Of a DNA stretch of 64,000 bases, positions 1 to 64,000 are shown piece after piece. A program made the translations under genes and the position numbers. Source of the DNA: Candidatus Nanohalarchaeota archaeon (GTDB lineage Archaea; Nanohalarchaeota; Nanosalinia; Nanosalinales; Nanosalinaceae); contig JALDAJ010000001.1 of NCBI GenBank assembly GCA_022729235.1, positions 372,001 through 436,000 on the forward strand. The letters are read 5' to 3'. The first letter of the stretch is position 1, and each line of letters begins with the position of its first letter. Below the pieces are notes generated by a model. It saw only the letters and a program-made list of their open reading frames with translations, searched no databases and was not told the DNA's origin.

Positions 1-327
1 CAAAGCCATACCGGAACTACTGGAGCCGAAATACTCCTCTATACCCTCGTTCCGACCAGCCAGGAGCACGACCCGGTTAACTCCTTCATCGGAAAGGTGT
101 TCAAGCACGTGTTCAAGGACAGGTTTACCCTCATACTCCTCCATGGAACGGTTCTCTTCGTCACCACAAAGGACAACCGCAGTATCTACAGATTTACCCC
201 GGAAGTAACCGTCTACGAGGTCTTCAACCATCTGTGAACGGTTAAGACCCTTGCCCGACGCCTCCTCATCGATTTTCTCGACCAGTTCTTCCTCAAGTGT
301 AAGGGAAACTCGTTTCTTGGGCATCAT
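1..327 (-). CDS. RHH domain fused to sugar nucleotidyltransferase-like domain (partial, 3' end outside window)
   Basis: The 109 visible codons begin with a ribbon-helix-helix-like segment (strand KKRVSLTL, then two helices including GLNRSQMVEDLV, about residues 2-42). A stretch resembling the N-terminus of NDP-sugar pyrophosphorylases follows: VVLCGDEENR where the family has the glycine-rich nucleotide loop, then GKPVLEHVLEHL and VNRVVLLAGR. The loop departs from the usual AGGxGTR, so activity is uncertain. Two ATGs are in tandem (324 or 327). It is divergent from the epimerase gene, which fits nucleotide-sugar metabolism. The DNA-binding-like N-terminus is unusual and might be autoregulatory or a dimerisation module; that is inference. 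Confidence 0.6.
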   Translation of the reverse strand, partial: MMPKKRVSLTLEEELVEKIDEEASGKGLNRSQMVEDLVDGYFRGKSVDTAVVLCGDEENRSMEEYEGKPVLEHVLEHLSDEGVNRVVLLAGRNEGIEEYFGSSSSGMAL

Positions 328-377
328 GAAAAACTGAGGTACTCAGACTTTAATTATTCGTGCCCGAAACTCTTTCC

Positions 378-1277
378 GTGATAGCGGTAACAGGCGGTGC
401 TGGGTTCATCGGTTCAAGGCTCGCGGAGAGACTGGTTGAAGAAAATGAAGTAATAGTGGTAGACAACCTGTCCTCTGGTAAAAAGGAGAATATTCCCGAA
501 GGAGCAGAGTTCGTAGAGAAAGACATAAAGAACGCTGAACTAGACGTAATCTTCGATAAGGTCGATACAGTCTTCCACTTCGCAGCCAATCCCAAAGTCA
601 ATACGTTCCCTGACGACAGAGGGAAGGATTTCGAGGAGAACCTGGTAGGAACCAAGAACGTTCTCGATGCATGTGTTGACGCAGATGTAGAAGAACTGGT
701 GTTTGCATCTTCTTCCGTCGTGTACGGAGAAAACGCGGAGATACCGACACCTGAAACGCATGAGATAGATCCTATCTCAATGTACGCCGCGACGAAATGC
801 GGTGCAGAACACATGTGCCAGGTCTACTCCCAGATATTTGGCATCGACCTGACGGTACTCCGGTACGCGAACATCATCGGACCAAGGAATCAGAAGGGTG
901 TGATCTGGGACTTCATACACAAGCTGGAAGAGAGTTCTGAAGAACTTGAGATACTCGGCAACGGGAAGCAGAGGAAGTCCTACCTCTACATCAGCGATGC
1001 TGTTGACGCGACCCTGGAAGCGTGGAAGTCGCCAGAAACAGTGTACAACATCGGAAGCGGAGATGCGGTTTCAGTAGATAAGATAGCGGAGATAGTATCA
1101 GACGAGATGTCGCTGAATCCTGAACTCTCCTACACGGGCGGCGAGAAAGGCTGGAAAGGAGACGTACCCGAGATGCGGCTCAGCATCGAGAAGCTGAAGA
1201 ACGAGGGATGGTCACCGGAGGGAAACTCAGTGGAAAGTGTGAGGAAGACCGCGAGAAGACTTCTCGAAAACCGTTAA
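378..1277 (+). CDS. NAD-dependent epimerase/dehydratase (UDP-glucose 4-epimerase-like)
   Basis: Extended short-chain dehydrogenase of about 300 residues, the usual size for GalE-like enzymes that epimerise or dehydrate nucleotide sugars. The N-terminus carries the NAD loop TGGAGFIGS; SSSVVYG and the YAATK catalytic motif (about residues 136-140) follow, then YANIIGPR and a C-terminal substrate domain. I chose GTG at 378 because it gives the canonical MIAVTGG start and lies about 25 bases downstream of a TATA-like tttaatta (349-356), suggesting a leaderless transcript. A GTG at 360 would add six residues. The product probably feeds the glycan genes downstream; the exact sugar cannot be told from sequence. 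Confidence 0.9.
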   Translation: MIAVTGGAGFIGSRLAERLVEENEVIVVDNLSSGKKENIPEGAEFVEKDIKNAELDVIFDKVDTVFHFAANPKVNTFPDDRGKDFEENLVGTKNVLDACVDADVEELVFASSSVVYGENAEIPTPETHEIDPISMYAATKCGAEHMCQVYSQIFGIDLTVLRYANIIGPRNQKGVIWDFIHKLEESSEELEILGNGKQRKSYLYISDAVDATLEAWKSPETVYNIGSGDAVSVDKIAEIVSDEMSLNPELSYTGGEKGWKGDVPEMRLSIEKLKNEGWSPEGNSVESVRKTARRLLENR

Positions 1278-1648
1278 TCTTCTACTCTCTTCTCTAACTT
1301 GATCCTGTCTGTAAACCGGTCGTACTTTTTATCGCTCGACACAATCCGGTCACCCCCAGATCTTACGAGGTGTAGGGCATCAAAAGGCGTGAAACCATCC
1401 TCTTCAATGTATAAAGCCGCGACCTCTATCGCTTCACTATCTCCTTTCACCTCGATAAGTTCTACAGTCTCCGAGACCAGCTTTACAACATTCATGCCCT
1501 CCCTATAACCAACCATCATCAGCTCGACCAGAGTGTATTCCGAAGTCCACAGGTCATTCTTGTGCTCCCTGAAAACCTCTTCCGCAGCTTCTGTTAACCA
1601 GTCTTCTTCCTGTATGAGCGCCAGCAAGAAATCGGTATCAGCGTACAT
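1274..1648 (-). CDS. vapC: PIN-domain toxin-like ribonuclease (VapC type)
   Basis: A 124-residue PIN-domain protein. The acidic residues expected to bind metal are visible: Asp4 in MYADTDFL, the Glu in TLVELM, the Asp in TPFDALHL and the Asp in SSDKKYD. The family cleaves specific RNAs and is held inactive by a partner antitoxin. The ATG at 1648 follows the stop of the AbrB-like gene by one base, the usual coupling of a VapBC operon; a longer frame to 1705 would run into the antitoxin gene. Its stop overlaps the convergent epimerase stop by four bases (TTAA). Confidence 0.85.
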   Translation of the reverse strand: MYADTDFLLALIQEEDWLTEAAEEVFREHKNDLWTSEYTLVELMMVGYREGMNVVKLVSETVELIEVKGDSEAIEVAALYIEEDGFTPFDALHLVRSGGDRIVSSDKKYDRFTDRIKLEKRVED

Positions 1649-1649
1649 C

Positions 1650-1874
1650 CTATCTTCCTGCCTGCTCCTTTGCCTCTTCAAGAGCTTCTTTTTTGAGTTC
1701 ATCAACAGACTTATCTACATCAGAGAAATTTTGCCTGAGAGCTTCCAGCGGGTCGCTGGACACCGGTATCAGAACCAGTCTATCGCCCTTGCGAACTAGG
1801 TGAAACCGTTCACCCAGATCCCTCCGAACATCCTTCGGAATGTAAATCCGCCCATCTGATACATCCACTTCCAT
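1650..1874 (-). CDS. AbrB/SpoVT-type antitoxin
   Basis: A 74-residue protein with a swapped-hairpin AbrB domain in its first 45 residues (VSDGRIYIPKDVRRDLG, then GDRLVLIPV). The charged C-terminal tail is of the kind that wraps the PIN toxin. It is first in a two-gene operon with the PIN gene and probably autorepresses it. A TATA-like tract at 1890-1906 lies in the shared upstream region with the divergent msrB. AbrB-PIN pairing is common in archaea, so the family call is firm although the target is unknown. Confidence 0.85.
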   Translation of the reverse strand: MEVDVSDGRIYIPKDVRRDLGERFHLVRKGDRLVLIPVSSDPLEALRQNFSDVDKSVDELKKEALEEAKEQAGR

Positions 1875-1943
1875 AAAAACCCGTTATACTCCAAAATTTA
1901 AATATTTTTCCGAAAAGTTAGAAAATCGGAAACCGTTAACCTG

Positions 1944-2366
1944 ATGAGTGTTGGACATCAATTCACAGCCATGACTCAAGAAGACTTACCGGAGAGCGAT
2001 GAAGAGTGGCGCGAGAAGCTGTCTGGGGATGAGTACCGCATCCTCCGCGAATCAGGCACTGAGCCGCGCGGAACCGGCAAATACCTGGAGAAAGACGATG
2101 AAGGAGTCTACCGCTGTAAAGCCTGTGGTCAGGAACTCTTCCCAAGCAACTACAAGTTCCCGAGCGATGGCTGGCCCAGTTTCTACGATGCAAAAGAAGA
2201 TAGCGTCGAGTTCAGGAAAGACGAGAGCCACGGCATGACAAGGACTGAAGTAGTGTGTTCTAACTGTAAGTCTCACCTCGGACACGTGTTTGAAGACGGA
2301 CCGGAACCTACTGGTAAGCGCTTCTGCGTGAACTCCGTAGCGCTAGAATTCGAAGAAAAAGGATGA
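1944..2366 (+). CDS. msrB: Peptide-methionine (R)-S-oxide reductase MsrB
   Basis: Reduces the R epimer of methionine sulfoxide in proteins, a repair function. Zinc ligands are in two CxxC motifs (CKACG and CSNCK), the fold motif GWPSF is present, and the catalytic cysteine is in RFCVNS near the C-terminus, with SHLGHVF between. The resolving cysteine some MsrBs carry before GWPSF is an Asp here, so recycling may use another thiol. The ATG at 1971 (MTQEDLPES) is an alternative start nine codons in; the family N-terminus is variable, so neither can be excluded. It is monocistronic between convergent and divergent neighbours. Confidence 0.93.
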   Translation: MSVGHQFTAMTQEDLPESDEEWREKLSGDEYRILRESGTEPRGTGKYLEKDDEGVYRCKACGQELFPSNYKFPSDGWPSFYDAKEDSVEFRKDESHGMTRTEVVCSNCKSHLGHVFEDGPEPTGKRFCVNSVALEFEEKG

Positions 2367-2373
2367 TAGAAAA

Positions 2374-2394
2374 GTAGAGGTATAGGCTCTCTAC
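2374..2394. terminator. Hairpin between convergent msrB and PAPS-reductase-like gene
   Basis: GTAGAG and CTCTAC form a 6-bp stem with a 9-base loop in the 29-base gap between two convergent genes. The position suits a bidirectional terminator, but there is no long T-run, so the role is inferred. Confidence 0.35.
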
Positions 2395-2395
2395 A

Positions 2396-3310
2396 TCACA
2401 TATATCCAAGCTGTCTCAGGCGATTCATTATCTCTTTGTCGTCCTTGTTCTGGGCTCTTCCAGCGCGTTCCTTAGTGTTCTCCACATCCTGGAGCCACGC
2501 CGGCATCTCATCGCTCTTGTCTGTCGAGACCTCCGAGCCGAGCGAGCGGTATCCTGCCCAGTACTTCGGGCTAATCGGGACATCCTCCTTGGAAACTCCT
2601 TCCGGCAGGTCGTCCTCGCTTTCAGGGTACTCGTCAAGTTCCACATCAGTCACATCCGGCACCATGTGGAACCAGGATACGTCCCAGACCTCTCTTTCGT
2701 CGAACTGAAGGATAGGGTGGACGCGCATGTGTCCGGGATTGTCTCTCGGAGAGTAGAAGTCCTCGTCACCTCTCGACTCGTGTTCATCCCACCGCACACC
2801 GTTGATTACCGCGTCGATACCATGGTTCTCCAGCAGTTCGTTCATCGGAACCGTCTTCAGAAGGTGGTTGCCCGCCTCAGTATCCATCAGCCACGGCACC
2901 TCCTCGTAGTCTCCAACGCGTTCCGCCTCTCTCTGGTTCCGTTCGTTTAACTCTTCGACAGGTACTTTGTCACCGGGCTTGTCAGCCTTTTCTATCAGGT
3001 CCTCGTTCTTCGCGACCATGATGTCGAAGCCCCATTTCTCCGCTATCTCTTTTACGTAGTCCTCCAGCTCGTCAAAGTGCTGTCCATGGTCCACGAACAT
3101 GAACCGTGGTTTCTCGAATCCTTCGTCCTCACAGACTCTCTTCACGAGCCACGCCGTTAAAGTAGAGTCTTTACCACCGGTGAAGCCGATGACAGTGTTC
3201 CCAGAGTCGTGCTCCTCAAGGGCGCGCTTAACGACTTCCTCGCCGGCGCGAATCTTGGCTTTTAACGGTGCGTTCTCGATCTCGTCACGTGTTACAGGCG
3301 GTTCAGGCAT
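2396..3310 (-). CDS. PAPS reductase/CysD-like ATP-pyrophosphatase family protein
   Basis: A 304-residue PP-loop protein with the FTGGKDST motif near residues 43-50, VDHGQHFDEL, INGVRWDEHESRG and YRSLGSEVSTD. This resembles the sulfate adenylyltransferase CysD/PAPS reductase fold and a haloarchaeal subgroup of it. The expected chemistry is ATP or APS/PAPS-linked sulfur transfer, but the catalytic C-terminal cysteine of true CysH is not visible, so the substrate is open. It overlaps the FkbM methyltransferase gene by one base and may share a transcript with the phosphatase-like gene upstream, raising the possibility of sulfated glycans. It ends in a NRLRQLGYM tail shared with two small RHH proteins in this window. 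Confidence 0.75.
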   Translation of the reverse strand: MPEPPVTRDEIENAPLKAKIRAGEEVVKRALEEHDSGNTVIGFTGGKDSTLTAWLVKRVCEDEGFEKPRFMFVDHGQHFDELEDYVKEIAEKWGFDIMVAKNEDLIEKADKPGDKVPVEELNERNQREAERVGDYEEVPWLMDTEAGNHLLKTVPMNELLENHGIDAVINGVRWDEHESRGDEDFYSPRDNPGHMRVHPILQFDEREVWDVSWFHMVPDVTDVELDEYPESEDDLPEGVSKEDVPISPKYWAGYRSLGSEVSTDKSDEMPAWLQDVENTKERAGRAQNKDDKEIMNRLRQLGYM

Positions 3311-4065
3311 TAGTTTTCACCAGTATTTTTTGTTGCATAGAGAATCCCTGTTCCGGAACTATGAGATACGAAATCTATCTCGAACCCGTTTTCCTCTAGT
3401 TTTTCGATTATCGGTTTCTCGGTGCTGTGAGTCTCCATGGCTATTTTCTGTATCTTCACGAGATTCTCGGGCGTGATAGCCTCGAATATATCGGCTTCAC
3501 TGCTTTCGCAGTCGACCTTGAGAAACTGTATTTCGCCTACCTCGTCCACAACATCATTTATTGAGACCGTTTCTATCTCCTGGTCGCCCTCATCTCTTAC
3601 CGAGTTAGTACCTGTCTGACCGGATTTTTTGAGTTTCTCAGTTCCTGTGGTGGCGTAAACCGCCTTATTCCGTGTATCAACGTTTTCTAGGTCGTTACGC
3701 CTCACGTTCTCCTCAAATATCTCGAAGTTCTCTTCCTCTGGCTCGAAGCTGTAGACTTTCCCGGCGTTCCTGGCAGCCAGGACAGTAAATGAACCTATGT
3801 GGGCGCCGATATCTACCACGGTGTCACCTTCTTCAACGCCGAAGTTCTTGGTGTAGTCTTCGTCTACAAAGATCTCTCTCAGGACGTACCTGTCATCAGT
3901 GTTCCCTCTCGCCAGGAATTCTTCGCCTTCACGCGTCCAGTAAGTAATCCTGTCTTTCCTGAGCAACTTGTTGAGGTAAAAATCATACCAGTTATCGAAA
4001 ACTCTTATACGTCCTTTAAACGCCTTTAAAGCCTCGGAAAACTTAACCACTACTTTCCACTCCAT
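3310..4065 (-). CDS. FkbM family methyltransferase
   Basis: A 251-residue class I SAM-dependent methyltransferase of the FkbM group. Motif I is VVDIGAHIGSFTVLAARN, followed by VYSFEPEEENFEIFEENV, and FLKVDCESSEADIF matches the FkbM signature. The family O-methylates sugars or other small hydroxyls. The ATG at 4065 lies inside the upstream phosphatase-like gene (23-base overlap), so the three genes 2396-4825 probably form one operon. The role in surface glycan modification is inferred from neighbours. Confidence 0.85.
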   Translation of the reverse strand: MEWKVVVKFSEALKAFKGRIRVFDNWYDFYLNKLLRKDRITYWTREGEEFLARGNTDDRYVLREIFVDEDYTKNFGVEEGDTVVDIGAHIGSFTVLAARNAGKVYSFEPEEENFEIFEENVRRNDLENVDTRNKAVYATTGTEKLKKSGQTGTNSVRDEGDQEIETVSINDVVDEVGEIQFLKVDCESSEADIFEAITPENLVKIQKIAMETHSTEKPIIEKLEENGFEIDFVSHSSGTGILYATKNTGEN

Positions 4066-4825
4066 AGTAAGCTTTTATCGCTTTCCCGACGTCCTCAGGC
4101 TGTCCTATCTTGTAGTCAAGGTTTTTCTTGATAAGTACCGCGTCCTCGTGGTGGTCACCCTCCAGCTCTCCGTGAGGTGTTTCCTCCGGTAGAGTCTGTA
4201 CACGACCTTCTCCAAACTCCGCGAACCCGTGGTCGCTCAGGACTATCAGCGGCTCGTCAGAATCAAAGTCATAGTACTCCAGTAGTTCTCCGAGGACGTC
4301 ATCCATCCTCCGGTACCAGTCCAGGACAAGTTCTTTGTCGTTCCAGTAGAAATGACTGACGCGGTCGAGCTGCATGAAGACAACGGCGAAAAAGTCCGGC
4401 TCCTCTTCAAGGACTTCTCTGCATTTCCTGAGTAGTTTCCTGCGGTCTGCTTCCAGCTCGTCGAGGTCGCTGGATACGCCGAAACCTTCCGGCTCGTAAT
4501 CCGTATTATAGTTAATCGGCGGTATCACCGCAGGTACCTGTAGAACGCGGGCTTCAACCTCTTTGTCAAACTCCTCCCAGACAAATGTGCCGTCGATGTC
4601 TCCCTGTTTCTGTAGTTCGTCATCGACCACGAAGTCTTTATGGCCGTGTTCTTCCTGTCTCAACCCTGTGAAGATTGATGTCCAGAGAGGCGCGCTTTTA
4701 GGCGTTTCTTCGACGGTAATGGTCTTGTACTCGCACTCTCGCATGAGCCTGTCGAAGTTCGGTAACTCGTCCCTGTGAGGCTTGATGATATCCCATGTCG
4801 CGGCGTCTATCCCTATTACCTTCAT
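4043..4825 (-). CDS. Alkaline-phosphatase-superfamily protein (phosphodiesterase/nucleotide pyrophosphatase-like)
   Basis: About 260 residues with the superfamily hallmarks: VIGIDAATWD at the N-terminus (first metal Asp), SAPLWTSIFTG carrying the probable Thr/Ser nucleophile, MQLDRVSHFYW, and IVLSDHGFAEFG with the Asp-His metal pair. A late GDHHEDAV supplies further histidines. Such proteins hydrolyse phosphate mono- or diesters or sulfate esters and recur in haloarchaeal surface-glycan clusters. The start at 4825 gives the natural MKVIGID; a frame opening at 4855 adds ten unlikely residues. It heads the 4825-2396 operon. Confidence 0.8.
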   Translation of the reverse strand: MKVIGIDAATWDIIKPHRDELPNFDRLMRECEYKTITVEETPKSAPLWTSIFTGLRQEEHGHKDFVVDDELQKQGDIDGTFVWEEFDKEVEARVLQVPAVIPPINYNTDYEPEGFGVSSDLDELEADRRKLLRKCREVLEEEPDFFAVVFMQLDRVSHFYWNDKELVLDWYRRMDDVLGELLEYYDFDSDEPLIVLSDHGFAEFGEGRVQTLPEETPHGELEGDHHEDAVLIKKNLDYKIGQPEDVGKAIKAYYGVESSG

Positions 4826-4908
4826 TCGAAAACTCGCCTCGCGTGTTTTCTGCAAGAAGATTTTGTAAATCTTCGTTCGAAACTCACCTGATTTTCAACC
4901 ATTATCCT

Positions 4909-5109
4909 CTACTCCATGTATCCTAGTTCCTTCAGTTTCTTCCCGATTTGTTTAGCTTCTTCCTCGGATATCTTTTCCTCGGATTCCATATCCTTGACCG
5001 CTACGTGCTCCAGGAAGCTCCTGACGGAGCCGAAGGACTGGTCCTCGATGTAATCTTTAACGTCTTCCACGAAATCTCGCTTGAATGAGACGGTCGTATA
5101 ATCCGACAT
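4909..5109 (-). CDS. Small RHH protein with LGY C-terminal tail
   Basis: A 66-residue protein. The N-terminal strand YTTVSFK and two helices (FVEDVKDYIEDQ, SVRSFLEHVAVK) suggest a ribbon-helix-helix DNA-binding fold. The C-terminus GKKLKELGYME is nearly the same as that of the small protein at 7434-7649 and resembles the tail of the PAPS-reductase-like protein. A perfect 18-bp AT palindrome begins two bases upstream of the start, a plausible self-operator. It is divergent from the flippase gene and might regulate it. No toxin partner is adjacent. Confidence 0.65.
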   Translation of the reverse strand: MSDYTTVSFKRDFVEDVKDYIEDQSFGSVRSFLEHVAVKDMESEEKISEEEAKQIGKKLKELGYME

Positions 5110-5110
5110 C

Positions 5111-5128
5111 TTAATTAAATTTAATTAA
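5111..5128. promoter_or_regulatory. Perfect 18-bp AT palindrome upstream of small RHH gene
   Basis: TTAATTAAATTTAATTAA equals its own reverse complement and lies two bases before the RHH gene start. RHH dimers bind short inverted repeats, so this is a candidate autoregulatory operator; it may also include the archaeal TATA/BRE. The role is inferred. Confidence 0.45.
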
Positions 5129-5204
5129 CAACCGCTTATAAGTCCTTGGAGATCCTCTGTCCGCACTGGAACCCTATTAAATCCAGAAGACCGGAAACTA
5201 GTGT

Positions 5205-6737
5205 ATGTCGAACAGAACCCTGAATATACTGGTAAAGGGTGCAGGACTCGCCGCATTGGGAATGGTGATTTCCAAGTTCCTGAGCTACCTCTACCGCGCC
5301 GTAGTCGCCCGGATGATAGGACCGGAGGCTTACGGTCAGCTCTCGCTGGCGCTGATGGTTCTGAACGTTGTCGGCGTAATCGCTTACCTCGGGCTTGACA
5401 CAGGGATGCAGAAGTTTATCGCGAAGTACCGCGAAAAGAATGAACCGTCCTCTATCAGAGGTACATTTCTCTCCGCCTTCCACATCGGTATACCCGTTGC
5501 TCTCACGATGAGCGCTATCATGTTTCTTTCAGCAGACTTTGTCGCAATGAACATATTCGAGAGTCCTGAACTCGCACCTCTCATAAAGGTGCTGGCGTTC
5601 GTGCCGCCTTTCGGCGTGGTCTCCCAGATCAGTCTTTCAACCACTCTCGGCTTCGAGAAAATGAAGTACCGTGTACTGACAAAACAGGTATTCCAGAACA
5701 TCGTACAGCTACTGGCGACGGTAGGCTTCATCTACATGGGATACGGCGTCGTAGGCGCGGCAGGAGGCTGGCTTGTAGGAACAGTGCTTGGTGCATTCGC
5801 CATACTCTACTTCGCCTGGAAGTTGATCGGACCGTTGAAAGGCACCACCAGGGACTACAACCACCATGAGCTTTTCAACTACTCCTTCCCTCTTCTGCTC
5901 TCCGGCGTGATCGGCACTCTGCTCGGGATGGCGGATACCGCGCTGATAGGTTATTTCATGGACGATGCCTCGGTAGGATTCTACAACGCCGCTCTTCCTA
6001 TCGCTGCACTAATACTCCTGCCTTACAGCGCATTCAGCGGTCTCGCATTGCCCTCGATGTCCCGCGTGGTTGAAAGCGAAGAGCTGGAGCTGTCCTCGGT
6101 ACTGAAAACTCTTACACGGTGGACTTTCCTCGTATCATTCCCTGCAGCAGTCCTCATGATACTGTTCTCCGAGCAGGTCCTGCACCTGCTGTTCGGTCGA
6201 GAGTACACTGTCGCATCAACCGCATTAATCATCCTTTCTCTGGGCTACATGTTCTCGACAGCGGTAGGACACCTCGGAAAGGTCATCAAGGCGATAGGCA
6301 GGACAGAGATAATCTTCAGGAACACTGTCGGCAACCTATTTCTCAACATAATACTGAACGTGATACTCATCCCCCGGTACGGCATCGTCGGCGCGGCGAT
6401 AGCGACCGCCGTATCGACCGTTTTCGTCAATACTCTACTGTTGATAGAGACCTACTACTTCGAGAGAACGCATCCGTTCTCCCGGCACAACTGGAAACCC
6501 GTGGCGGCGGCGATACCTGGAGTCATACTGATCTACTTCGCGCTTGAAACCCTCTATACAACGGTGCCGTTCTGGACACTGGTACCCGGTGGAATCGCGT
6601 TCGGTGTAATCTACCTTCTCGCGGTGATAGGTCTCGGAGCTGTACGGGAAGAAGACCGCGACATAATCGTCGGCGGGTTCAGGATGATAAACCAGGAAGA
6701 ACTTGGCGAGAAAGTCGCCGACCTTTTAATTAGATAA
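5205..6737 (+). CDS. Oligosaccharide/lipid-linked glycan flippase (MOP superfamily, Wzx-like)
   Basis: A 510-residue polytopic membrane protein with roughly 12-14 hydrophobic segments and the N-terminal ILVKGAGLAALGMVISKFLS typical of polysaccharide biosynthesis flippases. It also has RMIGPEAYGQLSLAL and the repeated VGAAGGW/VGAAIATAVST pattern. The family flips lipid-linked oligosaccharides across the cytoplasmic membrane for S-layer glycoprotein glycosylation or polysaccharide export. A TATA-like cttataag at 5134-5141 precedes the ATG. It lies among glycan genes, which supports the call; it is too long for a simple MATE pump and is quite unlike the MATE gene at 53.9 kb. Confidence 0.88.
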   Translation: MSNRTLNILVKGAGLAALGMVISKFLSYLYRAVVARMIGPEAYGQLSLALMVLNVVGVIAYLGLDTGMQKFIAKYREKNEPSSIRGTFLSAFHIGIPVALTMSAIMFLSADFVAMNIFESPELAPLIKVLAFVPPFGVVSQISLSTTLGFEKMKYRVLTKQVFQNIVQLLATVGFIYMGYGVVGAAGGWLVGTVLGAFAILYFAWKLIGPLKGTTRDYNHHELFNYSFPLLLSGVIGTLLGMADTALIGYFMDDASVGFYNAALPIAALILLPYSAFSGLALPSMSRVVESEELELSSVLKTLTRWTFLVSFPAAVLMILFSEQVLHLLFGREYTVASTALIILSLGYMFSTAVGHLGKVIKAIGRTEIIFRNTVGNLFLNIILNVILIPRYGIVGAAIATAVSTVFVNTLLLIETYYFERTHPFSRHNWKPVAAAIPGVILIYFALETLYTTVPFWTLVPGGIAFGVIYLLAVIGLGAVREEDRDIIVGGFRMINQEELGEKVADLLIR

Positions 6738-6759
6738 AAGCCTTCCATAAATAACGTAC

Positions 6760-7437
6760 GTGATAAAACGCAGATTAAAATCAGGGGTAAAGGAAAACAA
6801 AGCATCAGCACTGTTCCTGCTACAAATATACAAACACATCTTCCGGTTCTATTACAGGTTCAAGACATGGTGGATGTACGGCAGGAGATACGAGGCTGAC
6901 ATGGATCCTTTTAACCTGATCTGGGTAAATCCTGCGGAAATCGAGAACAAGTTGGAAAAGAAGGAACGGAAATACTTTTTTGCAAGCCATGTCCGGGGCG
7001 GAGACTGGGACCTCAAAACCGACGATTTTGAGAATTCAGGGCAGTTCAGGCGCGTAAAGAAAGTAGTGGAGGACGGAGATGGCGATGAAAAGACAAGAGA
7101 ACTCTACAATTCAATCAGGAAAAATGGGTACAAGACGCAGGAAGAACTCTCTAAAGAGACTGTCACAGCCACTTCCAAGGATACCACCATCGATCCCTAC
7201 CTGGGAGAGATAAACGAGATAATGGTATGCATAGGTAGAGAAGGAGACATACTATTCCGGGATGGCGGGCACCGTTTATCGATAGCTAAAATACTGGATA
7301 TAGAGAGCATACCTGTCAGAGTAGTCAAGAGACACCGAAAATGGCAGGAAAAAAGAGACAGGGCTATAAATAATCCTGAAAGCCTCGACGATAGATACCT
7401 GAGACATCCTGACATCAAGCCGCTTCTCAAAGACTAA
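6760..7437 (+). CDS. ParB/sulfiredoxin-fold-like protein of unknown role in glycan locus
   Basis: A 225-residue protein whose residues about 150-200 resemble the ParB-like fold: an initial strand (EINEIMVCIGREGDILF), then the DGGHRLSIAKIL motif and IPVRVVKRH. The GxHR core is the signature of ParB/sulfiredoxin-like nucleotide-binding proteins. The N-terminal half has a hydrophobic, aromatic segment (FLLQIYKHIFRFYYRFKTWW) that may contact membrane. It starts with GTG 22 bases after the flippase stop, so the two are probably co-transcribed. I do not recognise a specific function; a kinase-like or NTPase role on glycan precursors is possible. Confidence 0.55.
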   Translation: MIKRRLKSGVKENKASALFLLQIYKHIFRFYYRFKTWWMYGRRYEADMDPFNLIWVNPAEIENKLEKKERKYFFASHVRGGDWDLKTDDFENSGQFRRVKKVVEDGDGDEKTRELYNSIRKNGYKTQEELSKETVTATSKDTTIDPYLGEINEIMVCIGREGDILFRDGGHRLSIAKILDIESIPVRVVKRHRKWQEKRDRAINNPESLDDRYLRHPDIKPLLKD

Positions 7438-7649
7438 TCCAGGTATCCCAGTCCGCGTAGCCGTTTCTTGACCTCTTCTTCCTCTTCCTCACTGTAAGAA
7501 GACTCCTGCTGTTCTTTCTCCTTCTTTATCTTATCGACGACCTGCTCAAGAAGGTGCTCGATGTATTCTCCCGTATCATCGAAGTCTTTTTCCTCTGCAC
7601 GCGCCTCTAGAACACTGTAAATATCATCGTCTACTTCAACTGTCGCCAT
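7434..7649 (-). CDS. Small RHH-like protein with LGY C-terminal tail
   Basis: A 71-residue acidic protein. It begins with ATVEVDDDIYSVLEARAEE and continues into TGEYIEHLLEQVV, a ribbon-helix-helix pattern of one strand and two helices. A charged, probably coiled tail ends in KKRLRGLGYLD, matching the tail of the protein at 4909-5109. Its stop overlaps the convergent ParB-like gene by four bases (CTAA). It may regulate local glycan genes or pair with another protein through the tail; both are inference. Confidence 0.6.
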   Translation of the reverse strand: MATVEVDDDIYSVLEARAEEKDFDDTGEYIEHLLEQVVDKIKKEKEQQESSYSEEEEEEVKKRLRGLGYLD

Positions 7650-7686
7650 CTTTTAACCACTACCTCTAGCTTGAAACACTCATCTT

Positions 7687-8286
7687 TTATAGGTCAAGGG
7701 AGCCGAGCTTCTCACGGAACTCCTCGTTTCTGAGTAACGGTTCCGAGTCCCTATACGCACTCACCAGGTCGTTCCTACCACTCATTTGCTCTTCCACATC
7801 CCGGAGTATTCTTTTTCCTTTCCCACCACCGTCGAAGTATTCGTACAGCGACTCACACATCGCCAGATAGTTGAACATCGGGCTTTCCTCCCTGTAACGC
7901 TTCATACCGATAAGGTGTAGCCCGTCGTCCGCCCGGATGATATTCCCGTAGTTGAAGTTCGGGAAGTACACCTCGACACCTTTTTCTTCCAGCTGTTCCG
8001 AGAACCTGTACGCAGCCTCCATCAACTCACCGATGTTCCGGGAACGCGGGCGGAACTTCCTGCCCTCAATGAACCTGTCCTCTACAAGGCAGTACCCGTC
8101 TACCTCTTTTACGACCTCGAAAGGTTGTACCTCTATCTCGCGGTTAGCGGAGTTAACCCTCTCTATACTCTCCGCCGTGGAGAAATCAATCCTGTTCTCC
8201 GGCACCATCTTCAGTACTCTACCTTTGTCCGGCTGTATACTGGTGAGCGCGTTGCCAGTCCGGATTATACCGTCCTCGAAACTCAC
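7687..8286 (-). CDS. Kinase-fold-like protein lacking clear catalytic residues
   Basis: A 199-residue protein with no confident family match by eye. Residues about 100-130 (VEVYFPNFNYGNIIRADDGLHLIGMKRY) align in shape with the catalytic loop and metal loop of lipopolysaccharide/RIO-like kinases, where HxD...N and an Asp-containing loop are expected. Here the catalytic Asp is replaced by Asn and the metal Asp by Gly/Met, suggesting a pseudokinase. It overlaps the methyltransferase gene by four bases and probably works with it. Compare the intact-looking kinase at 56390-57106. Confidence 0.45.
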   Translation of the reverse strand: MSFEDGIIRTGNALTSIQPDKGRVLKMVPENRIDFSTAESIERVNSANREIEVQPFEVVKEVDGYCLVEDRFIEGRKFRPRSRNIGELMEAAYRFSEQLEEKGVEVYFPNFNYGNIIRADDGLHLIGMKRYREESPMFNYLAMCESLYEYFDGGGKGKRILRDVEEQMSGRNDLVSAYRDSEPLLRNEEFREKLGSLDL

Positions 8287-9185
8287 TGTCTCTCACCCAC
8301 GATAACATAATGCGGTGCGAAGAACCCTAGAAACCAGGAAGGCAGTAACGAAAACATTTTTGCACCTACACCCTGTTTCCGGTTCTCCGGCACGAACACG
8401 TTGCTGAAGAAGTACCTTAGTTTTTCCAGCGGCACCATGAAGCGCGGGAACCTGTAGCTCCTCAAGGGCGCATAGAACTTGACGTTTTCAAAACCTGATT
8501 CCTCCAAGAGTTCCTCGTAACCTTTTCTCGAATGCGTATAAACCTCGTAACCTCCTTTACCTCTCAGTTTAGAGTAAGCGTTAGCGAGCTTTCTCGGCAA
8601 CAGGTTAGTCCCCCAGAGACCGTTGTGGTCCTTCCAGCCCAGGAAGTACTGGGCGCCGAAACGGTTCTCGATACCGATCACAACCTTCCCGCCCTCATCC
8701 AGCTGGTCGTTCACGTGCTCTAGAAACTCTCTCTGGCTCTCCCTCGGATCTTCACTGTTCGTAGAAACCGGTATCCACTCCAGAACACCTACCATGTAGG
8801 CGGCGTCGAAATTATCGTCGAAATCCATCTCCGCGGCGTTTCCCGCCACTACTTCAACGTTCTCTCTCCCTTCATCTTCAGCTCTTAGCTCCGTTAATTC
8901 GGCGCACTTCTCGTTCACGTCGACCGCCGTGACCCTGTCGCAGATATCGGAAAGCTTCATAGAAAGCGCGCCGTAACCACAGCCGACTTCGAGTACGCGG
9001 TCGCAGTCATCGACCGCGAAGGCGAGGTAGCTGTCTATCAAACCATTATTGAACCTGTTAAGAAACCCTGGAAACTCCTTTCTACAATCACTTAGTGCTT
9101 CCGATAAACCATCCCTCCTAGCCTTTTCTATAAAATCTCCTAGAAAATCCTTCCCCGCCAGACCATAACGCTCAGACATAAACAA
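8283..9185 (-). CDS. Class I SAM-dependent methyltransferase
   Basis: A 300-residue methyltransferase with motif I VLEVGCGYGALSMKLSD, the acidic end of strand 2 in VTAVDVNEKC, AYMVGVLEWIP at motif IV and a C-terminal extension (LRSYRFPRFMVPLEKLRYFF) seen in glycan-modifying enzymes. ATG at 9179 (MSERYGL) is as likely as 9185. It is translationally coupled to the kinase-like gene and follows the nucleotidyltransferase gene by 29 bases, so the three probably form one operon. Confidence 0.85.
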   Translation of the reverse strand: MFMSERYGLAGKDFLGDFIEKARRDGLSEALSDCRKEFPGFLNRFNNGLIDSYLAFAVDDCDRVLEVGCGYGALSMKLSDICDRVTAVDVNEKCAELTELRAEDEGRENVEVVAGNAAEMDFDDNFDAAYMVGVLEWIPVSTNSEDPRESQREFLEHVNDQLDEGGKVVIGIENRFGAQYFLGWKDHNGLWGTNLLPRKLANAYSKLRGKGGYEVYTHSRKGYEELLEESGFENVKFYAPLRSYRFPRFMVPLEKLRYFFSNVFVPENRKQGVGAKMFSLLPSWFLGFFAPHYVIVGERQ

Positions 9186-9214
9186 AACTTAGAACCCGGG
9201 ATTTGTATAGGCTT

Positions 9215-9940
9215 TCAGTCCCTGAGATCGTACTCCCTGTTAGCCTCTCTCAATCTTTCCGGAGTACCAACATCTATCCTGTCTCCCTTTATCTCCCTGT
9301 AACCGACTTTCTCTCCGTCCTCCCTCATCTTATCGATCGCGTCAGTTAACTGGTATTCTCCACCGGCACCCGTGCCTATCTTCTCTATAGCGTCAAATAT
9401 CGAGGGCTCGAAAACGTACATCCCCGAGATAGCTAAATCCGAAGGCGCCTCACCTTCAGATGGTTTCTCGACTAGACCATTAACGATACCGTCCTCACCA
9501 TCTATAACACCGTAGGAAGTTACATCGTCTGGGCAGAAAGCTCCAATCGTCGCCTCAAGACCGTTTTCCTGGTGGAAATCGACCAGGTCGGGCATCGCTC
9601 TCTTGTCATCCACGTAGTTGTCGCCGAGGATGACCGCAAAAGTTTCGTCACCTATAACGTGTTCCCCTGCTTTAACCGCGCCCGCGAGACCGTCCCTATC
9701 GTCCTGGACCACGTATGTCAGCTGTACTCCCAGTTCTTCACCGGAACCGAGATAATCGATTATAGCGTGCTGTTTCCAGCCGACAACGATAGTAATATCG
9801 GTTATACCCGCTTCCTTCATGTCTTCTATAGCGTGGTGGATAACGGCTTTCTCTCCAACCGGTAGAAGTTCCTTGGGGTAAGCATTGGTAAACGGCTCCA
9901 TGCGCGTGCCCTTACCCGCCGCAGGAATCAGACCCTTCAT
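9215..9940 (-). CDS. Glucose-1-phosphate thymidylyl/uridylyltransferase-like enzyme
   Basis: A 241-residue nucleotidyltransferase of the RmlA/GalU/AglF group, which activates sugar-1-phosphate with NTP to make an NDP-sugar. The signature PAAGKGTRMEPFTNAYPKEL is at the N-terminus; GDNYVDD supplies the metal-binding Asp, followed by VEKPSEG and VGTPERLREA. Length and motifs fit the short form without a left-handed helix domain. It probably supplies the epimerase and dehydrogenase of this region. The nucleotide and sugar cannot be decided from sequence. Confidence 0.9.
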   Translation of the reverse strand: MKGLIPAAGKGTRMEPFTNAYPKELLPVGEKAVIHHAIEDMKEAGITDITIVVGWKQHAIIDYLGSGEELGVQLTYVVQDDRDGLAGAVKAGEHVIGDETFAVILGDNYVDDKRAMPDLVDFHQENGLEATIGAFCPDDVTSYGVIDGEDGIVNGLVEKPSEGEAPSDLAISGMYVFEPSIFDAIEKIGTGAGGEYQLTDAIDKMREDGEKVGYREIKGDRIDVGTPERLREANREYDLRD

Positions 9941-10051
9941 CAGTTGAAATTCAGGTCGAGAATCTTTTATGGTTAGTCATAGACGTAGTCCTGGAAGATA
10001 CATAGAACTATAGCCGTTAGAGATAAAAGTATCACGATAGTATAGAGATTT

Positions 10052-10252
10052 ATGACATCGAAGTCTGTTCCCACGAAATTCCCTGAAAAAATGCTAGAAG
10101 AACTCAATGAAGCGGTAGAAGAAGGATGGTATGCGAACAGGTCAGAGCTTGTTAGAGACGCTGTAAGAGAGAGGTTACGGGAGCTGAAGTCAGAAAGACT
10201 GGAAGAAGCCATCAAGGAAGACGTGGAATGGGGTCTGAAAAGTGATCGATGA
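10052..10252 (+). CDS. CopG/RHH antitoxin-like protein
   Basis: A 66-residue RHH protein: strand TSKSVPTKFP, then helices EKMLEELNEAVEEG and NRSELVRDAVRERLRELK, with a charged tail for toxin binding. A TATA-like gataaaag at 10021-10028 about 25-30 bases before the ATG suggests a leaderless transcript. The last 11 bases overlap the PIN-like gene, so it is the antitoxin of a two-gene module and probably represses it. Confidence 0.8.
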   Translation: MTSKSVPTKFPEKMLEELNEAVEEGWYANRSELVRDAVRERLRELKSERLEEAIKEDVEWGLKSDR

Positions 10253-10724
10253 AGCTGTTCTGGACGCCGGACCAGTTATACATCTAGAGCAGATAGAAAG
10301 CCTGGAGCTGCTGGATTTTATCGGAAAGATGTACGTTTCTGGAGAAGTGGCGGATGAGATAGGAAAAGGCATTACAGAACAAATCAACGTGGTGGAAAAA
10401 CCGCTCGAAGGAGAAGCAAAAGACAACGCAAAATACCTCAGCAACAAGTACAACATAGAACTCGGTGAGGCAACCGCGATATCGCTCTGCCAGCAAAAAG
10501 GTGTAAAGATACTATTTACAGACGACCTAAACGCAAGAAAAGTCGCGGAGAGAGTCGGTCTGGAGCCTCACGGGACACTAGCCATAGTCACAAGAGCCTA
10601 CTCCGAAGGTATAATAGAGGAAGAGAAAGCAAAGACAGTGATCGAACAACTACGGAAAGACTCCCGCCTCTTCCTAACATCAGACCTTGTAAGATGGGCG
10701 AAAGAAAGGATAGAAAAACACTGA
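10242..10724 (+). CDS. PIN-like toxin (DUF3368 type)
   Basis: A 160-residue protein with the PIN-like core of DUF3368: VLDAGPVIHL at the N-terminus (first Asp), VSGEVADEIG, LGEATAISLCQQKGVKILFTDDLNARK with the acidic cluster, and PHGTLAIVTRAY. GTG at 10242 overlaps the RHH gene by 11 bases. Proteins of this group are putative nucleases of toxin-antitoxin modules; RNA cleavage is inferred from the PIN fold. Confidence 0.78.
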   Translation: MIDEAVLDAGPVIHLEQIESLELLDFIGKMYVSGEVADEIGKGITEQINVVEKPLEGEAKDNAKYLSNKYNIELGEATAISLCQQKGVKILFTDDLNARKVAERVGLEPHGTLAIVTRAYSEGIIEEEKAKTVIEQLRKDSRLFLTSDLVRWAKERIEKH

Positions 10725-10820
10725 AAAGTTCGAAGTCCCATATCGCATAACCAACAACCACCATGTTAGATTTTTCTATCAAATGATAGATTTTTATAAC
10801 ACCAGATATAATTTTTGAAC

Positions 10821-11342
10821 ATGTACAGCGAGAACAAGCTGAAAGTGTTAGAACAGTTCTTTGAGAGACCGACGCACAGGTTCCAGCTCAGGGAGTTATC
10901 CAGAGCGTCAGATGTATCTCTGCCATCGGTCAAGAACTACATCGAGGAATTCATGGAACAGAGCCTCGTTGAACGCGATGAGGACGGAGTATACCCTGGA
11001 TACTCGGCATCCATGAACCAGAAATTCAAGCTTGAGAAAAAACTCTACACAGTCCGGAAGCTCCACAAAACAGGACTGATCGATAAAATCGTCGATGAAG
11101 TAACACCTGATGCAGTAGTGCTTTTCGGCTCAGCGGCAAAAGGAGAGGACATAGAACAGAGCGATATCGACATACTGGCAGTTTCCTCCGAAAAACAGAT
11201 ACATCTAGAGGAGTTCGAAGAAGAGTTAAACAGGGAGATAAACGTTACATTCGTGAAGACAGAGGAGCTGAAAAAGAACGAAGAGTTCGCGAACAGCGTC
11301 GCGAACGGCATAGTACTAGACGGATACCTGGTGGTCAGATGA
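10821..11342 (+). CDS. MNT-type nucleotidyltransferase antitoxin with HTH domain
   Basis: A 173-residue protein with an N-terminal winged helix (FQLRELSRASDVSLPSVKNYIEEF, about residues 21-44) and a minimal nucleotidyltransferase domain: VVLFGSAAKGEDIEQSDIDIL, with Gly-Ser at 103-104 and catalytic Asp115/Asp117. MNT enzymes paired with HEPN proteins neutralise them, in known cases by adenylylating the toxin. The ATG at 10821 sits about 25 bases after the TATA-like ttttataac (10790-10799), so the mRNA is probably leaderless. It overlaps the HEPN-like gene by four bases. Confidence 0.82.
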   Translation: MYSENKLKVLEQFFERPTHRFQLRELSRASDVSLPSVKNYIEEFMEQSLVERDEDGVYPGYSASMNQKFKLEKKLYTVRKLHKTGLIDKIVDEVTPDAVVLFGSAAKGEDIEQSDIDILAVSSEKQIHLEEFEEELNREINVTFVKTEELKKNEEFANSVANGIVLDGYLVVR

Positions 11343-11770
11343 ACTGGGGAGAATGCAAGGGAGAGAAAGTATTCGAAAGACAGGTCAACCCGGAGGAAGC
11401 CAGATCGCTCCTGAAAATGGCAAGGCTAAGGAAAAAAGATAATGAAAGAAGGGAAGTCAGGGACGAAAACGTATCACTGATAATCGAAAGCCACTGGGAA
11501 ACGATCAAACAACTCTCCACAGGACTCCTGATACTCGAAGGCTACAAATCATACTCACAGGAATGCCTCATAGAATTCCTGAAAGAGTTCCACGAAATAC
11601 CGGAAAAAGACATCCAGAAGATGAACCAGGTCAGAAAACTCAGGAACGACATCGACTACCGCGGAAAATTCCTCGACCAGGACTACCTCGAAAGAAACCA
11701 GGAACAGATACACAACATAATCCACAAACTCGAACAAAAACTCGAAACCAAGCTTGAAGATGATACCTAG
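11339..11770 (+). CDS. HEPN-domain toxin-like protein, catalytic His replaced
   Basis: A 143-residue all-helical protein in the partner position to the MNT gene. The conserved segment VRKLRNDIDYRGKF (about residues 98-111) corresponds to the RNxxxH motif of HEPN ribonucleases, but Tyr occupies the His position. It keeps the Arg-Asn pair. It may still bind RNA or the partner, or belong to the HEPN subset that uses Tyr. The four-base overlap shows translational coupling. The module lies inside glycan genes, a common place for mobile toxin-antitoxin units. Confidence 0.72.
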   Translation: MNWGECKGEKVFERQVNPEEARSLLKMARLRKKDNERREVRDENVSLIIESHWETIKQLSTGLLILEGYKSYSQECLIEFLKEFHEIPEKDIQKMNQVRKLRNDIDYRGKFLDQDYLERNQEQIHNIIHKLEQKLETKLEDDT

Positions 11771-11849
11771 CGTTCTCTATTATTTTCCAACCCTCTAATG
11801 TTCAAACAGAAACCAACATAGTTAAAACAAAACAAATTACCAACAAAAC

Positions 11850-14558
11850 ATGGAAATCTCGATAATAGGAACCGGATACGTAGGTCTTCCGGCAGGCGCC
11901 GGACTAGCTAAACACGGACATAACGTGCGGTGTGTCGATATCGACGAGGAGAAAGTCGAGAAGATCAATAAAGGTGAATGCCCGATCTTCGAGGAAGGTT
12001 TGCCTGAACTTCTAGAAGAAGTAGTGAGCGAAGGAAAACTGGAAGCCACAACAGATACTGGAAAAGCGGTTAAGGAGTCTGACATAACGTTTCTCGCGGT
12101 CGGAACACCGATGCGCGAGGACGGAAGTATCAACCTCGACTACATCAAGCAGGCGGCGGAAGACATCGCAGAAGGGTTGAAAGAAAAAGAGGATTACCAC
12201 GTTATCGTTGTGAAAAGCACCGTTGTGCCGACAACCACTGAAGAGGAGATTATTCCTGTACTCGAAGAAGTTTCAGGGAAGAAAGCTGGCGAGGACTTCG
12301 GCGTCTGCATGAACCCCGAGTTCCTCAGAGAAGGTACAGCGTTAAACGACTTCCTGGAACCTGACAGGATAGTAATAGGCGAACTAGACGGCAAATCAGG
12401 GGAAACTCTAGAACAGATTTACGAAGATTTCGATGCACCGGTGATGCGGACATCACTGAAGGCAGCAGAGTTAATCAAGTACGCTTCGAACTCATTGCTC
12501 GCGACCAAAGTATCCTTCATCAACGAGGTCGGCAACCTATGCAAGGAACTCGGAATCGATGTCTACGAGATCGCGGACGGTGTCGGGATGGACCACCGGA
12601 TAGAGAGAAAGTTCCTGAACAGTGGTGCAGGCTTCGGCGGGAGCTGTCTCACAGGCGACCAGGAGATACTAGTCAAAGAAGATGGCCAGACGCGCCTTGT
12701 CAGAATAGAAGAGTTCTTCGAGGAGAAAAAAGGAGAAAGTCCAGAAGGAGATATCAAGGCTATCAGCTGTAACGATGAAGGCGAGTTTGAATTCAAGCCT
12801 ATCCAGAAAGCTACTTCGAGAGACTACCAAGACGAGATATACACGATAAAAACCAGTATGAATAAAGAAGTGGAAGTCACGAAAGACCATCCTATGCTTG
12901 TCGTTGAGGACGGAAATCTGGAACTAAAGAAGGCAGAAGAAGTTGAGAAAGGAGACCGCATCCCTGTCTTATCAGAGATACCAGAAGACTCTATAGAATA
13001 CTTCGATCTTCTGGAGATAATATCTAACTCAGATGAGTTCAAAAACGATGAAGTATACCTGAAACCAAGTTTCGAGATTGAAGAGATAGAAAAGGAATTA
13101 CGGGAATACCTAGAAGGATACAACCAAAAATTCAGTTACGACAAGATCCGTGATTTCAGAAGAGGCAATTACATTCCTTTAGATGCGTTCCTGAAAGTAG
13201 AGAAAGAACTAGAACTCAAGCGTTCTGACTTCCGGATATACACATCAAAAGGAGCAACTACATATATTCCTGCGGTAATCTATACAGACCAGGATTTCTG
13301 GAGATTCATAGGCTACTACCTGAGCGAAGGCCACATCAACGAGGATAATTCAGGACATGGTCCCCGAGCCAGAGAGAGGATAATGCTGAGCTTCCATCCA
13401 GAAGACGAGCAGGAGTACGTCGAGGACGTGGAAGAGTATCTCGAGCAGCTCGGTATCAAGCACAGGACGGACTCCAAGGAGACAAGCACCCAGATATGCT
13501 TCTCAAGCCGTGCCTTCTCGTACTTCCTCCGGTGGCTTGGCTGCGGAACCGGCTCATACTCTGCCCAGATACCAGATATTGCCTATCAGGAGACAGAGGA
13601 AAACCGGAAAGCACTGCTGTCAGGACTCTTCAGGGGAGACGGATACATAGAATACACCAACCACTCCAACGCAGTAGTATACGACTACGGATCGGTGAGC
13701 GAAGAACTGATTCAGGGAATGAAACATCTGCTCCACAGCCTAGGTATAGTACCAAGCTACAAGGTATCAGAGTCCTCAAAATCAACCAAACCCGCGCATT
13801 TCATCCGAGTATCATCCAAACCACAGGTAGAGAAACTCCAAGAAATGTTTCTTGAAGGAGAAAGACAAAAAATAACCCAGCGACTGGATTCCTACGACAA
13901 AGAAATCAGACCTACTGGACACAAGAAAGACACCGACTTTACAACGGTCAAGGTGAAAGAGATCAGGAAAGAGAAAAGAGACACGGAAGTATACTCCCTA
14001 GAAGTCAAGGACACCCACAACTTCGTGACCACAGACGGACTGGTAGTCCACAACTGCTTCCCAAAAGATGTCCGCGCGCTGATATCCTTCATGGAGGAAA
14101 ACAGTATCGAACCTCGTATACTTCAGTCAACGATCGACGTCAATACAGATCAGAAGACAAAGCTCGTTGAATTACTAGAAAAACGTGTTGACGCTATCGA
14201 AGGAAAAACCGTAGCAGTACTAGGATTAGCATTCAAGCCAGGAACCGACGACGTCAGGAAAAGTCCGGCGATACCGATAATCCAGGAACTCAAAGACAAA
14301 GGCGCGGAAGTCAAAGCGTACGACCCGGAAGCCATGGAAAACATGAAAGAAAAGCACCATCCTAACATCGATTACTACGATACCTACCAGGAAGCGCTGG
14401 AAAACACAGATGCCGCTTTAATCGTCACGGACTGGGAAGAGTTCGACCAGATTACCAGAGAAGACATCAAGACCATGAACAACCAGCTCATCCTCGAAGG
14501 CATGAAAACCAACCATAATCTCCCTGAAGACAAAATAGAAGGGATTACTTGGTCATGA
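11850..14558 (+). CDS. ugd: UDP-glucose/GDP-mannose 6-dehydrogenase family protein with in-frame intein
   Basis: A 902-codon frame; removing residues 266-735 (intein) leaves 432 residues, the normal length. The family oxidises a nucleotide hexose to the uronic acid in two NAD steps. The NAD loop GTGYVGLPAGAGLA is at residue 8 onward; KSTVVPTTT, NPEFLREG and AELIKYASNSLLATKVSF follow. The split catalytic motif GFGGS | CFPKDV is restored when the intein leaves, and GLAFKPGTDDVRKSP opens the C-terminal domain. Without splicing the active-site motif is broken, so activity depends on splicing. It probably makes glucuronic or mannuronic acid for surface glycans. Confidence 0.95.
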   Translation: MEISIIGTGYVGLPAGAGLAKHGHNVRCVDIDEEKVEKINKGECPIFEEGLPELLEEVVSEGKLEATTDTGKAVKESDITFLAVGTPMREDGSINLDYIKQAAEDIAEGLKEKEDYHVIVVKSTVVPTTTEEEIIPVLEEVSGKKAGEDFGVCMNPEFLREGTALNDFLEPDRIVIGELDGKSGETLEQIYEDFDAPVMRTSLKAAELIKYASNSLLATKVSFINEVGNLCKELGIDVYEIADGVGMDHRIERKFLNSGAGFGGSCLTGDQEILVKEDGQTRLVRIEEFFEEKKGESPEGDIKAISCNDEGEFEFKPIQKATSRDYQDEIYTIKTSMNKEVEVTKDHPMLVVEDGNLELKKAEEVEKGDRIPVLSEIPEDSIEYFDLLEIISNSDEFKNDEVYLKPSFEIEEIEKELREYLEGYNQKFSYDKIRDFRRGNYIPLDAFLKVEKELELKRSDFRIYTSKGATTYIPAVIYTDQDFWRFIGYYLSEGHINEDNSGHGPRARERIMLSFHPEDEQEYVEDVEEYLEQLGIKHRTDSKETSTQICFSSRAFSYFLRWLGCGTGSYSAQIPDIAYQETEENRKALLSGLFRGDGYIEYTNHSNAVVYDYGSVSEELIQGMKHLLHSLGIVPSYKVSESSKSTKPAHFIRVSSKPQVEKLQEMFLEGERQKITQRLDSYDKEIRPTGHKKDTDFTTVKVKEIRKEKRDTEVYSLEVKDTHNFVTTDGLVVHNCFPKDVRALISFMEENSIEPRILQSTIDVNTDQKTKLVELLEKRVDAIEGKTVAVLGLAFKPGTDDVRKSPAIPIIQELKDKGAEVKAYDPEAMENMKEKHHPNIDYYDTYQEALENTDAALIVTDWEEFDQITREDIKTMNNQLILEGMKTNHNLPEDKIEGITWS
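12645..14054 (+). mobile_element. Intein with LAGLIDADG homing endonuclease in the sugar dehydrogenase
   Basis: 470 residues from Cys1 (CLTGDQEILV, block A) to VVHN, followed by Cys+1. Block B is VTKDHPMLV with the TxxH motif intact. Two LAGLIDADG-like helices are visible, FIGYYLSEGH and LLSGLFRGDGYIEY, so the homing endonuclease looks complete. The C-terminal block reads VYSLEVKDTHNFVTTDG. All residues needed for class 1 splicing are present. The +1 residue is the enzyme's own catalytic cysteine, the usual logic of inteins sitting in invariant sites. Confidence 0.95.
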
Positions 14559-14577
14559 TAGTAAGTTAAGACGAAGT

Positions 14578-15411
14578 TCAGTCTTCCTTGAAAGCTGTAA
14601 ACCATCCGATCTTGTCTTCATAGCCAAACTTTTGGCGATTTCTGACCTCAAAGGTGTGTACCTCGTAGCCCTTGCTGTCTAGAATATCTTTAAGTTTTTC
14701 TTCATCATACTCAAAAGATAATCTTCCCTGTCCTTCGCCCGCCCCATGATGTTCAACTATAATTATTTCAGGACTTGAAGATAAGTTCTCTAATAAATTG
14801 AATTCACACCCATCACAGTCTATAGCTAAAACGTCATCTGCTTCAAGATCGGAAGAATCTAAATACTCATCCGTAAGTTCAGATTCCCCCTGTAATTGTT
14901 TTACATCACACCCCACCACTCTATTTCTGACATCAATAATTTCTGAAACATCGTTCAGTTCTGCAACATCTCGAACTCTTTCCGCTCCTTTTTTTGTAGC
15001 CTCATAAGTAACAACTAATCCTTGTTCTCCTGTAAGCTTCGCTGCGGCTATGCTAGAGACGCCATACCAACCTCCAACAACTATGACCTTATCTCCCTCT
15101 GAAACATTACTTCTAATTAACTCGGTGTAGTTCTCTTCATAACTAGGTTTGTCTCTATAGATGCCTAAAATACCGTCTGCCGGCTTACGTCTTCTTATCT
15201 TTACATTGTTGTATGTCTGATAACCAGTGTAGGGCAGAATTCTTCTAATAGAGTTCTTCCAGATAAAGACGAAACAGTAACTAGCTAACCTTACTATGTA
15301 TTTGTAGGTTCTAAAGATGAGAAGGGTTATTCCGCCTTCATTTAGCGCCTTTCTTATTTTGTCTATTTTGAAGTATGTATGGAATTTATCAAGCATGCTG
15401 AATATATGCAT
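14578..15411 (-). CDS. FkbM-like methyltransferase
   Basis: A 277-residue protein with a hydrophobic N-terminal stretch (LLIFRTYKYIVRLASYCFVFIW) that may associate with membrane, then a methyltransferase core. VIVVGGWYGVSSIAAAKL stands at motif I, VVTYEATKKGAERVRD follows, and VLAIDCDGCEFNLLENL corresponds to the FkbM signature. The SAM loop has GGWYG rather than GAxxG. It is convergent with the dehydrogenase gene and divergent from the Gfo/Idh gene. Base composition is clearly AT-richer than in the flanking glycan genes, hinting at separate origin. Confidence 0.72.
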   Translation of the reverse strand: MHIFSMLDKFHTYFKIDKIRKALNEGGITLLIFRTYKYIVRLASYCFVFIWKNSIRRILPYTGYQTYNNVKIRRRKPADGILGIYRDKPSYEENYTELIRSNVSEGDKVIVVGGWYGVSSIAAAKLTGEQGLVVTYEATKKGAERVRDVAELNDVSEIIDVRNRVVGCDVKQLQGESELTDEYLDSSDLEADDVLAIDCDGCEFNLLENLSSSPEIIIVEHHGAGEGQGRLSFEYDEEKLKDILDSKGYEVHTFEVRNRQKFGYEDKIGWFTAFKED

Positions 15412-15430
15412 ATAACAACAAGCTAGCTTT

Positions 15431-16327
15431 ATGAAAGATACTGCTCTAGTCGGAGTCGGTAGATGGGGGAAGAATGTTCTCCGTAATCTGGATCATTTAT
15501 CGGATGTTTCTGTCTGCTGTCATAAGGGAGAGAAGGAGAACAGAGAGTTCATGGAGAAAAACTATCCTGAAATAGAAATGACAACTGATCTGAAGGATAT
15601 CCTTGAGGACGATTCAATCGATGCAGTCGCGGTTGCAACTCCGCCTGAAACTCATTTCGATATAGTCAAGCAAGTCTTGGAAAGCGGTAAGGATATATAT
15701 GTGGAAAAGCCGATGACGACGTCAGTTGAAAAATCAGAGAAGCTTGTAGAGCTATCCGATAAAACAGGAAATACTGTTTTCGTAGGTTACATATTCCTTT
15801 ATCATCCTGTCTTCAATAAGGTTCGAGAAATCCACAAGTCAGAGATTATAACCTCTATTAGAGCGGGCTGGAGGAAGACCGGCAGTTTCAGCGATAAGAT
15901 AACTCGCACCTTGACCTGCCACGATCTTTCGATCGTTTACCAGCTTTTCCAGCAGACACCTGAGAAATGCACCGTCACTTCGCAACATAGAACAGGAGAC
16001 CGTACAGATATTCTTGACGTCCAACTTGAGTTTGATAAAGGAAAATTACACGGAAGCTACAACAGAATTTTCCCTCAAAAGAGAAAGTCGATGACTTTCG
16101 AAACACAGGAAGGCAATTTCTACAACTGGACAGAGAATACTCTTTCAAAATTTAACGAAGAAGATAGAGAGTTCAAGGTCATATTTGAATCAACAAAAGA
16201 ACCTCTGAAACAAGAGATAGAAGCTTTCCTCAAATGTGTAGAAAAAGGCGAAAACCCAATAACTGACGCATCATTCGGGAATGAAATCGACTTAATCATC
16301 AACGAGATTGAGTCGCAGTTACACTAA
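15431..16327 (+). CDS. Gfo/Idh/MocA family oxidoreductase
   Basis: A 298-residue NAD(P)-dependent sugar oxidoreductase. The Rossmann motif TALVGVGRWGKNVLRNL opens the protein, AVAVATPPETHFD follows, and the EKPMTTS motif (catalytic Lys) lies near residue 95. The C-terminal domain carries LTCHDLSIVYQL. Members oxidise or reduce sugars in nucleotide-sugar pathways, for example 3-keto intermediates. The divergent promoter region to the methyltransferase gene is only 19 bases. The 3' end overlaps the FAD-enzyme gene by 29 bases on the opposite strand. Confidence 0.87.
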   Translation: MKDTALVGVGRWGKNVLRNLDHLSDVSVCCHKGEKENREFMEKNYPEIEMTTDLKDILEDDSIDAVAVATPPETHFDIVKQVLESGKDIYVEKPMTTSVEKSEKLVELSDKTGNTVFVGYIFLYHPVFNKVREIHKSEIITSIRAGWRKTGSFSDKITRTLTCHDLSIVYQLFQQTPEKCTVTSQHRTGDRTDILDVQLEFDKGKLHGSYNRIFPQKRKSMTFETQEGNFYNWTENTLSKFNEEDREFKVIFESTKEPLKQEIEAFLKCVEKGENPITDASFGNEIDLIINEIESQLH

Positions 16328-17375
16328 GTTCCTTGATTTCCTGAGTAATTATATCTCCTGCCTTAACGCAGGCACTTAATTTGCCGGAGAATACCCTGAA
16401 GACATTACCTTCCCTGTCAACGAGGGTCGGTCTAGCATCAGTATCCTCTCTATCCGGCAAAGTAGTCCTGAAGGTATACATCGAACCTACATGTTCTGCA
16501 TCTGTAAGACCAGGTATGAATTCAGAACCGTGAGACTTGAACTCGTCTATATTCGTTACCTCAGGGTTCTCTACAACACCATTGTCCAGAAGGTCTTCAT
16601 ACTCCGACGGGATCTCCGGGACCTCACCTATCTGAGTATCGTGGATACATTTGATTACGTTTCCGAGCAGGAATTTATCTCCATCCTTATAGGGATCAAA
16701 ACACATGAAAGGTCCATCCATTACAACCAAGCTTTTACCCTCAAATTTTTCTGAAAGCTGAACAACAGGCTTCTCCACCAGTTCAAACTTATAGTCTCTA
16801 CGTAGACCTGAATCTTCATCGAATATCCAGTTGCTGTTGGCATAGGTCGCCACAACCACGTAATCGAAATCATCAAGTTCATCAACAGAGTCGATTCTAT
16901 GACCTGTTCTCACATCCACATTGTTCTCCTCGAGTCTTCTGAAACATATCTCTTTCAGCTTGTCAGAATCGATCCTATCTTCGTTGACTTTCAGAGTGAG
17001 ATCAACCTTCTCATCTCTAACAATATCCAGGTCGGAACGTCTGTACTCAAGCCCTATCTCGTCGCAATGAGCCATAAATTCTTCCGGAGTAGTTTTTGTA
17101 TCCTCACTGGCTATGCAGTAATAATGTTCATCATCCTCAACAATAGCCTCGCTGTATATCTCACGGAAAATCTTCTGCGTATCTCGGCACGTACGTGAAG
17201 TTTCCTTACTTCGAGGATAGTGGAAACCTTTGTGTAATCTCCACTGATTAACCTTAGAGGCGCTCATCATCAACTCTTCCTCTTTCTCGAAAACAGTCAC
17301 GTCAAAATCTCTAGAAGCCAACCTATTAGCAATATGGATTCCATATAAACCTCCGCCCACAATTGCAACTTTCAT
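16299..17375 (-). CDS. FAD-dependent oxidoreductase (DAO family)
   Basis: A 358-residue flavoprotein with the dinucleotide motif VAIVGGGLYGIHIANRL and the following acidic strand end VTVFEKE. A KGFHYPRS segment resembles glycan-locus flavoenzymes that act on sugar amines or hydroxyls. It contains YVVVATYAN and ends with a GDIITQEI-type FAD contact. No transmembrane segment is evident. It overlaps the convergent Gfo/Idh gene by 29 bases. The glycosyltransferase-like gene upstream ends four bases before its start, so the two are probably co-transcribed. Confidence 0.8.
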   Translation of the reverse strand: MKVAIVGGGLYGIHIANRLASRDFDVTVFEKEEELMMSASKVNQWRLHKGFHYPRSKETSRTCRDTQKIFREIYSEAIVEDDEHYYCIASEDTKTTPEEFMAHCDEIGLEYRRSDLDIVRDEKVDLTLKVNEDRIDSDKLKEICFRRLEENNVDVRTGHRIDSVDELDDFDYVVVATYANSNWIFDEDSGLRRDYKFELVEKPVVQLSEKFEGKSLVVMDGPFMCFDPYKDGDKFLLGNVIKCIHDTQIGEVPEIPSEYEDLLDNGVVENPEVTNIDEFKSHGSEFIPGLTDAEHVGSMYTFRTTLPDREDTDARPTLVDREGNVFRVFSGKLSACVKAGDIITQEIKELSVTATQSR

Positions 17376-17378
17376 TAC

Positions 17379-18221
17379 CTAAAACTCCAGAGTCACTAGA
17401 CGCTTAATAGCTTTTCCGAGCGTAGGAATCAAACCATCATTTTTGAAAGAACGCAGGAACCTGTACTTATAAGTTGGCTTTTCACTTAATATTTTTAGAC
17501 TTCCGCTCCTCAAGAGAAACACCCTCATACAAGAAGATTTATTTATTTTTTCGGCAGCCTTCTTAGCATCTACCTTTATCCTATCTCCTATTTCAGAATC
17601 CACCTCAGTCAATCTACCATGAAATATTCTAACTTTGTTACTGACAAATCCTGGCTTGGCAAACCGACAGTTATATTCTGGCGTCAGAGTAGCAACTCTC
17701 AGATCACTTTCATAAATAGCTTTCCTAAAAGAAGGCTGTTCTCTCATCTGACCTTCTCTCCCTTCAGCACGTTCAAGATAAATTTCCCTCCACCTAGATA
17801 GCAACTCTCTAAAACCAGAATTATTCCGATATACAATTACACCGGTATTAAATGTAGAAAAACTTCTTGGAACATCTTCTAACATTTCCTGAAACCTAGC
17901 GGTTTCATGAGCTAGAGCGATATCAAACTCATCGAGCAGGTTAAACAATTCCGAGAAATCCTGATCTACGTAGATATCTGTGTCGAAAAATACAGTTCTA
18001 TCATATGGTGTTCGTTGAAGATGATTTATTTTATTACTCATATTTTTCGCAGAGTCATCGATAATCTTGATATCATCGAACTGATTTGCAGCGAGCCTTT
18101 CCTCATCAGTGATAAGCGTTACATGGGTATCCGGCATTTCGTTCTTCAAAATTTCAACAGATTTATTTGCTTCCTCAATATAGTCCTCTCCTACCGCAAT
18201 ATAGAGAACTCCTTCATCCAT
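17379..18221 (-). CDS. GT-A-fold glycosyltransferase-like protein
   Basis: A 280-residue protein. LYIAVGEDYIEEANKSVEILKNEMP at the N-terminus and RTVFFDTDIYVDQDFSEL (near residue 95) give the DxD metal motif of GT-A nucleotide-sugar transferases, resembling GT8-like enzymes. FNTGVIVYRNN is typical of the acceptor-side loop. A basic C-terminal third may hold it at the membrane. The region is AT-rich relative to the window. Donor and acceptor are unknown. Confidence 0.72.
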   Translation of the reverse strand: MDEGVLYIAVGEDYIEEANKSVEILKNEMPDTHVTLITDEERLAANQFDDIKIIDDSAKNMSNKINHLQRTPYDRTVFFDTDIYVDQDFSELFNLLDEFDIALAHETARFQEMLEDVPRSFSTFNTGVIVYRNNSGFRELLSRWREIYLERAEGREGQMREQPSFRKAIYESDLRVATLTPEYNCRFAKPGFVSNKVRIFHGRLTEVDSEIGDRIKVDAKKAAEKINKSSCMRVFLLRSGSLKILSEKPTYKYRFLRSFKNDGLIPTLGKAIKRLVTLEF

Positions 18222-18272
18222 AATTAGAAATATCTTAACTGAAATAAAACTCTTAACTGCAGTTCCAAAAAA

Positions 18273-19334
18273 TTATCTATCGATGTCCCTATACACTTCT
18301 AGATACTCATCAGTTACACTTTCAGGATTGTAACTCTTGAGCTCCTTATTCTGATTTCTAATAACTCTACCTCTATCCAAATCCTTAATTCTGCTAGGCA
18401 CCTCCTCAACTTTACTTACCAACTGTTCATCGATCAAAGCATCTTTAGCTCCCCCTCTATTGGTCGCTATAATCGGTGTCTCCATCTGCATAGCCTCTAT
18501 CAAAGTCCTGTTGAATGGGTCAGACCACTGTCCCGGATGTATGAATATGTTCGCTCTTTCGTAGTATTGTGGGAGATCGCTATGATCTACGAAACCTTCA
18601 AAATTAACTCTACCTCCCAATTCCAGTTTCCTGACTTTCTGTTCCAGGTTTTTCATTCGCGGACCGTCCCCGACTACCCTAAGATGAAATTGTTCTGGTA
18701 CCTCTGTCATCTGTTCGATTAATTCTCCAACTCCCTTGTGTTTTCGTAAAGTTCCTACATAGAGCAGTTCATTTTCATCTGTCTCTACACTGTTGGATTC
18801 TGGAAACCCGGGGTCATACATGTTCGGGATGACCTCTATATCTGTCCGAAAGCAGTCACCGTAGAACTCTTTGACATCCGTTGAAAGAGTTGTTAGAGCA
18901 TTCATTCGGTCTATCGCCCTCCTGCAGAAGTAGTTGTAGGCTCTTCTGTAGGGAGGTAGTGCAGGATTTCTATCCTTACCTGGTACCTGTCTCGGGTAGT
19001 CATACAGGTAGTTATTGATAGTCGCGACCGTCGGCGTATTCCTAAGCATCCCTACCGATGGGTCGAAAACTCTGTTGTAGCTGTGAATCACGTCTTTGTC
19101 TTCCGCAAACTCTTTGATTCTCCTGTATGTGAGGAGCTGGAGGAGGTCGTTCCTCTCGCTCGGTAAATCCTCTCTTATCACGTATTCAGGGTCTCCTGGC
19201 TGCTCCTCCATAAAGCTCAGTACCTCGACCTCATGCCCTCTATCGCGGAGATTCTCTACAAGTAGCTGTGCGCTCCTGGGACCTCCCTGTTTAGTTCCTG
19301 GTGGGTATGATCCTGTAACTAATCCTATCTTCAC
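18273..19334 (-). CDS. Glycosyltransferase family 4 protein
   Basis: A 353-residue GT-B retaining glycosyltransferase. N-terminal IGLVTGSYPPGTKQGGPRS is the acceptor-side glycine loop; the C-terminal half has LLYVGTLRKHKGVGELIEQM, LRVVGDGPRMK, VNFEGFVDH and the EAMQMETPIIATNRGG region that binds the nucleotide sugar. The first four bases overlap the next gene upstream (19331-20368). Part of a run of co-directed genes 17379-21201. Confidence 0.9.
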   Translation of the reverse strand: MKIGLVTGSYPPGTKQGGPRSAQLLVENLRDRGHEVEVLSFMEEQPGDPEYVIREDLPSERNDLLQLLTYRRIKEFAEDKDVIHSYNRVFDPSVGMLRNTPTVATINNYLYDYPRQVPGKDRNPALPPYRRAYNYFCRRAIDRMNALTTLSTDVKEFYGDCFRTDIEVIPNMYDPGFPESNSVETDENELLYVGTLRKHKGVGELIEQMTEVPEQFHLRVVGDGPRMKNLEQKVRKLELGGRVNFEGFVDHSDLPQYYERANIFIHPGQWSDPFNRTLIEAMQMETPIIATNRGGAKDALIDEQLVSKVEEVPSRIKDLDRGRVIRNQNKELKSYNPESVTDEYLEVYRDIDR

Positions 19335-20368
19335 TCCCTTATTGCCTCCTTCAGCCGAGAATAGTGGTCTTGGTTTAGTTCTTCTATCGATAAAGGTTCT
19401 GGTATTTCATCGGATATCGGCACATGTAACTCATCCGGTATTACTTCTGCAGCGCCAATAGTTTCTTGCATAAAGCAAGGTGTTCCTGCAGACATCATCT
19501 CTAGAGGTACTAATCCGAATGTTTCGTGTTCAGAAGTGTAGATTCCAAACTTTGCATTTGAGATAAACTCATCAAGCTCATCATCTGGAATAAAACCTAA
19601 TATCTCTAGCTGTACACCATTGTCTTCCGCCAGTTCTTCAAGCTCTCGCTTATATTCTTCATCTTTGATAGTTCCAGCCATTCTGAGTTTCTCTTCTCTT
19701 CCCTGCATCTCTTCTATAGCCTTCTCTAGATTCTTGTTCCTAGCAACTCTTGAGAGAACAGCGACATACTCTTCTGTTTTTTCCGTCTTTTCAATATGTC
19801 TAATAGGAGGATGTAAAACCTCCAGTTTGTCGGATTTTCCTAGGTCTGGGATAACTCTTTCTTTCATTGTCAGTTCCGAGTTTACGAAAATCCTATCCAT
19901 ATTTTCAAATGCCCTTCTCTCCAACCTTCTCAAAATAAATCCCAAAGTCCAAGAAATAGTTCTGACAGGTATAGCCATATCATAGCCTCTGTATAGCAAA
20001 TCACTGGTGTTATGCATGTACCAGATTACCTTAGTCCCATATTTTTTCTTGGCTCTGTACGCTAGTATCTCCGTAAGATCCTGATGACATATTACTACTT
20101 CATACTCTTCCAGGAATGACGGGTCCGCAAAAGCCGGTGCAATAGTGTTGAACGTTGTAGAAAAAGCAGTATCGAGCGCCAGACTTCGACCGTATTCGTA
20201 TATATCAATCTCTCCAGCTATCTCTGGGAACACATCTTCATCATATCTTAAGCACCATAAATCAGCATCAAGTTCTCTAGCATGCATCATACTTACTATC
20301 TCAGCACCATTTGGCCGTATGATATCGTTCTGCAATATAGCAATATCTAGGTCTTCAAAATCCTCCAT
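19331..20368 (-). CDS. Glycosyltransferase family 4 protein
   Basis: A 345-residue GT-B enzyme. Motifs: NDIIRPNGAEIVSMMHAREL near the N-terminus, YVAVLSRVARNKNLEKAIEEM, VQLEILGFIPDDEL and TFGLVPLEMMSAGTPCFM at the donor site. ATG at 20368 overlaps the stop of the sulfatase-like gene by one base (TAATG), which is a better start than a frame opening at 20386. It is AT-rich, like its neighbours. Confidence 0.88.
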   Translation of the reverse strand: MEDFEDLDIAILQNDIIRPNGAEIVSMMHARELDADLWCLRYDEDVFPEIAGEIDIYEYGRSLALDTAFSTTFNTIAPAFADPSFLEEYEVVICHQDLTEILAYRAKKKYGTKVIWYMHNTSDLLYRGYDMAIPVRTISWTLGFILRRLERRAFENMDRIFVNSELTMKERVIPDLGKSDKLEVLHPPIRHIEKTEKTEEYVAVLSRVARNKNLEKAIEEMQGREEKLRMAGTIKDEEYKRELEELAEDNGVQLEILGFIPDDELDEFISNAKFGIYTSEHETFGLVPLEMMSAGTPCFMQETIGAAEVIPDELHVPISDEIPEPLSIEELNQDHYSRLKEAIRE

Positions 20369-21201
20369 TATTCGATTACCTCCCAAGGCACCTTTCTAAG
20401 CGGCTTTAAATCCATTCCATCAGGATGACCGTATAATCCTTTTTCTCCTACCAAGTTCCCGTGATCCGAAGTTATCACGGTTTTGCCATCAAATTCCTCT
20501 GCGATTTTCTGTGCATAAGGCAGTACTTTTTCTAGATTTCTTCTATACCCTTGCCATACTTTCTCTTTCTCTAGCTCTCCTCGTTCAGCCAAATCCCAGA
20601 CTGAAAGGCTTGAGTCTCCTAGCCATCCTTCGCTATCGCTGAATCCGTCGCCATATTCAAAGTCTAAAAAGGGGTAATGAGGCTGTATAAAATGGATTAT
20701 CAGTCTTTTATCCGGGAAAAGTTTCTTTGCTGTTTCTGCTCTTTCAAAAACGTCTTCGGGAAGTACAGTTCCTTCTTCGTCATCCCAGGCTTCATTGAAA
20801 ACATCGAATTTTGCCTCGAATAAGTCGCTCTTGCCTACAAGTTTTTCTAGGAAAGTGTCCGAGAAAAAGGGATTTGCGGAAACGTAGATGATATCATCGA
20901 ACTCACCTTCGGAAAAAGTTCGTTCGATATATTCTGAAGTTGTACTTCCCAGACTTAATCTAGAGGAAGTATCCTCTCCCCTGGCCTCTTCGTATAGGTC
21001 GTGGCGGCATGCATCCAAGATAATCAAGTTATCCCACTCACCAGCCTCAAAAATCGATTCGGGCTCACTATCAATTTTCTCAATACCTCTAGAAGCCAAC
21101 GATTTAAGCAGAATAAGCAAACGGTGTGAACCTCTTACATCCTTAATCCTGGGAAAAACTCTCTCTTTGTAGTTCAGGTAGAAAGATTTAGCTAAAGCCA
21201 T
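20368..21201 (-). CDS. Sulfatase-like/alkaline-phosphatase-superfamily protein
   Basis: A 277-residue protein with NLIILDACRHDLYEEA (metal Asp and the usual position of the nucleophile region), GSTTSEYI and IIHFIQPHYPFLDFE, followed by TVITSDHGNLVGEKGLYGHP with the Asp-His-Gly-Asn metal site. Such proteins are recurrent members of haloarchaeal surface-polysaccharide clusters and may be hydrolases or phospho/sulfotransferases on glycans. It heads the co-directed run down to 17379, with one-base and four-base overlaps. The exact reaction is not determined. Confidence 0.78.
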   Translation of the reverse strand: MALAKSFYLNYKERVFPRIKDVRGSHRLLILLKSLASRGIEKIDSEPESIFEAGEWDNLIILDACRHDLYEEARGEDTSSRLSLGSTTSEYIERTFSEGEFDDIIYVSANPFFSDTFLEKLVGKSDLFEAKFDVFNEAWDDEEGTVLPEDVFERAETAKKLFPDKRLIIHFIQPHYPFLDFEYGDGFSDSEGWLGDSSLSVWDLAERGELEKEKVWQGYRRNLEKVLPYAQKIAEEFDGKTVITSDHGNLVGEKGLYGHPDGMDLKPLRKVPWEVIE

Positions 21202-21244
21202 AGAAAATAGAGTTTATTTAATCTTGATAAGTGTTTGAATAATC

Positions 21245-22153
21245 ATGGCGGATTTAGAAATAGCTATAGTAACGATGAATCGCCCTGATGTCCTTCGAGA
21301 GACTTTAAATCACCTGAAAAACAGGGATATTGTTAATCAAGTCTTCATAGTTGACGGGTCTGACAGTGATGAGACTAAAGAGTTATGTTCAGAATATTCC
21401 GTTGAATACTACCGCCAAGAGTCTTCCGGCATGACCTCGGCGCGGAACGAGGCGCTGGAACACTGCGATTCCGAGTACATCGTTTTCATCGACGACGATG
21501 TGAGAGTCTCCGAGACCTGGCTTGAGTCTATAGAGGATGCTTTCAAAGATGAAGGTGTTGTCGGTGTCACAGGTAAGCTGGAGAATGATGGAACTGATCT
21601 AGATGGATTCGCGAAGAAGGTCCGTGACTTTCTTTTTGGCGGCAGAGATAGTTTCGGTGAGATAAAGGATAACAGTGTTATAAACGGTGATTTCTTCTAC
21701 GATGAGAGAAAGGAGGTTGATCACATGCCAGGATGCAACATGGCGTATCATGTCCCGACTCTAAAAGAGGCTGGTGGTTTCGATGAGAATATTGACGTCG
21801 GTAACTCTTATCGGGAAGATACTATCGCCTCCTACCGCGTCTCACAGAGAGGTAAAATCGTCTATGATCCGGATGCCTCTGTGAACCACCTGGCAGTTGA
21901 CGAGGAAGGTGATGAGAAGAAGTGGATGTTCTACAATCCGTACCTGACTAAGTACTTCCTAGCACAGAACGGTATTGTTAACGGGTTAAAGGGGAGGCTG
22001 AGTTACTTTGTCAACAAAATAGCGCGGCACACCTACTTCTTTGGGCGCAGCATCGCCAACCAGAATCTGATGTACCGTTACTATCTCTATGGCGAGTTGA
22101 TGTCGTTCAAAGACTTCGTATTGTTCGACAGGAAGCCTAGAGAGTACGTCTAG
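21245..22153 (+). CDS. Glycosyltransferase family 2 protein
   Basis: A 302-residue GT-A enzyme: EIAIVTMNRPDVLRETL, VFIVDGSDSDET, SGMTSARNEAL, and YIVFIDDDVRVSETW with the DDD metal motif near residue 95. GCNMAYHVPTLKEAGGFDE is the acceptor-loop signature. A TATA-like gtttatttaatc (21210-21221) precedes the ATG at 21245 by about 25 bases, so it may be leaderless. Its stop overlaps the convergent gene by four bases (CTAG). Confidence 0.92.
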   Translation: MADLEIAIVTMNRPDVLRETLNHLKNRDIVNQVFIVDGSDSDETKELCSEYSVEYYRQESSGMTSARNEALEHCDSEYIVFIDDDVRVSETWLESIEDAFKDEGVVGVTGKLENDGTDLDGFAKKVRDFLFGGRDSFGEIKDNSVINGDFFYDERKEVDHMPGCNMAYHVPTLKEAGGFDENIDVGNSYREDTIASYRVSQRGKIVYDPDASVNHLAVDEEGDEKKWMFYNPYLTKYFLAQNGIVNGLKGRLSYFVNKIARHTYFFGRSIANQNLMYRYYLYGELMSFKDFVLFDRKPREYV

Positions 22154-23103
22154 AACCAGAGTTTCTGCCTGAAGTATCCGAGTGTAAAGGCTATGGACTC
22201 GAACGGTATCATCACCAGCCAATAGGGAACTGTTCTCAGTCCTCTCTGCCTTATACTTGACTTTAGAGAGCCCGTTTTGCTGGCGTACTGTGGTCCGAAA
22301 CCCGCCATAGCCAGTAAAACCAGCCAAGGTGATATCAGGGCTCCGAATAGCCCTAATCCTCCGATTACTGTGGTGGTAAGCCGGAGCACGGTCTTGGAGA
22401 TGCCGAAGACTTTCTCCGGGTACTCGGTCTGTGACTGGGCGTCTCCTTCCCCGTAGCGGTAGAACTGTTTGAAGTAACTCTTCCAGGAAGAACGCATGTC
22501 CCAGTAGACTACTGCGTCATCGACGACCTGCCACTCGTAGCCCGCTTCTCTTACGTTGGTGTTGAACTCAGAGTCCTCACCTGTGTAGAGGTATTCTGGA
22601 TACTTACCCGCGTCCGCCCATACCTGCCTGGTGAACCCGGCGGACCGGGAGCTAGGTGTGTGGTTGTTGGGAATGTTCTCTGGTTTCAGATGATGTCCTC
22701 GTATCTCTCCCTGCACGAACTCGAATAGGGTATCTGCTTTGGGACGCCATATACCAGTCAGTGCATCATAGCCCTCCTCGAAAGCCTCTAGCATCGACTC
22801 GATCCATTCCTCGTCAAGCACACAGCCGCCGTCGGTGCTGATTATGTAGTCGTGTGATGCGTTCTCGATCGCCGTGTTCCTACCCTCAGCGATGTTGCAT
22901 CCTTCCTCAACAACCAGGTTAATCCAGCCGTGCTTCTCTGCGTACTCTTCAATTATCTCCCGAGTACCATCCTCCGAACCGCCGTCAACTAATATAGCTT
23001 CATCAGGCTGTCGAGTCTGGTCAATTACCGAATCCAGTAGTTCTCTTATTGACTTGCCCTCGTTGTATACCGTGCAGATTAGCGATACCTTAACTTCCGA
23101 CAA
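22150..23103 (-). CDS. Membrane-anchored glycosyltransferase family 2 protein
   Basis: A 317-residue enzyme with a GT-A domain: SLICTVYNEGKSIRELLDSV, AILVDGGSEDGTREII, CNIAEGRNTAIENA and YIISTDGGCVLDEEWIESM. C-terminal hydrophobic segments (TTVIGGLGLFGALISPWLVLLAM, VPYWLVMIPFESIAFTLGY) anchor it to the membrane. The architecture is that of dolichyl-phosphate-dependent or polysaccharide GTs of archaeal N-glycosylation loci. It overlaps the upstream GT4 gene by 14 bases. Confidence 0.9.
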   Translation of the reverse strand: MSEVKVSLICTVYNEGKSIRELLDSVIDQTRQPDEAILVDGGSEDGTREIIEEYAEKHGWINLVVEEGCNIAEGRNTAIENASHDYIISTDGGCVLDEEWIESMLEAFEEGYDALTGIWRPKADTLFEFVQGEIRGHHLKPENIPNNHTPSSRSAGFTRQVWADAGKYPEYLYTGEDSEFNTNVREAGYEWQVVDDAVVYWDMRSSWKSYFKQFYRYGEGDAQSQTEYPEKVFGISKTVLRLTTTVIGGLGLFGALISPWLVLLAMAGFGPQYASKTGSLKSSIRQRGLRTVPYWLVMIPFESIAFTLGYFRQKLWF

Positions 23104-24214
23104 GTTCGTTCACCTCCTGGTCAAACTTCTTGACAAAACTGTTCCAGGTGAACTTCTTGGCTCTCTCATGAGATTTCCTAGAGAACGTATCGTATAGTTC
23201 ATCCTCCTTCAGGAGCTGGATGACATTATCTGGCATTTCGGAGACATTACAGAGGTAACCTGTTTCTCCATCAACAACCTGTTCTTTAGGTCCTCCTTCA
23301 TTAAGCGACACAACCGGTTTACCGTAGGACATCGCTTCTACAGGTATAAGCCCCCAGTCCTCCTTCCTTCCGAGGAACAATACTGTATGGGAATATCTGT
23401 ATAGCTCTTCCATTCTCTCATCGGACACGTTCTCTTCAAGACTCAGCCAATCCTTCTCCCCGGCTTCTTCACGGACTTCTTGAACATAATCTGTTTCCTT
23501 ATCAACCGCACCCGCCAGCTTCAGATCCATGTCAAATCCTTTGTCGCGTACCTCCTCGACGACTTCTACCGCTTCGAGTTGCTGCTTCGTCCTGTTTATC
23601 CGTCCGGGGTAGAACAGGTAGTCTCCTTTTTCTGCTCTCCCCTGCATCTCGATACCAGGATGAATCACGCCTACGCCCTCTTCATCCTTCAGCCCTGAAT
23701 CAACTATCCTCTCTCTCGTGTAATCGCTGTTCGCGTACACCCTGTCGAGGCGCCGCCACACCAGTCTTTCAACCATCGAGAATCCCCATATCAATGTCTT
23801 GTAAACCTGCCTCTCAAGAAATGATTTCTCCTCCACAACTGATTCAGGATCATAGGTCGCACGCAGGCTGTGACAGTAGCCGAGGTTGTAGTCTGCCGAG
23901 TTTCTTGTAAGTATTAATTCACCGATATCTCCCACAGAAGTCATCAGGACGTCAAAACCTTCAAGATCGATTTTTTCCTTCATCTCGGCGAACGCATACC
24001 TCAGACCACGCGTCAACTGCCCTTCAACACCTAAATCGCTGAGCACGTTAATCCTGTCCTCGTACACCTCCAGCTCCTCGAAAGTATTATCTAGATTAAA
24101 GTGGTGCGTGAACACTTCTATCTCATGCTCGCTCCTCTTCAGGAGCTCCAGAATAACTTTCTCCCCACCTCCTTTCAGGTGGATCCAGGGATGGTATATA
24201 GCGATTTTAGCCAT
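23090..24214 (-). CDS. Glycosyltransferase family 4 protein (tandem paralogue A)
   Basis: A 374-residue GT-B enzyme: IAIYHPWIHLKGGGEKVILEL at the N-terminus, YPGRINRTKQQLEAVEV, LKLAGAVDKETDYVQEV and DWGLIPVEAMSYGKPVVSLNEG at the donor site. Same length and motif order as the neighbour at 24207-25331 (WGxxPxEAMxxxKPVxSxxEGGPxEQxxDGETG), so the two arose by tandem duplication. They overlap by eight bases. Confidence 0.9.
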   Translation of the reverse strand: MAKIAIYHPWIHLKGGGEKVILELLKRSEHEIEVFTHHFNLDNTFEELEVYEDRINVLSDLGVEGQLTRGLRYAFAEMKEKIDLEGFDVLMTSVGDIGELILTRNSADYNLGYCHSLRATYDPESVVEEKSFLERQVYKTLIWGFSMVERLVWRRLDRVYANSDYTRERIVDSGLKDEEGVGVIHPGIEMQGRAEKGDYLFYPGRINRTKQQLEAVEVVEEVRDKGFDMDLKLAGAVDKETDYVQEVREEAGEKDWLSLEENVSDERMEELYRYSHTVLFLGRKEDWGLIPVEAMSYGKPVVSLNEGGPKEQVVDGETGYLCNVSEMPDNVIQLLKEDELYDTFSRKSHERAKKFTWNSFVKKFDQEVNELVGS

Positions 24215-25331
24215 CGGCTACCTCATCTACTTTTTGGTCAAATCTTTCGATAAAGCTTTGCCAGCTGAAATCTTTTGACCTGTCCCTAGCCTTTTCTCCC
24301 ATGGTCCTGACCTGTTCTCTATCGCTCGCTATAGCCTCTATCTTCCTGGCGATTTCCTCAGCACCTGTACCAACCAAAAACCCTGTTTCTCCGTCGATTA
24401 TCTGTTCCCGTGGACCTCCTTCATCTACAGATATTACTGGTTTCCTGTGCGCCATCGCCTCTAGGGGTACGATTCCCCAGTCCTCGTTCTCTGCGAGGAA
24501 CAGTACCGAGTAGCAGTTCTGGTAAAGTTCTTCCCACCTCTCAGCGGGCACGTCCGTCTCAATTCTGACGTTTTCGCCGGCGCGCGACTTTATCTTCTTG
24601 ACATAGTCCTTGTCCGCTGAGGAGCCTGCGATAACCAGCTCAAAACCATCAGTATCCGCCTCCTCGAAAGCCTCAATAGCAAGCTCCATCCGTTTATACG
24701 GCTCGAACCTGCTCGGGTAGAAAAAGTAGTTCCCATATTTCCCGCTTTCTGTACCGTCAACATCGACTCCAGGGTTCAAGACCTCGATTTTATCCTCCGA
24801 GGTTATACCCTTATCCAGTATTCTACTCTTCGTCAGCGCGCTGTTCGCAAAAACGAAATCAAAGTTCCGCCATCCTGCACTCTCCAAGATATTGTAGCTG
24901 GAAATCATTACCGGGTAGAACGGTCTCAAAAGAGAGTGAAAACCGTTCCTGTATGTCTCCCTGAACTCGGGTAGAGCCGCCCTCAGCGGTGTGTGGCAGT
25001 AAGCGATTGTCGGCAAGTCATTATTACGTACAGTTATCGGAGATCCGAAACCAGCTTCCGAAACAACCAGTGCATCGAACTCCTCCAGATCAAGTTTCTT
25101 GAACGCCGGCTTCAGCCCGAAGTTGAGCGCCTGGGAGAAGAAAGAATCTGGGTTATCCTCACCCCCGACCTCTCTCACGTCGATATCCTGGAAACTGTCG
25201 AAGGTGCTCTCCTCGTCATAGAGGAGTGTCAATATAGTAACGTCGTGGGAAGAACGCTCAGCTATCTCTCTAACAACCTTCTCAGAACCACCTCGCTCCT
25301 TCAGGTAGGGTTGGTAAACAGCTAGTTTCAC
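24207..25331 (-). CDS. Glycosyltransferase family 4 protein (tandem paralogue B)
   Basis: A 374-residue GT-B enzyme: LAVYQPYLKERGGSEKVVREI, FFYPSRFEPYKRMELAIEAF and DWGIVPLEAMAHRKPVISVDEG. It is a clear paralogue of the downstream gene, probably adding a related sugar. It is the first gene of the operon 25331-22150 and borders the origin region, so it is transcribed away from the putative origin. Confidence 0.9.
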   Translation of the reverse strand: MKLAVYQPYLKERGGSEKVVREIAERSSHDVTILTLLYDEESTFDSFQDIDVREVGGEDNPDSFFSQALNFGLKPAFKKLDLEEFDALVVSEAGFGSPITVRNNDLPTIAYCHTPLRAALPEFRETYRNGFHSLLRPFYPVMISSYNILESAGWRNFDFVFANSALTKSRILDKGITSEDKIEVLNPGVDVDGTESGKYGNYFFYPSRFEPYKRMELAIEAFEEADTDGFELVIAGSSADKDYVKKIKSRAGENVRIETDVPAERWEELYQNCYSVLFLAENEDWGIVPLEAMAHRKPVISVDEGGPREQIIDGETGFLVGTGAEEIARKIEAIASDREQVRTMGEKARDRSKDFSWQSFIERFDQKVDEVADG

Positions 25332-25432
25332 ACTTTAATTATAATTGAGAAACTTATTATTGACAGTATAACGCTGTTATACAAGTATATTTGGCACTAA
25401 AAACATAAATAACCGCAATATAGTCTCTCTTA

Positions 25433-25540
25433 ATGAGAATAACTCATGACGCTATATCGGAAATTGATGAACTTAAAATAGCAGCTAATAAAGCAAAGGA
25501 AGAGGGCAGAAAAACCATAAGATTAGAAGATCTAACTTAA
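25433..25540 (+). CDS. 35-residue mini-protein resembling the C-terminal half of an archaeal histone
   Basis: A small open frame: MRITHDAISEIDELKIAANK, then AKEEGRKTIRLEDLT. The segment AKEEGRKTIRLEDL resembles the end of the histone fold ([14 protein letters not shown] in the histone at 63584-63781). A TATA-like aaacataaata (25400-25410) lies about 25 bases before the ATG, supporting a leaderless transcript. It may be a real mini-protein, a truncated histone, or an ORF with chance likeness. It is adjacent to the origin region. Confidence 0.45.
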   Translation: MRITHDAISEIDELKIAANKAKEEGRKTIRLEDLT

Positions 25541-25552
25541 CCACTACTATTA

Positions 25553-25708
25553 TCAGACAACTGACCTGAGTATCTGGAAAATCAACTGCAGTATGGACCG
25601 GAAGATCTGGAAAAACGCTATTATAGTTCCTGCCACGAAGTTCGCCATAGTTTTATGGAGTTCGCTGGGTGCATACTCTGAATCAGAATTTCCGGTGTGA
25701 TCACTCAC
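25553..25708 (-). CDS. 51-residue small membrane protein
   Basis: A GTG-started frame with a polar N-terminus (SDHTGNSDSEYAPSELHKT) and one hydrophobic, regularly spaced segment ANFVAGTIIAFFQIFRSIL followed by QLIFQILRSVV. A TATA-like tract (tttaaac and atttattc on the minus strand, about 25720-25736) lies upstream at leaderless distance. The hydrophobic half looks like a membrane-inserted or amphipathic helix. No family is recognised. It is convergent with the mini-ORF at 25433. Confidence 0.45.
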   Translation of the reverse strand: MSDHTGNSDSEYAPSELHKTMANFVAGTIIAFFQIFRSILQLIFQILRSVV

Positions 25709-25800
25709 TGAAAGTTGATGAATAAATGATGTTTAAAACAGGTTGTGTTACTACAATCATGACAGAATCAAATTCACTAAGTTCAAGTTGTTCGAACAAT

Positions 25801-26075
25801 CTCCACTTGAAATAAGGGGGTTCTAGTACTATGATTTCTCAGCTCCAGGTGAAACATAGGTGTAAAACTGTAATACTGGAGGCTGGTTGCTGATTTCGTA
25901 ATCAACATAACCAACACCCCTACTGTTTCGGGTGGAAGTGTCTGGCGGCGGTAAGAAGTTACGGTATAACACCTCTATAATATATAACAGTGTTATACTA
26001 TTCAGGTTGTTGTATACAGTGTTTCCATATGAAATCAAGGGGTGGGGGTCCCGGCAACCCCTACTTCATCTGGAG
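25801..26075. other. Putative chromosomal replication origin with five ORB-like elements
   Basis: Five copies of a degenerate element with core CCA-N3-GAAA/G, 2-5 bases, then a G-run lie upstream of cdc6. They are at 25801-25821 (+), 25843-25863 (+, weak G-run), 25916-25938 (-), 26023-26043 (+) and 26056-26075 (-). The 25916 copy follows the archaeal ORB pattern most closely (CTTCCA, GAAAC, AGGGGT). Between the copies, 25965-26018 is AT-rich (TATAATATATAACAG...) and could unwind. Opposed ORBs flanking an AT-rich stretch next to orc1/cdc6 and PolD genes is the classic archaeal origin layout. Function is inferred. Confidence 0.78.
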
Positions 26076-26121
26076 AACTCATTTAAACCTTGGTTTCGAC
26101 TAGAGTTTACACGGCGATAAC

Positions 26122-27360
26122 ATGGATAGAAATGAGGGCGGGGGCGAGGTTTCAGTAGCGGATAGCGAACTGAAATCCAGGTTCTCCAATTACATCAATA
26201 AAGACACAGTTTTCAGGAATAAGGAGGCGCTCACTACTAACTGGAAACCAGAGACTATTCTACACCGAGACCAACAGGTCAATAACCTTGCGTCGATTCT
26301 GGCGCCAGCTCTCAAAAGAGATGATCCTAGTAATGTCTTCATCTACGGTAGCGTAGGGACGGGAAAGACATGTGTAACCAAACACGTTACAGAAGAGCTG
26401 AGGGCTGTAGCCCATGAGGAAGAGGTAGACCTCAATATTGTTTATATAAACTGTAAGATGAAGAAGGTAGCTGATACAGAGTACCGTCTGTTAGCGAAGC
26501 TTACCCGTCAGCTGGGTGAGGAAGTCCCTTCTACCGGCCTCCCTACGGATGAGGTTTACAACCGTTTCTTCGAGGCGCTGGAGAGCCAGGAGGGTGTAGT
26601 CATCATAGCTCTGGATGAGATAGACGCGCTGGTGAAGAAGGTTGGTGACGAGTTCCTGTACAATCTTACTAGAATAAACGATGACCTGAACGACACAAAA
26701 GTTTCTATAATAGGTATCTCCAACGACCTCAACTTTACCGAGTATATGGATTCTCGCGTCAAATCCTCTCTTTCAGAAGAAGAGATAATATTCCCTCCTT
26801 ACAACGCCCTGGAACTCCGGGAGATCCTGGATTCAAGGGCGGGGAAAGGGTTCGCGGACGAAGTTCTTGAGGACGGGGTTATATCCAAATGTTCTGCTTT
26901 AGCCGCCCAGGAACATGGTGATGCCCGGAGGGCGCTAGACCTTATACGTGTCGCGGGCGAGCTCGCGGAACGTGAGGGAGAAGAGCGAGTTGCCCGGTCT
27001 CACGTGGACAGGGCGCAGGATAAGATAGAGAAGGACCGTGTGGTTGAAACAGTCAGGGATCAACCAAAACACTCTAAACTCGTCTTATACACTATACTTG
27101 AGATGGCTGATGAGGATGATGAGGTCGCGACCGGGGATGTCTATTCTGAATACAAGGAGCTCTGCACCCAGGTCGATGTTTCTGAACTCACCCAGAGACG
27201 TGTTTCGGGTCTTATATCTGAGCTGGATATGTTAGGGGTTATCAATGCGAGAGTTATATCAAAAGGACGGTACGGTAGAACAAGGCAGATAAGTGTTGAC
27301 CTGTCACAGGATATTAGGACACAGCTACGTGAAATGGTCGAAGACAAGTTTTACATTTAA
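26122..27360 (+). CDS. cdc6: Orc1/Cdc6 origin-recognition and helicase-loading protein
   Basis: A 412-residue AAA+ initiator. Walker A GSVGTGKT is near residue 75, Walker B VVIIALDEIDAL near 160; sensor 1 lies in VSIIGISND and the GDARRALDLIRVAGE sensor 2 region near 270. A C-terminal winged helix (from about 305) reads DNA. It binds ORBs and loads MCM. A TATA-like atttaaa (26080-26086) overlaps the ORB-like region, so the protein may repress its own promoter. It is the first gene of a cdc6-polB-polC operon. Confidence 0.96.
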   Translation: MDRNEGGGEVSVADSELKSRFSNYINKDTVFRNKEALTTNWKPETILHRDQQVNNLASILAPALKRDDPSNVFIYGSVGTGKTCVTKHVTEELRAVAHEEEVDLNIVYINCKMKKVADTEYRLLAKLTRQLGEEVPSTGLPTDEVYNRFFEALESQEGVVIIALDEIDALVKKVGDEFLYNLTRINDDLNDTKVSIIGISNDLNFTEYMDSRVKSSLSEEEIIFPPYNALELREILDSRAGKGFADEVLEDGVISKCSALAAQEHGDARRALDLIRVAGELAEREGEERVARSHVDRAQDKIEKDRVVETVRDQPKHSKLVLYTILEMADEDDEVATGDVYSEYKELCTQVDVSELTQRRVSGLISELDMLGVINARVISKGRYGRTRQISVDLSQDIRTQLREMVEDKFYI

Positions 27361-27374
27361 GTTGGGGGAGGAAG

Positions 27375-28958
27375 TTGAACGAGAACGCTGTCAAACAGCT
27401 GACGGAGAAAGGATGCATTGTTGAGAAAGACGCAGCTGAAACGCTGACGCAGGAAGATGTTGACCGTATTGAGAAGCTTGACTCTCCTCCTATGTACATA
27501 ACTGGGAAGATGATATCTCGCCTGAGGGAGGAAGCCCCGGAGAAAGAAGTGGTATCTGACTCGCAGAAGCTTGTTATGAAAGAAGGTGATGGAGATGGGG
27601 GACAGGGAAAGGAAGAAAGCACCAGTTCAGAAGATAATGGACAAGACAGCTCAACTGAGAATGCTTCCGACGAACCTTCTGTTGACGGCTCTGAACCCCG
27701 CCCGAGTGCTTCTGCCGCAGCCATGAGAGATACCGGTTCCCGATCAATTGATACCAAGGTAGAGGTTCTAGACCAGGCTGAAATCTCGAAAGAGGAGAAG
27801 GATGTCCCCGAGTTCCTTGAATACTACAACGACCGTTACGACCGGATGAAGAAGATTTTACTTCGGCGTATGGAGATGAAGTCTGCAGTCACTATCCAGA
27901 GGCTGGACCGCAGGGATGAAGGAGAGGAAGCTGCCACGATAGGTCTCGTGAAGAACAAGTATTCCACACGTTCCGGGAAGTATATAGTGGAGCTGGAGGA
28001 TAAGACAGGGACGTTCAAGGCACTGGTTGATGAACGCGAGGGTGACCGTATAGTGCCGGATGAGGTGATAGGAGTCAGGGGTAGTATGGGTGATGATATA
28101 ATATTCGCGAACTCGGTAGTGAGACCTGACTTACCGATACCGGATGGCGTCAAGACCACCTCACAGAAAGTAAGGGCGGCGTACATATCTGACTTCCACT
28201 TCGGTTCTAAGGATACGATGTATGACCGGGCGGACAAGTTCGCGGAGTGGATGAACTCCGAACAGGCGAGGGATATAGGTTATCTGGTCATCCCGGGTGA
28301 TGTGGTGGAGGGTGTGGGCACATACCCTGGTCAGGAGGAAGAACTCGATATAACTAATATCTACGACCAGTATGCAAGGTTTGAGGAGTGGGCTGAACAG
28401 CTCCCGGAAGACCTGGAAATCATAATCGGACCAGGAAACCACGAGATAGTCAGGTTAGCGGAACCTCAGCCACAGATACCTGAAAAGGCGCTGCCAAACA
28501 TGTCGGACTGGAACAACGTCCACCTGGTTCAGAACCCGCAGTACGTCCGTCTACACGGTATACGCTCGAAAGGGATACTTAACCTGCTGTACCACGGATA
28601 CTCTTTTGATGAGCAGATCGACCAGATACAGGAGCTTAGAGAGAAGGCATACGACGACCCGCACCACGTCATGATAGATCTTTTGAAGAGGAGACACCTG
28701 GCACCAACTTACGGCTCCAACCTTCTTTCTCCTGAAGGGAAGGACCGGCTGGTGATAGATAGGAAGCCAGACATATTTGCATCAGGTCACCTCCACGCCC
28801 ACTCCAACGAGAGCTATAAAGGAGTCAATGTTATCTGCGCCTCAACATTCCAGGCACAAACCGATTTCCAGAAAAGGATGGGTCACGACCCACAGCCCGG
28901 ACTGGTAACTCTGGTGGACTACAAGAAGCGGAACACGGAGGTGAAAAGGTTCGCGTGA
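27375..28958 (+). CDS. polB: DNA polymerase D small subunit DP1 (3'-5' exonuclease)
   Basis: A 527-residue DP1. An acidic linker (about 70-120) is followed by an OB-fold near 185-255 and a calcineurin-like phosphoesterase domain carrying proofreading. Metal motifs are all present: ISDFHFGS (near 271), PGDVVEGVG, GPGNHE, LYHGYSFD and SGHLHAH (near 470). The start is TTG at 27375, chosen because a strong Shine-Dalgarno ggggagg stands 5-10 bases upstream. The gene is 14 bases after cdc6 and overlaps polC by four bases, matching the fixed partnership of the PolD subunits. Confidence 0.96.
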   Translation: MNENAVKQLTEKGCIVEKDAAETLTQEDVDRIEKLDSPPMYITGKMISRLREEAPEKEVVSDSQKLVMKEGDGDGGQGKEESTSSEDNGQDSSTENASDEPSVDGSEPRPSASAAAMRDTGSRSIDTKVEVLDQAEISKEEKDVPEFLEYYNDRYDRMKKILLRRMEMKSAVTIQRLDRRDEGEEAATIGLVKNKYSTRSGKYIVELEDKTGTFKALVDEREGDRIVPDEVIGVRGSMGDDIIFANSVVRPDLPIPDGVKTTSQKVRAAYISDFHFGSKDTMYDRADKFAEWMNSEQARDIGYLVIPGDVVEGVGTYPGQEEELDITNIYDQYARFEEWAEQLPEDLEIIIGPGNHEIVRLAEPQPQIPEKALPNMSDWNNVHLVQNPQYVRLHGIRSKGILNLLYHGYSFDEQIDQIQELREKAYDDPHHVMIDLLKRRHLAPTYGSNLLSPEGKDRLVIDRKPDIFASGHLHAHSNESYKGVNVICASTFQAQTDFQKRMGHDPQPGLVTLVDYKKRNTEVKRFA

Positions 28959-31900
28959 AGACTGAAGAATACTTCGAGAGTTTGAGGTCGCAAACAGAGA
29001 GAGCTTACGATATCGCGGAGGAGGCGCGCTCCCAGTCGAAAGACCCTGAGGGTGGTGTAGATATCCCGGTCGCGGAGGATTTACCGGAGAAGGCATCATC
29101 CCTGGTAATCGCCGCGAAGTTCCCGGAACTCGAGGATAGTGGTGTCGCGGAACGTATACGTGAGCTGGAGGATGAGTACGGCAAGAACGATGAGCGTGTA
29201 TCTTTCGAAATCGCCCGCGAGATAGCAGAGGGAGAGTTTCATGAGTTTGACGACCTTGAGCGGGCGTGCGAGGCAGGTATCCGTGTTGGCGTCTCGTACA
29301 TGACAGGAGGTATCACTACAGCCCCGCTTGAAGGTATCGGGGATGTCCGGATACGCGAAAACAGTGATGGCACGGATTACCTCGCTATCTACTACTCCGG
29401 CCCTATCAGGTCCGCGGGAGGAACAGCTTCAGCGATGTCCGTCCTCCTGTCGGACTACGTACGCCTCAACGTAGGACTTGAAGAGTTCAAACCGTCGGAG
29501 AAAGTGGTGGAGCGCTATGCCACAGAGGTCGATGACTACTACAACCGTGTCACCTCGAAACAGTACTACCCAGACCGTGAAGAGACCAAGATGATAGCAG
29601 ATAACGTCCCTGTAGAGGTAACGGGCTCACCAACTGAACAGCTCGAGGTGTCGAACTACAAAGACCTGGAACGCGTCAAGACGAACCGGATCAGAGGTGG
29701 TATGTGCCTGGTCTACCTTGACGGTCTACCGTTGAAGGCGCCGAAGATCAAGAAACGTATCGAGAAATGGGGTGAAGCGTTCGGTCTGGAGCACTGGAAG
29801 TGGGTGGAGGAGTATCTCGAACTACAGGAAGAACTACACTCCTCAGGGGATGACGATGAGGAAGAAGAGGAAGAAGGCTTCAGTTACACACCTTCCGACA
29901 AGTTCCTGGATTCGATGACAGCAGGAAGACCTGTATTCGGTCATCCTGGGAAGAAAGGAGGTTTCCGGCTACGGTACGGTCATTCCCGGAATAATGGACT
30001 TGCCGCTACCTCGGTTCACCCTGCGTCGATGGAGATCACGGAACGTTTTATGGCGACAGGTACCCAGCTGAAGACAGAATACCCGATGAAGGGTACGGTC
30101 ACGACACCTTGTGACTCTATACATCCGCCGGTTGCCAGACTGGAGAACGGCGATGTAATCCGGGTGGAGACGCGTGAAAAGGCGCGTGAGATAGAGAATA
30201 AAATTGACGAAATACTTTTTCTCGGGGATATGCTGGTGGCTTACGGTGAGTTCGTGGAGAATGGTAAGCGCCTTCTACCATCTCCATACGTGAGTGAGTG
30301 GTGGGAGAAGGATCTGGAAAAGGCGCTCAAGGAGGGGGAAGTAAAGCTCGGGCGGGACTTCTCCGGGCGCGACCCGACACCGAAGGAGGCGTTCAAGATA
30401 TCGGAGAAACTGGATATACCGCTCCATCCCAGGTGGACTTATCACTGGCGTGAGACATCGGTCGAGCGGTTCGAAGCACTTTACGAGGCGGTCAACTCTG
30501 GAGAACTGGAAGGCGAGAAAGTCAAGAGGTGCCTGGAAGACATACTGCTTGAGCACAGGGTTGAAGACGGAAAAATAGAGCTGGAGAAGCAGGACTTGCT
30601 TGTCCTCCAGAGGCTATTGAAGGATAATGATGAGCCGGAAATCGATGACGCGAGGGAGATACCGGGTTACATAGAAAAAGAGACCAGGGTTGAACTAAGG
30701 GAGCAGGCTCCGCACTACGTCGGTGCAAGGATGGGGCGACCTGAGAAGGCAGAAAAGAGGACTCTAGAAGGGAGACCACAGCTTCTTTTCCCCTGTGGAA
30801 AACAGGAGGGTGGGAGGATGAGAAATCTTTCGGAGTCTTACCGCAAAGGTGAAGTGGAGCAGGAGATAATCCACAACAAGTGTCCTGAATGCTCCAGTTT
30901 CACCTATTTCTCCTACTGCGTGGACTGCGATGTAGCTGCAGATCCGGTCTGGTTCTGCTCTGACTGCGGAAAAGAGTTCGACGAGGAGATGGATAGATGT
31001 GGTTCTTGCGGCAACGAGGACTTCAACCGGCACCAAAGGACAGATATAGAAGTAGAGGAAGTAATCGATGATGCGCTTGACAACCTGGGTTCCCGGCTAC
31101 CAGAGCTCCTGAAGTCGCCGAGAGGTATGAGCGGTAAGCACCGCCACGTCGAACCTGTGGAGAAAGGACTTCTCAGGCAGAAATACGGTCTCTACGTCAA
31201 CAAGGATGGTACAGTGCGGTACGATGCCACAGATATACCTATGACTCATTTCAGACCGCGGGAGATATCTACGTCCGTGGAGAAACTGCGTGAAATCGGT
31301 TACACTGAGGACGTAAACAGCGAACCACTGGAGTCGGAGGACCAGGTTCTGGCGTTGAAGCCGCAGGATATAGTGATACCGGATACCGACAAGTCGCTTC
31401 CTGCCTCAGACTACTTTGTTAACGTCGCAAAGTTCATCGACGACCTACTGGAAGAGTTCTACGGTCTCAAACCTTACTATAACGCTGAAAAAAAGGAGGA
31501 TCTTATAGGCGAGCTCGTAATAGGTCTCGCACCGCACACCTCAGGAGGTACTGTAGGTCGCATAATCGGGTTCACGGATGCGAAAGGTATCTATGCACAT
31601 CCCTACTGGCATGCAGGAAAAAGACGTAACTGTCTACCTGGTGACGCAGAAGTGAAGATGGCTGATGGATCAACACAGAGGCTTAGAGAGCTATACGAGA
31701 GTGCAGGAGAGGAGGAAGAGGTCGACTCAACAGGGACTGTGGAGAAGGAGATGGATGAAGAGGTCCTGACGGTTGATGGGAAGAGTATCAATGCTTCAAA
31801 AGCATCTAAGGTTATCAGGACACCCGCCCAGGACTTCAAGATAGAGTTTGAGACTGAAGGGGGCAGAAAGTTCGAGGTATTCCCAGATCACCGGGTAAAG

Positions 31901-34900
31901 ACGGGTGAGGGTGTGAAGAAAGCCCGTGAGGTTGAGGAAGGAGATAAAGTTTTCACTCCTCTAGAGGTTGATGTCGAAACAGAGGACAAAAAATACCTGG
32001 ATCTAGCAGATATGCTCTTGAACTCTAAGAGGGTGATGGTAAGAGGTGTAGAGGAGAAGGCGGATGCAGCTATCAAAGACCTCGGCGGTCTAAAGGAGGC
32101 ATCTACAGAACTAGGAGTTTCAAAGAAATCTCTGGGTAATTACAAGTATCGAGATAGTATCCCTCTGGACCTGTACCGGGATTTAATGCAGGAGAGTTCT
32201 CAGGATGATAAATTACTGGAAGATACTTCTTTAGCTGCTAAAAGAGACACTGTAGAAATACCTGCTGCGATAGAAGCTGATTCTGACTTCATGAAGCTCC
32301 TGGGATACTACCTGGCAGAAGGCTACACCCGGAAGTCCGAGAAACAGGGAGAAGAATTCTATCAAGTATGCTTCGCGTTTGGAGAACAGGAGCTTGAGGA
32401 TAACATCCGAGAGGTGATAAACAGTGTCTTCGGTATCGAACCGTCCAGACAGGACCATGTCTTGGTTATCAGCTCCAGATTAGTCTATGAGCTCTTCAAG
32501 TCATTAGAAGTCGGAGCAGGTGCGAAAGAAAAGAGGGTCCCGGAATTTGTGAAATCTTTACCAAAAGAAAAAGTCGCTGATATGCTTTCAGCCTACTTTG
32601 CTGGAGACGGGTCAGTTGAAAAGGGAAGGCTCCATGTCCAGGCAACTAGTTCCTCTAGGAAGCTCCTTGATGATATCGACTTCCTGCTGAAGAGGTTCGG
32701 GATTTACACCAGGTACTATCAGAATGATAGAGAGGCAGGGGGAATACTTGTTGATAAGTACGGTGAAGAACACTATGAGGGGAGAACATTTACAACTAAC
32801 AAGCTTCATATCCGGTCTTCTCATGCGGTTACGTTCGGTAAAGAAATAGGCTTTGATCTGGGAAGAAAACAGAAAGCTCTAGAAGCTGATTATAAGAGGG
32901 AACGAAATCCGAGGATTGAGACGGACGGAGAACTTGTGAAAGAAGAGATAAGGTCAAAAGAAACCAGGGAATCTGAAGAACGCTTTATGTATGACATAGA
33001 AGTTGAAGAAACACATAATTTCGTTACAAGAGACAACCTGGTTACTAATAACTGCGACGGTGACGAAGACGCGATATTACTGCTTATGGACGGCCTCCTT
33101 AACTTTTCACGGCAGTTCCTCCCTGATATGACTGGCGCGCGCAGTATAACGAAGGATACACGTATATTTGTCAAGAGAAATGAAGAATTACTGGCTCCTA
33201 CAGCTGAGGAATTGATCGATGAAGTTCTTGAAGATGAAGGGTATGAAACCCGGTCTGACGGATTTGAGGTCTGCAGGAGTTTTGATGACGATATTAAGGC
33301 AGTTTCATTTAGTGAAGATGGAGATGTCGGGTTCACTGATGTATCTGCCCTTATTAGACATGAGAACGATAAGCAGGTTTTCAGGGTGAAGACCTCAAGA
33401 GGCGAGATATCTGTAACCGGAGATCACAGCGTTTTCGTCACAGAAGGAAGGGAGATAGAGGCTAAACCTGTGCGGGAGATAGAAGAAGGTGAATGTATAG
33501 TGGTTCCCTCAAATCCGGATTTAGAAGCTGAAGGACTGCCTGACAAAGTAGATCTATTTGAAGTGATTCCTGACGAAGAATGCTATGTAAAGGTTCCAGA
33601 GGAGGAGCTAGAGGAAATAGGACCTGAGATAAAGCAAGAGGTCACAGAGGATGTAAAGCAGTCCTACAGCGAACATAATATTTACAGGTACAGGACAGGA
33701 AGGAGAGATGCACCTCTCAAGTTCTATAAGGAGGTAGGGGTAGTACCATCCTGCAAGGTGAGACTTCGAGCTGATACTGACCCTGTTAACAGGTTCTTTG
33801 AAGACTGCGATGAACTATACCGCCTTCTAGGTTACCTTCTCTCAGAAGGAGCTCTTGACAGAGGAGATATCTACAACACGGATATAGAATTAATTGAGGA
33901 TGCCAGAGACTGTATCGAGAAGCTTACGGGAGTAAGACCGGATATCAAAGAAGATGTTAGAGAAGAGAGAAAGGTTTGCTATAGTGTCAGGGTTCCGGCT
34001 GCTTTCATGAAGGCTCTGGAAGAGCTTGGTCTTGCCCGGAATAAATTTGATGAGAAAAGAGTTCCCTCGTTTGTATTTGGAGCAGATAAGAGTAAGGTTA
34101 GGAGTTTCATCGAGGCATATAGAAGCGGTGACGGCTCCATATATGAGGAGAAAGGATTTTCCAAGCTCTATACTAAGAGCGGAGAAATGGCTTCACAACT
34201 CTCACTTCTCTTGAGAAAACTTGGGTACAAGTCATCCGCACGCCAGGCAGGAGAGACATGGGAGGTGCTTTATTCGGAGTGGAGGGATAAGGATCCTTAC
34301 TGGCCCCTATGGGATATACTAGATGAAGCTCGTGAAACGCTAAGAGAAGATGGTTTTGACTATGAGGATGTCAAGAGAGAGTTCTCTAACGATAGGACTA
34401 ATGAACGTATGAAAACCGCGTCCAAGGAGAGGGTGGAAGATCTCTATGAAAAAGGAGTTAGTTCTTTAGAGAAGGCGGCTGAAGGCGATATCTCTGTAGA
34501 AAGAGTGGTGGAAATTGAAGAAGCGGATTATGGTGATGACTACGTATATGACCTAGAGGTACCGGAAAAACAGAACTTCCTGTGCGGTCCTCATCCTGTC
34601 TTCGCTCATAACACTATGGATGCGCCATTGATTCTTTCAACAGTTCTCAACCCTGACGAGGTCGATGACGAGGCGTGGGCTATCGAGACGGTCAGTGAGT
34701 ATCCGAGAAGCTTCTACGAAGAGACGCAGGAGTACAAGTATCCGTGGGAGCTTGACACCGATATCGAGATAGGTGAAGATATCGTCCACAGCGATGAGCC
34801 TTTCCGCCACGGCTACACACACGAATCGCAAAATATAGAGAACGGGCCGATGCAGAGCGAGTACGTGACGCTCGACGAGATGAGTGAGAAGACCAGGCAA

Positions 34901-35308
34901 CAGCTCGGGCTTGGTGAGAAGCTGAAGGCGGTGGAGGAGAACAAGGTCGCTGATTTACTGCTACAGAAGCACTTCATCCCTGATATCAAAGGTAATCTCC
35001 GTTCTTTCTCCAGCCAGGAGATGAGGTGTGGTGACTGCAACACCAAGTTCCGTAGAGTGCCGATGACTGCCCAAACAATTGCTCCAACAGGCAAAACCAC
35101 AGCGGAGTGCCCCGAGTGCGGGGGTAAAGTGTTGCTGACGATTTCTGAAGGCACTATCAAGAAGTATATGGAGCCATCGAGAGATATAGTCGAGGAGTTT
35201 GAGGTATCTCCCTATGTCCGACAGCAGATTATAATCCTCAAAGATACACTCCAGAGCCTTTTCGGGAAGGACGACAGGCAGACTGGTATCAAACAGTTCA
35301 CTACATGA
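28955..35308 (+). CDS. polC: DNA polymerase D large subunit DP2, interrupted by two inteins
   Basis: A 2117-codon frame; removing two inteins (residues 893-1366 and 1397-1886) leaves 1153 residues, normal for DP2. This is the catalytic subunit of the archaeal replicative polymerase PolD. Visible: the N-terminal GPIRSAGGTASA segment, a multi-cysteine zinc region near 640-690 (CPECSSF, CVDCD, CSDCG, CGSCG), the catalytic pieces HAGKRRN | CDGDED and TMDAPL, a second zinc site (CGDCN, CPECGG), and a C-terminal QTGIKQFTT that fits a PCNA-binding motif. Both inteins split the active centre, so PolD requires two splicing events. The start is GTG inside the polB stop. Confidence 0.97.
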   Translation: MKTEEYFESLRSQTERAYDIAEEARSQSKDPEGGVDIPVAEDLPEKASSLVIAAKFPELEDSGVAERIRELEDEYGKNDERVSFEIAREIAEGEFHEFDDLERACEAGIRVGVSYMTGGITTAPLEGIGDVRIRENSDGTDYLAIYYSGPIRSAGGTASAMSVLLSDYVRLNVGLEEFKPSEKVVERYATEVDDYYNRVTSKQYYPDREETKMIADNVPVEVTGSPTEQLEVSNYKDLERVKTNRIRGGMCLVYLDGLPLKAPKIKKRIEKWGEAFGLEHWKWVEEYLELQEELHSSGDDDEEEEEEGFSYTPSDKFLDSMTAGRPVFGHPGKKGGFRLRYGHSRNNGLAATSVHPASMEITERFMATGTQLKTEYPMKGTVTTPCDSIHPPVARLENGDVIRVETREKAREIENKIDEILFLGDMLVAYGEFVENGKRLLPSPYVSEWWEKDLEKALKEGEVKLGRDFSGRDPTPKEAFKISEKLDIPLHPRWTYHWRETSVERFEALYEAVNSGELEGEKVKRCLEDILLEHRVEDGKIELEKQDLLVLQRLLKDNDEPEIDDAREIPGYIEKETRVELREQAPHYVGARMGRPEKAEKRTLEGRPQLLFPCGKQEGGRMRNLSESYRKGEVEQEIIHNKCPECSSFTYFSYCVDCDVAADPVWFCSDCGKEFDEEMDRCGSCGNEDFNRHQRTDIEVEEVIDDALDNLGSRLPELLKSPRGMSGKHRHVEPVEKGLLRQKYGLYVNKDGTVRYDATDIPMTHFRPREISTSVEKLREIGYTEDVNSEPLESEDQVLALKPQDIVIPDTDKSLPASDYFVNVAKFIDDLLEEFYGLKPYYNAEKKEDLIGELVIGLAPHTSGGTVGRIIGFTDAKGIYAHPYWHAGKRRNCLPGDAEVKMADGSTQRLRELYESAGEEEEVDSTGTVEKEMDEEVLTVDGKSINASKASKVIRTPAQDFKIEFETEGGRKFEVFPDHRVKTGEGVKKAREVEEGDKVFTPLEVDVETEDKKYLDLADMLLNSKRVMVRGVEEKADAAIKDLGGLKEASTELGVSKKSLGNYKYRDSIPLDLYRDLMQESSQDDKLLEDTSLAAKRDTVEIPAAIEADSDFMKLLGYYLAEGYTRKSEKQGEEFYQVCFAFGEQELEDNIREVINSVFGIEPSRQDHVLVISSRLVYELFKSLEVGAGAKEKRVPEFVKSLPKEKVADMLSAYFAGDGSVEKGRLHVQATSSSRKLLDDIDFLLKRFGIYTRYYQNDREAGGILVDKYGEEHYEGRTFTTNKLHIRSSHAVTFGKEIGFDLGRKQKALEADYKRERNPRIETDGELVKEEIRSKETRESEERFMYDIEVEETHNFVTRDNLVTNNCDGDEDAILLLMDGLLNFSRQFLPDMTGARSITKDTRIFVKRNEELLAPTAEELIDEVLEDEGYETRSDGFEVCRSFDDDIKAVSFSEDGDVGFTDVSALIRHENDKQVFRVKTSRGEISVTGDHSVFVTEGREIEAKPVREIEEGECIVVPSNPDLEAEGLPDKVDLFEVIPDEECYVKVPEEELEEIGPEIKQEVTEDVKQSYSEHNIYRYRTGRRDAPLKFYKEVGVVPSCKVRLRADTDPVNRFFEDCDELYRLLGYLLSEGALDRGDIYNTDIELIEDARDCIEKLTGVRPDIKEDVREERKVCYSVRVPAAFMKALEELGLARNKFDEKRVPSFVFGADKSKVRSFIEAYRSGDGSIYEEKGFSKLYTKSGEMASQLSLLLRKLGYKSSARQAGETWEVLYSEWRDKDPYWPLWDILDEARETLREDGFDYEDVKREFSNDRTNERMKTASKERVEDLYEKGVSSLEKAAEGDISVERVVEIEEADYGDDYVYDLEVPEKQNFLCGPHPVFAHNTMDAPLILSTVLNPDEVDDEAWAIETVSEYPRSFYEETQEYKYPWELDTDIEIGEDIVHSDEPFRHGYTHESQNIENGPMQSEYVTLDEMSEKTRQQLGLGEKLKAVEENKVADLLLQKHFIPDIKGNLRSFSSQEMRCGDCNTKFRRVPMTAQTIAPTGKTTAECPECGGKVLLTISEGTIKKYMEPSRDIVEEFEVSPYVRQQIIILKDTLQSLFGKDDRQTGIKQFTT
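31631..33052 (+). mobile_element. DP2 intein 1 (LAGLIDADG endonuclease)
   Basis: 474 residues between HAGKRRN and CDGDED. It starts CLPGDAEVKMADGS (block A) and contains LLGYYLAEGYT and MLSAYFAGDGSVEK, the two LAGLIDADG-like helices. The end is YDIEVEETHNFVTRDN... TNN followed by Cys+1. Two departures stand out: block B reads VFPDHRV, with Phe where the TxxH Thr should be, and the penultimate residue is Asn rather than His. Inteins lacking the penultimate His are known to splice, sometimes slowly or conditionally. Confidence 0.93.
33143..34612 (+). mobile_element. DP2 intein 2 (LAGLIDADG endonuclease)
   Basis: 490 residues between LPDMTGAR and TMDAPL. It starts with Ser1 (SITKDTRIFVKRNEE), block B is VTGDHSVFV with an intact TxxH, and the two LAGLIDADG-like helices are LLGYLLSEGAL and FIEAYRSGDGSIY. 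It ends YVYDLEVPEKQNFLCG... FAHN with Thr+1. All splicing residues are present (Ser nucleophile first, Thr at +1). Only 30 extein residues separate it from intein 1. Confidence 0.93.
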
Positions 35309-35347
35309 CCGCAAGATTATTTAGCCTGGGACTCACGATAAGAAATT

Positions 35348-35881
35348 ATGAACGGAGATGTCGGAATCAAGGAGGTTATGACGGACGGCGTAATAGCCGT
35401 TGAAAAAGACAAGAGTGTAAAAGAGGCTGCACAGCTACTCAAGGAGGAGAACATAAGAGGTCTCGTTGTCGTGGACGGCGGTGAGGCGGTCGGTATCGTT
35501 GTCTGTAGAGACATCGCATACGAGCTCGTTGCAGAGAGCAGGCATCCCCAGGAAGTCAAGGTCAGGGACATAATGAGCACAGACCTTATCGTTGCAGAGG
35601 AAGGAGAACTCCTGAACGACGTTGCTATGGCGATGCTCCGGAACGACATCTCCCGCGTACCAGTTGTGAGAGAGGACATGCTTGTAGGTATTGTAACCCA
35701 GTCCGACATCCTCAGGGCGTGGCCTGGATTCGCTGAGATACTCGAGGAGCAGGAAGAACTTGATGCTCCTGCTGATCCCAGGGAAGAGACAAGGAGCGGT
35801 GTATGCGAGGACTGCGAGAATTACTCAGAGGACCTAAAAGAGGTCGATGGGTTATTGGTGTGTCCTGAGTGCCGATCCTAG
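35348..35881 (+). CDS. Tandem CBS-domain protein with C-terminal zinc ribbon
   Basis: A 177-residue protein with two CBS motifs (VMTDGVIAVEKDKSVKEAAQLL, then IMSTDLIVAEEGELLNDVAMAML), which form an adenosyl-nucleotide-sensing Bateman module. A C-terminal rubredoxin-like zinc ribbon has CEDCENYSE and CPECRS. The combination recurs in archaea as a nucleotide-responsive regulator of unknown target. It follows polC by 39 bases on the same strand, so it may be on the replication transcript. The function is not known. Confidence 0.85.
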   Translation: MNGDVGIKEVMTDGVIAVEKDKSVKEAAQLLKEENIRGLVVVDGGEAVGIVVCRDIAYELVAESRHPQEVKVRDIMSTDLIVAEEGELLNDVAMAMLRNDISRVPVVREDMLVGIVTQSDILRAWPGFAEILEEQEELDAPADPREETRSGVCEDCENYSEDLKEVDGLLVCPECRS

Positions 35882-35919
35882 AGTAGGCTTTTTTATCACG
35901 CCGCGACTAAACCTCTCTT

Positions 35920-36372
35920 ATGAGCATGGAAATAGTAGAGGAAATCAGGAGGCAGAGAAGCACTTTCGCCGTCGAGAATCCTGGCTCTGTTTACGCAGAG
36001 ATAAGAGACCTTCTGGAGCGCCGGATGAGCTTTGACAAGGTTACTGAGGAGAAGTATTTCCATGACGTGGAGGAAGGACGGGTAAGATCACATATCGTGA
36101 CAATAGAGTTTTTCGATAACGTGACTAGAGAGGAACTGGAGATATACCTCACAATAGATGAGACCTCGAATGAGCTTGACATACTTGTGAAGGGCAAGCT
36201 TGTAACTGAATACGATGTAGACGGCTGGAGAGATTCGGTCTGGTACTACGCCTATCGCGCCCTCTATGACAAGTTCCTTTACGGTAGTGTCCGGCACGGT
36301 TACGAACCAGCGGTCGAGGAGAAAATTGAGGAACTAATCGAACGTATACGCCAGAACGTGGAGGCGACGTAG
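35920..36372 (+). CDS. Unknown protein, first of three adjacent similar proteins
   Basis: A 150-residue protein that I do not recognise. It has an N-terminal helix (VYAEIRDLLERRMSFDKVTEEKYF), an alternating strand segment (RSHIVTIEFFDN, LEIYLTIDETSNELDILVKGKLVTEYDVDGW) and a C-terminal helix after an aromatic motif (WYYAYRALYDKFLYGS, EEKIEELIERIRQN). This alpha-beta-alpha plan recurs in the next two genes. The pattern would fit a START/SRPBCC-like or similar compact fold, but that is only a guess. ATG at 35926 is an alternative start. One base separates it from the next gene. Confidence 0.7.
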   Translation: MSMEIVEEIRRQRSTFAVENPGSVYAEIRDLLERRMSFDKVTEEKYFHDVEEGRVRSHIVTIEFFDNVTREELEIYLTIDETSNELDILVKGKLVTEYDVDGWRDSVWYYAYRALYDKFLYGSVRHGYEPAVEEKIEELIERIRQNVEAT

Positions 36373-36373
36373 G

Positions 36374-36997
36374 ATGGTCGTGTTCACAGAGAATGTGCCT
36401 CCGAAGGCAGACCACCTGTTCGTGCGCGAGGACCCTGCGAGACTTTACCGAGGGCTCAGAGAGCTTCTAGTTGAAGAGTTCGATGTGGACAGGATTGAAG
36501 AGGGCAGGATGGAGTTCAACGTCGAGAAGCCGAAGGACCGTGTCCGGCTACACGCTTACAAGGAGAAAAGCCCTCACACAGTACTTTACTGGAAGTTTTC
36601 GGTTAAAGCCAAGCCCCCTCGTGACGTGTACAAATACGACAGACCTGACGACATACTTAAGGCACGGTACAAGATAACACCCAAGGTCATAACCATGTAT
36701 CCCGGCGGAGAACCGCTATCGTGGATGCCCAAGATCCAGTCAGAGTGGCCGATGGAGAGAATCGGGGCAGGACACCCAGGTCTGACAGCGGAGGAGCTCA
36801 CTAATTTCCAGCGCTCCAAACTCTACGAGGTCCTCATGAATATCTGGTACAAAAAGTTTTATTCCAAGGAGATAGAACGATACAAGGAGGAGGCAGAGGA
36901 GTCCATGCTGCGTATGGTAAACCTGTTCCGCGAAAAATTCGGAGTAGAAAAGGCGGTCTGGAGATCCGGCGCCAGCCACTACGACCCGCCCTGGTGA
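36374..36997 (+). CDS. Unknown protein, second of three adjacent similar proteins
   Basis: A 207-residue protein with no recognised family. It has the plan of its upstream neighbour: an N-terminal helix (RLYRGLRELLVEEFDVDRI), a strand-rich middle (RVRLHAYKEKSPHTVLYWKFSVKAK, ARYKITPKVITMYP) and a C-terminal LYEVLMNIWYKKFYSKEIERY helix followed by EEAEESMLRMVNLFREKFG. An added Pro-rich loop (GGEPLSWMPKIQSEWPMER) lengthens the middle. The start ATG is one base after the preceding stop, and the next gene begins six bases after this one, so all three are one operon. Confidence 0.7.
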   Translation: MVVFTENVPPKADHLFVREDPARLYRGLRELLVEEFDVDRIEEGRMEFNVEKPKDRVRLHAYKEKSPHTVLYWKFSVKAKPPRDVYKYDRPDDILKARYKITPKVITMYPGGEPLSWMPKIQSEWPMERIGAGHPGLTAEELTNFQRSKLYEVLMNIWYKKFYSKEIERYKEEAEESMLRMVNLFREKFGVEKAVWRSGASHYDPPW

Positions 36998-37003
36998 TAG
37001 CCG

Positions 37004-37684
37004 ATGAGCGAAGACACAACCTGGTTCCAGAGAAATATACTGCCCTGGCTGCACACACCGGGGACGTACAAGACAGACCACGAGAAGAAGAATTTCAAGG
37101 AAGACGACAATATCTGGCACGAGTTCCATATCTTCGACGGGGAATGGATCGAAATCCAGAACAGGGTGGACTGGTACGAGAGCCCTAACCTACCGAGTAT
37201 ATACGAGGACCACAAGTACATAATGAAGCAGAACATGGGGATGATGAGACCGGAAGAGACGTTCTACCAGCAGAACGTGGACACCAATGCCTTCAAGTCG
37301 GATATGTATTCCCAGGAGGACCTGCCCAGCGGCAGGGGGAAAGTCAGGATAGAGACCAATATATGGACCAAGACCCCGCCCTCGGGGGAGAACGATTTCG
37401 GTATGGCGGAGTACCTGGTACGCACCAAGATACGGTACAGCATCCCAAACGGCGTGACATTCCTTCCGCGTATACTTGCGCGACCACTCAACAGGTTCTT
37501 CAAATGGGCTTTTCTCAAGTATATAGGAGAGGAAATGGTGGAGCGCGACAGTGAGTACGCCCTGGAAAAAGCGAGAGAGTACTACGACTACATCAGGAAG
37601 TACCACGGGGAGGAGCCGATACAGACCAAGTCCCGGCGCGCAGAGTTCGAACCAGCTATAGAGGACGGAGTGTTCTTCCGTTAA
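37004..37684 (+). CDS. Unknown protein, third of three adjacent similar proteins
   Basis: A 226-residue aromatic-rich protein (many Trp and Tyr). Strands such as WIEIQNRVDWYESP, KVRIETNIWTKTP and EYLVRTKIRYSIP are followed by a hydrophobic patch LPRILARPLNRFFKWAFLKYIGEEM and a C-terminal helix with YALEKAREYYDYIRKY. Layout and C-terminal pattern echo the two genes upstream. The amphipathic FFKWAFLKY helix might contact membrane. No function is assigned. Confidence 0.68.
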   Translation: MSEDTTWFQRNILPWLHTPGTYKTDHEKKNFKEDDNIWHEFHIFDGEWIEIQNRVDWYESPNLPSIYEDHKYIMKQNMGMMRPEETFYQQNVDTNAFKSDMYSQEDLPSGRGKVRIETNIWTKTPPSGENDFGMAEYLVRTKIRYSIPNGVTFLPRILARPLNRFFKWAFLKYIGEEMVERDSEYALEKAREYYDYIRKYHGEEPIQTKSRRAEFEPAIEDGVFFR

Positions 37685-37695
37685 CGCACTTGGTG

Positions 37696-38122
37696 TTAGG
37701 GAGGACAGTGTTTCTTGAACCAGTCTGCTGTCAGGTCTGTTACTTTGTTCCAAGTTTCATCATAGTCATGACCTGTATCAGGAATCGGCTGTAGGTCTCC
37801 GTCCACGAGTTTCTCCACAGCTCTTCTTGACTCTTCCGGGGAGACCACCTCATCTTCTTCACCGTGGATAATACGGACAGGACATTCTATACCCGACAGG
37901 AGCTCATTCTGGTTTACTGAATTCAGTTCGTCTACTATTTCCGAGTCTATCCATATCAGCTTCCTCTTTTTCTTCAGATAACTGATACTGGGAACGACCC
38001 CACTCATCTTTGTCGCCCGTGAACCTGTGCGACACCACGACAAAAGCGTCGCTATCCGAATTCCAGTACGTTCCAACAAGCGTCTTCCTATGAATGTTCT
38101 CGAAACTTACTTTCTCCGGCAT
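37696..38122 (-). pseudogene. Degenerate alpha/beta hydrolase (internal deletion and frameshift)
   Basis: The N-terminal part in one frame reads MPEKVSFENIHRKTLVGTYW, then AFVVVSHRFTGDKDEWG, a hydrolase start with the oxyanion-hole HG changed to HR. A second frame picks up SYLKKKRKLIWIDSEIV and continues through CPVRIIHGEEDEVVSPEES to DTGHDYDETW, the typical Asp and His triad regions near the C-terminus. The middle of about 100 residues, including the GxSxG nucleophile elbow, is absent. The total span of 427 bases is under two thirds of a normal gene. I read it as a decaying dienelactone-hydrolase-like gene. Confidence 0.7.
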
Positions 38123-38176
38123 AAAAATACTGAAGCCGGTAATAAGAAAAAGCTTCTCTTCCCAACGCTTTCTAGA

Positions 38177-38251
38177 GCTGCCCTACGGTCAGCAGCTGTG
38201 AGCGACCCCCTTAACGGGTAGGGTACATGATCGGCTGTGTTACAGGGCAGC
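38177..38251 (+). promoter_or_regulatory. Structured 75-base element upstream of DUF167/dnaG
   Basis: GCTGCCCT (38177-38184) pairs perfectly with AGGGCAGC (38244-38251). Inside are smaller potential stems: GTC/GAC around GCAGCTG, ACCC/GGGT enclosing CCCTTAACGGG, and GTA/TAC. The whole is cloverleaf-like but lacks a T-loop, so it is not a normal tRNA. A TATA-like ggtaataag (38138-38146) lies about 30 bases upstream, and the DUF167 ATG is 11 bases downstream, so it would be the 5' leader of that transcript. Possible roles are a riboswitch-like leader, a protein-binding site or a small RNA. Confidence 0.4.
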
Positions 38252-38262
38252 AAAATCTTACT

Positions 38263-38514
38263 ATGACAGAGGTCTACATCAAGGTAAAACCGGGCGAGGA
38301 CGACAGGTTCAGGATAGAGTTCAAGGACTTTCCCACTATTTACCTGGAAAACGAGGCTGAAGCCGGTAGGGCGAATACAGAACTCGTGAACCGCCTGGAA
38401 CAGGTCCTCGGACAGAAACCGGGTATCGTGTCCGGGCACCAGTCCCGCAGGAAAAAGATACGTGTAGACCTCGAAAAAGAGGAGATAATGGAGAGGCTAA
38501 AAGAACATGGGTAA
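38263..38514 (+). CDS. DUF167 (YggU-like) family protein
   Basis: An 83-residue protein matching the small DUF167 fold: YIKVKPGEDDRFRIEFKDFP, then GRANTELVNRLEQVLGQKPGIVSGHQSRRKKIRVDL. The GxxSRxKxI pattern is the family hallmark. The biochemical role of the family is unknown. ATG at 38263 gives the canonical MTEVYIKVKPG start; a frame opening at 38227 would lie inside the upstream hairpin. It overlaps dnaG by eight bases and is co-transcribed with it. Confidence 0.85.
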   Translation: MTEVYIKVKPGEDDRFRIEFKDFPTIYLENEAEAGRANTELVNRLEQVLGQKPGIVSGHQSRRKKIRVDLEKEEIMERLKEHG

Positions 38515-39628
38515 GGTCGCCCAGAAATCGGCGAAGTACGTAATAGACGCGGAACTTGACGCTTCCGGGATAGTTGAAAAGCCGGACGTTGTAGGAGCGA
38601 TTTTCGGGCAGACAGAGGGTCTTCTTGGCGACGAACTCGACCTGAGAGAACTGCAGGAATGTGGGAGGATAGGGAGAATACAGGTTGACGTGAGTAGAGA
38701 AGGTGGCTCATCCTCCGCCACCATCAGGATTCCTTCATCTCTTGATTCCACGGATACTGCGCTTATAGCAGCTTCTCTTGAAACTATCGAACGTGTAGGT
38801 CCTACGAATGCAGATATCAAAGTCGGAGAAATCCGGGACGAACGTGTTTCCAAGCGCGACTACATCAAGAAACGGGCGAAACAGCTGCTGGAAGATCTGA
38901 ACTCGCAGTCACCCGACCACGGCAAGATAAACGAGGAGGTGAAGAAAGAGGTCAGGACGACCGAGATAACTGAATATGAGGGGTTCGAGGCAGGACCTGG
39001 AGCTGAACTCTCCGAGGAAATCGTCCTAGTAGAGGGTCGCGCTGATTTACTTAACCTGCTCAGGCATGGTGTCAAGAACGCCGTTGCGATAGGCGGTACG
39101 TCGGTCCCTGACAAACTCTCCGAACTGGTCGATGACAGGGAAGTGACCGCGTTCCTCGACGGTGACAGGGGCGGCGACCTGATACTGGAAGAGCTGAAGG
39201 AAGACGGACTGGTCTATCACATCGCGAGGGCGCCGGAGAACAAGGAGGTCGAAGAGCTTGGGAAGGAGGAAGTCCACTCACGGCTGAGAGACAGGGAGCC
39301 CGTAAAATTTGTCGAGGCAGAAGAGGTCGAAAGAGACGACGAAAAGATAACTGCGTTGCAAGAAAAACTTGAGGAACTGGTCGGAACCCGCGCAGCTCAC
39401 GCACTTGACAGTGAACTAGAGATTGTTTCGAAGATACCGGCGGGCAAACTACATGAACTAGAGAAGAATTGCCACGCAATCCTCATAGATGGAGAAATCG
39501 ACCGTGACAAGATTGATCGGGCGGAGAAACTTGATGCAGACTACATAGCAGGGATGGAGAAATCCGACATGGCGACCTCTTCAGAAGTAGAGCTGATAAC
39601 TAGAAGCGAGATGGCGGAAGTTAATTGA
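38507..39628 (+). CDS. dnaG: Archaeal DnaG (Toprim primase/exosome-associated protein)
   Basis: A 373-residue archaeal-type DnaG. The N-terminal domain reads YVIDAELDASGIVEKPDVVG and AIFGQTEGLLGDELDLRELQ; the Toprim domain carries VLVEGRADLLNLL (Glu176) and AFLDGDRGGDL (Asp218, Asp220). In archaea this protein has primase activity in vitro and is a stable part of the RNA exosome, so it may link replication or RNA turnover. It shares a transcript with DUF167. Length and motif spacing are normal. Confidence 0.95.
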   Translation: MGKVAQKSAKYVIDAELDASGIVEKPDVVGAIFGQTEGLLGDELDLRELQECGRIGRIQVDVSREGGSSSATIRIPSSLDSTDTALIAASLETIERVGPTNADIKVGEIRDERVSKRDYIKKRAKQLLEDLNSQSPDHGKINEEVKKEVRTTEITEYEGFEAGPGAELSEEIVLVEGRADLLNLLRHGVKNAVAIGGTSVPDKLSELVDDREVTAFLDGDRGGDLILEELKEDGLVYHIARAPENKEVEELGKEEVHSRLRDREPVKFVEAEEVERDDEKITALQEKLEELVGTRAAHALDSELEIVSKIPAGKLHELEKNCHAILIDGEIDRDKIDRAEKLDADYIAGMEKSDMATSSEVELITRSEMAEVN

Positions 39629-39667
39629 TAAACTGGTTATATAAGCCGAGGCTACAGATAGAGATTT

Positions 39668-39886
39668 ATGGGCTGGGCGGAAAGACGTGTTGAAGAGTAC
39701 CAGGACGGTGATGACGCAACATGGATGGAGCTCAGAGTTTTAGAGCACGCTAACCCGGTACACCTACCTTTAGCCATTATCGGAACTGTTCTCATCGGAT
39801 ACGGGCTCTGGATGCACGACTTTCTATGGATGGGTGCCGGAGTCGGTCTTAACCTTGCAGGACACCTATACTGCTGGATAAAATAA
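39668..39886 (+). CDS. Small membrane protein with two predicted TM segments
   Basis: A 72-residue protein. The hydrophilic N-terminus (GWAERRVEEYQDGDDATWMELRVLEHANP) is followed by two short hydrophobic segments, LPLAIIGTVLIGYGLWMH and FLWMGAGVGLNLAGHLYCWI. No family is recognised. A TATA-like gttatataag (39635-39644) lies about 25 bases before the ATG at 39668, implying a leaderless mRNA. The last base of its stop codon is the discriminator position of the opposite-strand tRNA. Confidence 0.65.
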   Translation: MGWAERRVEEYQDGDDATWMELRVLEHANPVHLPLAIIGTVLIGYGLWMHDFLWMGAGVGLNLAGHLYCWIK

Positions 39887-40026
39887 GCCCCGCCCGGGAT
39901 TTGAACCCGGGACCTGTCCCTAGCTCGCTCGAAAATCAGAGATCACGATTTTCTCTGTCCTCGTTCTCTAAAAGAGAACTTGAGGCTTACGAGGGGACCG
40001 CTTTAGCCAGGCTGAGCCAGCGAGGC
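39886..40026 (-). tRNA. tRNA-Thr(CGT) with 66-base archaeal intron
   Basis: Read from 40026 downward: acceptor GCCTCGC pairs with GCGGGGC; the D-arm has GCTC/AAGC, the anticodon stem is GTCCC/GGGAC with loop CTCGTAA (anticodon CGT), and the T-arm has TTCAAAT. The intron 39922-39987 lies after position 37. Its ends fit a bulge-helix-bulge: loop bases CTCG pair with intron CGAG, and three-base bulges (TA^A, CT^A) stand on each side. The intron folds into two further hairpins (GTTCTC/GAGAAC and GAAAATC/GATTTTC). Discriminator T73 suits archaeal Thr. CCA is not encoded. Confidence 0.93.
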
Positions 40027-40158
40027 GTCTGCCAGTGAAGTTTCTTTCTGGAAGTTTTTTAACCGCTACGTGACTGGTTCGCGGAACTTTTCAAGGGCTG
40101 CTGTATAGGGAATTGATTTAAACGAGCTCTAGAAATTTCCTTGCACGGTGTATAATTT

Positions 40159-40356
40159 ATGCAGGGCAGAATAGGCGAGGTTGCTGGATATGTCTGGGAT
40201 TTCCTTGAAGACCAGGGGGATTCCTCTGTAACGGCTGTGGCGGATGCTATAGATGTTCCAAGCACGAAGGTGTACATGGCTATCGGGTGGCTTGCCCAGG
40301 AGGACAAGATAGATTTTGAAGAAGCTGGTAGAGGTCAGCGAGTCAGGTTGAAGTAG
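40159..40356 (+). CDS. Winged-helix protein of the DUF2582 type
   Basis: A 65-residue protein: GRIGEVAGYVWDFLEDQG, then SVTAVADAIDVPSTKVYMAI and GWLAQEDKIDFEE. This matches the short winged-helix DUF2582 family (GWLAREDKI signature). Likely a small DNA- or nucleic-acid-binding regulator; targets are unknown. A TATA-like gatttaaac (40111-40119) lies about 40 bases upstream. The next gene begins 36 bases after its stop, with its own TATA-like tttatattt (40363-40371). Confidence 0.78.
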   Translation: MQGRIGEVAGYVWDFLEDQGDSSVTAVADAIDVPSTKVYMAIGWLAQEDKIDFEEAGRGQRVRLK

Positions 40357-40392
40357 CAGACTGTTTATATTTTTGAGCAACAACTGTTTTTC

Positions 40393-41349
40393 ATGGAGTT
40401 AAGAAAGGGAGCTGAGACTATAGTCGATCAATGCCTCGATATCTCTGAGAATGAAAAGGTCTTTCTGGTAAATGACGGTAACGATATGGAGCTTATCCGT
40501 GCGTTAAAAGATGTGCTTAATGAGTGGGTGAGAAACTATGAGTACTACGAGTATCCGGAACCACAGAACCATGGAACAGAGCCTCCGAAAAAAGTTGCGA
40601 AGGGTATGAGAGAATCAGATGTTTTTATCGCCCCGACGCAGAAATCGATATCACATACCAGGGCGCGTGTCAAGGCGTGTGAAAACGGTGCCAGAGGCGC
40701 CACGTTACCTGGGATAAACAAGGAAATATGGAACTCGTCTCTGAAGGCGGACTACCAGCGTGTTAAGGAGATATCAGAGAAGGTTTACGGGATTATGGAG
40801 GAGACTTCGGAGATAAGGGTCGTGACTGATTCGGGTACAGACCTCCGCTTCGATATGGATGCGGAGCATTTCCATACGGATACAGGTCTTATCCACGAAC
40901 CCGGGGAGTTCGGAAACCTTCCTGCCGGGGAAGCTGATGGAGGCGTTCTAAATGCGAGAGGCAAGCTAGTTATAGATCACATGCCGTTTGTGCCGGAGCG
41001 CAACTATGGCGGGGAACTGGTTATGGAGGGCTCAAGGATTGTTGACTGGAATAATTTGGGAGACGACTCTGAAATCGTCCAGGCGATTAAAAATGTAGAC
41101 GGTGTTAGAAACGTCGCCGAGTTCGGTTTCGGGACTAATCCTGATGCATCCATTATAGGCAACATTTTGCAGGATGAGAAGGTTCTCGGTACAGTTCACG
41201 TAGCTATAGGCGATAACACGTCTTACTTCCCTGAAGAGCACGAAAAAAGAGTTTCAAGCGATATTCACTGGGATACTTTGTGCATAGAACCTACGGTATA
41301 CTTCGACGACCGGAAGATGCTCGACAAGGGAGAACCCACGTTCCTATAA
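40393..41349 (+). CDS. M29 family aminopeptidase-like protein
   Basis: A 318-residue metallo-aminopeptidase of the AmpS/thermophilic aminopeptidase type. Ligand regions visible: NLPAGEADGG (Glu), EFGFGTNPDASIIGNILQDE (second Glu region and a conserved Asn), GTVHVAIGDN (His) and SDIHWDTLC (His-Asp). A paralogue lies at 44854-45981. Expected role: removal of N-terminal residues from short peptides in the cytoplasm. It is about 50 residues shorter than the other, mainly in its N-terminal half. The TATA-like tttatattt at 40363-40371 suggests a leaderless start. Confidence 0.85.
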   Translation: MELRKGAETIVDQCLDISENEKVFLVNDGNDMELIRALKDVLNEWVRNYEYYEYPEPQNHGTEPPKKVAKGMRESDVFIAPTQKSISHTRARVKACENGARGATLPGINKEIWNSSLKADYQRVKEISEKVYGIMEETSEIRVVTDSGTDLRFDMDAEHFHTDTGLIHEPGEFGNLPAGEADGGVLNARGKLVIDHMPFVPERNYGGELVMEGSRIVDWNNLGDDSEIVQAIKNVDGVRNVAEFGFGTNPDASIIGNILQDEKVLGTVHVAIGDNTSYFPEEHEKRVSSDIHWDTLCIEPTVYFDDRKMLDKGEPTFL

Positions 41350-41435
41350 ATCAGCTTCAGAGGATTTTATCCGGATTTTAGGTTATGAAAATAGAGATAA
41401 TAAGATTTATAAACGAAGCTAAGCCCATTAAATCT

Positions 41436-41666
41436 ATGTCAAAAGACGAATCAAGCTCTGAATCTGGAGCAAAGCCTCCATTATTCCACAATAGAAACCA
41501 GGGAGTTACTCTCTGGGCTGAAACCGACAAAAATGGTAATACTTTCTTAAGAGTAAATCTACCCCTGAATTTAGGCAGTATTCCTGTGTTTGTTAACGAC
41601 TCGGGATACAAGGCTCTTAGGGATGAATTCAACGATTTCACGGAGAACCTTGAGCTGGAGAGCTGA
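41436..41666 (+). CDS. Hypothetical protein
   Basis: A 76-residue protein with polar N-terminus (SKDESSSESGAKPPLFH) and a strand-rich core (GVTLWAETDKNGNTFLRVNL, IPVFVNDSG). I do not recognise it. The start at 41436 is preferred to 41385 because TATA-like tttataaac (41404-41412) lies about 25 bases upstream, giving a leaderless message. It is followed by a nested stem-loop. Confidence 0.55.
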   Translation: MSKDESSSESGAKPPLFHNRNQGVTLWAETDKNGNTFLRVNLPLNLGSIPVFVNDSGYKALRDEFNDFTENLELES

Positions 41667-41693
41667 AGTACAGGTAGGACTACTTGTAAATGA

Positions 41694-41732
41694 GCGCCCG
41701 GTGACGGTGTGTTAAAGCGTCTTCTTGGGCGT
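41694..41732. terminator. Nested stem-loop downstream of hypothetical gene
   Basis: GCGCCC (41694-41699) pairs with GGGCGT (41727-41732) and, inside it, GACG (41703-41706) pairs with CGTC (41718-41721). It starts 28 bases after the stop of the gene at 41436 and ends just before a separate TATA-like box. It could be a terminator or a short structured RNA; no U-run is evident. Confidence 0.3.
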
Positions 41733-41776
41733 TCAACAGTAAGTTTTTATAACAGTTGTATCTTAACTCTGGTTTG

Positions 41777-41884
41777 ATGGCAGCCCTTTCATGTTCACAG
41801 CTAACAACCTTTGAGTCCGTGAAGGTAGAGGCAGGGTTGCCGAAGTTTCTGCTGAATATTATTGGGACCAAGTTTAAGCTGTAG
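41777..41884 (+). CDS. 35-residue mini-ORF with own promoter
   Basis: Frame: MAALSCSQLTTFESVKVEAG, then LPKFLLNIIGTKFKL. The TATA-like gtttttataac (41743-41753) lies about 25 bases before the ATG, which is the leaderless geometry seen at several genes in this window. The C-terminal half is hydrophobic and basic (FLLNIIGTKFKL). No family is recognised. It may be a real small peptide or a non-coding RNA with a fortuitous frame. Confidence 0.35.
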   Translation: MAALSCSQLTTFESVKVEAGLPKFLLNIIGTKFKL

Positions 41885-41939
41885 ATAGGTCCCGGAGCCG
41901 CTTCACCTACAACCTGTTTTTACAGGTGTTCTCTGCATC

Positions 41940-42740
41940 ATGGTTCTGGATGATTTAACTGACGGCGCTTCACGGCATTTATACGATTTCTACGATGAAG
42001 GAACGCGCAAACTGGTCTTCATACTCTGTCTACCTATAATCGATGGAGTGTTCCCTGCCTTACTTGTTACAGGTGCAGTAGCTACCTTTTCAGACATGGT
42101 AGCGGTAGCTCTAACAGTATTCGCGGGCGCAGGAGCGTTAGCGATAATCTACTCTTACGCGGAGAACATCAGGGAGGCGAAGAGGATGGTGTTAAAGGCG
42201 TCGATACCGCTCCTTCTTGGAGCTCTAGCCGTAGCTCTGATCGCTCCTGTGTACAGCGAGTTGTTCCATGTTGAACGGCTTAAGTACGCGGCAGGACTCG
42301 CACTGCTTGTTATAGCAGGCCATCTCGCAGGTATAGATCTCGCGGAAAAATTCTCGACGCCAGCGATAATACTTACGGGGATGGTTTTATCTGTCAGGAA
42401 TCCTGGTGTATTGACATTCAATCTTGGTTATGTTGCGCCGGCGTTGATAACTACTGTTACAGCTATAGCCGGTCTCTATGCTGCGTCCTACCTGACGAAC
42501 ATGGAGATGAATCTGTCTTATGTGAGGAGAGGTGCAGCTGTAGTTCTAGCGTTAATCGCGATATCTCTCTTCGGCTATGACCTGCCTTCAGAACTCAGTC
42601 TCGCGGTTTTCGCAGTCGCATTAGTTGCGGCTCTGGAGACTAGAAGCGTTTTACCTCGACTTCGAAGTTTCCTTTCTCCTTCAGTCTCTCCGCAAGTTTC
42701 ACGACTAGTCTCTCCCGGAAAGGACGGAAAGCTAGGCTGA
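41940..42740 (+). CDS. Polytopic membrane protein, DUF5794-like
   Basis: A 266-residue protein with about eight hydrophobic segments, including LVFILCLPIIDGVFPALLVTGAV, VALTVFAGAGALAIIYSYA, LLLGALAVALIAPVY and AAVVLALIAISLFGYDL. The LPxxDGxFPALxxxGA motif near the N-terminus resembles the haloarchaeal DUF5794 family as I recall it; this is not checked. The C-terminal tail (SFLSPSVSPQVSRLVSPGKD) is polar. The end overlaps the convergent FxsA-like gene by 101 bases, which is long enough to ask whether the tail is correct. Confidence 0.7.
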   Translation: MVLDDLTDGASRHLYDFYDEGTRKLVFILCLPIIDGVFPALLVTGAVATFSDMVAVALTVFAGAGALAIIYSYAENIREAKRMVLKASIPLLLGALAVALIAPVYSELFHVERLKYAAGLALLVIAGHLAGIDLAEKFSTPAIILTGMVLSVRNPGVLTFNLGYVAPALITTVTAIAGLYAASYLTNMEMNLSYVRRGAAVVLALIAISLFGYDLPSELSLAVFAVALVAALETRSVLPRLRSFLSPSVSPQVSRLVSPGKDGKLG

Positions 42741-43026
42741 CCCCGATCAGGTCAGTTACAATACCGGGGCTGATAAGCATAAGCCCTGCGGCTAGAAGTA
42801 TGGTGGTCTCCAGGAAGTTACGTGATACTTCTCTCAGGGTTACAGAGGAGCCCAGTTTACTCAGTACGAACCTTATCTCCCGTCGAGCTATCTCTGCGCC
42901 TATAACGCCAGTTACAAGTATGAGGGCGACTGTCCGCCAGAAGCCGATGGCGGAGGATATCTCGATAAGAACCAGTATATCTATGAACGGTAGTGCTAGA
43001 AGCGCCAGGAGTAGGTAGCGGAGCAT
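42640..43026 (-). CDS. FxsA family membrane protein
   Basis: A 128-residue protein with three or four hydrophobic segments: LLLALLALPFIDILVLIEISSAIG, TVALILVTGVIGAEIARRE and FLETTILLAAGLMLISPGIVTDLIG. The PGxxTDxxG motif and overall size match FxsA, named for phage-exclusion suppression; its role is undefined. The ATG at 43026 gives MLRYLLLALL. It overlaps the convergent membrane protein gene by 101 bases. Confidence 0.85.
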   Translation of the reverse strand: MLRYLLLALLALPFIDILVLIEISSAIGFWRTVALILVTGVIGAEIARREIRFVLSKLGSSVTLREVSRNFLETTILLAAGLMLISPGIVTDLIGVSLAFRPFRERLVVKLAERLKEKGNFEVEVKRF

Positions 43027-43078
43027 GTGAACTGATGTGTGTCTAGGATTTAAAGATTGAAGCTTCCCAGGTTTATAC

Positions 43079-44857
43079 ATGGGTTCAGTGCCGGAAAGGG
43101 AAGAGATAGAAGACAGGTACAAATGGAGTGTTGACGAAGTTTACAGCAGTAGAGAGGAGTGGGAGGAAGAAAAGGAAGAAGTAGAAGGTTTGCTCGAAGA
43201 GATCCAGGGCTTCAAGGGGGAGGTCATGGACTCAGGAGGTAACCTGTTCGAGGTTCTCCGGCTTTACGAAGAGGTGATGAGAAAAGTAAGCAAGCTCTCC
43301 CGCTACGCCAGCATGAAGAAGGATGAAGACACCCGGGTCCAGGAATACCAGGCGCTTTACTCCCGGACCAAATCTCTGTCTTCAAAGGCTGGCAGCGCAA
43401 CAAGTTTTATCGAGCCTGAGATACTTGAGGCAGGTAGGACGAGGATCAACGAACTGGCCAGTAAGAATAAGGACCTGGAGAAATATGATCACTACCTTGA
43501 CGAAGTTCTCCGGCTGGAGGAGCATACGCGCTCAAAGGAAGTTGAGGAAGTGCTTTCAGACCTCGGGGAAGTCCTGGGATCTGCAGGCGATATATACCAT
43601 GTCTTTTCAAATGCGGACCTCGAGTTCCCGGTCGTTGAGAAGCCGGATGGAGAGGAAGTCGAGATAACACAGAATAACCTGACGCGATTACTCAAGCACC
43701 GCGATAGAGACTTCCGGCGAGAGGTATATCACAAGCTATATGATCGGGTTTCCGAGTACAGGAACACACTAGGCTCGACGCTGGAGAATGCAGTAAAGTC
43801 GAACGTCAAGGTCGCAAGAATCCGGAACTACCAGACTGCAAGAGAGGCATCCCTGAAGAGCGACAATATCCCTGTAGAGGTCTACGACAACCTGGTCGGA
43901 ACAGTAAGGAATAATCTCGATGCTCTTCACCAGCACCTGGAGCTGAAGCAGAGACACCTTGATGTCGATAAAATCAGGATGTGGGATGTTTACATGCCCT
44001 TGACAGAGGACGACCCAGAGATACCGTATGAGGAGGCAAAGGAGTATGTTATCAAGGCTGTGAAACCTCTGGGAGAAGAGTACGTCAGCGCGATGAGAAA
44101 CGGGCTTGAGTCCGGGTGGGTTGATGTCTACGAGAACAGGGGTAAGCGTTCCGGCGCGTACTCTGGCGGGGCATACGACACGAAGCCCTACATCCTGATG
44201 AACTATCAGGACAACATCAGCTCGATGTATACCCTTGCGCACGAGCTTGGGCACTCGATGCATTCCTACTTTACAAATAAGAACCAGCCGTACATCTACA
44301 GCGGTTACCCTATCTTCCTGGCGGAGGTTGCGAGCACGGTTAACGAAAGCTTACTGACGCAATACCTACTTGAGAACGTTGATAATCGCCGGATTAAAAG
44401 AGCGGCGCTCAGCCATTCGCTGGAGAACTTCCGGTCCACTCTTTACCGGCAGACTATGTTCGCGGACTTCGAGCACCGGATTCACAGGAAGGTTGAGCAG
44501 GGTGAGGCACTCACTTCTGATGGTCTCGACGAGACTTACATGGAGCTCAAGTCAGAGTTTTACGAACCTGCGGAGATTGATGACAGGATAGCGAGGGAGT
44601 GGATGAGGATACCGCATTTCTACTACAACTACTACGTCTTCCAGTATTCCACAGGTGTCAGTGCGGCGACCACGCTCTCACAGCAGATAATTGAGAATTC
44701 ATCTTGTGATTACCTGGAGTTCCTGAAGAGTGGTTCAAGCAAGTATCCGCTGGATACTCTCCAGGATGCAGGTGTGGACATGAGTTCGCCGGAACCGATA
44801 GAGCAGGCGATTTCTGTCTACGCTGATCACCTTGAAAGAATGGAGAAACTCCTCTAG
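43079..44857 (+). CDS. pepF: Oligoendopeptidase F-like metallopeptidase (M3)
   Basis: A 592-residue zinc peptidase. The HEXXH motif LAHELGHSMHSYF lies near residue 388 and the third ligand in FLAEVASTVNESLL about 25 residues on. YAGAYSGG-like KRSGAYSGGAYDTKPYILMN precedes it, as in PepF. It cleaves peptides of roughly 7-17 residues in the cytoplasm. A four-base CTAG overlap joins its stop to the convergent M29 gene. With the M29 and M32 enzymes next door it forms a peptide-degradation neighbourhood. Confidence 0.93.
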   Translation: MGSVPEREEIEDRYKWSVDEVYSSREEWEEEKEEVEGLLEEIQGFKGEVMDSGGNLFEVLRLYEEVMRKVSKLSRYASMKKDEDTRVQEYQALYSRTKSLSSKAGSATSFIEPEILEAGRTRINELASKNKDLEKYDHYLDEVLRLEEHTRSKEVEEVLSDLGEVLGSAGDIYHVFSNADLEFPVVEKPDGEEVEITQNNLTRLLKHRDRDFRREVYHKLYDRVSEYRNTLGSTLENAVKSNVKVARIRNYQTAREASLKSDNIPVEVYDNLVGTVRNNLDALHQHLELKQRHLDVDKIRMWDVYMPLTEDDPEIPYEEAKEYVIKAVKPLGEEYVSAMRNGLESGWVDVYENRGKRSGAYSGGAYDTKPYILMNYQDNISSMYTLAHELGHSMHSYFTNKNQPYIYSGYPIFLAEVASTVNESLLTQYLLENVDNRRIKRAALSHSLENFRSTLYRQTMFADFEHRIHRKVEQGEALTSDGLDETYMELKSEFYEPAEIDDRIAREWMRIPHFYYNYYVFQYSTGVSAATTLSQQIIENSSCDYLEFLKSGSSKYPLDTLQDAGVDMSSPEPIEQAISVYADHLERMEKLL

Positions 44858-45981
44858 ACATCGAACTGCCATTCTCCGTCTTCCTGCACGGTCTCTCCAT
44901 CGACTATTATCTTTCCGCCGTGCGGTGGTCTGAAGTCCTTGACGATGTCCCAGTGGATGCCTGACTGGTTCCGTTTCTCTTCCTCTCCCTCTGGTATACA
45001 CATCTCGTAGGCTCGTCCCAGTGCGAGGTGGATGCTGCCGCCGATTTTCTCGTCGAACAGTGTGTCCTTGACATTTCTAGTTATCTGGCGGTTGGTCCCG
45101 ATCCCGAATTCCCCGAGATAACGCGCGCCCTCATCAGTGTTAAGCATTTTCTCCAGGAACTCCTCGTTTTTCTCAGCGCTGAAGTCTACAACTTTCCCGT
45201 TTTCAAACTTGAGCCAGATACCGTTGACTTCATTACCGCTACTCATCGAGGGATAGGTAAACTTTACCTCGCCCTCTACCGACTCTTTGAGTGGCGCATA
45301 GAAGACTTCACCATCCGGCATATTTCTCTTTCCTACAGAGGATACCCCTTTCCTGCCTTCTATGCTGAACCTCAGGTCGGTGTCATCGCTCTTTATCCTG
45401 ACCTCTTCAGCGCTGTCGAAAACATCCTTGACTGTTTCATTTTTCTCCTCGAGTTCGTCCCAGTCCGTCCTGGTTACTGCTTCGAACACGAATTCTTCGA
45501 ACTCCTGTGTTGACATCCCGGCATTCTGCGCCATCGATGATGTCGGGTACCGTGTCGCGACCCATTTCTTCTCCAGTCTTTTCGACATCAGTTCCTCGGT
45601 CGCCTTTTTCCGTTTTGAGATTTTCTCCGGATTTATGTTTGCGAGTTCCTGCGTGTTCCCGGACCCTCCTAACCGGATATATGCGTCCATCTCTTCGATT
45701 TCCTTCATCTTTGCCTCTGAAACTGTTTCCAGCTGTTCCTCGGATGCGTGTTTCATCCAGTCATAGTCTGCACCACCAGTCCCCATCTGGGAGTCATAAA
45801 GTAGGTGTTCGTGAGGGAATCCGCCTTTCTTTATGATTTGCCGCCTGACTTCTTTGAACAAGGGCAGTGATTCTATTGATTTAGCGAGCAGGTAGACGTT
45901 GTCCCCCTTCTTGACTTCCGCTCCCCGCTCGACCAGTATACGGGCGAACTCCTTGATTCTCGGGTCTTCGGTAGTGTTCAT
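44854..45981 (-). CDS. M29 family aminopeptidase
   Basis: A 375-residue enzyme with normal M29 length and all ligand regions: RNMPDGEVFYAP (Glu), EFGIGTNRQITRNVKDTLFDE, GSIHLALGRAYE (His) and SGIHWDIVKDF (His, Asp). The earlier NAGMSTQEFEEFVFEAV segment is typical of the family. Upstream the M32 gene ends four bases before its start, so the two are in one operon. Expected substrate: free N-termini of peptides. Confidence 0.92.
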   Translation of the reverse strand: MNTTEDPRIKEFARILVERGAEVKKGDNVYLLAKSIESLPLFKEVRRQIIKKGGFPHEHLLYDSQMGTGGADYDWMKHASEEQLETVSEAKMKEIEEMDAYIRLGGSGNTQELANINPEKISKRKKATEELMSKRLEKKWVATRYPTSSMAQNAGMSTQEFEEFVFEAVTRTDWDELEEKNETVKDVFDSAEEVRIKSDDTDLRFSIEGRKGVSSVGKRNMPDGEVFYAPLKESVEGEVKFTYPSMSSGNEVNGIWLKFENGKVVDFSAEKNEEFLEKMLNTDEGARYLGEFGIGTNRQITRNVKDTLFDEKIGGSIHLALGRAYEMCIPEGEEEKRNQSGIHWDIVKDFRPPHGGKIIVDGETVQEDGEWQFDV

Positions 45982-45985
45982 ATTA

Positions 45986-47476
45986 TCACAGGTCGTATAG
46001 TTCGCCGTATTTTTCCTCGATGTAGTCGAGGAACGGTTCTGCTGAAGGTTTTTGCCCAGTCACTTTTTCGACCAGTTCCGCGGTCTTGAACTTCTTACCG
46101 TGGATGTGTATGTTTTCCCGGAGCCATTCCTGTAGTTCCTCGAACTCTCCATTCGAGATTTTTTCATCGAGATCCGCGATTTCTTCCTCCGCTTCCCGGT
46201 ATATCTGTGCTGCGAGTACACTACCCAGTGAGTATGTCGGGAAGTATCCTATGCTCCCCCAGTACCAGTGGATATCCTGGAGTACGCCTTCTGCGTCACT
46301 TCCCGGGCGTATATCCAGCAGCTCCTCCATTTTATCATTCCATAAATCCGGCAGTTCTTCTACTTCGATCTCTCCGTTGACAAGCCTTCTCTCCAGCTCA
46401 AATCTGAGCGCAATGTGGAGGTGATAGCTGACCTCGTCGGCGTTGACTCTTATCATGTTCTCCGGGTCGACCTGGTTAACTGATTCATAGCACTCTTCCG
46501 CAGAGACCTCGTTGAAGCTGGGAAAATGTTCTTTCAGAGTCGGCAGGAACTGCTCCCAGAACGCCCTGGAGCGGGCGATATGGTTCTCCCATAGACGTGA
46601 CTGTGATTCATGTATCGAGAGGTCGCGTGCAGAGCCCAGGGGGTTGCCGTAGTTGTCCTGGTCAAGCCCGAGCTGGTACATGCCGTGCCCGAACTCGTGT
46701 ACGGTCGGCAGTATACTTTCTGCGAGGTTTTCCCCGTTGAACCTTGTCGTTATACGGCAGTCGAACTGGTTGCCGAGGGTGAACGGGTGTTCCGATACGT
46801 CTAGGCGCCCGCGTCTCCAGTCGAAGTTGAGTTTCTCGACGAGTTCCTCGTTGAGTTCTCTCTGCTTCTCTTCCGGGAAGTCTCCCTTGAAAGCTTCGGT
46901 ATCGACTTCTGCATCCGATTCTCTTATCTTTTCCAGTATTTCAGGCACTCTTTTCTCCAGTTTCTCCATTATCAGCACCATGGTTTCGAACTCTATGTAC
47001 GGCTCGTAGTCCCTGAAGAGGACGCGGTAGGGTTCTTCGTCAGGGTCTATCGCTTCGGCGTACCGGCGCTTCAGCTCTACAAGCTCTTCCAGGTGCGGTG
47101 CGACCATAGAGAAGTCGCTTTCTTCCCGTGCGTTCTTCCACTTTTCGACACATTCCGACTCCTTTTCCGAGATTTTCTCCAGCAGTTCAACAGGTATTTT
47201 CTTCTCTTTTTCGTGCTCTCTTTTGATTTCTCTCAGGACAGCATCCTGCTCTCCGGTGAGGTCCTGGTCTTCCAGTTCTTTGATAAGTTGTCCGAGTTCT
47301 TCGTCGCTGATAAGACGGTGTTTCAGCCGGGACATAACAGCTTTCTGTTTTGACCTTGCCTCTATCCCTCTTTCAGGCATCATTACTTCCTGGTCCCATG
47401 TAAGAATGCTGTCGATTTTGCCCAGGTTATCTACTTCTTCCACTTTCTCCATGAACTGCTCATATTCTGGAGTCAT
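45986..47476 (-). CDS. Thermostable carboxypeptidase, M32 family
   Basis: A 496-residue enzyme. The zinc motif TVHEFGHGMYQLG lies at about 258-270; DLSIHESQSRLWEN supplies the third ligand, and FRIHLALRFELER-like YHLHIALRFELER is a conserved family block. It removes C-terminal residues from peptides. It is the promoter-proximal gene of a two-gene peptidase operon. Confidence 0.93.
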   Translation of the reverse strand: MTPEYEQFMEKVEEVDNLGKIDSILTWDQEVMMPERGIEARSKQKAVMSRLKHRLISDEELGQLIKELEDQDLTGEQDAVLREIKREHEKEKKIPVELLEKISEKESECVEKWKNAREESDFSMVAPHLEELVELKRRYAEAIDPDEEPYRVLFRDYEPYIEFETMVLIMEKLEKRVPEILEKIRESDAEVDTEAFKGDFPEEKQRELNEELVEKLNFDWRRGRLDVSEHPFTLGNQFDCRITTRFNGENLAESILPTVHEFGHGMYQLGLDQDNYGNPLGSARDLSIHESQSRLWENHIARSRAFWEQFLPTLKEHFPSFNEVSAEECYESVNQVDPENMIRVNADEVSYHLHIALRFELERRLVNGEIEVEELPDLWNDKMEELLDIRPGSDAEGVLQDIHWYWGSIGYFPTYSLGSVLAAQIYREAEEEIADLDEKISNGEFEELQEWLRENIHIHGKKFKTAELVEKVTGQKPSAEPFLDYIEEKYGELYDL

Positions 47477-47508
47477 AGGTGAAGAAGTGGTAGTGAGATA
47501 CTAAACAG

Positions 47509-47844
47509 TTAGGTCTGGATTTCGTCCGCGATTATCTGTAGAGAGCCCTGGTATATGTCGACCCTTCCTTCTATCAGCAGTTCACCCCTGTCCGATTCCA
47601 GTTCGGAGTCGAAGTCAACCACCTGTATACTGCCGGTAGAGTCTTCTAACGTGATGAAAACGTGACCGTCTGATTCCGTGAAGCTTGTGATATCGCCTTC
47701 CACTTCGATCTGTTTCCCTGCCCAGGCTCTCTCAATCTCCCCTATCTCCACTTTTTCGGCTTCGAGGTAGAGTGTTGACAGGTACATAAGGGTCAGGCCG
47801 ATGACGGCAAAAAAGATGCTTGCCCGGTAAATCTCTTTTTTCAT
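47509..47844 (-). CDS. Membrane-anchored OB-fold protein
   Basis: A 111-residue protein with one N-terminal transmembrane helix (IYRASIFFAVIGLTLMYLSTLY, about 5-26) and an OB-fold-like domain: GKQIEVEGDITSFTESDGHVFITLEDSTGSIQVV, then GELLIEGRVDIYQGSLQIIADEI. Such small anchored OB domains occur in haloarchaea; role unknown. The gene overlaps thpR by four bases and is co-transcribed with it. Confidence 0.7.
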   Translation of the reverse strand: MKKEIYRASIFFAVIGLTLMYLSTLYLEAEKVEIGEIERAWAGKQIEVEGDITSFTESDGHVFITLEDSTGSIQVVDFDSELESDRGELLIEGRVDIYQGSLQIIADEIQT

Positions 47845-48377
47845 AGTTCTTTCTCGTGGATTATGTTGTACCGGGTGTTATTCCCGGTCACCTTGCTTTC
47901 AAACAACCTGGTTTTATCGATTTTCAGGTTGCCGAACTCGTGTTCGCTGAATTCCTCAAGGCTTTTCTGCAATTTTTTCTTCTTGCCGGGAGAGAGATTT
48001 TTTACACGCGCAAGTGTGATATGGGGTTTGAAGTCGTGGTTGTTGCTTGACTCGGTTCCGTGTCCAGAAACCTGGTGGTAAAGCCTGTGTATACTTTCTG
48101 ATTCTACCCCTGCCCATATCACACGTATGTAATCTTTTGAAGGGAAGACACCCAACCCTCTTATCTCAGCGGGGAAAGGCTGGACTGAGATACAATCCAT
48201 AGCCTCTTTTATCTCTCTAAGCTGTTCCGGGTTAACGTCCTCGAAGAACTGGAGTGTGATGTGCATCTTTTCTTTCGGGACCGTGTTAAATCCCAGGTCT
48301 ATCGAGTCCCGGACATGTTCCAGTTCCTTCAAGACTTCAGGTTCTTCTATATCGATTGCGGAGAAGACGCGCGCCAT
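47841..48377 (-). CDS. thpR: RNA 2',3'-cyclic phosphodiesterase (2H family)
   Basis: A 178-residue 2H phosphoesterase with two catalytic HxT motifs: MHITLQF (39-42) and PHITLAR (119-122). The family opens 2',3'-cyclic phosphates on RNA ends and can act on tRNA half ends, which may matter here because this genome has an intron-containing tRNA. The start at 48377 gives MARVFSAIDI, the normal N-terminus; the open frame to 48485 is an upstream extension. It is divergent from the PRC-barrel gene. Confidence 0.9.
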   Translation of the reverse strand: MARVFSAIDIEEPEVLKELEHVRDSIDLGFNTVPKEKMHITLQFFEDVNPEQLREIKEAMDCISVQPFPAEIRGLGVFPSKDYIRVIWAGVESESIHRLYHQVSGHGTESSNNHDFKPHITLARVKNLSPGKKKKLQKSLEEFSEHEFGNLKIDKTRLFESKVTGNNTRYNIIHEKEL

Positions 48378-48425
48378 ACAGTTTTTTATTGTTGTCATTC
48401 TCATAAATGCTATATAGGTGTCAAT

Positions 48426-48686
48426 ATGGCAAACAAGCCCAGGGCAAAAGAACTTGTAGGAAAGACAATAGTATCGGAAGAACACGGTAAAAAGTTTGGA
48501 GAGGTAGAAGACGTTTCATTCGTGGCTGATACCGGCGAACTCATGAACCTTCTCGTCACCGACACAACTCAGCATCTCGATGAAGTCAAGCTCCAGGAGG
48601 ACAAGAAAGGAAGACACATAGTACCTTTCTCCGCAGTCAGGAGCGTCGGGGACTTCGTGATCGTCTCCGAAGGCGACATAATGTGA
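48426..48686 (+). CDS. PRC-barrel domain protein
   Basis: An 86-residue protein: RAKELVGKTIVSEEHGKKFG, EVEDVSFVADTGELMNLLV, then GRHIVPFSAVRSVGDFVIV. This is the PRC-barrel fold found in photosynthetic reaction centre H subunit and RimM, widespread as a stand-alone protein in euryarchaea and often linked with RNA or division proteins. The ATG at 48426 follows a TATA-like tataaat/ctatatagg area. The function here is unknown. Confidence 0.85.
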   Translation: MANKPRAKELVGKTIVSEEHGKKFGEVEDVSFVADTGELMNLLVTDTTQHLDEVKLQEDKKGRHIVPFSAVRSVGDFVIVSEGDIM

Positions 48687-48710
48687 GAATGCGTGAGAGA
48701 GGATAGAATT

Positions 48711-50198
48711 CTAAATCACCAGTAGGTAGTTCCAGAGAGGAACTTTGACTACTTTTCCATTCTCAACTTCTATTATTCCCGTCTGATTTTCTGTTATAAC
48801 TATCCCGAAATCTGATTCATTATGATCGTATAGGAATCTGTTCAATCCTCGCAAATCTTTCTTACGGATGCGATCTCTATACTTTACTTCTATTGGGACT
48901 GCTGAGCCTGAAACTTTTAGAACAAGGTCTACTTCGCCATTACTGTAGTCCCAGTAATATGTTCTCTCCTCTGAGTTAGTCAAGTTAAAGCAAAGTCTCT
49001 TAGAGTGATCTGCACATATTGATTCTACAATCAAACCTTCCTCGTCAGGTTTCAATTCATAGTCTCCGCCCAACGAACCGGATATCGCGTTCCTGAAACC
49101 AGGATCCCAGATATACGCTTTCTGTTTCTTCCTTTCTGAAGATGCCTTGCTACCCGAATAGAATTTTGTTCTGTGGATGAGATATGCTTCCTCAAGATAG
49201 CCCACATATTTGCCTGCTGTTGCTGGAGAGACACCTATAAAATCGGCTAGATTGCTTTCCACAAGTTTTTGGGCGGTGTTATCTGCAATAAATACCATTA
49301 TCTTCATCAATTTGCTAGGTTTGACATCGTAGATTTCTGAAGCATCTTTTTGTATCGCTTTTTCAGCATCATTCTCTAATTTCTCAGAAGCATAGTTTGG
49401 ATTAACTCCTTCTTCTACCTCTTTTTTGATTATTTTTGGAAATCCCCCTCTGTTTATGTATCTGCCCAGTTCCGATCTTATCTTAGGTTCATCTTGACTG
49501 AGAAATGAGTTATTTTTAGTAAATGCTTGATTAAGAGAGTCAGGGTTCTTTTCCTTGATTGACTTCTTAAAGGAGTTTTTCATTATGTGCTTGTTCTTGG
49601 ATAAGTTTACGCCTAGTTCTAGCTCTCCTATTTCAGATTTCATTCTGAGCGTTTCAGAGAATTTAAGAGGCAACATTTTTCTGTCGATTATTCTTCCTAG
49701 AAGTGACTCTGAACCTGCTGTTATCTTCGCACTTGAGGATCCTGTTATCGCAAATTTGATCTTATAATCTAGGTCATACCAAAACTTTAGACGTTCGGCC
49801 CAATCTTCAACTACTTGTATTTCATCTAGAAATATGTAAACCTCTTCTTCCAAATCTTCGAAACTCTTCTCAAGCACATAGTTTTGGTATATCTCTAAAA
49901 TATCCTCTATTGGCTCCTGTAGATAGCCTCTAAGATAAGGGTTATCTAGCTGAACAAAAAGTATTCTGTTAGGAGAGACTTCTTTGTCATGTATCAAGTC
50001 CTCTATGACTTGTTTTAGTATGGTGGTTTTCCCTACCCTTCTCGGACCTAGTAGGCCAGTTATCTCTTCCTCGTGTATTTGTTCTTTGAGGAAATAGTAG
50101 TGGCTCCTGTTATAGAATCTGCCTTCAAGGTTGACTCCTTGGCCTGACCACCAGGGATTACTTCTTCTCAGGTTAGACAAGATTTTATCTTCTTCCAT
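48711..50198 (-). CDS. AAA ATPase with DUF4143-like C-terminus
   Basis: A 495-residue protein. Walker A GLLGPRRVGKTTILK lies near residue 45 and Walker B VYIFLDEIQVVEDW near 120; ITGSSSAKI is the sensor block. The C-terminal half has FIGVSPATAGKYVGYLEEAYLIHRTKFYS (winged helix) and a nuclease-like GEVDLVLKVSGSAVPIEVKY, the pattern of DUF4143 ATPases. These mobile-like archaeal ATPases have no settled function. The gene is AT-richer and lysine-richer than its neighbours, suggesting horizontal gain. It is monocistronic. Confidence 0.85.
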   Translation of the reverse strand: MEEDKILSNLRRSNPWWSGQGVNLEGRFYNRSHYYFLKEQIHEEEITGLLGPRRVGKTTILKQVIEDLIHDKEVSPNRILFVQLDNPYLRGYLQEPIEDILEIYQNYVLEKSFEDLEEEVYIFLDEIQVVEDWAERLKFWYDLDYKIKFAITGSSSAKITAGSESLLGRIIDRKMLPLKFSETLRMKSEIGELELGVNLSKNKHIMKNSFKKSIKEKNPDSLNQAFTKNNSFLSQDEPKIRSELGRYINRGGFPKIIKKEVEEGVNPNYASEKLENDAEKAIQKDASEIYDVKPSKLMKIMVFIADNTAQKLVESNLADFIGVSPATAGKYVGYLEEAYLIHRTKFYSGSKASSERKKQKAYIWDPGFRNAISGSLGGDYELKPDEEGLIVESICADHSKRLCFNLTNSEERTYYWDYSNGEVDLVLKVSGSAVPIEVKYRDRIRKKDLRGLNRFLYDHNESDFGIVITENQTGIIEVENGKVVKVPLWNYLLVI

Positions 50199-50271
50199 AA
50201 AGCAAACTAGTCTGCCACTTTTTTAAATCAATTCCAAAAACTAGTACGAGTAGTTGGAATTGATTTAAAAT

Positions 50272-51222
50272 CTAGGCGTCTATAATTCCTCTGTCTTTGA
50301 CCTTGAAGACTGCTTCTCCTTCCGGCATGTAAGGGCTGTCGACCAGTCTTGCTATTCTCTTGTCTTTCTTGCTCTTGCGGAGGTATACTCTTACCGCGGA
50401 GTTGTGCGCCACGATGTGGCCTCCGATCGCGCTGGTAGGGTCGCCAAACATCTGGTCCGGGTTTGCCATGACCTGGTTCGTCACGACTACCGCCGCGTTA
50501 TGAGCGTTCGCCAGCCTTAGAAGCGTGTTCATGTGTCTGTTTAGTTTCTGCTGCCGTTTAGCCAGTTCACCTCTTCCGACGTAGTCGGATCGGAACTGCG
50601 CTGTCAATGAGTCTACCACTATAAGCCCGATGTCTTCTCGCTGGCAGATGTCCTGTGCCTCGTCCGCTAGAAGCATCTGGTGGTCGCTGTTAAATGCGCG
50701 GGCGACGTGAATGTTTTCCAGTACTTCATCTGTTTCCAGGCTATCATGTCTTTCAACCATCTGCTCGATTCTTGATGGTATAAACGTGTCTTCGGTGTCG
50801 ATGAATACTACTCCTCGACCGAGACCACCCTCATCTTCGGTCAGCTGTACGTTGACGGAGAGCTGGTGCGCTATCTGTGTTTTGGCGCTCCCGTATTCTC
50901 CGTATAGCTCGGTTATCGCCTGTGTCTCTACTCCGCCGCCAAGGACTTCGTCAAATTCTTCAGAGCCTGTTGAAATCCTCTGCATGTCTTTCCGGAGTTC
51001 GTATTTGTCTTTTCCTGTCTCGAACCCTATGTCGAGCTCTTTTCTCGCCGCGGTGATGATCTTCTGAGCCTTGTTTTCTCCTAGGTCTGCGACTTCTCCG
51101 AGGTCTCCGGCACTCATCGTCGCTATTGACATTATATCGTCGTATCCTGCCTCTTTTAGCTTGTCTGCTGTCTTTTCTCCTACTCCTTTGAGGTCTTCAA
51201 GCTCCATATCGTCTTCTGACAC
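50272..51222 (-). CDS. radA: RadA DNA repair recombinase
   Basis: A 316-residue archaeal RecA/Rad51 orthologue that forms filaments on ssDNA for strand exchange. An N-terminal helix-hairpin-helix (LEDLKGVGEKTADKLKEAGY) is followed by the ATPase core with GEYGSAKT (108-115), VVFIDTEDTF, IGLIVVDSLTAQFRSDY (Walker B) and NQVMANPDQMFGDPT (loop 2). The Walker A has Ala113 where Gly is usual. The start at 51222 and one at 51207 (MELEDLKG) are both possible. Upstream RPA shares direction, so a repair gene neighbourhood is likely. Confidence 0.95.
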   Translation of the reverse strand: MSEDDMELEDLKGVGEKTADKLKEAGYDDIMSIATMSAGDLGEVADLGENKAQKIITAARKELDIGFETGKDKYELRKDMQRISTGSEEFDEVLGGGVETQAITELYGEYGSAKTQIAHQLSVNVQLTEDEGGLGRGVVFIDTEDTFIPSRIEQMVERHDSLETDEVLENIHVARAFNSDHQMLLADEAQDICQREDIGLIVVDSLTAQFRSDYVGRGELAKRQQKLNRHMNTLLRLANAHNAAVVVTNQVMANPDQMFGDPTSAIGGHIVAHNSAVRVYLRKSKKDKRIARLVDSPYMPEGEAVFKVKDRGIIDA

Positions 51223-51285
51223 TTGAAAATCACGCTCCTCGGGTTTCTGCTGTTTCGAAAACTTTCTGTGTTTTGTTCATGTTTT

Positions 51286-52284
51286 TTAAGCCTCCATAAT
51301 TTCCAGTAGGTCTTCTAGTTCTTGTTTTGCGTCTACATTTTTAACTTCGTTGGCTATGATTTCAAGCCTCCCGAAGTAATCGTTGTACCGTGTTCGACCC
51401 TCCAGCTCAAGTTCTTTTCCGAGCGCGCTCTCCGCTGCTTCCTCGACCGCGCTGGTGTCACCTTCCTCTTCTACTTCTTCGCCTATTTCAAGCAGTTCGC
51501 GGGCTAGGTCACGGAAGAATACCGCTCTCATGTTCGCTGTACCATCGTCAATCACGGCAGATACTGCGAGCGCCTTGTCTGGCGCCTTTACTTCCCCGTG
51601 ATCTTCGCATGTAAAGTCGCCGTCATCGTCTTCACGTACAGAGGTTCCGCATTCAGGACATCTGTTGTAGAACGGGTTGCTGGTGTACACGTTCACCACC
51701 ATCCCTTTTATCCTGTAAGATGCTCCTTCAGACTTGACCTCTCGCAGGTCTGCTTCCTGTGTTTCTGAAGTACCTGGTGATTCGACTTCCGGGACTTCAT
51801 CATCGTCCGCCATCTTGACCTGTGATTCATCGCCGAGCCTAAGTTCGGCGTTTTCTCTGTCATCTTCCACGGTGTAGGCGTTCTGTATCTCTATAGCATC
51901 TCCTTCATCTATCTTTTCCGCGATCTCCGTCTGCTCGTCCCAGAGTGTAACTCTTATGGTTCCGGTGTTGTCTCCGAGGACTATGTTCTGTACTTTTCCT
52001 TCATCTCCATCGTCTCGCGTAAACGTGTTCGCATCAAGTATGTTGGTGACGCGCGCCTTCAGATTCACGTTCCGCATCTCCGGTACGATGTTGTCTATGT
52101 CGAGGTCCTTGTCGGAGGCTTCTGATATCTCCACGCCTTCTTCCTTTGCAACAAGGTGTAGCGCTCCTTCTTCTGAGACAAGACCTGAGAATTCCTCCAT
52201 TTTTTCGTTTACTTTTTCCTCAAGTTCTTCCTTATCGAGCCCTGTTTCGTCTAGAATATTTTCCACTACTTTCTCTGAAACCAT
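51286..52284 (-). CDS. Replication protein A (single-stranded DNA-binding)
   Basis: A 332-residue RPA with an N-terminal helical segment, OB-fold 1 (about 65-160: NVNLKARVTNILDANTFTR ... GTIRVTLWDEQTE), a second OB-like region (about 185-205) and a zinc site CPECG...CEDHGE (Cys209, Cys212, Cys226, His229). It protects ssDNA in replication and repair. The acidic linker (ADDDEVPEVESPGTSE) is characteristic of halophiles. It lies between a histone gene and radA. Confidence 0.93.
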   Translation of the reverse strand: MVSEKVVENILDETGLDKEELEEKVNEKMEEFSGLVSEEGALHLVAKEEGVEISEASDKDLDIDNIVPEMRNVNLKARVTNILDANTFTRDDGDEGKVQNIVLGDNTGTIRVTLWDEQTEIAEKIDEGDAIEIQNAYTVEDDRENAELRLGDESQVKMADDDEVPEVESPGTSETQEADLREVKSEGASYRIKGMVVNVYTSNPFYNRCPECGTSVREDDDGDFTCEDHGEVKAPDKALAVSAVIDDGTANMRAVFFRDLARELLEIGEEVEEEGDTSAVEEAAESALGKELELEGRTRYNDYFGRLEIIANEVKNVDAKQELEDLLEIMEA

Positions 52285-52330
52285 GGTAACCTCTTTGAAT
52301 CAAAAGCTTAAATCCCTTAAATCCAGGGCT

Positions 52331-52528
52331 TTACTTAAGTGCTTCCTTTATATCTTCAGCCCGGACAGTCTTCCTATCATCTTCCCTCGCTATCGCTATT
52401 GCTTCTTCTGCTACGTCTCCCGCGAACATTTCCAGGACCTCTCTAAGTTCCTCTGCACTCCCCTCCGAGACCCTTTTACCGCCTTCGTTCTTGATGAGCT
52501 CTTTCATCTTTGATATAGAGAATTCCAT
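52331..52528 (-). CDS. Archaeal histone
   Basis: A 65-residue single histone fold: ISKMKELIKNEGGKRVSEGSAEELREVLEMF, then EAIAIAREDDRKTVRAEDIKEALK, with the RKTV loop. It packages DNA by dimer stacking. The paralogue at 63584-63781 shares the design but differs in the N-terminus. TATA-like tttatattatt (52544-52554) and a GGTG near the start precede it. The acidic surface suits high salt. Confidence 0.95.
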   Translation of the reverse strand: MEFSISKMKELIKNEGGKRVSEGSAEELREVLEMFAGDVAEEAIAIAREDDRKTVRAEDIKEALK

Positions 52529-52644
52529 TGTTCAACACCTAATACTTGTACCTGAATAATATAAACAAAATGGGGATAAAGGACTGGGATACTTGACTAT
52601 ATAGTTTAAAAAAATTATTAAGGCGCGCTAACCCAACCGGATGT

Positions 52645-52917
52645 ATGGGGGAGGATCTTGAGGAGTTTTTCCTTAATAGAAAGCCAGTAAAGATGATGAT
52701 AGCCCTACATCTCCAGGCTACTGATAACTATGTTTCAGCTATATCGCGTCACGTGGATGCTACGTATTCTCATACAGTGAAGACTCTGAAGAGGATGAAG
52801 GAGTCTGGACTGGTTAGGTTTGAGAAGAAGGGGCGAAAAAAAGAGATTTTCCTGACCGGTAAAGGGGAAGAAGTTGCTGAAAGTCTCCGAAAAACCCTTG
52901 AGACGCTGGAAGAGTAG
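52645..52917 (+). CDS. MarR-like winged-helix regulator
   Basis: A 90-residue winged helix: MMIALHLQATDNYVSAISRHVDATYSHTVKTLKRMKESGLVRFE, then KGRKKEIFLTGKGEEVAESL. The helix-turn-helix and the KGRKKEIFLT wing match MarR/ArsR-type dimers. The divergent upstream region (52529-52644) has a long AT-rich tract (52598-52616), so it may regulate the histone or itself. Target unknown. Confidence 0.8.
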   Translation: MGEDLEEFFLNRKPVKMMIALHLQATDNYVSAISRHVDATYSHTVKTLKRMKESGLVRFEKKGRKKEIFLTGKGEEVAESLRKTLETLEE

Positions 52918-52938
52918 GTTTTTAATCCGCTGAAATTT

Positions 52939-53841
52939 CTATTGATTTTTCTTCTGTACTCTATCTGGTTGCCGTTTCCTGTATGTGAACTGCAGATATG
53001 AAACGGCAGAGGCAAGCAGGAATGTCGCTCCCAGTAATTCGAGGCTTTCCTCCACAAGGAAATCTTTGAGCATGTATCTTACGTCCATCATGCCTACGCC
53101 TCTTTCCTCCTCCAACCGCTCTATGTTTTGATCTCCCTGTTCGTAAAGTGCTCTTAACTCTTCTCCGCCACCCATGGAGATTGTTGCTTCGTACAGGGTG
53201 TCGCCGATTTGCTGGTTGATGTCTGTAAGGTCTGCAGGTCCTGAGATGAAAACCGCTGTACCGTAGAAAAGAAATCCGCCTGCAACTAAAATCGCTGTGG
53301 TCCGGTTTTCAAGCGTCTTTCTGCCGTACTTGATCACGGCGAAGGCAGGGATAGCGGCTATGGCTCCGAAGTAAGCTGTTTCCAGGAGATTGAGAGTAGT
53401 CCAGTTTATCTGGTGGAGTAAGAGATCTCTCAGGATGAAGTGTCGGGGATTGAGCGCATCCTCTATCAGCATCAGAACTCCTGCGATAGCGAAGAGTAGC
53501 CAGAACCGGGCTTTGTCACTCTTACCCATCTTACGTAACCTGTGGTACAGGTATCCGCAGGTAGTAGCAAAAGCACCGAGGAATAGCCACTGGACGAGCT
53601 CTATAGGACCTCTCTCTTTGAAAAGGTAGTGCCATAGAACAGGTACTAGCTGATTTTGCACCGTGCTTCTTAGCCCGAGACTGTTCCTGATATCGACAAG
53701 GTAAATCGCGAGGTAGGAAAACAGGAGTATGCCTATACCTGTTCCGAGAACGTGATAATAACTTAGTTGAAAGGCGTCTGTGGTGTTCTCGGCGACTTCT
53801 TCTATGGAAGAGAGGAGGTCTCTTATCTTTTTTACCGGCAT
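52939..53841 (-). CDS. Polytopic membrane protein of unknown function
   Basis: A 300-residue protein with about six hydrophobic segments: LGTGIGILLFSYLAIYLVDI, LVQWLFLGAFATTCGYLY, FWLLFAIAGVLMLIEDAL, AIPAFAVIKYG, TAILVAGGFLFYGTAVFISG and LLGATFLLASAVSYLQF. The EDALNPRHF and EESLELLGATF motifs carry conserved-looking acids near the membrane. I do not recognise the family. It is convergent with the winged-helix gene and divergent from the MATE transporter. Confidence 0.6.
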   Translation of the reverse strand: MPVKKIRDLLSSIEEVAENTTDAFQLSYYHVLGTGIGILLFSYLAIYLVDIRNSLGLRSTVQNQLVPVLWHYLFKERGPIELVQWLFLGAFATTCGYLYHRLRKMGKSDKARFWLLFAIAGVLMLIEDALNPRHFILRDLLLHQINWTTLNLLETAYFGAIAAIPAFAVIKYGRKTLENRTTAILVAGGFLFYGTAVFISGPADLTDINQQIGDTLYEATISMGGGEELRALYEQGDQNIERLEEERGVGMMDVRYMLKDFLVEESLELLGATFLLASAVSYLQFTYRKRQPDRVQKKNQ

Positions 53842-53924
53842 TTAAACTGGCTTTTGTAGCAATCCTTTTTCTAGTCTTGCCTTCAATCTTACTAAAATAA
53901 TTGGTGTCCCGAGGGGATTATACA

Positions 53925-55298
53925 GTGAGGAAAGAACTAACTGAGTTTCTGGAATCGGGCACCAAGATAGATCTGACCAGCGGGAAAATCGGGAAGCCGT
54001 TGTTAGTGCTTTCTCTACCGGTTATAATAACGAATCTTCTGCAGACAGCGTACAACATCATTGATGTTTTCTGGCTGGGTCGTGTAAGCACGGATGCCCT
54101 GGCAGCTGTAGGGTTTGTATTTCCTGTGATATTCCTGCTTATATCTCTAGGCATAGGACTTTCGATAGCCGGAAGCATACTGGTTGCGCAGAACGAGGGT
54201 AGAGGAGACGGTGAGAGAGTGGAAAAGGCTGCGTCCCAGACGATTCTTTATATATCAGTATTCTCGGTGTTTACCGGGCTAGTAGGTTATTTTCTGGCTG
54301 AAACCATCATCACATTTCTCGGCGCGGAAGAGAGTGTTATCCCTCTTGCGACAGGGTACCTTGAGATAATATCACTAGGGATGATCGCATATTTCGGGTT
54401 CTCTGTATTCAGTTCTCTTATGAGGGGTTATGGGGACACGGTTACGCCGATGCTGATAATGGGAGGGTCGGTTCTCCTGAACATGGTGCTAGATCCTCTA
54501 CTGATTTTCGGGTGGAGTGTATTTCCTGAGTTAGGGGTGGAAGGTGCAGCCCTCGCAACTCTTATCAGCAGAGGGTTAGGGTTCGCGGTGGGTCTGTATA
54601 TTCTATTTACAGGAGTTAAAGGTCTGAGTATTTCCCTGGAAAGAATGAAGCCGGATATTGATTTTGCAAGAAAGACTCTGTCGCTAGGTGTTCCGGCAAG
54701 CATAGAGATTATGACGCGCGCATTGTCTGTCAACGCCATCCTCTTTATCGTCGGCATGTTTGCCACACCGGTGGTCGCGGCGTATGGTATAGTTATCCGG
54801 ATATACTCTGCGGTCTATCTTCCAAGTATAGCAGTTTCAAGAGGTGTTGAGACGATGACCGGTCAGAACATAGGTGCCGAGAAACCTGTTAGAGCGATTG
54901 AGGCTAACAGAATAGCTGCCAGATATACCTTTGGAATCCTGACCTTTTTCGGTATTTTCTGCTTATTATTCGCCACCCCGGTTCTCGGATTGTTTTCTAG
55001 TGATCCGGAAGTAATAGGTATCGGGTCAGAGTTTCTGATGATACTGGGTGTTTCGTTCGGTTTTGTAGGGATTAAGAGCACATACAACGGAGGGTTAAGA
55101 GGTCTTGGTAAGACAGCTTCCGCTGCGTTAATAGCTATAGTCTCACTTTGGCTAGTCAGGATACCTTTCGCCTACTTCTCAATCAGCTTCCTTGGTGAAA
55201 CCGGTATCTGGATTGCCTTTGCGCTGTCTAACTTTACCGGCGCGACCCTTGCGTACCTGTGGTTCCAGGGTAAGGGAAAGAAACTAACAGGTAAGTAA
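53925..55298 (+). CDS. MATE family efflux transporter
   Basis: A 457-residue transporter with about 12 transmembrane helices in two pseudo-repeats: LLVLSLPVIITNLLQTAYNIIDVFWLGRVS (repeat 1) and IEIMTRALSVNAILFIVGMFATPVVAAYGI (repeat 2). Such proteins export organic cations by Na+ or H+ antiport. GTG at 53925 is preferred because a gagggg lies 8 bases upstream; a TTG at 53901 or GTG at 53904 would add eight or seven residues. Divergent from the unknown membrane protein gene. Confidence 0.9.
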   Translation: MRKELTEFLESGTKIDLTSGKIGKPLLVLSLPVIITNLLQTAYNIIDVFWLGRVSTDALAAVGFVFPVIFLLISLGIGLSIAGSILVAQNEGRGDGERVEKAASQTILYISVFSVFTGLVGYFLAETIITFLGAEESVIPLATGYLEIISLGMIAYFGFSVFSSLMRGYGDTVTPMLIMGGSVLLNMVLDPLLIFGWSVFPELGVEGAALATLISRGLGFAVGLYILFTGVKGLSISLERMKPDIDFARKTLSLGVPASIEIMTRALSVNAILFIVGMFATPVVAAYGIVIRIYSAVYLPSIAVSRGVETMTGQNIGAEKPVRAIEANRIAARYTFGILTFFGIFCLLFATPVLGLFSSDPEVIGIGSEFLMILGVSFGFVGIKSTYNGGLRGLGKTASAALIAIVSLWLVRIPFAYFSISFLGETGIWIAFALSNFTGATLAYLWFQGKGKKLTGK

Positions 55299-55524
55299 CT
55301 CCTGTCCTCACCGCAGCTGTTTTACCACACTCTGGTTTTGGGTATCGATTTTCTGGGAGGCGTGAAATATCTCACATTACGTGTTGTTTGATTTAGACGA
55401 ACATTCAATGTTTTTTAAAGGCTATTGTTCTGACTCTCAGGTTAATCCATAATTGCCGAGTGTTTGCTTTGGACGAACAACCTGTGTAAAATGGTAAAAA
55501 GAAGCGCCAGCAAGCAGTTCCTGT

Positions 55525-55761
55525 ATGAGGATAACAAGGATTCAGGACGACGGCGAGCGGTTCATTATTTACGGCGACGGCAGACTCCTGGACAAGCTGA
55601 GCGAGGTCTTCGGCCAGATGGCTTTAGGGGTCTCGGTCACGGAGTCCGAGAGAGGCGTGGCTAATATCCTCTACACGGAGAACAACCGGGATATCGTACT
55701 GCGTGTTTTGAGGGAGCGCACTGAGGGCGAGATGGGTGTTGCTAATCGAGATTCGTCTTGA
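55525..55761 (+). CDS. Hypothetical small protein
   Basis: A 78-residue protein with strand-rich N-terminus (MRITRIQDDGERFIIYGDGR), a helix (LLDKLSEVFGQMALG) and a further strand-helix (VSVTESERGVANILYTENNR, DIVLRVLRERTEG). A balanced, acidic composition suggests a real gene, but the family is not known. The upstream 226 bases (55299-55524) show no gene I can support, only scattered GAAC/GTTC words and T-runs. Confidence 0.5.
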   Translation: MRITRIQDDGERFIIYGDGRLLDKLSEVFGQMALGVSVTESERGVANILYTENNRDIVLRVLRERTEGEMGVANRDSS

Positions 55762-55939
55762 CTCGGTCGTATGAGTGTTCAAACTGATTAAACACTCGCT
55801 GCTCTGTGAGGTCGGAATCGAGACAGTTTCTGAAAACTCTCTGGCACAAACCTTCTTTATACAGATATAGGTAAAATGCGTTTCTCAGTATATCCTTCTT
55901 GCTTCGGCAAGGGTAAACGAACCAGATAGGGTATATAAT

Positions 55940-56006
55940 AAAGAAGGTATATTTTCTCGACCCAGGGACGAGTTTCTCATTCACTCGGTTTCATTATACC
56001 TTCTTT
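55940..56006. repeat. Inverted repeat with 12-bp arms
   Basis: AAAGAAGGTATA (55940-55951) and TATACCTTCTTT (55995-56006) are exact reverse complements, 43 bases apart; the same word occurs as ACCTTCTTTATA at 55850. Could be a stem of a non-coding RNA or a small mobile remnant. Confidence 0.6.
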
Positions 56007-56181
56007 GTTCTGGAGTTTTGGCAAAAAATCAAGTTATTTGGAAAAATTCTGGCTGTTTGAGATCTGAAACTCTTCTGGTTCTGGGAGGTTTGTGTTACTT
56101 TCCATGTCCAAGGTATCGGATTTTATTGTGAGATCGAGGTACTTCGCCTACCTTTATTGGAGGGTGCTTTTTGCTGTTGTT

Positions 56182-56314
56182 GAGAGTTCGTGAGTGTTCG
56201 TTTTTTATGAACTCTCGTTAGTATCTATTTTACTGGCTGATGGTTACAAAGGATTTAAAATGTGTTTGACTGTTCGTTATTTCCGAACTAATTGGTGTTC
56301 GATGTTTCTGAACA
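56182..56314. promoter_or_regulatory. Cluster of three palindromic GTTCG/GAAC elements
   Basis: Three elements: GAGAGTTC/GAACTCTC around TGTTCG (56182-56216), GTTCG-N7-CGAAC (56272-56288) and TGTTCG...TGAACA (56296-56314). Spacing between the last two centres is about 25 bases. The repeating form is that of a dimeric regulator's binding site. No promoter is adjacent except an AT-rich ggatttaaaatg at 56251-56262. Confidence 0.4.
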
Positions 56315-56389
56315 ATCTTTGATGCATGAGAGTGTTAGAGGGGGGGGCAAGGAGGCTAGAATTAAAAACAGTGCGTTGCGAACTGCTTA

Positions 56390-57106
56390 ATGATGGAGGA
56401 GTACATAGAAAGCAGGATAGAGGATGCGGATAAGGATGATACCGCGCTGACTAATGATGTCTACTTCACGGACGAAGGTACTGTAATCAAGATATATCCG
56501 AAGTATCCTCTGACCAGTATATACGCGTCATTTGTGAATTTTCTGGGTTTCAAGTTCAGTTACTTGGACCGCGAGACCAGGATGAGGAACGAGGTCGAGG
56601 TGAAAGAAGGTATAAGAGACGCAGGACTGAATGCTCCTGAGATAGTTTACCGGGGCGAGAGTGCCATAGAGTTTGGGAGAGTTCCGGGGGTTTCGGGCCG
56701 CGAGTACCTGAACTCGTGCAGTGAGGAGGAAGCGCGGGAACTCGGTGTAAAGGTGGGTGAATTCCTACCCTGTCTTCACGAAAAAGATATCGCGTTGAGA
56801 GATCTCAAAATCACTAATCTACTGGTGGATGAAGACTCGGGAATCTACCTAATTGACCACGAGTACGCAAGCCTTGACGCAGGGAAGGTATTCAAGGGGA
56901 TTGATTACCTGACTCTTTTTTCAAGCGCCCGCCAGACGTCACGTTACAGCGAGTTCAGGGAAGGTTTTCTGGAGGAAAACGGTGTTGGCAGGATGATACT
57001 GTTCTTCAGTATTCTGACTTCCATTGGTCATGCTTTACTGCTTGAAAGGAGCTGGGACAGGTTTATGAAAAGCTTGGCGAGCGTCAGCTCTGACTTGAGA
57101 GGGTGA
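56390..57106 (+). CDS. Protein-kinase-fold protein (RIO/LPS-kinase-like)
   Basis: A 238-residue kinase-like protein. DEGTVIKIYPKY contains the nucleotide-binding Lys; RNEVEVKEGIRDAG is the helix C region; LHEKDIALRDLKITNLLVDEDSGIYLIDHEYASL (about 129-162) keeps the catalytic Asp, the Asn and the metal Asp. It lacks the activation segment of eukaryotic kinases, as in RIO, Bud32 and Kdo-kinase types. The substrate may be a protein or a lipid/sugar. ATG at 56393 is an alternative start. The next gene is three bases after its stop, so they are co-transcribed. Confidence 0.78.
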   Translation: MMEEYIESRIEDADKDDTALTNDVYFTDEGTVIKIYPKYPLTSIYASFVNFLGFKFSYLDRETRMRNEVEVKEGIRDAGLNAPEIVYRGESAIEFGRVPGVSGREYLNSCSEEEARELGVKVGEFLPCLHEKDIALRDLKITNLLVDEDSGIYLIDHEYASLDAGKVFKGIDYLTLFSSARQTSRYSEFREGFLEENGVGRMILFFSILTSIGHALLLERSWDRFMKSLASVSSDLRG

Positions 57107-57109
57107 TGT

Positions 57110-57613
57110 ATGATTTTCGGACTAGAGTCTTTAACTTACGGACTTCTACTGGATCTCGGGCTCCCGTTCCTTGTGATAGTATTTTTGCTTGAGGGTGCGC
57201 TACTCGGCAAGCTTCTGCCCACTGACTTTATACTTCCTGCGGCGGTGGTGATCTACGCGACCCAGACTCAACACTACTTTTCGCTTATTGCGCTAACAGC
57301 GATATCGTCTACAGCTGGTCAGTACTGGCTTTTCAAGCAAATCGGCAAGAAGGATAAAGAGTCGGTCCTGAACCATCGGTACATCAAGGTTTCGGATGAC
57401 AAACTGGATAAAGCCGAGGAAAAGTTCCAGAAGCACGGATTGAAGGCGGTACTGGTGTCTAACATGGTGCCGGGTATAAGAGGTTTCCTGACTATCCCTG
57501 CCGCACTTAACAACTCTGACGCAATGAAGTTCACACTATTCTCTGCGACAGGGACGATGGTATACCACACTGTACTGGTGGGTGTAGGGATAGGCTTAAT
57601 CTCTATTTTCTAG
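57110..57613 (+). CDS. DedA/SNARE-associated family membrane protein
   Basis: A 167-residue protein with four or five hydrophobic segments (LPFLVIVFLLEGALLGKLLP, FILPAAVVIYATQ, FSLIALTAISSTAGQYWLFKQIG, FTLFSATGTMVYHTVLVGVGIG). FxxRxxPGxRxxxxxPAG-like VSNMVPGIRGFLTIPAAL is the DedA signature. DedA proteins are membrane lipid-related transporters or scramblases. It follows the kinase gene by three bases; its stop overlaps the convergent glyoxalase gene by four bases (CTAG). Confidence 0.88.
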   Translation: MIFGLESLTYGLLLDLGLPFLVIVFLLEGALLGKLLPTDFILPAAVVIYATQTQHYFSLIALTAISSTAGQYWLFKQIGKKDKESVLNHRYIKVSDDKLDKAEEKFQKHGLKAVLVSNMVPGIRGFLTIPAALNNSDAMKFTLFSATGTMVYHTVLVGVGIGLISIF

Positions 57614-57987
57614 GCACTTCTCGCGAGTATCTCGATCTCGTAGCCTTCAGGATCTTTCACAAAGGCATAGTTGCCAGGACATTCTTCCGGCGGGCGATAG
57701 TCTTCGCCTCCTGCTTCAACAGCTTTGTCATAAGCTTCCTGCAGTGACTGACCTTCCTCGGTATGAATGGCGATGTGCCCAAATCCTTCACCTTTCTCGT
57801 AACCGTCGTCTTTACCGTGGTTGTAGGTGAGCTCGATTTCTGCGGTCTGGTCTTCGCTACCGAGGAAGTAGAGTGTGAACGTGTCCATCTCTTTCTTTTC
57901 TCGAAGTTCGAAGCCGAACGCCTTCTTGTAGAACTCGATCATCTTTTCCGGCGAACCTGTCCGGAGCATGGTGTGCGCAAGTTTCAT
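57610..57987 (-). CDS. Glyoxalase I-like (VOC superfamily) protein
   Basis: A 125-residue protein: KLAHTMLRTGSPEKMIEFYKKAFGFELR with the first His ligand, AEIELTYNHG with Glu, FGHIAIHTE with the second His and GYEIEILA with the final Glu. These four metal ligands are those of lactoylglutathione lyase, which detoxifies methylglyoxal. Archaea often lack glutathione, so the thiol or ring substrate may differ. Convergent with the DedA gene. Confidence 0.88.
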   Translation of the reverse strand: MKLAHTMLRTGSPEKMIEFYKKAFGFELREKKEMDTFTLYFLGSEDQTAEIELTYNHGKDDGYEKGEGFGHIAIHTEEGQSLQEAYDKAVEAGGEDYRPPEECPGNYAFVKDPEGYEIEILARSA

Positions 57988-58024
57988 GTCTGCTAGTTAC
58001 TTTTCCAGAAATTTAACTTGAATG

Positions 58025-58408
58025 CTACATCGTGGTTACGATCGCTTTCTCGACCTTGCTATTTGTCTGGAGGGCTTCCCAGAACTCCTTAACGCGGTTT
58101 GCATCTCCCTGGACGATGAATGTCTGAAGGCATTTGTGATTGTCGAGGTGGCTGTGCATACGTGTCTTGATGACTTCCTCATGCCTGTGCTCGATATCCG
58201 AGACCTCGTCTAGGTCTCCTTCTCCGTGTGTCGCGGTCACAACGCAGTCGACGGTCCCGCTGAGCTCGCTTATGCTTTTCTTCTCTTCTATGAAGCTCCT
58301 GATAGCCGACCTAACGACCTCGCTTCTCCCCGAAAAGCCGAGCTCTTTTTCTATCTCTTCCAACGTGTCAAGCAGGTTCTCGTTCAGTGAAACGCTTACT
58401 ACGGGCAT
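58025..58408 (-). CDS. nikR: NikR-like RHH metal-responsive repressor
   Basis: A 127-residue NikR-type protein: an N-terminal RHH (PVVSVSLNENLLDTLEEIE, FSGRSEVVRSAIRSFI) and a C-terminal ACT-like domain with the metal ligands His76 (or His74), His85, His87 and Cys93 in THxHLDNHKC-like spacing (RMHSHLDNHKCLQTFIVQG). NikR binds Ni and represses uptake genes. Here it is divergent from a zinc/manganese-type ABC transporter, so it may sense Zn or Mn. It probably also represses itself through the palindrome just upstream. Confidence 0.87.
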   Translation of the reverse strand: MPVVSVSLNENLLDTLEEIEKELGFSGRSEVVRSAIRSFIEEKKSISELSGTVDCVVTATHGEGDLDEVSDIEHRHEEVIKTRMHSHLDNHKCLQTFIVQGDANRVKEFWEALQTNSKVEKAIVTTM

Positions 58409-58416
58409 AATGAGGT

Positions 58417-58523
58417 TTATTAATTCTTAATAATTATATATCCTTCTACCTCTCCTATGCGTATAGTATTGGCGGTTTAGGTACTGAATATTAAACAGGT
58501 ATATAAGTCTTAATAATTTCAGT
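58417..58523. promoter_or_regulatory. Divergent nikR/znuA promoter with candidate operators
   Basis: TTATTAATTCTTAATAA (58417-58433) is a perfect 7-3-7 palindrome next to the minus-strand TATA for nikR (TATATAATT, about 58431-58441). On the znuA side, ACTGAATATTAA (58483-58494) and TTAATAATTTCAGT (58510-58523) form an imperfect inverted repeat enclosing TATATAAG (58501-58507). The 11-mer TCTTAATAATT occurs in both (58425-58435, 58508-58518). The sites sit on or beside each TATA box, an ideal place for repression by the RHH protein. Confidence 0.6.
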
Positions 58524-58533
58524 CTAGATTGTT

Positions 58534-59640
58534 ATGAAAATAAACAACTATATCACGCCCTTAGAAAACAAGCACGTCTTTGCTGTAGCAGCACTGCTTC
58601 TAGTCGGTGCTGCCGTCGGTATCGGTACAACCCTAGACCAAGACGGTGGTGAAAGCGACGATTTACAGGTAGTAGCGACTTTCTACCCGCTGTATGACAT
58701 AGGGCAGAATATCGGGGGTGATGAAGCGTCTTTCTCGACCCTCGTATCGCCAGGAACGGATCCTCACAGCTTTGATCCTTCTCCAAGAGACATCCAGGGA
58801 CTCAAGGATGCAGATATTTTCGTGGCGACAGGAGCCGAGTTCGAGGAGTGGGAGAAAGACATGGTTGAAGAAGTTAGAGACGACGCTGTCATAGTCGACC
58901 CTTCAGAGAGAATCGACCTGGTTCTGGCGGACGAGACACCCGACCCCCATCATGATCACGGACATGACCACGACGGCGATGACCAGGAACATCATGAGGA
59001 CGAGCATCACGATGAAGAAGAACATCATGATGAGCATCACGATGACGAGCACCACGGTGAGGAAGATCATCACGATGAACATCATGAGGACGAGCACCAT
59101 GGTGAACATGACCACAGCCACGGGCGTTATGACCCTCACTACTGGCTTTCACCACAGAACGCTATAGTTATCGCGGAAGAGATCGGTAAAGCGCTACAGG
59201 AAGTAGATGAAGAAAACGCTGAGCACTACAGCGAGAACCTTGAAAACTACGTCGGCGAACTTGAAGCGCTCGACCAGGAGTACGAGGAACGGCTTTCCGA
59301 CTGTGAACAGGATACTATCCTGATAACGCACCCTGCGTTCGCCTACCTCGGACAGGACTACGGGTTTAAGCAGGTACCTGTCTCGGGAATCGGTCACCTG
59401 ACGGAGCCGTCGCCACACGAGCTCCAGGACCTGGTCCGCGAGGCTGAAGAGCACGGACTGGAGTATATCTTCTACGACCCAGTTACTGAGGCGGATGCCG
59501 CGGAGACTATAGCCAGCGAGATCGACGCAGAAACACTTCCTCTACACAGCGTTGAGGCGGTAGAGAACCCGGAACAGGAAACCTACCTGTCGCTGATGGA
59601 GAAAAATCTGGAGAACCTTGAAACAGCGCTAGAGTGCTGA
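58534..59640 (+). CDS. znuA: Zinc/manganese ABC transporter substrate-binding protein
   Basis: A 368-residue ZnuA-type protein: N-terminal hydrophobic anchor (FAVAALLLVGAAVGIG, about 15-31, no obvious lipobox Cys), then VVATFYPLYDIGQNIGGD. Metal ligands are His78 in DPHSFDPS, His202 in DPHYWLSP, His266 in THPAFAYLG and Asp/Glu near 319-321. Residues 139-196 form a His/Asp/Glu-rich loop. It captures divalent metal outside the membrane and hands it to the permease. First gene of znuA-znuC-znuB; stop and next start overlap. Confidence 0.94.
   Translation: MKINNYITPLENKHVFAVAALLLVGAAVGIGTTLDQDGGESDDLQVVATFYPLYDIGQNIGGDEASFSTLVSPGTDPHSFDPSPRDIQGLKDADIFVATGAEFEEWEKDMVEEVRDDAVIVDPSERIDLVLADETPDPHHDHGHDHDGDDQEHHEDEHHDEEEHHDEHHDDEHHGEEDHHDEHHEDEHHGEHDHSHGRYDPHYWLSPQNAIVIAEEIGKALQEVDEENAEHYSENLENYVGELEALDQEYEERLSDCEQDTILITHPAFAYLGQDYGFKQVPVSGIGHLTEPSPHELQDLVREAEEHGLEYIFYDPVTEADAAETIASEIDAETLPLHSVEAVENPEQETYLSLMEKNLENLETALEC
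58946..59122 (+). repeat. Degenerate tandem repeat encoding the His-rich loop
   Basis: The coding DNA alternates words such as GAACATCATGAGGACGAGCA and near-copies around 58985-59110, producing HHxDEHH-type runs. It is inside znuA and is expected to be length-variable by slippage. Confidence 0.7.
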
Positions 59641-60365
59641 TGCAGAAGGCTATCCGGGCTTCTTCTCTTTCTTTCTCCTACCAGAAAGGACGCCCGGTGC
59701 TTGAAGACATAGACTTCGAAGTAGAGAGCGGAGACTTTCTCGGGATAGTCGGTCCGAACGGTTCGGGCAAGACAACTCTTATGCGGATAATACTGGGGTT
59801 GGAGAAGCCGGATGAGGGAGATGTAGAGGTTCTCGGAAAAGGTGTCAGTACTTTTGACGCGTGGGATAGGATAGGCTACGTACCGCAGAAATACGAGAGA
59901 GAACAGCATTTCCCGGCGACAGTAGAGGAAGTCCTTGAACTGGAAAAGATCCCGGAAGAACCCGATTTCGGCAGAGAAGATATAATAGATATGCTGGACC
60001 TCGAGAGTCTCCTTGGTGACAAGTTCATAGAGCTCTCAGGGGGTCAGCAGCAGAGAGTCATGGTTGCGCTCGCCCTCATCAAGAACCCTGAGATACTGAT
60101 ACTCGACGAACCGAGCGTCGGAGTGGACATACAGGCGCAGGAGGAGTTCTACGAGTTCCTTGACAGGCTTAACAGGGAGCACGGGGTAACGGTTATACTG
60201 ATATCGCACGATGTTGGGATGATATCTGAACACACGGACAAGGTCATGCTATTGAATCGTTCCGTCTGCTGCCAGGGAGAGACGGAGGAGTTGCCTGAGC
60301 TGATGGAGATGGCGTATGACGACGAGTTCAAAGTTTTCCACCACATGGGAGGTCATAGCCACTGA
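59640..60365 (+). CDS. znuC: Metal ABC transporter ATP-binding protein
   Basis: A 241-residue ATPase: Walker A GPNGSGKTT (38-46), Q-loop YVPQKYERE, signature LSGGQQQR (131-138), Walker B ILILDEPSVG (151-160) and switch His in ISHDVGM. It powers metal import by the ZnuB permease. The ATG at 59640 overlaps the znuA stop (TGATG), better than the GTG at 59634. It ends with FHHMGGHSH, a His-rich tail that may bind metal. Confidence 0.93.
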   Translation: MQKAIRASSLSFSYQKGRPVLEDIDFEVESGDFLGIVGPNGSGKTTLMRIILGLEKPDEGDVEVLGKGVSTFDAWDRIGYVPQKYEREQHFPATVEEVLELEKIPEEPDFGREDIIDMLDLESLLGDKFIELSGGQQQRVMVALALIKNPEILILDEPSVGVDIQAQEEFYEFLDRLNREHGVTVILISHDVGMISEHTDKVMLLNRSVCCQGETEELPELMEMAYDDEFKVFHHMGGHSH

Positions 60366-61162
60366 TGATAGTCGAAATGCTGCAGACGGGTTTCATGCAG
60401 AGAGCGCTCCTCGCAGGGATGATGATAGCTGTAGTGACTTCTACTCTAGGGGTTTTCCTGGTCTTGAGAAAGCTGTCGCTTATAGGAGATGGTCTGGCGC
60501 ACGCATCCTTCGGCGGTATCGCCATAGGTCTCCTCGTAGGTGTGAATGCATACATCACAGGTCTCGTGGTGGCGGTCCTCGGGTCGGTGGGTATACACCG
60601 CCTCATGGAGAGAGCGAAGGCTTACGGCGACTCCGCGATAGCACTCATACTTTCCACGGGAATGGCAGTGGCGGTTGTGATAATAAGCTACGTGGACGGC
60701 TTCACAGTCGATATTTTTTCTTACCTCTTCGGAAGCATCCTCATGACATCTAGACTCGATTTAGCCATCATAGCTGTGGTCCTGGCTGCGACTGTTGCAT
60801 ATACCGTACTTTTCTACAGACAACTGGTCTACTACAGCTTCAACAGGGAACTGGCGCAGATGCAGACGAACAGCAGGATGTCGCAGGACATATTTATCGT
60901 GCTGATAGCTCTCGCCGTCGTGATATCGATAAGAGCGGTCGGGATTCTTCTTGTAACCGCACTTGTAGTTGTTCCGCCCTTGACTGCGCTACAGGTGGCT
61001 GAGTCGTTCAAACAGGCGCTCATCTACTCTGTCACGGTAGGCGTTACATCCATGGTTCTCGGTATAATGCTGGCATACGTGCTGGATCTGGCGCCCAGCG
61101 GGGTGATAGTCCTCGTGATGGTGGGCTTCTTCCTGCTGACCCAGATATACGAGCTGTCTTGA
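60365..61162 (+). CDS. znuB: Metal ABC transporter permease
   Basis: A 265-residue permease of the ABC-3 family with about eight hydrophobic helices. The EAA-like coupling helix GDGLAHASFGGIAIGLLVG and the segment FGSILMTSRLDLAI match ZnuB/MntB. The ATG overlaps the znuC stop by one base. It completes the operon; the ion is Zn or Mn by family, with NikR-like control. Confidence 0.93.
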   Translation: MIVEMLQTGFMQRALLAGMMIAVVTSTLGVFLVLRKLSLIGDGLAHASFGGIAIGLLVGVNAYITGLVVAVLGSVGIHRLMERAKAYGDSAIALILSTGMAVAVVIISYVDGFTVDIFSYLFGSILMTSRLDLAIIAVVLAATVAYTVLFYRQLVYYSFNRELAQMQTNSRMSQDIFIVLIALAVVISIRAVGILLVTALVVVPPLTALQVAESFKQALIYSVTVGVTSMVLGIMLAYVLDLAPSGVIVLVMVGFFLLTQIYELS

Positions 61163-61169
61163 AGTCTTT

Positions 61170-61679
61170 CTATCGACCTCTCGATCTCTCTGCATTCATC
61201 AGTAATAGACTAATCACGTTAGCGAGGACCCCAATTAGGGCTATAAAAATTATTGTTGCCTTGACCGCGGCCCCTCCCATAGCAGCCCATCCTCCATTAG
61301 GAGGAAGCTCATAGTACAGAAGAAATATCAGCATAGAACCTAAAGCCGCGAATATAATAACTGAGGAAGACGCAAGATGCACTCCAAGATATCTCTTATC
61401 AAGTCTCTTCCAGTGCTCTGATATTTTTTCCCTATATTTGACAGCGATCGCTGCAGATATCAGTGAAAATGCGCCGACAATAGAACCTGTCAAAACAGGA
61501 TATTCTACTATCGCAAAAATAGGCACAAACAAGATCATCAGAGCAGCAAATCCAGGAACAACATAAAACGTCAATGCCTCTTCCGGAAGGATTACTTCAG
61601 AAACGATAACTGTAGGTAGAAGTATTAACAGTAGAATAAGAGCATTGAAGCCGAGGAAAAACAACCATTTCCTGTTCAT
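61170..61679 (-). CDS. Small membrane protein, unknown function
   Basis: A 169-residue protein with about five hydrophobic segments (WLFFLGFNALILLLILLPTVIVS, AALMILFVPIFAIVEYPVL, GSIVGAFSLISAAIAV, VIIFAALGSMLIFLLYY, TIIFIALIGVLANVISLLLM). No family is recognised. It is convergent with znuB, eight bases apart, and divergent from the next gene. Confidence 0.6.
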   Translation of the reverse strand: MNRKWLFFLGFNALILLLILLPTVIVSEVILPEEALTFYVVPGFAALMILFVPIFAIVEYPVLTGSIVGAFSLISAAIAVKYREKISEHWKRLDKRYLGVHLASSSVIIFAALGSMLIFLLYYELPPNGGWAAMGGAAVKATIIFIALIGVLANVISLLLMNAERSRGR

Positions 61680-61770
61680 TGCTGACTTACTTGGATTTCA
61701 ATCCCTTTATTTAAGTATCTAACCGCATCTATAAGCAGGTTTGATATACTATCTTTGTTAAGACTTCTCT

Positions 61771-62244
61771 ATGGCGGAAAACAAGCACCCGTTTGTAGAT
61801 GAGGCGGCGAGAAAGTCATCGACCATCGTGACCAAAAACTCTCTTGCAATCCCGGAGGATCGTGAAAAGTACAAGTTAAGTGACAGGGCGTGGAACTGGG
61901 AGAAGATAGTCGACCTGTTCTTCCCACAAGAGCAGTCGCCGAGAAGGAACAAGTACGCAAAGATATTCTTGAGAGAGCTGAAGCAGGAAGGTGAAATAGA
62001 CTCCGAGAAGCTGAACTCTTTCGATGAGTGGGGTCATGAGAAGGGTAAGAGCAACCTGAAGAACCATATATTGCCCAAGCTAAGGAGGCTAGGTATCATA
62101 CAGTATGAGTACCTTGAGTACCGCGACCGGAGTGAGGGCAAGCAGGGTCGCCAGAAGGTTATCAAGCCCGCAAGGTCATTTACCTCGATGCTGGACGCTA
62201 TAGCAAACGGCTGGGCTGCTTTCGAGTCCGCGGCATATGAATAA
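61771..62244 (+). CDS. Winged-helix-like hypothetical protein
   Basis: A 157-residue basic protein. The middle (KIVDLFFPQEQSPRRNKYAKIFLRELKQEGEID, then NLKNHILPKLRRLGIIQYEYLEYRDR) looks like a winged helix: helices, then a strand-turn-strand wing with basic residues. The tail SFTSMLDAIANGWAAFESAAYE is a separate helix. Its basic surface suggests nucleic-acid binding. Family unknown. A possible TATA-like box lies near 61705-61715. Confidence 0.55.
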   Translation: MAENKHPFVDEAARKSSTIVTKNSLAIPEDREKYKLSDRAWNWEKIVDLFFPQEQSPRRNKYAKIFLRELKQEGEIDSEKLNSFDEWGHEKGKSNLKNHILPKLRRLGIIQYEYLEYRDRSEGKQGRQKVIKPARSFTSMLDAIANGWAAFESAAYE

Positions 62245-62320
62245 CTCGGTATGATTTTCCGGAATCCCTGGGAAAGCAGAACCTCTAGAGGGAGAGGTTT
62301 CTCTTCGCGGAGCCGCGATT

Positions 62321-62500
62321 TTACAGCGCTGTGGCTGTAACTATATTCGCTTCTGCGTGAAGTCCGGTCTCCATTCGAGTGTTGTCGTATTCGCGTGCTT
62401 CAAGTTCGGCTTCGAAGTCTCGTGTGTTGGCGTCGATTGTGGGCACCTTTTCTGGCTGTGAGTGTTGGATGTCATGATAGGTTCCGGGGACGGGCACCAC
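62321..62500 (-). pseudogene. Start-less open frame, possible transposase C-terminus
   Basis: 59 sense codons between stops with no ATG: VVPVPGTYHDIQHSQPEKVP, then TIDANTRDFEAELEAREYDN and TRMETGLHAEANIVTATAL. The acidic, helical middle matches the window's coding style, so it was probably coding once. I cannot name the protein; the tail loosely recalls archaeal TnpB/IS1341 ends. Confidence 0.3.
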
Positions 62501-62625
62501 CTAGTAAGCAGTACCCGTCTTTAGAAAGTTCCACGGTGTAGAGGCGGCAGAAACTTTCCCTGTTTTTTGTTGTTTTTCGCGGTCGGCGCAACCAGCTCCT
62601 TGCGGAGCCAAGGCGTCATCCCACT

Positions 62626-62745
62626 TTACTCAGCCAGAATAAACTTAATATGGGAAGCCTTGGCCTTGGTAGCGTTATAATTAGGTCTCACTAGATCCAC
62701 TGACACGTTTCCAGTAAGCCATTGATTAGATTGAGCCAAGACCAT
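62626..62745 (-). CDS. 39-residue mini-ORF, uncertain
   Basis: MVLAQSNQWLTGNVSVDLVR followed by PNYNATKAKASHIKFILAE. A TATA-like tttaaac lies about 29 bases upstream on the minus strand, suggesting leaderless expression, but the composition is not acidic like the other genes and nothing similar is recognised. Possibly a remnant. Confidence 0.25.
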   Translation of the reverse strand: MVLAQSNQWLTGNVSVDLVRPNYNATKAKASHIKFILAE

Positions 62746-62786
62746 TTCTATGGAAACCTTGGACTTCGAGGTTTAAAAGGGTACTG

Positions 62787-63542
62787 CTACCTGTTCACGT
62801 GCGGTCTGTACACATCGTCCGCTAGACGGCTATGAACCTCTTCAAGCAACTGTTTAAGGTTTCTGGCGTCGTACTGGTTGTAGTGTACAAGTTTTTCTAG
62901 CGCGTTTTCATCCCCCTGTTTTTCGTAGCGCTTCCAGAGTCTTATCGCTTCTCTACCGTCAACGTCCTCCAGCTCTCGGTTGATACCGAGTCGTGTCTCG
63001 ACCTCTTTCAGACCGCCAGAAATACCGAGGCGCCGGCAGAGGTACATCAAATCGATGTGCGGTGTTTCGATGTCAAGACCGAAGTTCTGCTCCAGGAACG
63101 GCTGGTCGAAGCGTTTCCCGTTGAAGGAGACTAGAACGCTGGAGTTGAAGATTTCCTCCTCTAGTCTTTCCCGGGTCAGGTTCTTTCCCTGTACCAGGGT
63201 CGTGTCGTCCCCGCCACGATAGAAACTAACTGTTGTCACCTTGTTTTTCTTTGCATCAAGTCCTGTGGTCTCGATGTCGAAGAAGCAGGCGTTCTCCTGG
63301 AAGTTACTGTAGAGTCGCCAGAGCTCTTTTGAAGGCAGTTTATCGCCGAAGAAGACGGTGTTGCCGACCTCCAGGTTTTTCTGTGCGCGTTCGAGAAAGC
63401 CGCAGACTTTTTCATGCCGGGTTCCGTTGATAACTCCGCATCCATGGAAGTCGTCCCAGTGCGTTATTCCCTGTTTCCAGAGCTTTTTTTCTGTTTTCTT
63501 TCCTATACCTGGTGCCAGAATAAAGCTGTTTTCAAGACGCAT
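62787..63542 (-). CDS. RNase H-fold 3'-5' exonuclease-like protein (YprB type)
   Basis: A 251-residue nuclease. N-terminal helix-hairpin-helix APGIGKKTEKKLWKQGITHWDDF (10-32) for DNA/RNA binding; then the DEDD-type core: CFFDIETTGLDA (Asp89, Glu91), VLVSFNGKRFDQPFLEQN (Asp), and HYNQYDARNLKQLL (Asp near the end). This is the YprB/RNase_H_2 arrangement found in archaea. Likely a 3'-5' exonuclease in repair or RNA turnover; substrate unknown. Confidence 0.85.
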   Translation of the reverse strand: MRLENSFILAPGIGKKTEKKLWKQGITHWDDFHGCGVINGTRHEKVCGFLERAQKNLEVGNTVFFGDKLPSKELWRLYSNFQENACFFDIETTGLDAKKNKVTTVSFYRGGDDTTLVQGKNLTRERLEEEIFNSSVLVSFNGKRFDQPFLEQNFGLDIETPHIDLMYLCRRLGISGGLKEVETRLGINRELEDVDGREAIRLWKRYEKQGDENALEKLVHYNQYDARNLKQLLEEVHSRLADDVYRPHVNR

Positions 63543-63583
63543 TTGATAATAGAAGAAAAGTGAGGAGAGAAATAAAAACCTGA

Positions 63584-63781
63584 TTACTGGGACGCCGAAA
63601 TGTCGTCCGCCTGAACGGTCTTTCTGCCGGCGTGTTCAGCAAATTCCTTGGCCTCTCGAGCCCTTTCCTCTGCATGCATCTCTAGCTCGTCCCTTAGCTC
63701 TTCAACAGCTCCTTCTGATACTCTTGAAGCTCCGGCCTGTTTAATGATTCTCTTTACTGGTGCAAGCGGTAGTTCTGCCAT
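63584..63781 (-). CDS. Archaeal histone
   Basis: A 65-residue histone fold: [34 protein letters not shown], then [22 protein letters not shown]. Classic archaeal histone motifs (AGASRVS, AGRKTV). A strong Shine-Dalgarno GGAGGTGA stands seven bases before the ATG (63790-63797), and a TATA-like tract lies further upstream, so it is a well expressed gene. Pair of the histone at 52331. Confidence 0.95.
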
Positions 63782-63789
63782 TATTTGGT

Positions 63790-63797
63790 CACCTCCT
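63790..63797 (-). promoter_or_regulatory. Strong Shine-Dalgarno of histone gene
   Basis: GGAGGTGA on the minus strand, spaced seven bases from the histone ATG at 63781, pairs perfectly with the 3' end of archaeal 16S rRNA. It is the strongest RBS seen in the window and contrasts with the many leaderless genes. Confidence 0.85.
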
Positions 63798-63951
63798 CTA
63801 TGATAAATGTTCTTTCAGTTATTAAAAGGCTTTTCGTTCCTTGATTGACTATAAATGAGTTAATAACGTATTTATTTGTGATAGAATATATGTGCTAGTC
63901 TCAAGGTTTGTAAGAACAGGTTCTAGGGTTCTATAACTTAAACACAGGGTT

Positions 63952-64000
63952 TTAGAGCTGTTTCATCTCGATATCAGCCTGGTCTTCAACCTCTGCTATG
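63952..64000 (-). CDS. Partial CDS, C-terminal end only
   Basis: The last 49 bases of the window, minus strand, read ...IAEVEDQADIEMKQL and a TAA at 63954-63952. Only 15 codons are visible, with acidic coding style; the frame runs off the edge, so identity is unknown. Confidence 0.35.
   Translation of the reverse strand, partial: IAEVEDQADIEMKQL

Follow-up and report, generated by a model that had tools for sequence, protein, structure and literature searches.

Does the intergenic DNA upstream of a cdc6-polB-polC gene block in a nanohaloarchaeon serve as the chromosomal replication origin, and which sequences make up its core? We addressed this question in a 64,000-bp stretch of the 1,027,595-bp genome, hereafter the window, in which the intergenic region 25332-26121 precedes a cdc6 gene. 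A sequence-only reading had proposed five origin recognition-like (ORB-like) elements in both orientations around an AT-rich stretch at this place, and suggested that origin, initiator and both polymerase subunits would form a compact replication island. Our results support the origin, and this region is almost certainly the single chromosome replication origin of this small, salt-loving archaeon. However, the implied novelty of the replication island is not supported. What is new lies inside the origin, where a palindrome shared with a second archaeal phylum was found between the core ORBs. The same palindrome also sits in front of the gene for a small helix-turn-helix (HTH) protein, which suggests that this protein helps to start or regulate DNA replication.

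ORB elements and strand composition

Elements with the pattern YTYCANNNGAARNNNNRGG were located by a pattern scan. ORB1 (25801..25820, +, CTCCACTTGAAATAAGGGGG) matched without mismatch, and ORB2 (25843..25862, +, CTCCAGGTGAAACATAGGTG) with 1 mismatch. ORB3 (25918..25937, -, pattern hit at 25919, TTCCACCCGAAACAGTAGGG) and ORB4 (26023..26042, +, TTCCATATGAAATCAAGGGG) both matched without mismatch and form the inverted core pair, while ORB5 (26057..26075, -, CTCCAGATGAAGTAGGGGT) showed 1 mismatch. A weak sixth element, ORB6 (26087..26105, -, CTCTAGTCGAAACCAAGGT), with 2 mismatches, lies at the cdc6 promoter. The copy that the sequence-only reading singled out as a close match to the euryarchaeal ORB is real, and reads CTTCCACCCGAAACAGTAGGGGT on the minus strand. 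All three perfect matches of the window and two of its three one-mismatch matches fall in this region. In the whole genome, the pattern with at most one mismatch gave 85 hits, of which five lie in 275 bp here, and no other cluster exists. From the density of the other 80 hits, the chance of five in one 275-bp span is about 4e-11 per span, or 4e-5 over the genome. It should be noted that the pattern was tuned after these sites had been seen, and that letter-by-letter matching to an external archaeal ORB consensus (PMC4153887) did not make any single site significant, since the best site scored 17/23 and shuffled windows reached 15-17. The weight of the evidence therefore rests on clustering, on conservation in relatives and on strand composition.

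Third-codon-position GC skew was measured in sampled stretches around the chromosome, separately for genes on both strands so that gene orientation does not mimic it. The skew was negative from about 938 kb round to 392 kb and positive from 400 to 890 kb, apart from one weakly negative stretch at 527 kb. A two-breakpoint model explained 72% of the variance (R2 0.72), and 0 of 500 shuffles of the stretches did as well. The antipode of the origin, at 911.8 kb, falls inside the interval (890-938 kb) where the skew switches back, as predicted for a single bidirectional origin at about 398 kb (window 26.0 kb). A second, divergent Cdc6/Orc1-like gene at 730128-731051 of the same contig was examined as a rival origin, but it has no ORB cluster and no skew change nearby, and no stronger origin was found. 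Thus, the tests that could have spoken against the sequence-only reading, namely the skew change, the uniqueness of the ORB cluster and the search for a stronger origin, all came out in its favor.

Gene block and conserved layout

Pfam searches confirmed the genes of the block. The gene at 26122..27360 (+) codes for an Orc1/Cdc6 initiator of 412 aa (Cdc6_C, 4.8e-29; Cdc6_lid, 2.1e-23). The gene at 27375..28958 (+) codes for the DNA polymerase D (PolD) small subunit DP1 (polB) of 527 aa (Metallophos and DNA_pol_E_B), and 28955..35308 (+) codes for the large subunit DP2 (polC) of 2117 aa, with PolC_DP2 domains and two Intein_splicing stretches. DP1 lies downstream of cdc6 in all 30 cdc6 loci read, and DP2 follows in all six longer stretches. 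Similarly, in Thermococcus kodakarensis, the predicted origin with ORB and mini-ORBs is directly upstream of cdc6, which forms an operon with the PolD small and large subunits (TK1901-TK1903; PMC5663688), so the block as such is not new. In contrast to the Thermococcales block, which includes the P. furiosus origin region, the present locus has up to six ORBs with an inverted core pair 105 bp apart, a palindrome in the unwinding region, and two inteins in DP2. Thermococcales origins were not scanned individually for the palindrome, but the scan of 84,980 genomes described below returned none.

T. kodakarensis lives without cdc6 and the origin (PMC5663688), and it could be argued that the present locus is likewise a relic in which ORBs and cdc6 are kept while replication mostly starts elsewhere or by recombination. 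We consider this very unlikely, since the skew switch with a matching antipode shows long use as a bidirectional origin, and the ORBs and gene order are strongly conserved.

Upstream of cdc6 in relatives, the core is an inverted pair, ORB(-) then ORB(+), about 85-130 bp apart, often with a distal ORB(+) and one or two ORB(-) next to the gene. Counterparts of the distal ORB1 were observed in several relatives, and those of ORB3 and the proximal ORB5 were also observed in relatives, while better versions of the weak ORB6 occur at this place in several relatives. Between the pair lies AT-rich DNA. In the window, this unwinding region (DUE) covers 85 bp (25938..26022), with an A+T content of 62% overall and 74% in 25965-26018, against a window mean of 52%. 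Also within the intergenic region, a 35-codon open frame at 25433-25540 resembles the end of an archaeal histone (CBFD_NFYB_HMF, E=0.043, below the cut-off), and is possibly a gene remnant.

A conserved palindrome in the origin core

It is noteworthy that a 15-bp palindrome, TATAACAGTGTTATA, lies at 25983..25997 between ORB3 and ORB4, 25 bp from ORB4. The sequence-only reading had quoted TATAATATATAACAG from the AT-rich stretch, but did not see that it runs into this palindrome. A degenerate tandem copy with 2 mismatches (TATAACACCTCTATA) lies 18 bp upstream at 25965..25979, and a second exact palindrome, TATAACGCTGTTATA, is located at 25367..25381, at the left edge of the same intergenic region and 35 bp from the divergent glycosyltransferase gene. 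Almost every relative carries TATAACNNNGTTATA in the region between the ORBs. With at most one mismatch, it was present in 22 of 27 origins with a detectable ORB pair, against 0.09 expected from dinucleotide shuffles of the same regions. Among the remaining origins, that of genome G019 and those of three genomes of other lineages (G028, G038, G056) lack it, and genome G009 has degenerate copies. Two or three tandem units about 19 bp apart are common. The distance to ORB(-) grows by about one unit when there is an extra copy, whereas the distance to ORB(+) stays 22-26 bp in most nanohaloarchaea.

The composite pattern (palindrome, 12-42 bp, ORB) was then scanned blindly against 84,980 bacterial and archaeal genomes (257 billion bases). 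The scan returned 47 stretches, every one titled as an archaeon and most of them Aenigmatarchaeota or nanohaloarchaea; three bear other phylum or class names and were not re-classified. Of these stretches, 43 have a cdc6 match in the locus and 43 have an inverted ORB on the other side. Because this set was chosen by the palindrome, a second set was selected by cdc6 alone from 34 genomes of another phylum, that of genome G040. Of the 12 with an ORB pair, 11 carry the palindrome. In one lineage of that phylum (G090-G098, family f33), the cdc6 upstream region has ORBs in another arrangement and no palindrome, and its origin may be organized differently.

An ordinary ORB/Cdc6 origin whose AT-rich center happens to favor such sequences, with a palindrome that only eases unwinding and has no protein of its own, would also be conceivable, as unwinding regions are AT-rich in all archaea and the arms of the palindrome are AT-rich. 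However, this is improbable given the shuffling result, the conserved AC/GT positions of the arms, the reversed control pattern, which is mostly absent, and the association of the same word with an HTH promoter. A promoter or TATA-box reading was rejected, because the place of the palindrome is fixed relative to the ORBs and not to genes. A mobile repeat was also rejected, because only the 15-17 bp core recurs.

A candidate binding protein

In the window's genome, the exact 15-mer occurs three times, twice in the origin's intergenic region and once at 197283-197297, whereas the reversed control has no copy. By asking which genes recur next to dispersed copies, we found that the third copy ends 5 bp before the start codon of a gene at 197303 of the same contig, outside the window. 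This gene codes for a 113-aa protein with a Cro/XRE-type HTH (HTH_3, over the Pfam cut-off), and its AlphaFold model is a confident, nearly all-helical HTH structure (pLDDT 90.6). A fold search with the model gave only partial HTH matches, none with E <= 0.001. Homologues were found in 44 of 60 genomes of relatives. Among 25 nanohaloarchaeal genomes, 21 have the palindrome just upstream of the start of the gene with at most two mismatches, 19 of them with at most one. In 30 genomes from the blind scan, mostly aenigmatarchaeal, 26 have a homologue. Of the 25 examined, 19 have the palindrome within about 80 bp upstream at <=2 mismatches (14 with at most one), against 2 of 814 control windows at <=1 mismatch. 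In genome G031, the exact palindrome lies before a glutamate dehydrogenase gene (gdh) directly followed by the HTH gene. Such a site at a regulator's own promoter is the usual sign of self-regulation, suggesting that the HTH protein is the best candidate binder, although the palindrome at this promoter could be the operator of another regulator.

Absences of the two sites were partly correlated. Nanohaloarchaeon G021 (93% complete) has neither a detectable HTH gene nor the origin palindrome, and family f35 has neither as well. Four genomes of family f33 keep the HTH gene but lack the palindrome at both places. However, eight genomes have the origin palindrome but none in front of the HTH gene. 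Over 37 genomes with both places readable, 23 have both sites, 8 the origin site only, 1 the promoter site only and 5 neither (Fisher p = 0.014, not corrected for shared ancestry).

Directly upstream of the HTH gene in 19 nanohaloarchaeal genomes lies a gene for a very slowly evolving 122-aa protein (72-87% identical across the family; positions 1554-1922 of the stretch L090 read from the window's genome). A histone fold was suspected, but no relevant Pfam match was found, the helical model with a long terminal helix was of low confidence, and the function is unknown. No PDB sequence relative was found for the HTH protein or this neighbor.

Possible roles of the palindrome and the HTH protein

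Taken together, the locus is best explained as the chromosomal origin of a nanohaloarchaeon in which Cdc6/Orc1, made by the adjacent gene, binds the ORBs. The inverted pair ORB3/ORB4 is expected, by inference from other archaea, to load two MCM helicases facing each other. We propose that the small HTH protein binds the palindrome as a homodimer, probably regulates its own synthesis, and marks or regulates the origin core. It most likely affects helicase loading or release, or ties initiation to its own level or to growth. Binding, dimerization and role are inferred without binding or replication data, and we give this reading a probability of about 0.72.

Alternatively, the HTH protein may be an ordinary transcription regulator whose site in the origin is an operator of the cdc6-DP1-DP2 transcript or of the divergent gene, with no direct part in initiation. 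The HTH_3 family, the site at its own promoter and the dispersed copies in some genomes, of which 37 of 42 sites read are intergenic and 5 coding, agree with this. In family f5, a halophile family (G022, G024-G027), seven to 43 exact palindromes per genome were found, mostly intergenic, against none for the reversed control. There the site looks like that of a genome-wide regulator or chromatin protein, and the origin may be only one target. However, the palindrome stays between the two core ORBs at a nearly constant distance from ORB4, although its distance to cdc6 varies and the gene on the other side differs between genomes. It lies about 125 bp from cdc6, beyond the promoter-like TTTAAA near the start, and in 10 of 30 pattern-selected genomes the origin copy is the only exact one. 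A purely transcriptional role is less likely but remains open.

A centromere-like (parS-like) site bound by a ParB-like segregation factor is a more doubtful alternative. In genome G003, five of seven exact copies lie within 6.4 kb of the origin (129369-135648 of its contig C1), and several exact copies also lie within a few kb of the origin in genome G007 (157396-160496 of its contig C8). These lie on the side away from cdc6, some inside coding genes, which hints at a centromere-like or nucleoid role in these genera. In addition, the HTH region scores just under Pfam's HTH_ParB cut-off (21.7 bits against 22.6), and partial fold matches to ParB and Noc were observed. However, the 113-aa protein shows no CTP-binding domain, its conserved neighbor is not a ParA protein, ParA-like genes lie elsewhere, and most genomes in which copies were counted appear to have no cluster beyond the origin itself. 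Like the palindrome, ParB-parS and archaeal SegB sites are palindromic, some near the origin and one at the gene's own promoter (SegB, upstream of segA; PMC12284271). However, the present candidate is not a ribbon-helix-helix protein, and the SegB motif (TCTAGASTCTAGA) is unrelated.

In Sulfolobus, the ucm, an 11-bp motif midway between two inverted ORBs, is required for firing and is bound by UBP, a protein of about 110 aa that contacts MCM and has over 300 other sites, enriched between genes (PMC12141716). The palindrome has the same position, also has other intergenic copies in some genomes, and has a small-protein candidate. However, the published UCM oligo (GCTTGGTTTAATTATACAAACTCAATATTT), compared by eye, does not contain the palindrome, and UBP binds as a monomer through beta-hairpins, whereas the present candidate is an HTH_3 protein modelled as nearly all-helical; a UBP homologue was not searched for. 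UBP is confined to Sulfolobales/Desulfurococcales according to that study, while the present pair is in two DPANN phyla. The HTH protein would thus be at most a functional, non-homologous counterpart. The 2025 Sulfolobus study closes by asking whether more divergent archaea have analogous proteins at their origins, and our results provide a candidate site and a candidate protein. No description of the palindrome in an archaeal context, or of nanohaloarchaeal, aenigmarchaeal or DPANN origins, was found in the literature searched, which mostly does not cover subscription journals. A further reading, which is tentative and in our view somewhat less likely than not, is that Nanohaloarchaeota and Aenigmatarchaeota have a dedicated, independently evolved origin-core protein between the two Cdc6/MCM loading sites, implying that a protein spacer or gate between the ORBs is a general feature of archaeal origins filled by unrelated proteins.

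In Methanomassiliicoccales, ORBs also lie beside one of two cdc6 paralogues (orc1/cdc6.1), with a second, divergent paralogue without ORBs (PMC4153887). In that different lineage, ORBs are also found downstream of cdc6, and no palindrome was seen in the parts of the study consulted.

Inteins in the window

The two inteins of DP2, at about residues 906-1365 and 1399-1886 by comparison with relatives, carry LAGLIDADG domains. Some relatives (G002, G015, G022, G027) have neither intein, and G003 matches across both insertion regions. In addition, a UDP-glucose/GDP-mannose dehydrogenase of 902 aa at 11850-14558 is split by an intein (about residues 277-735) with a LAGLIDADG domain.
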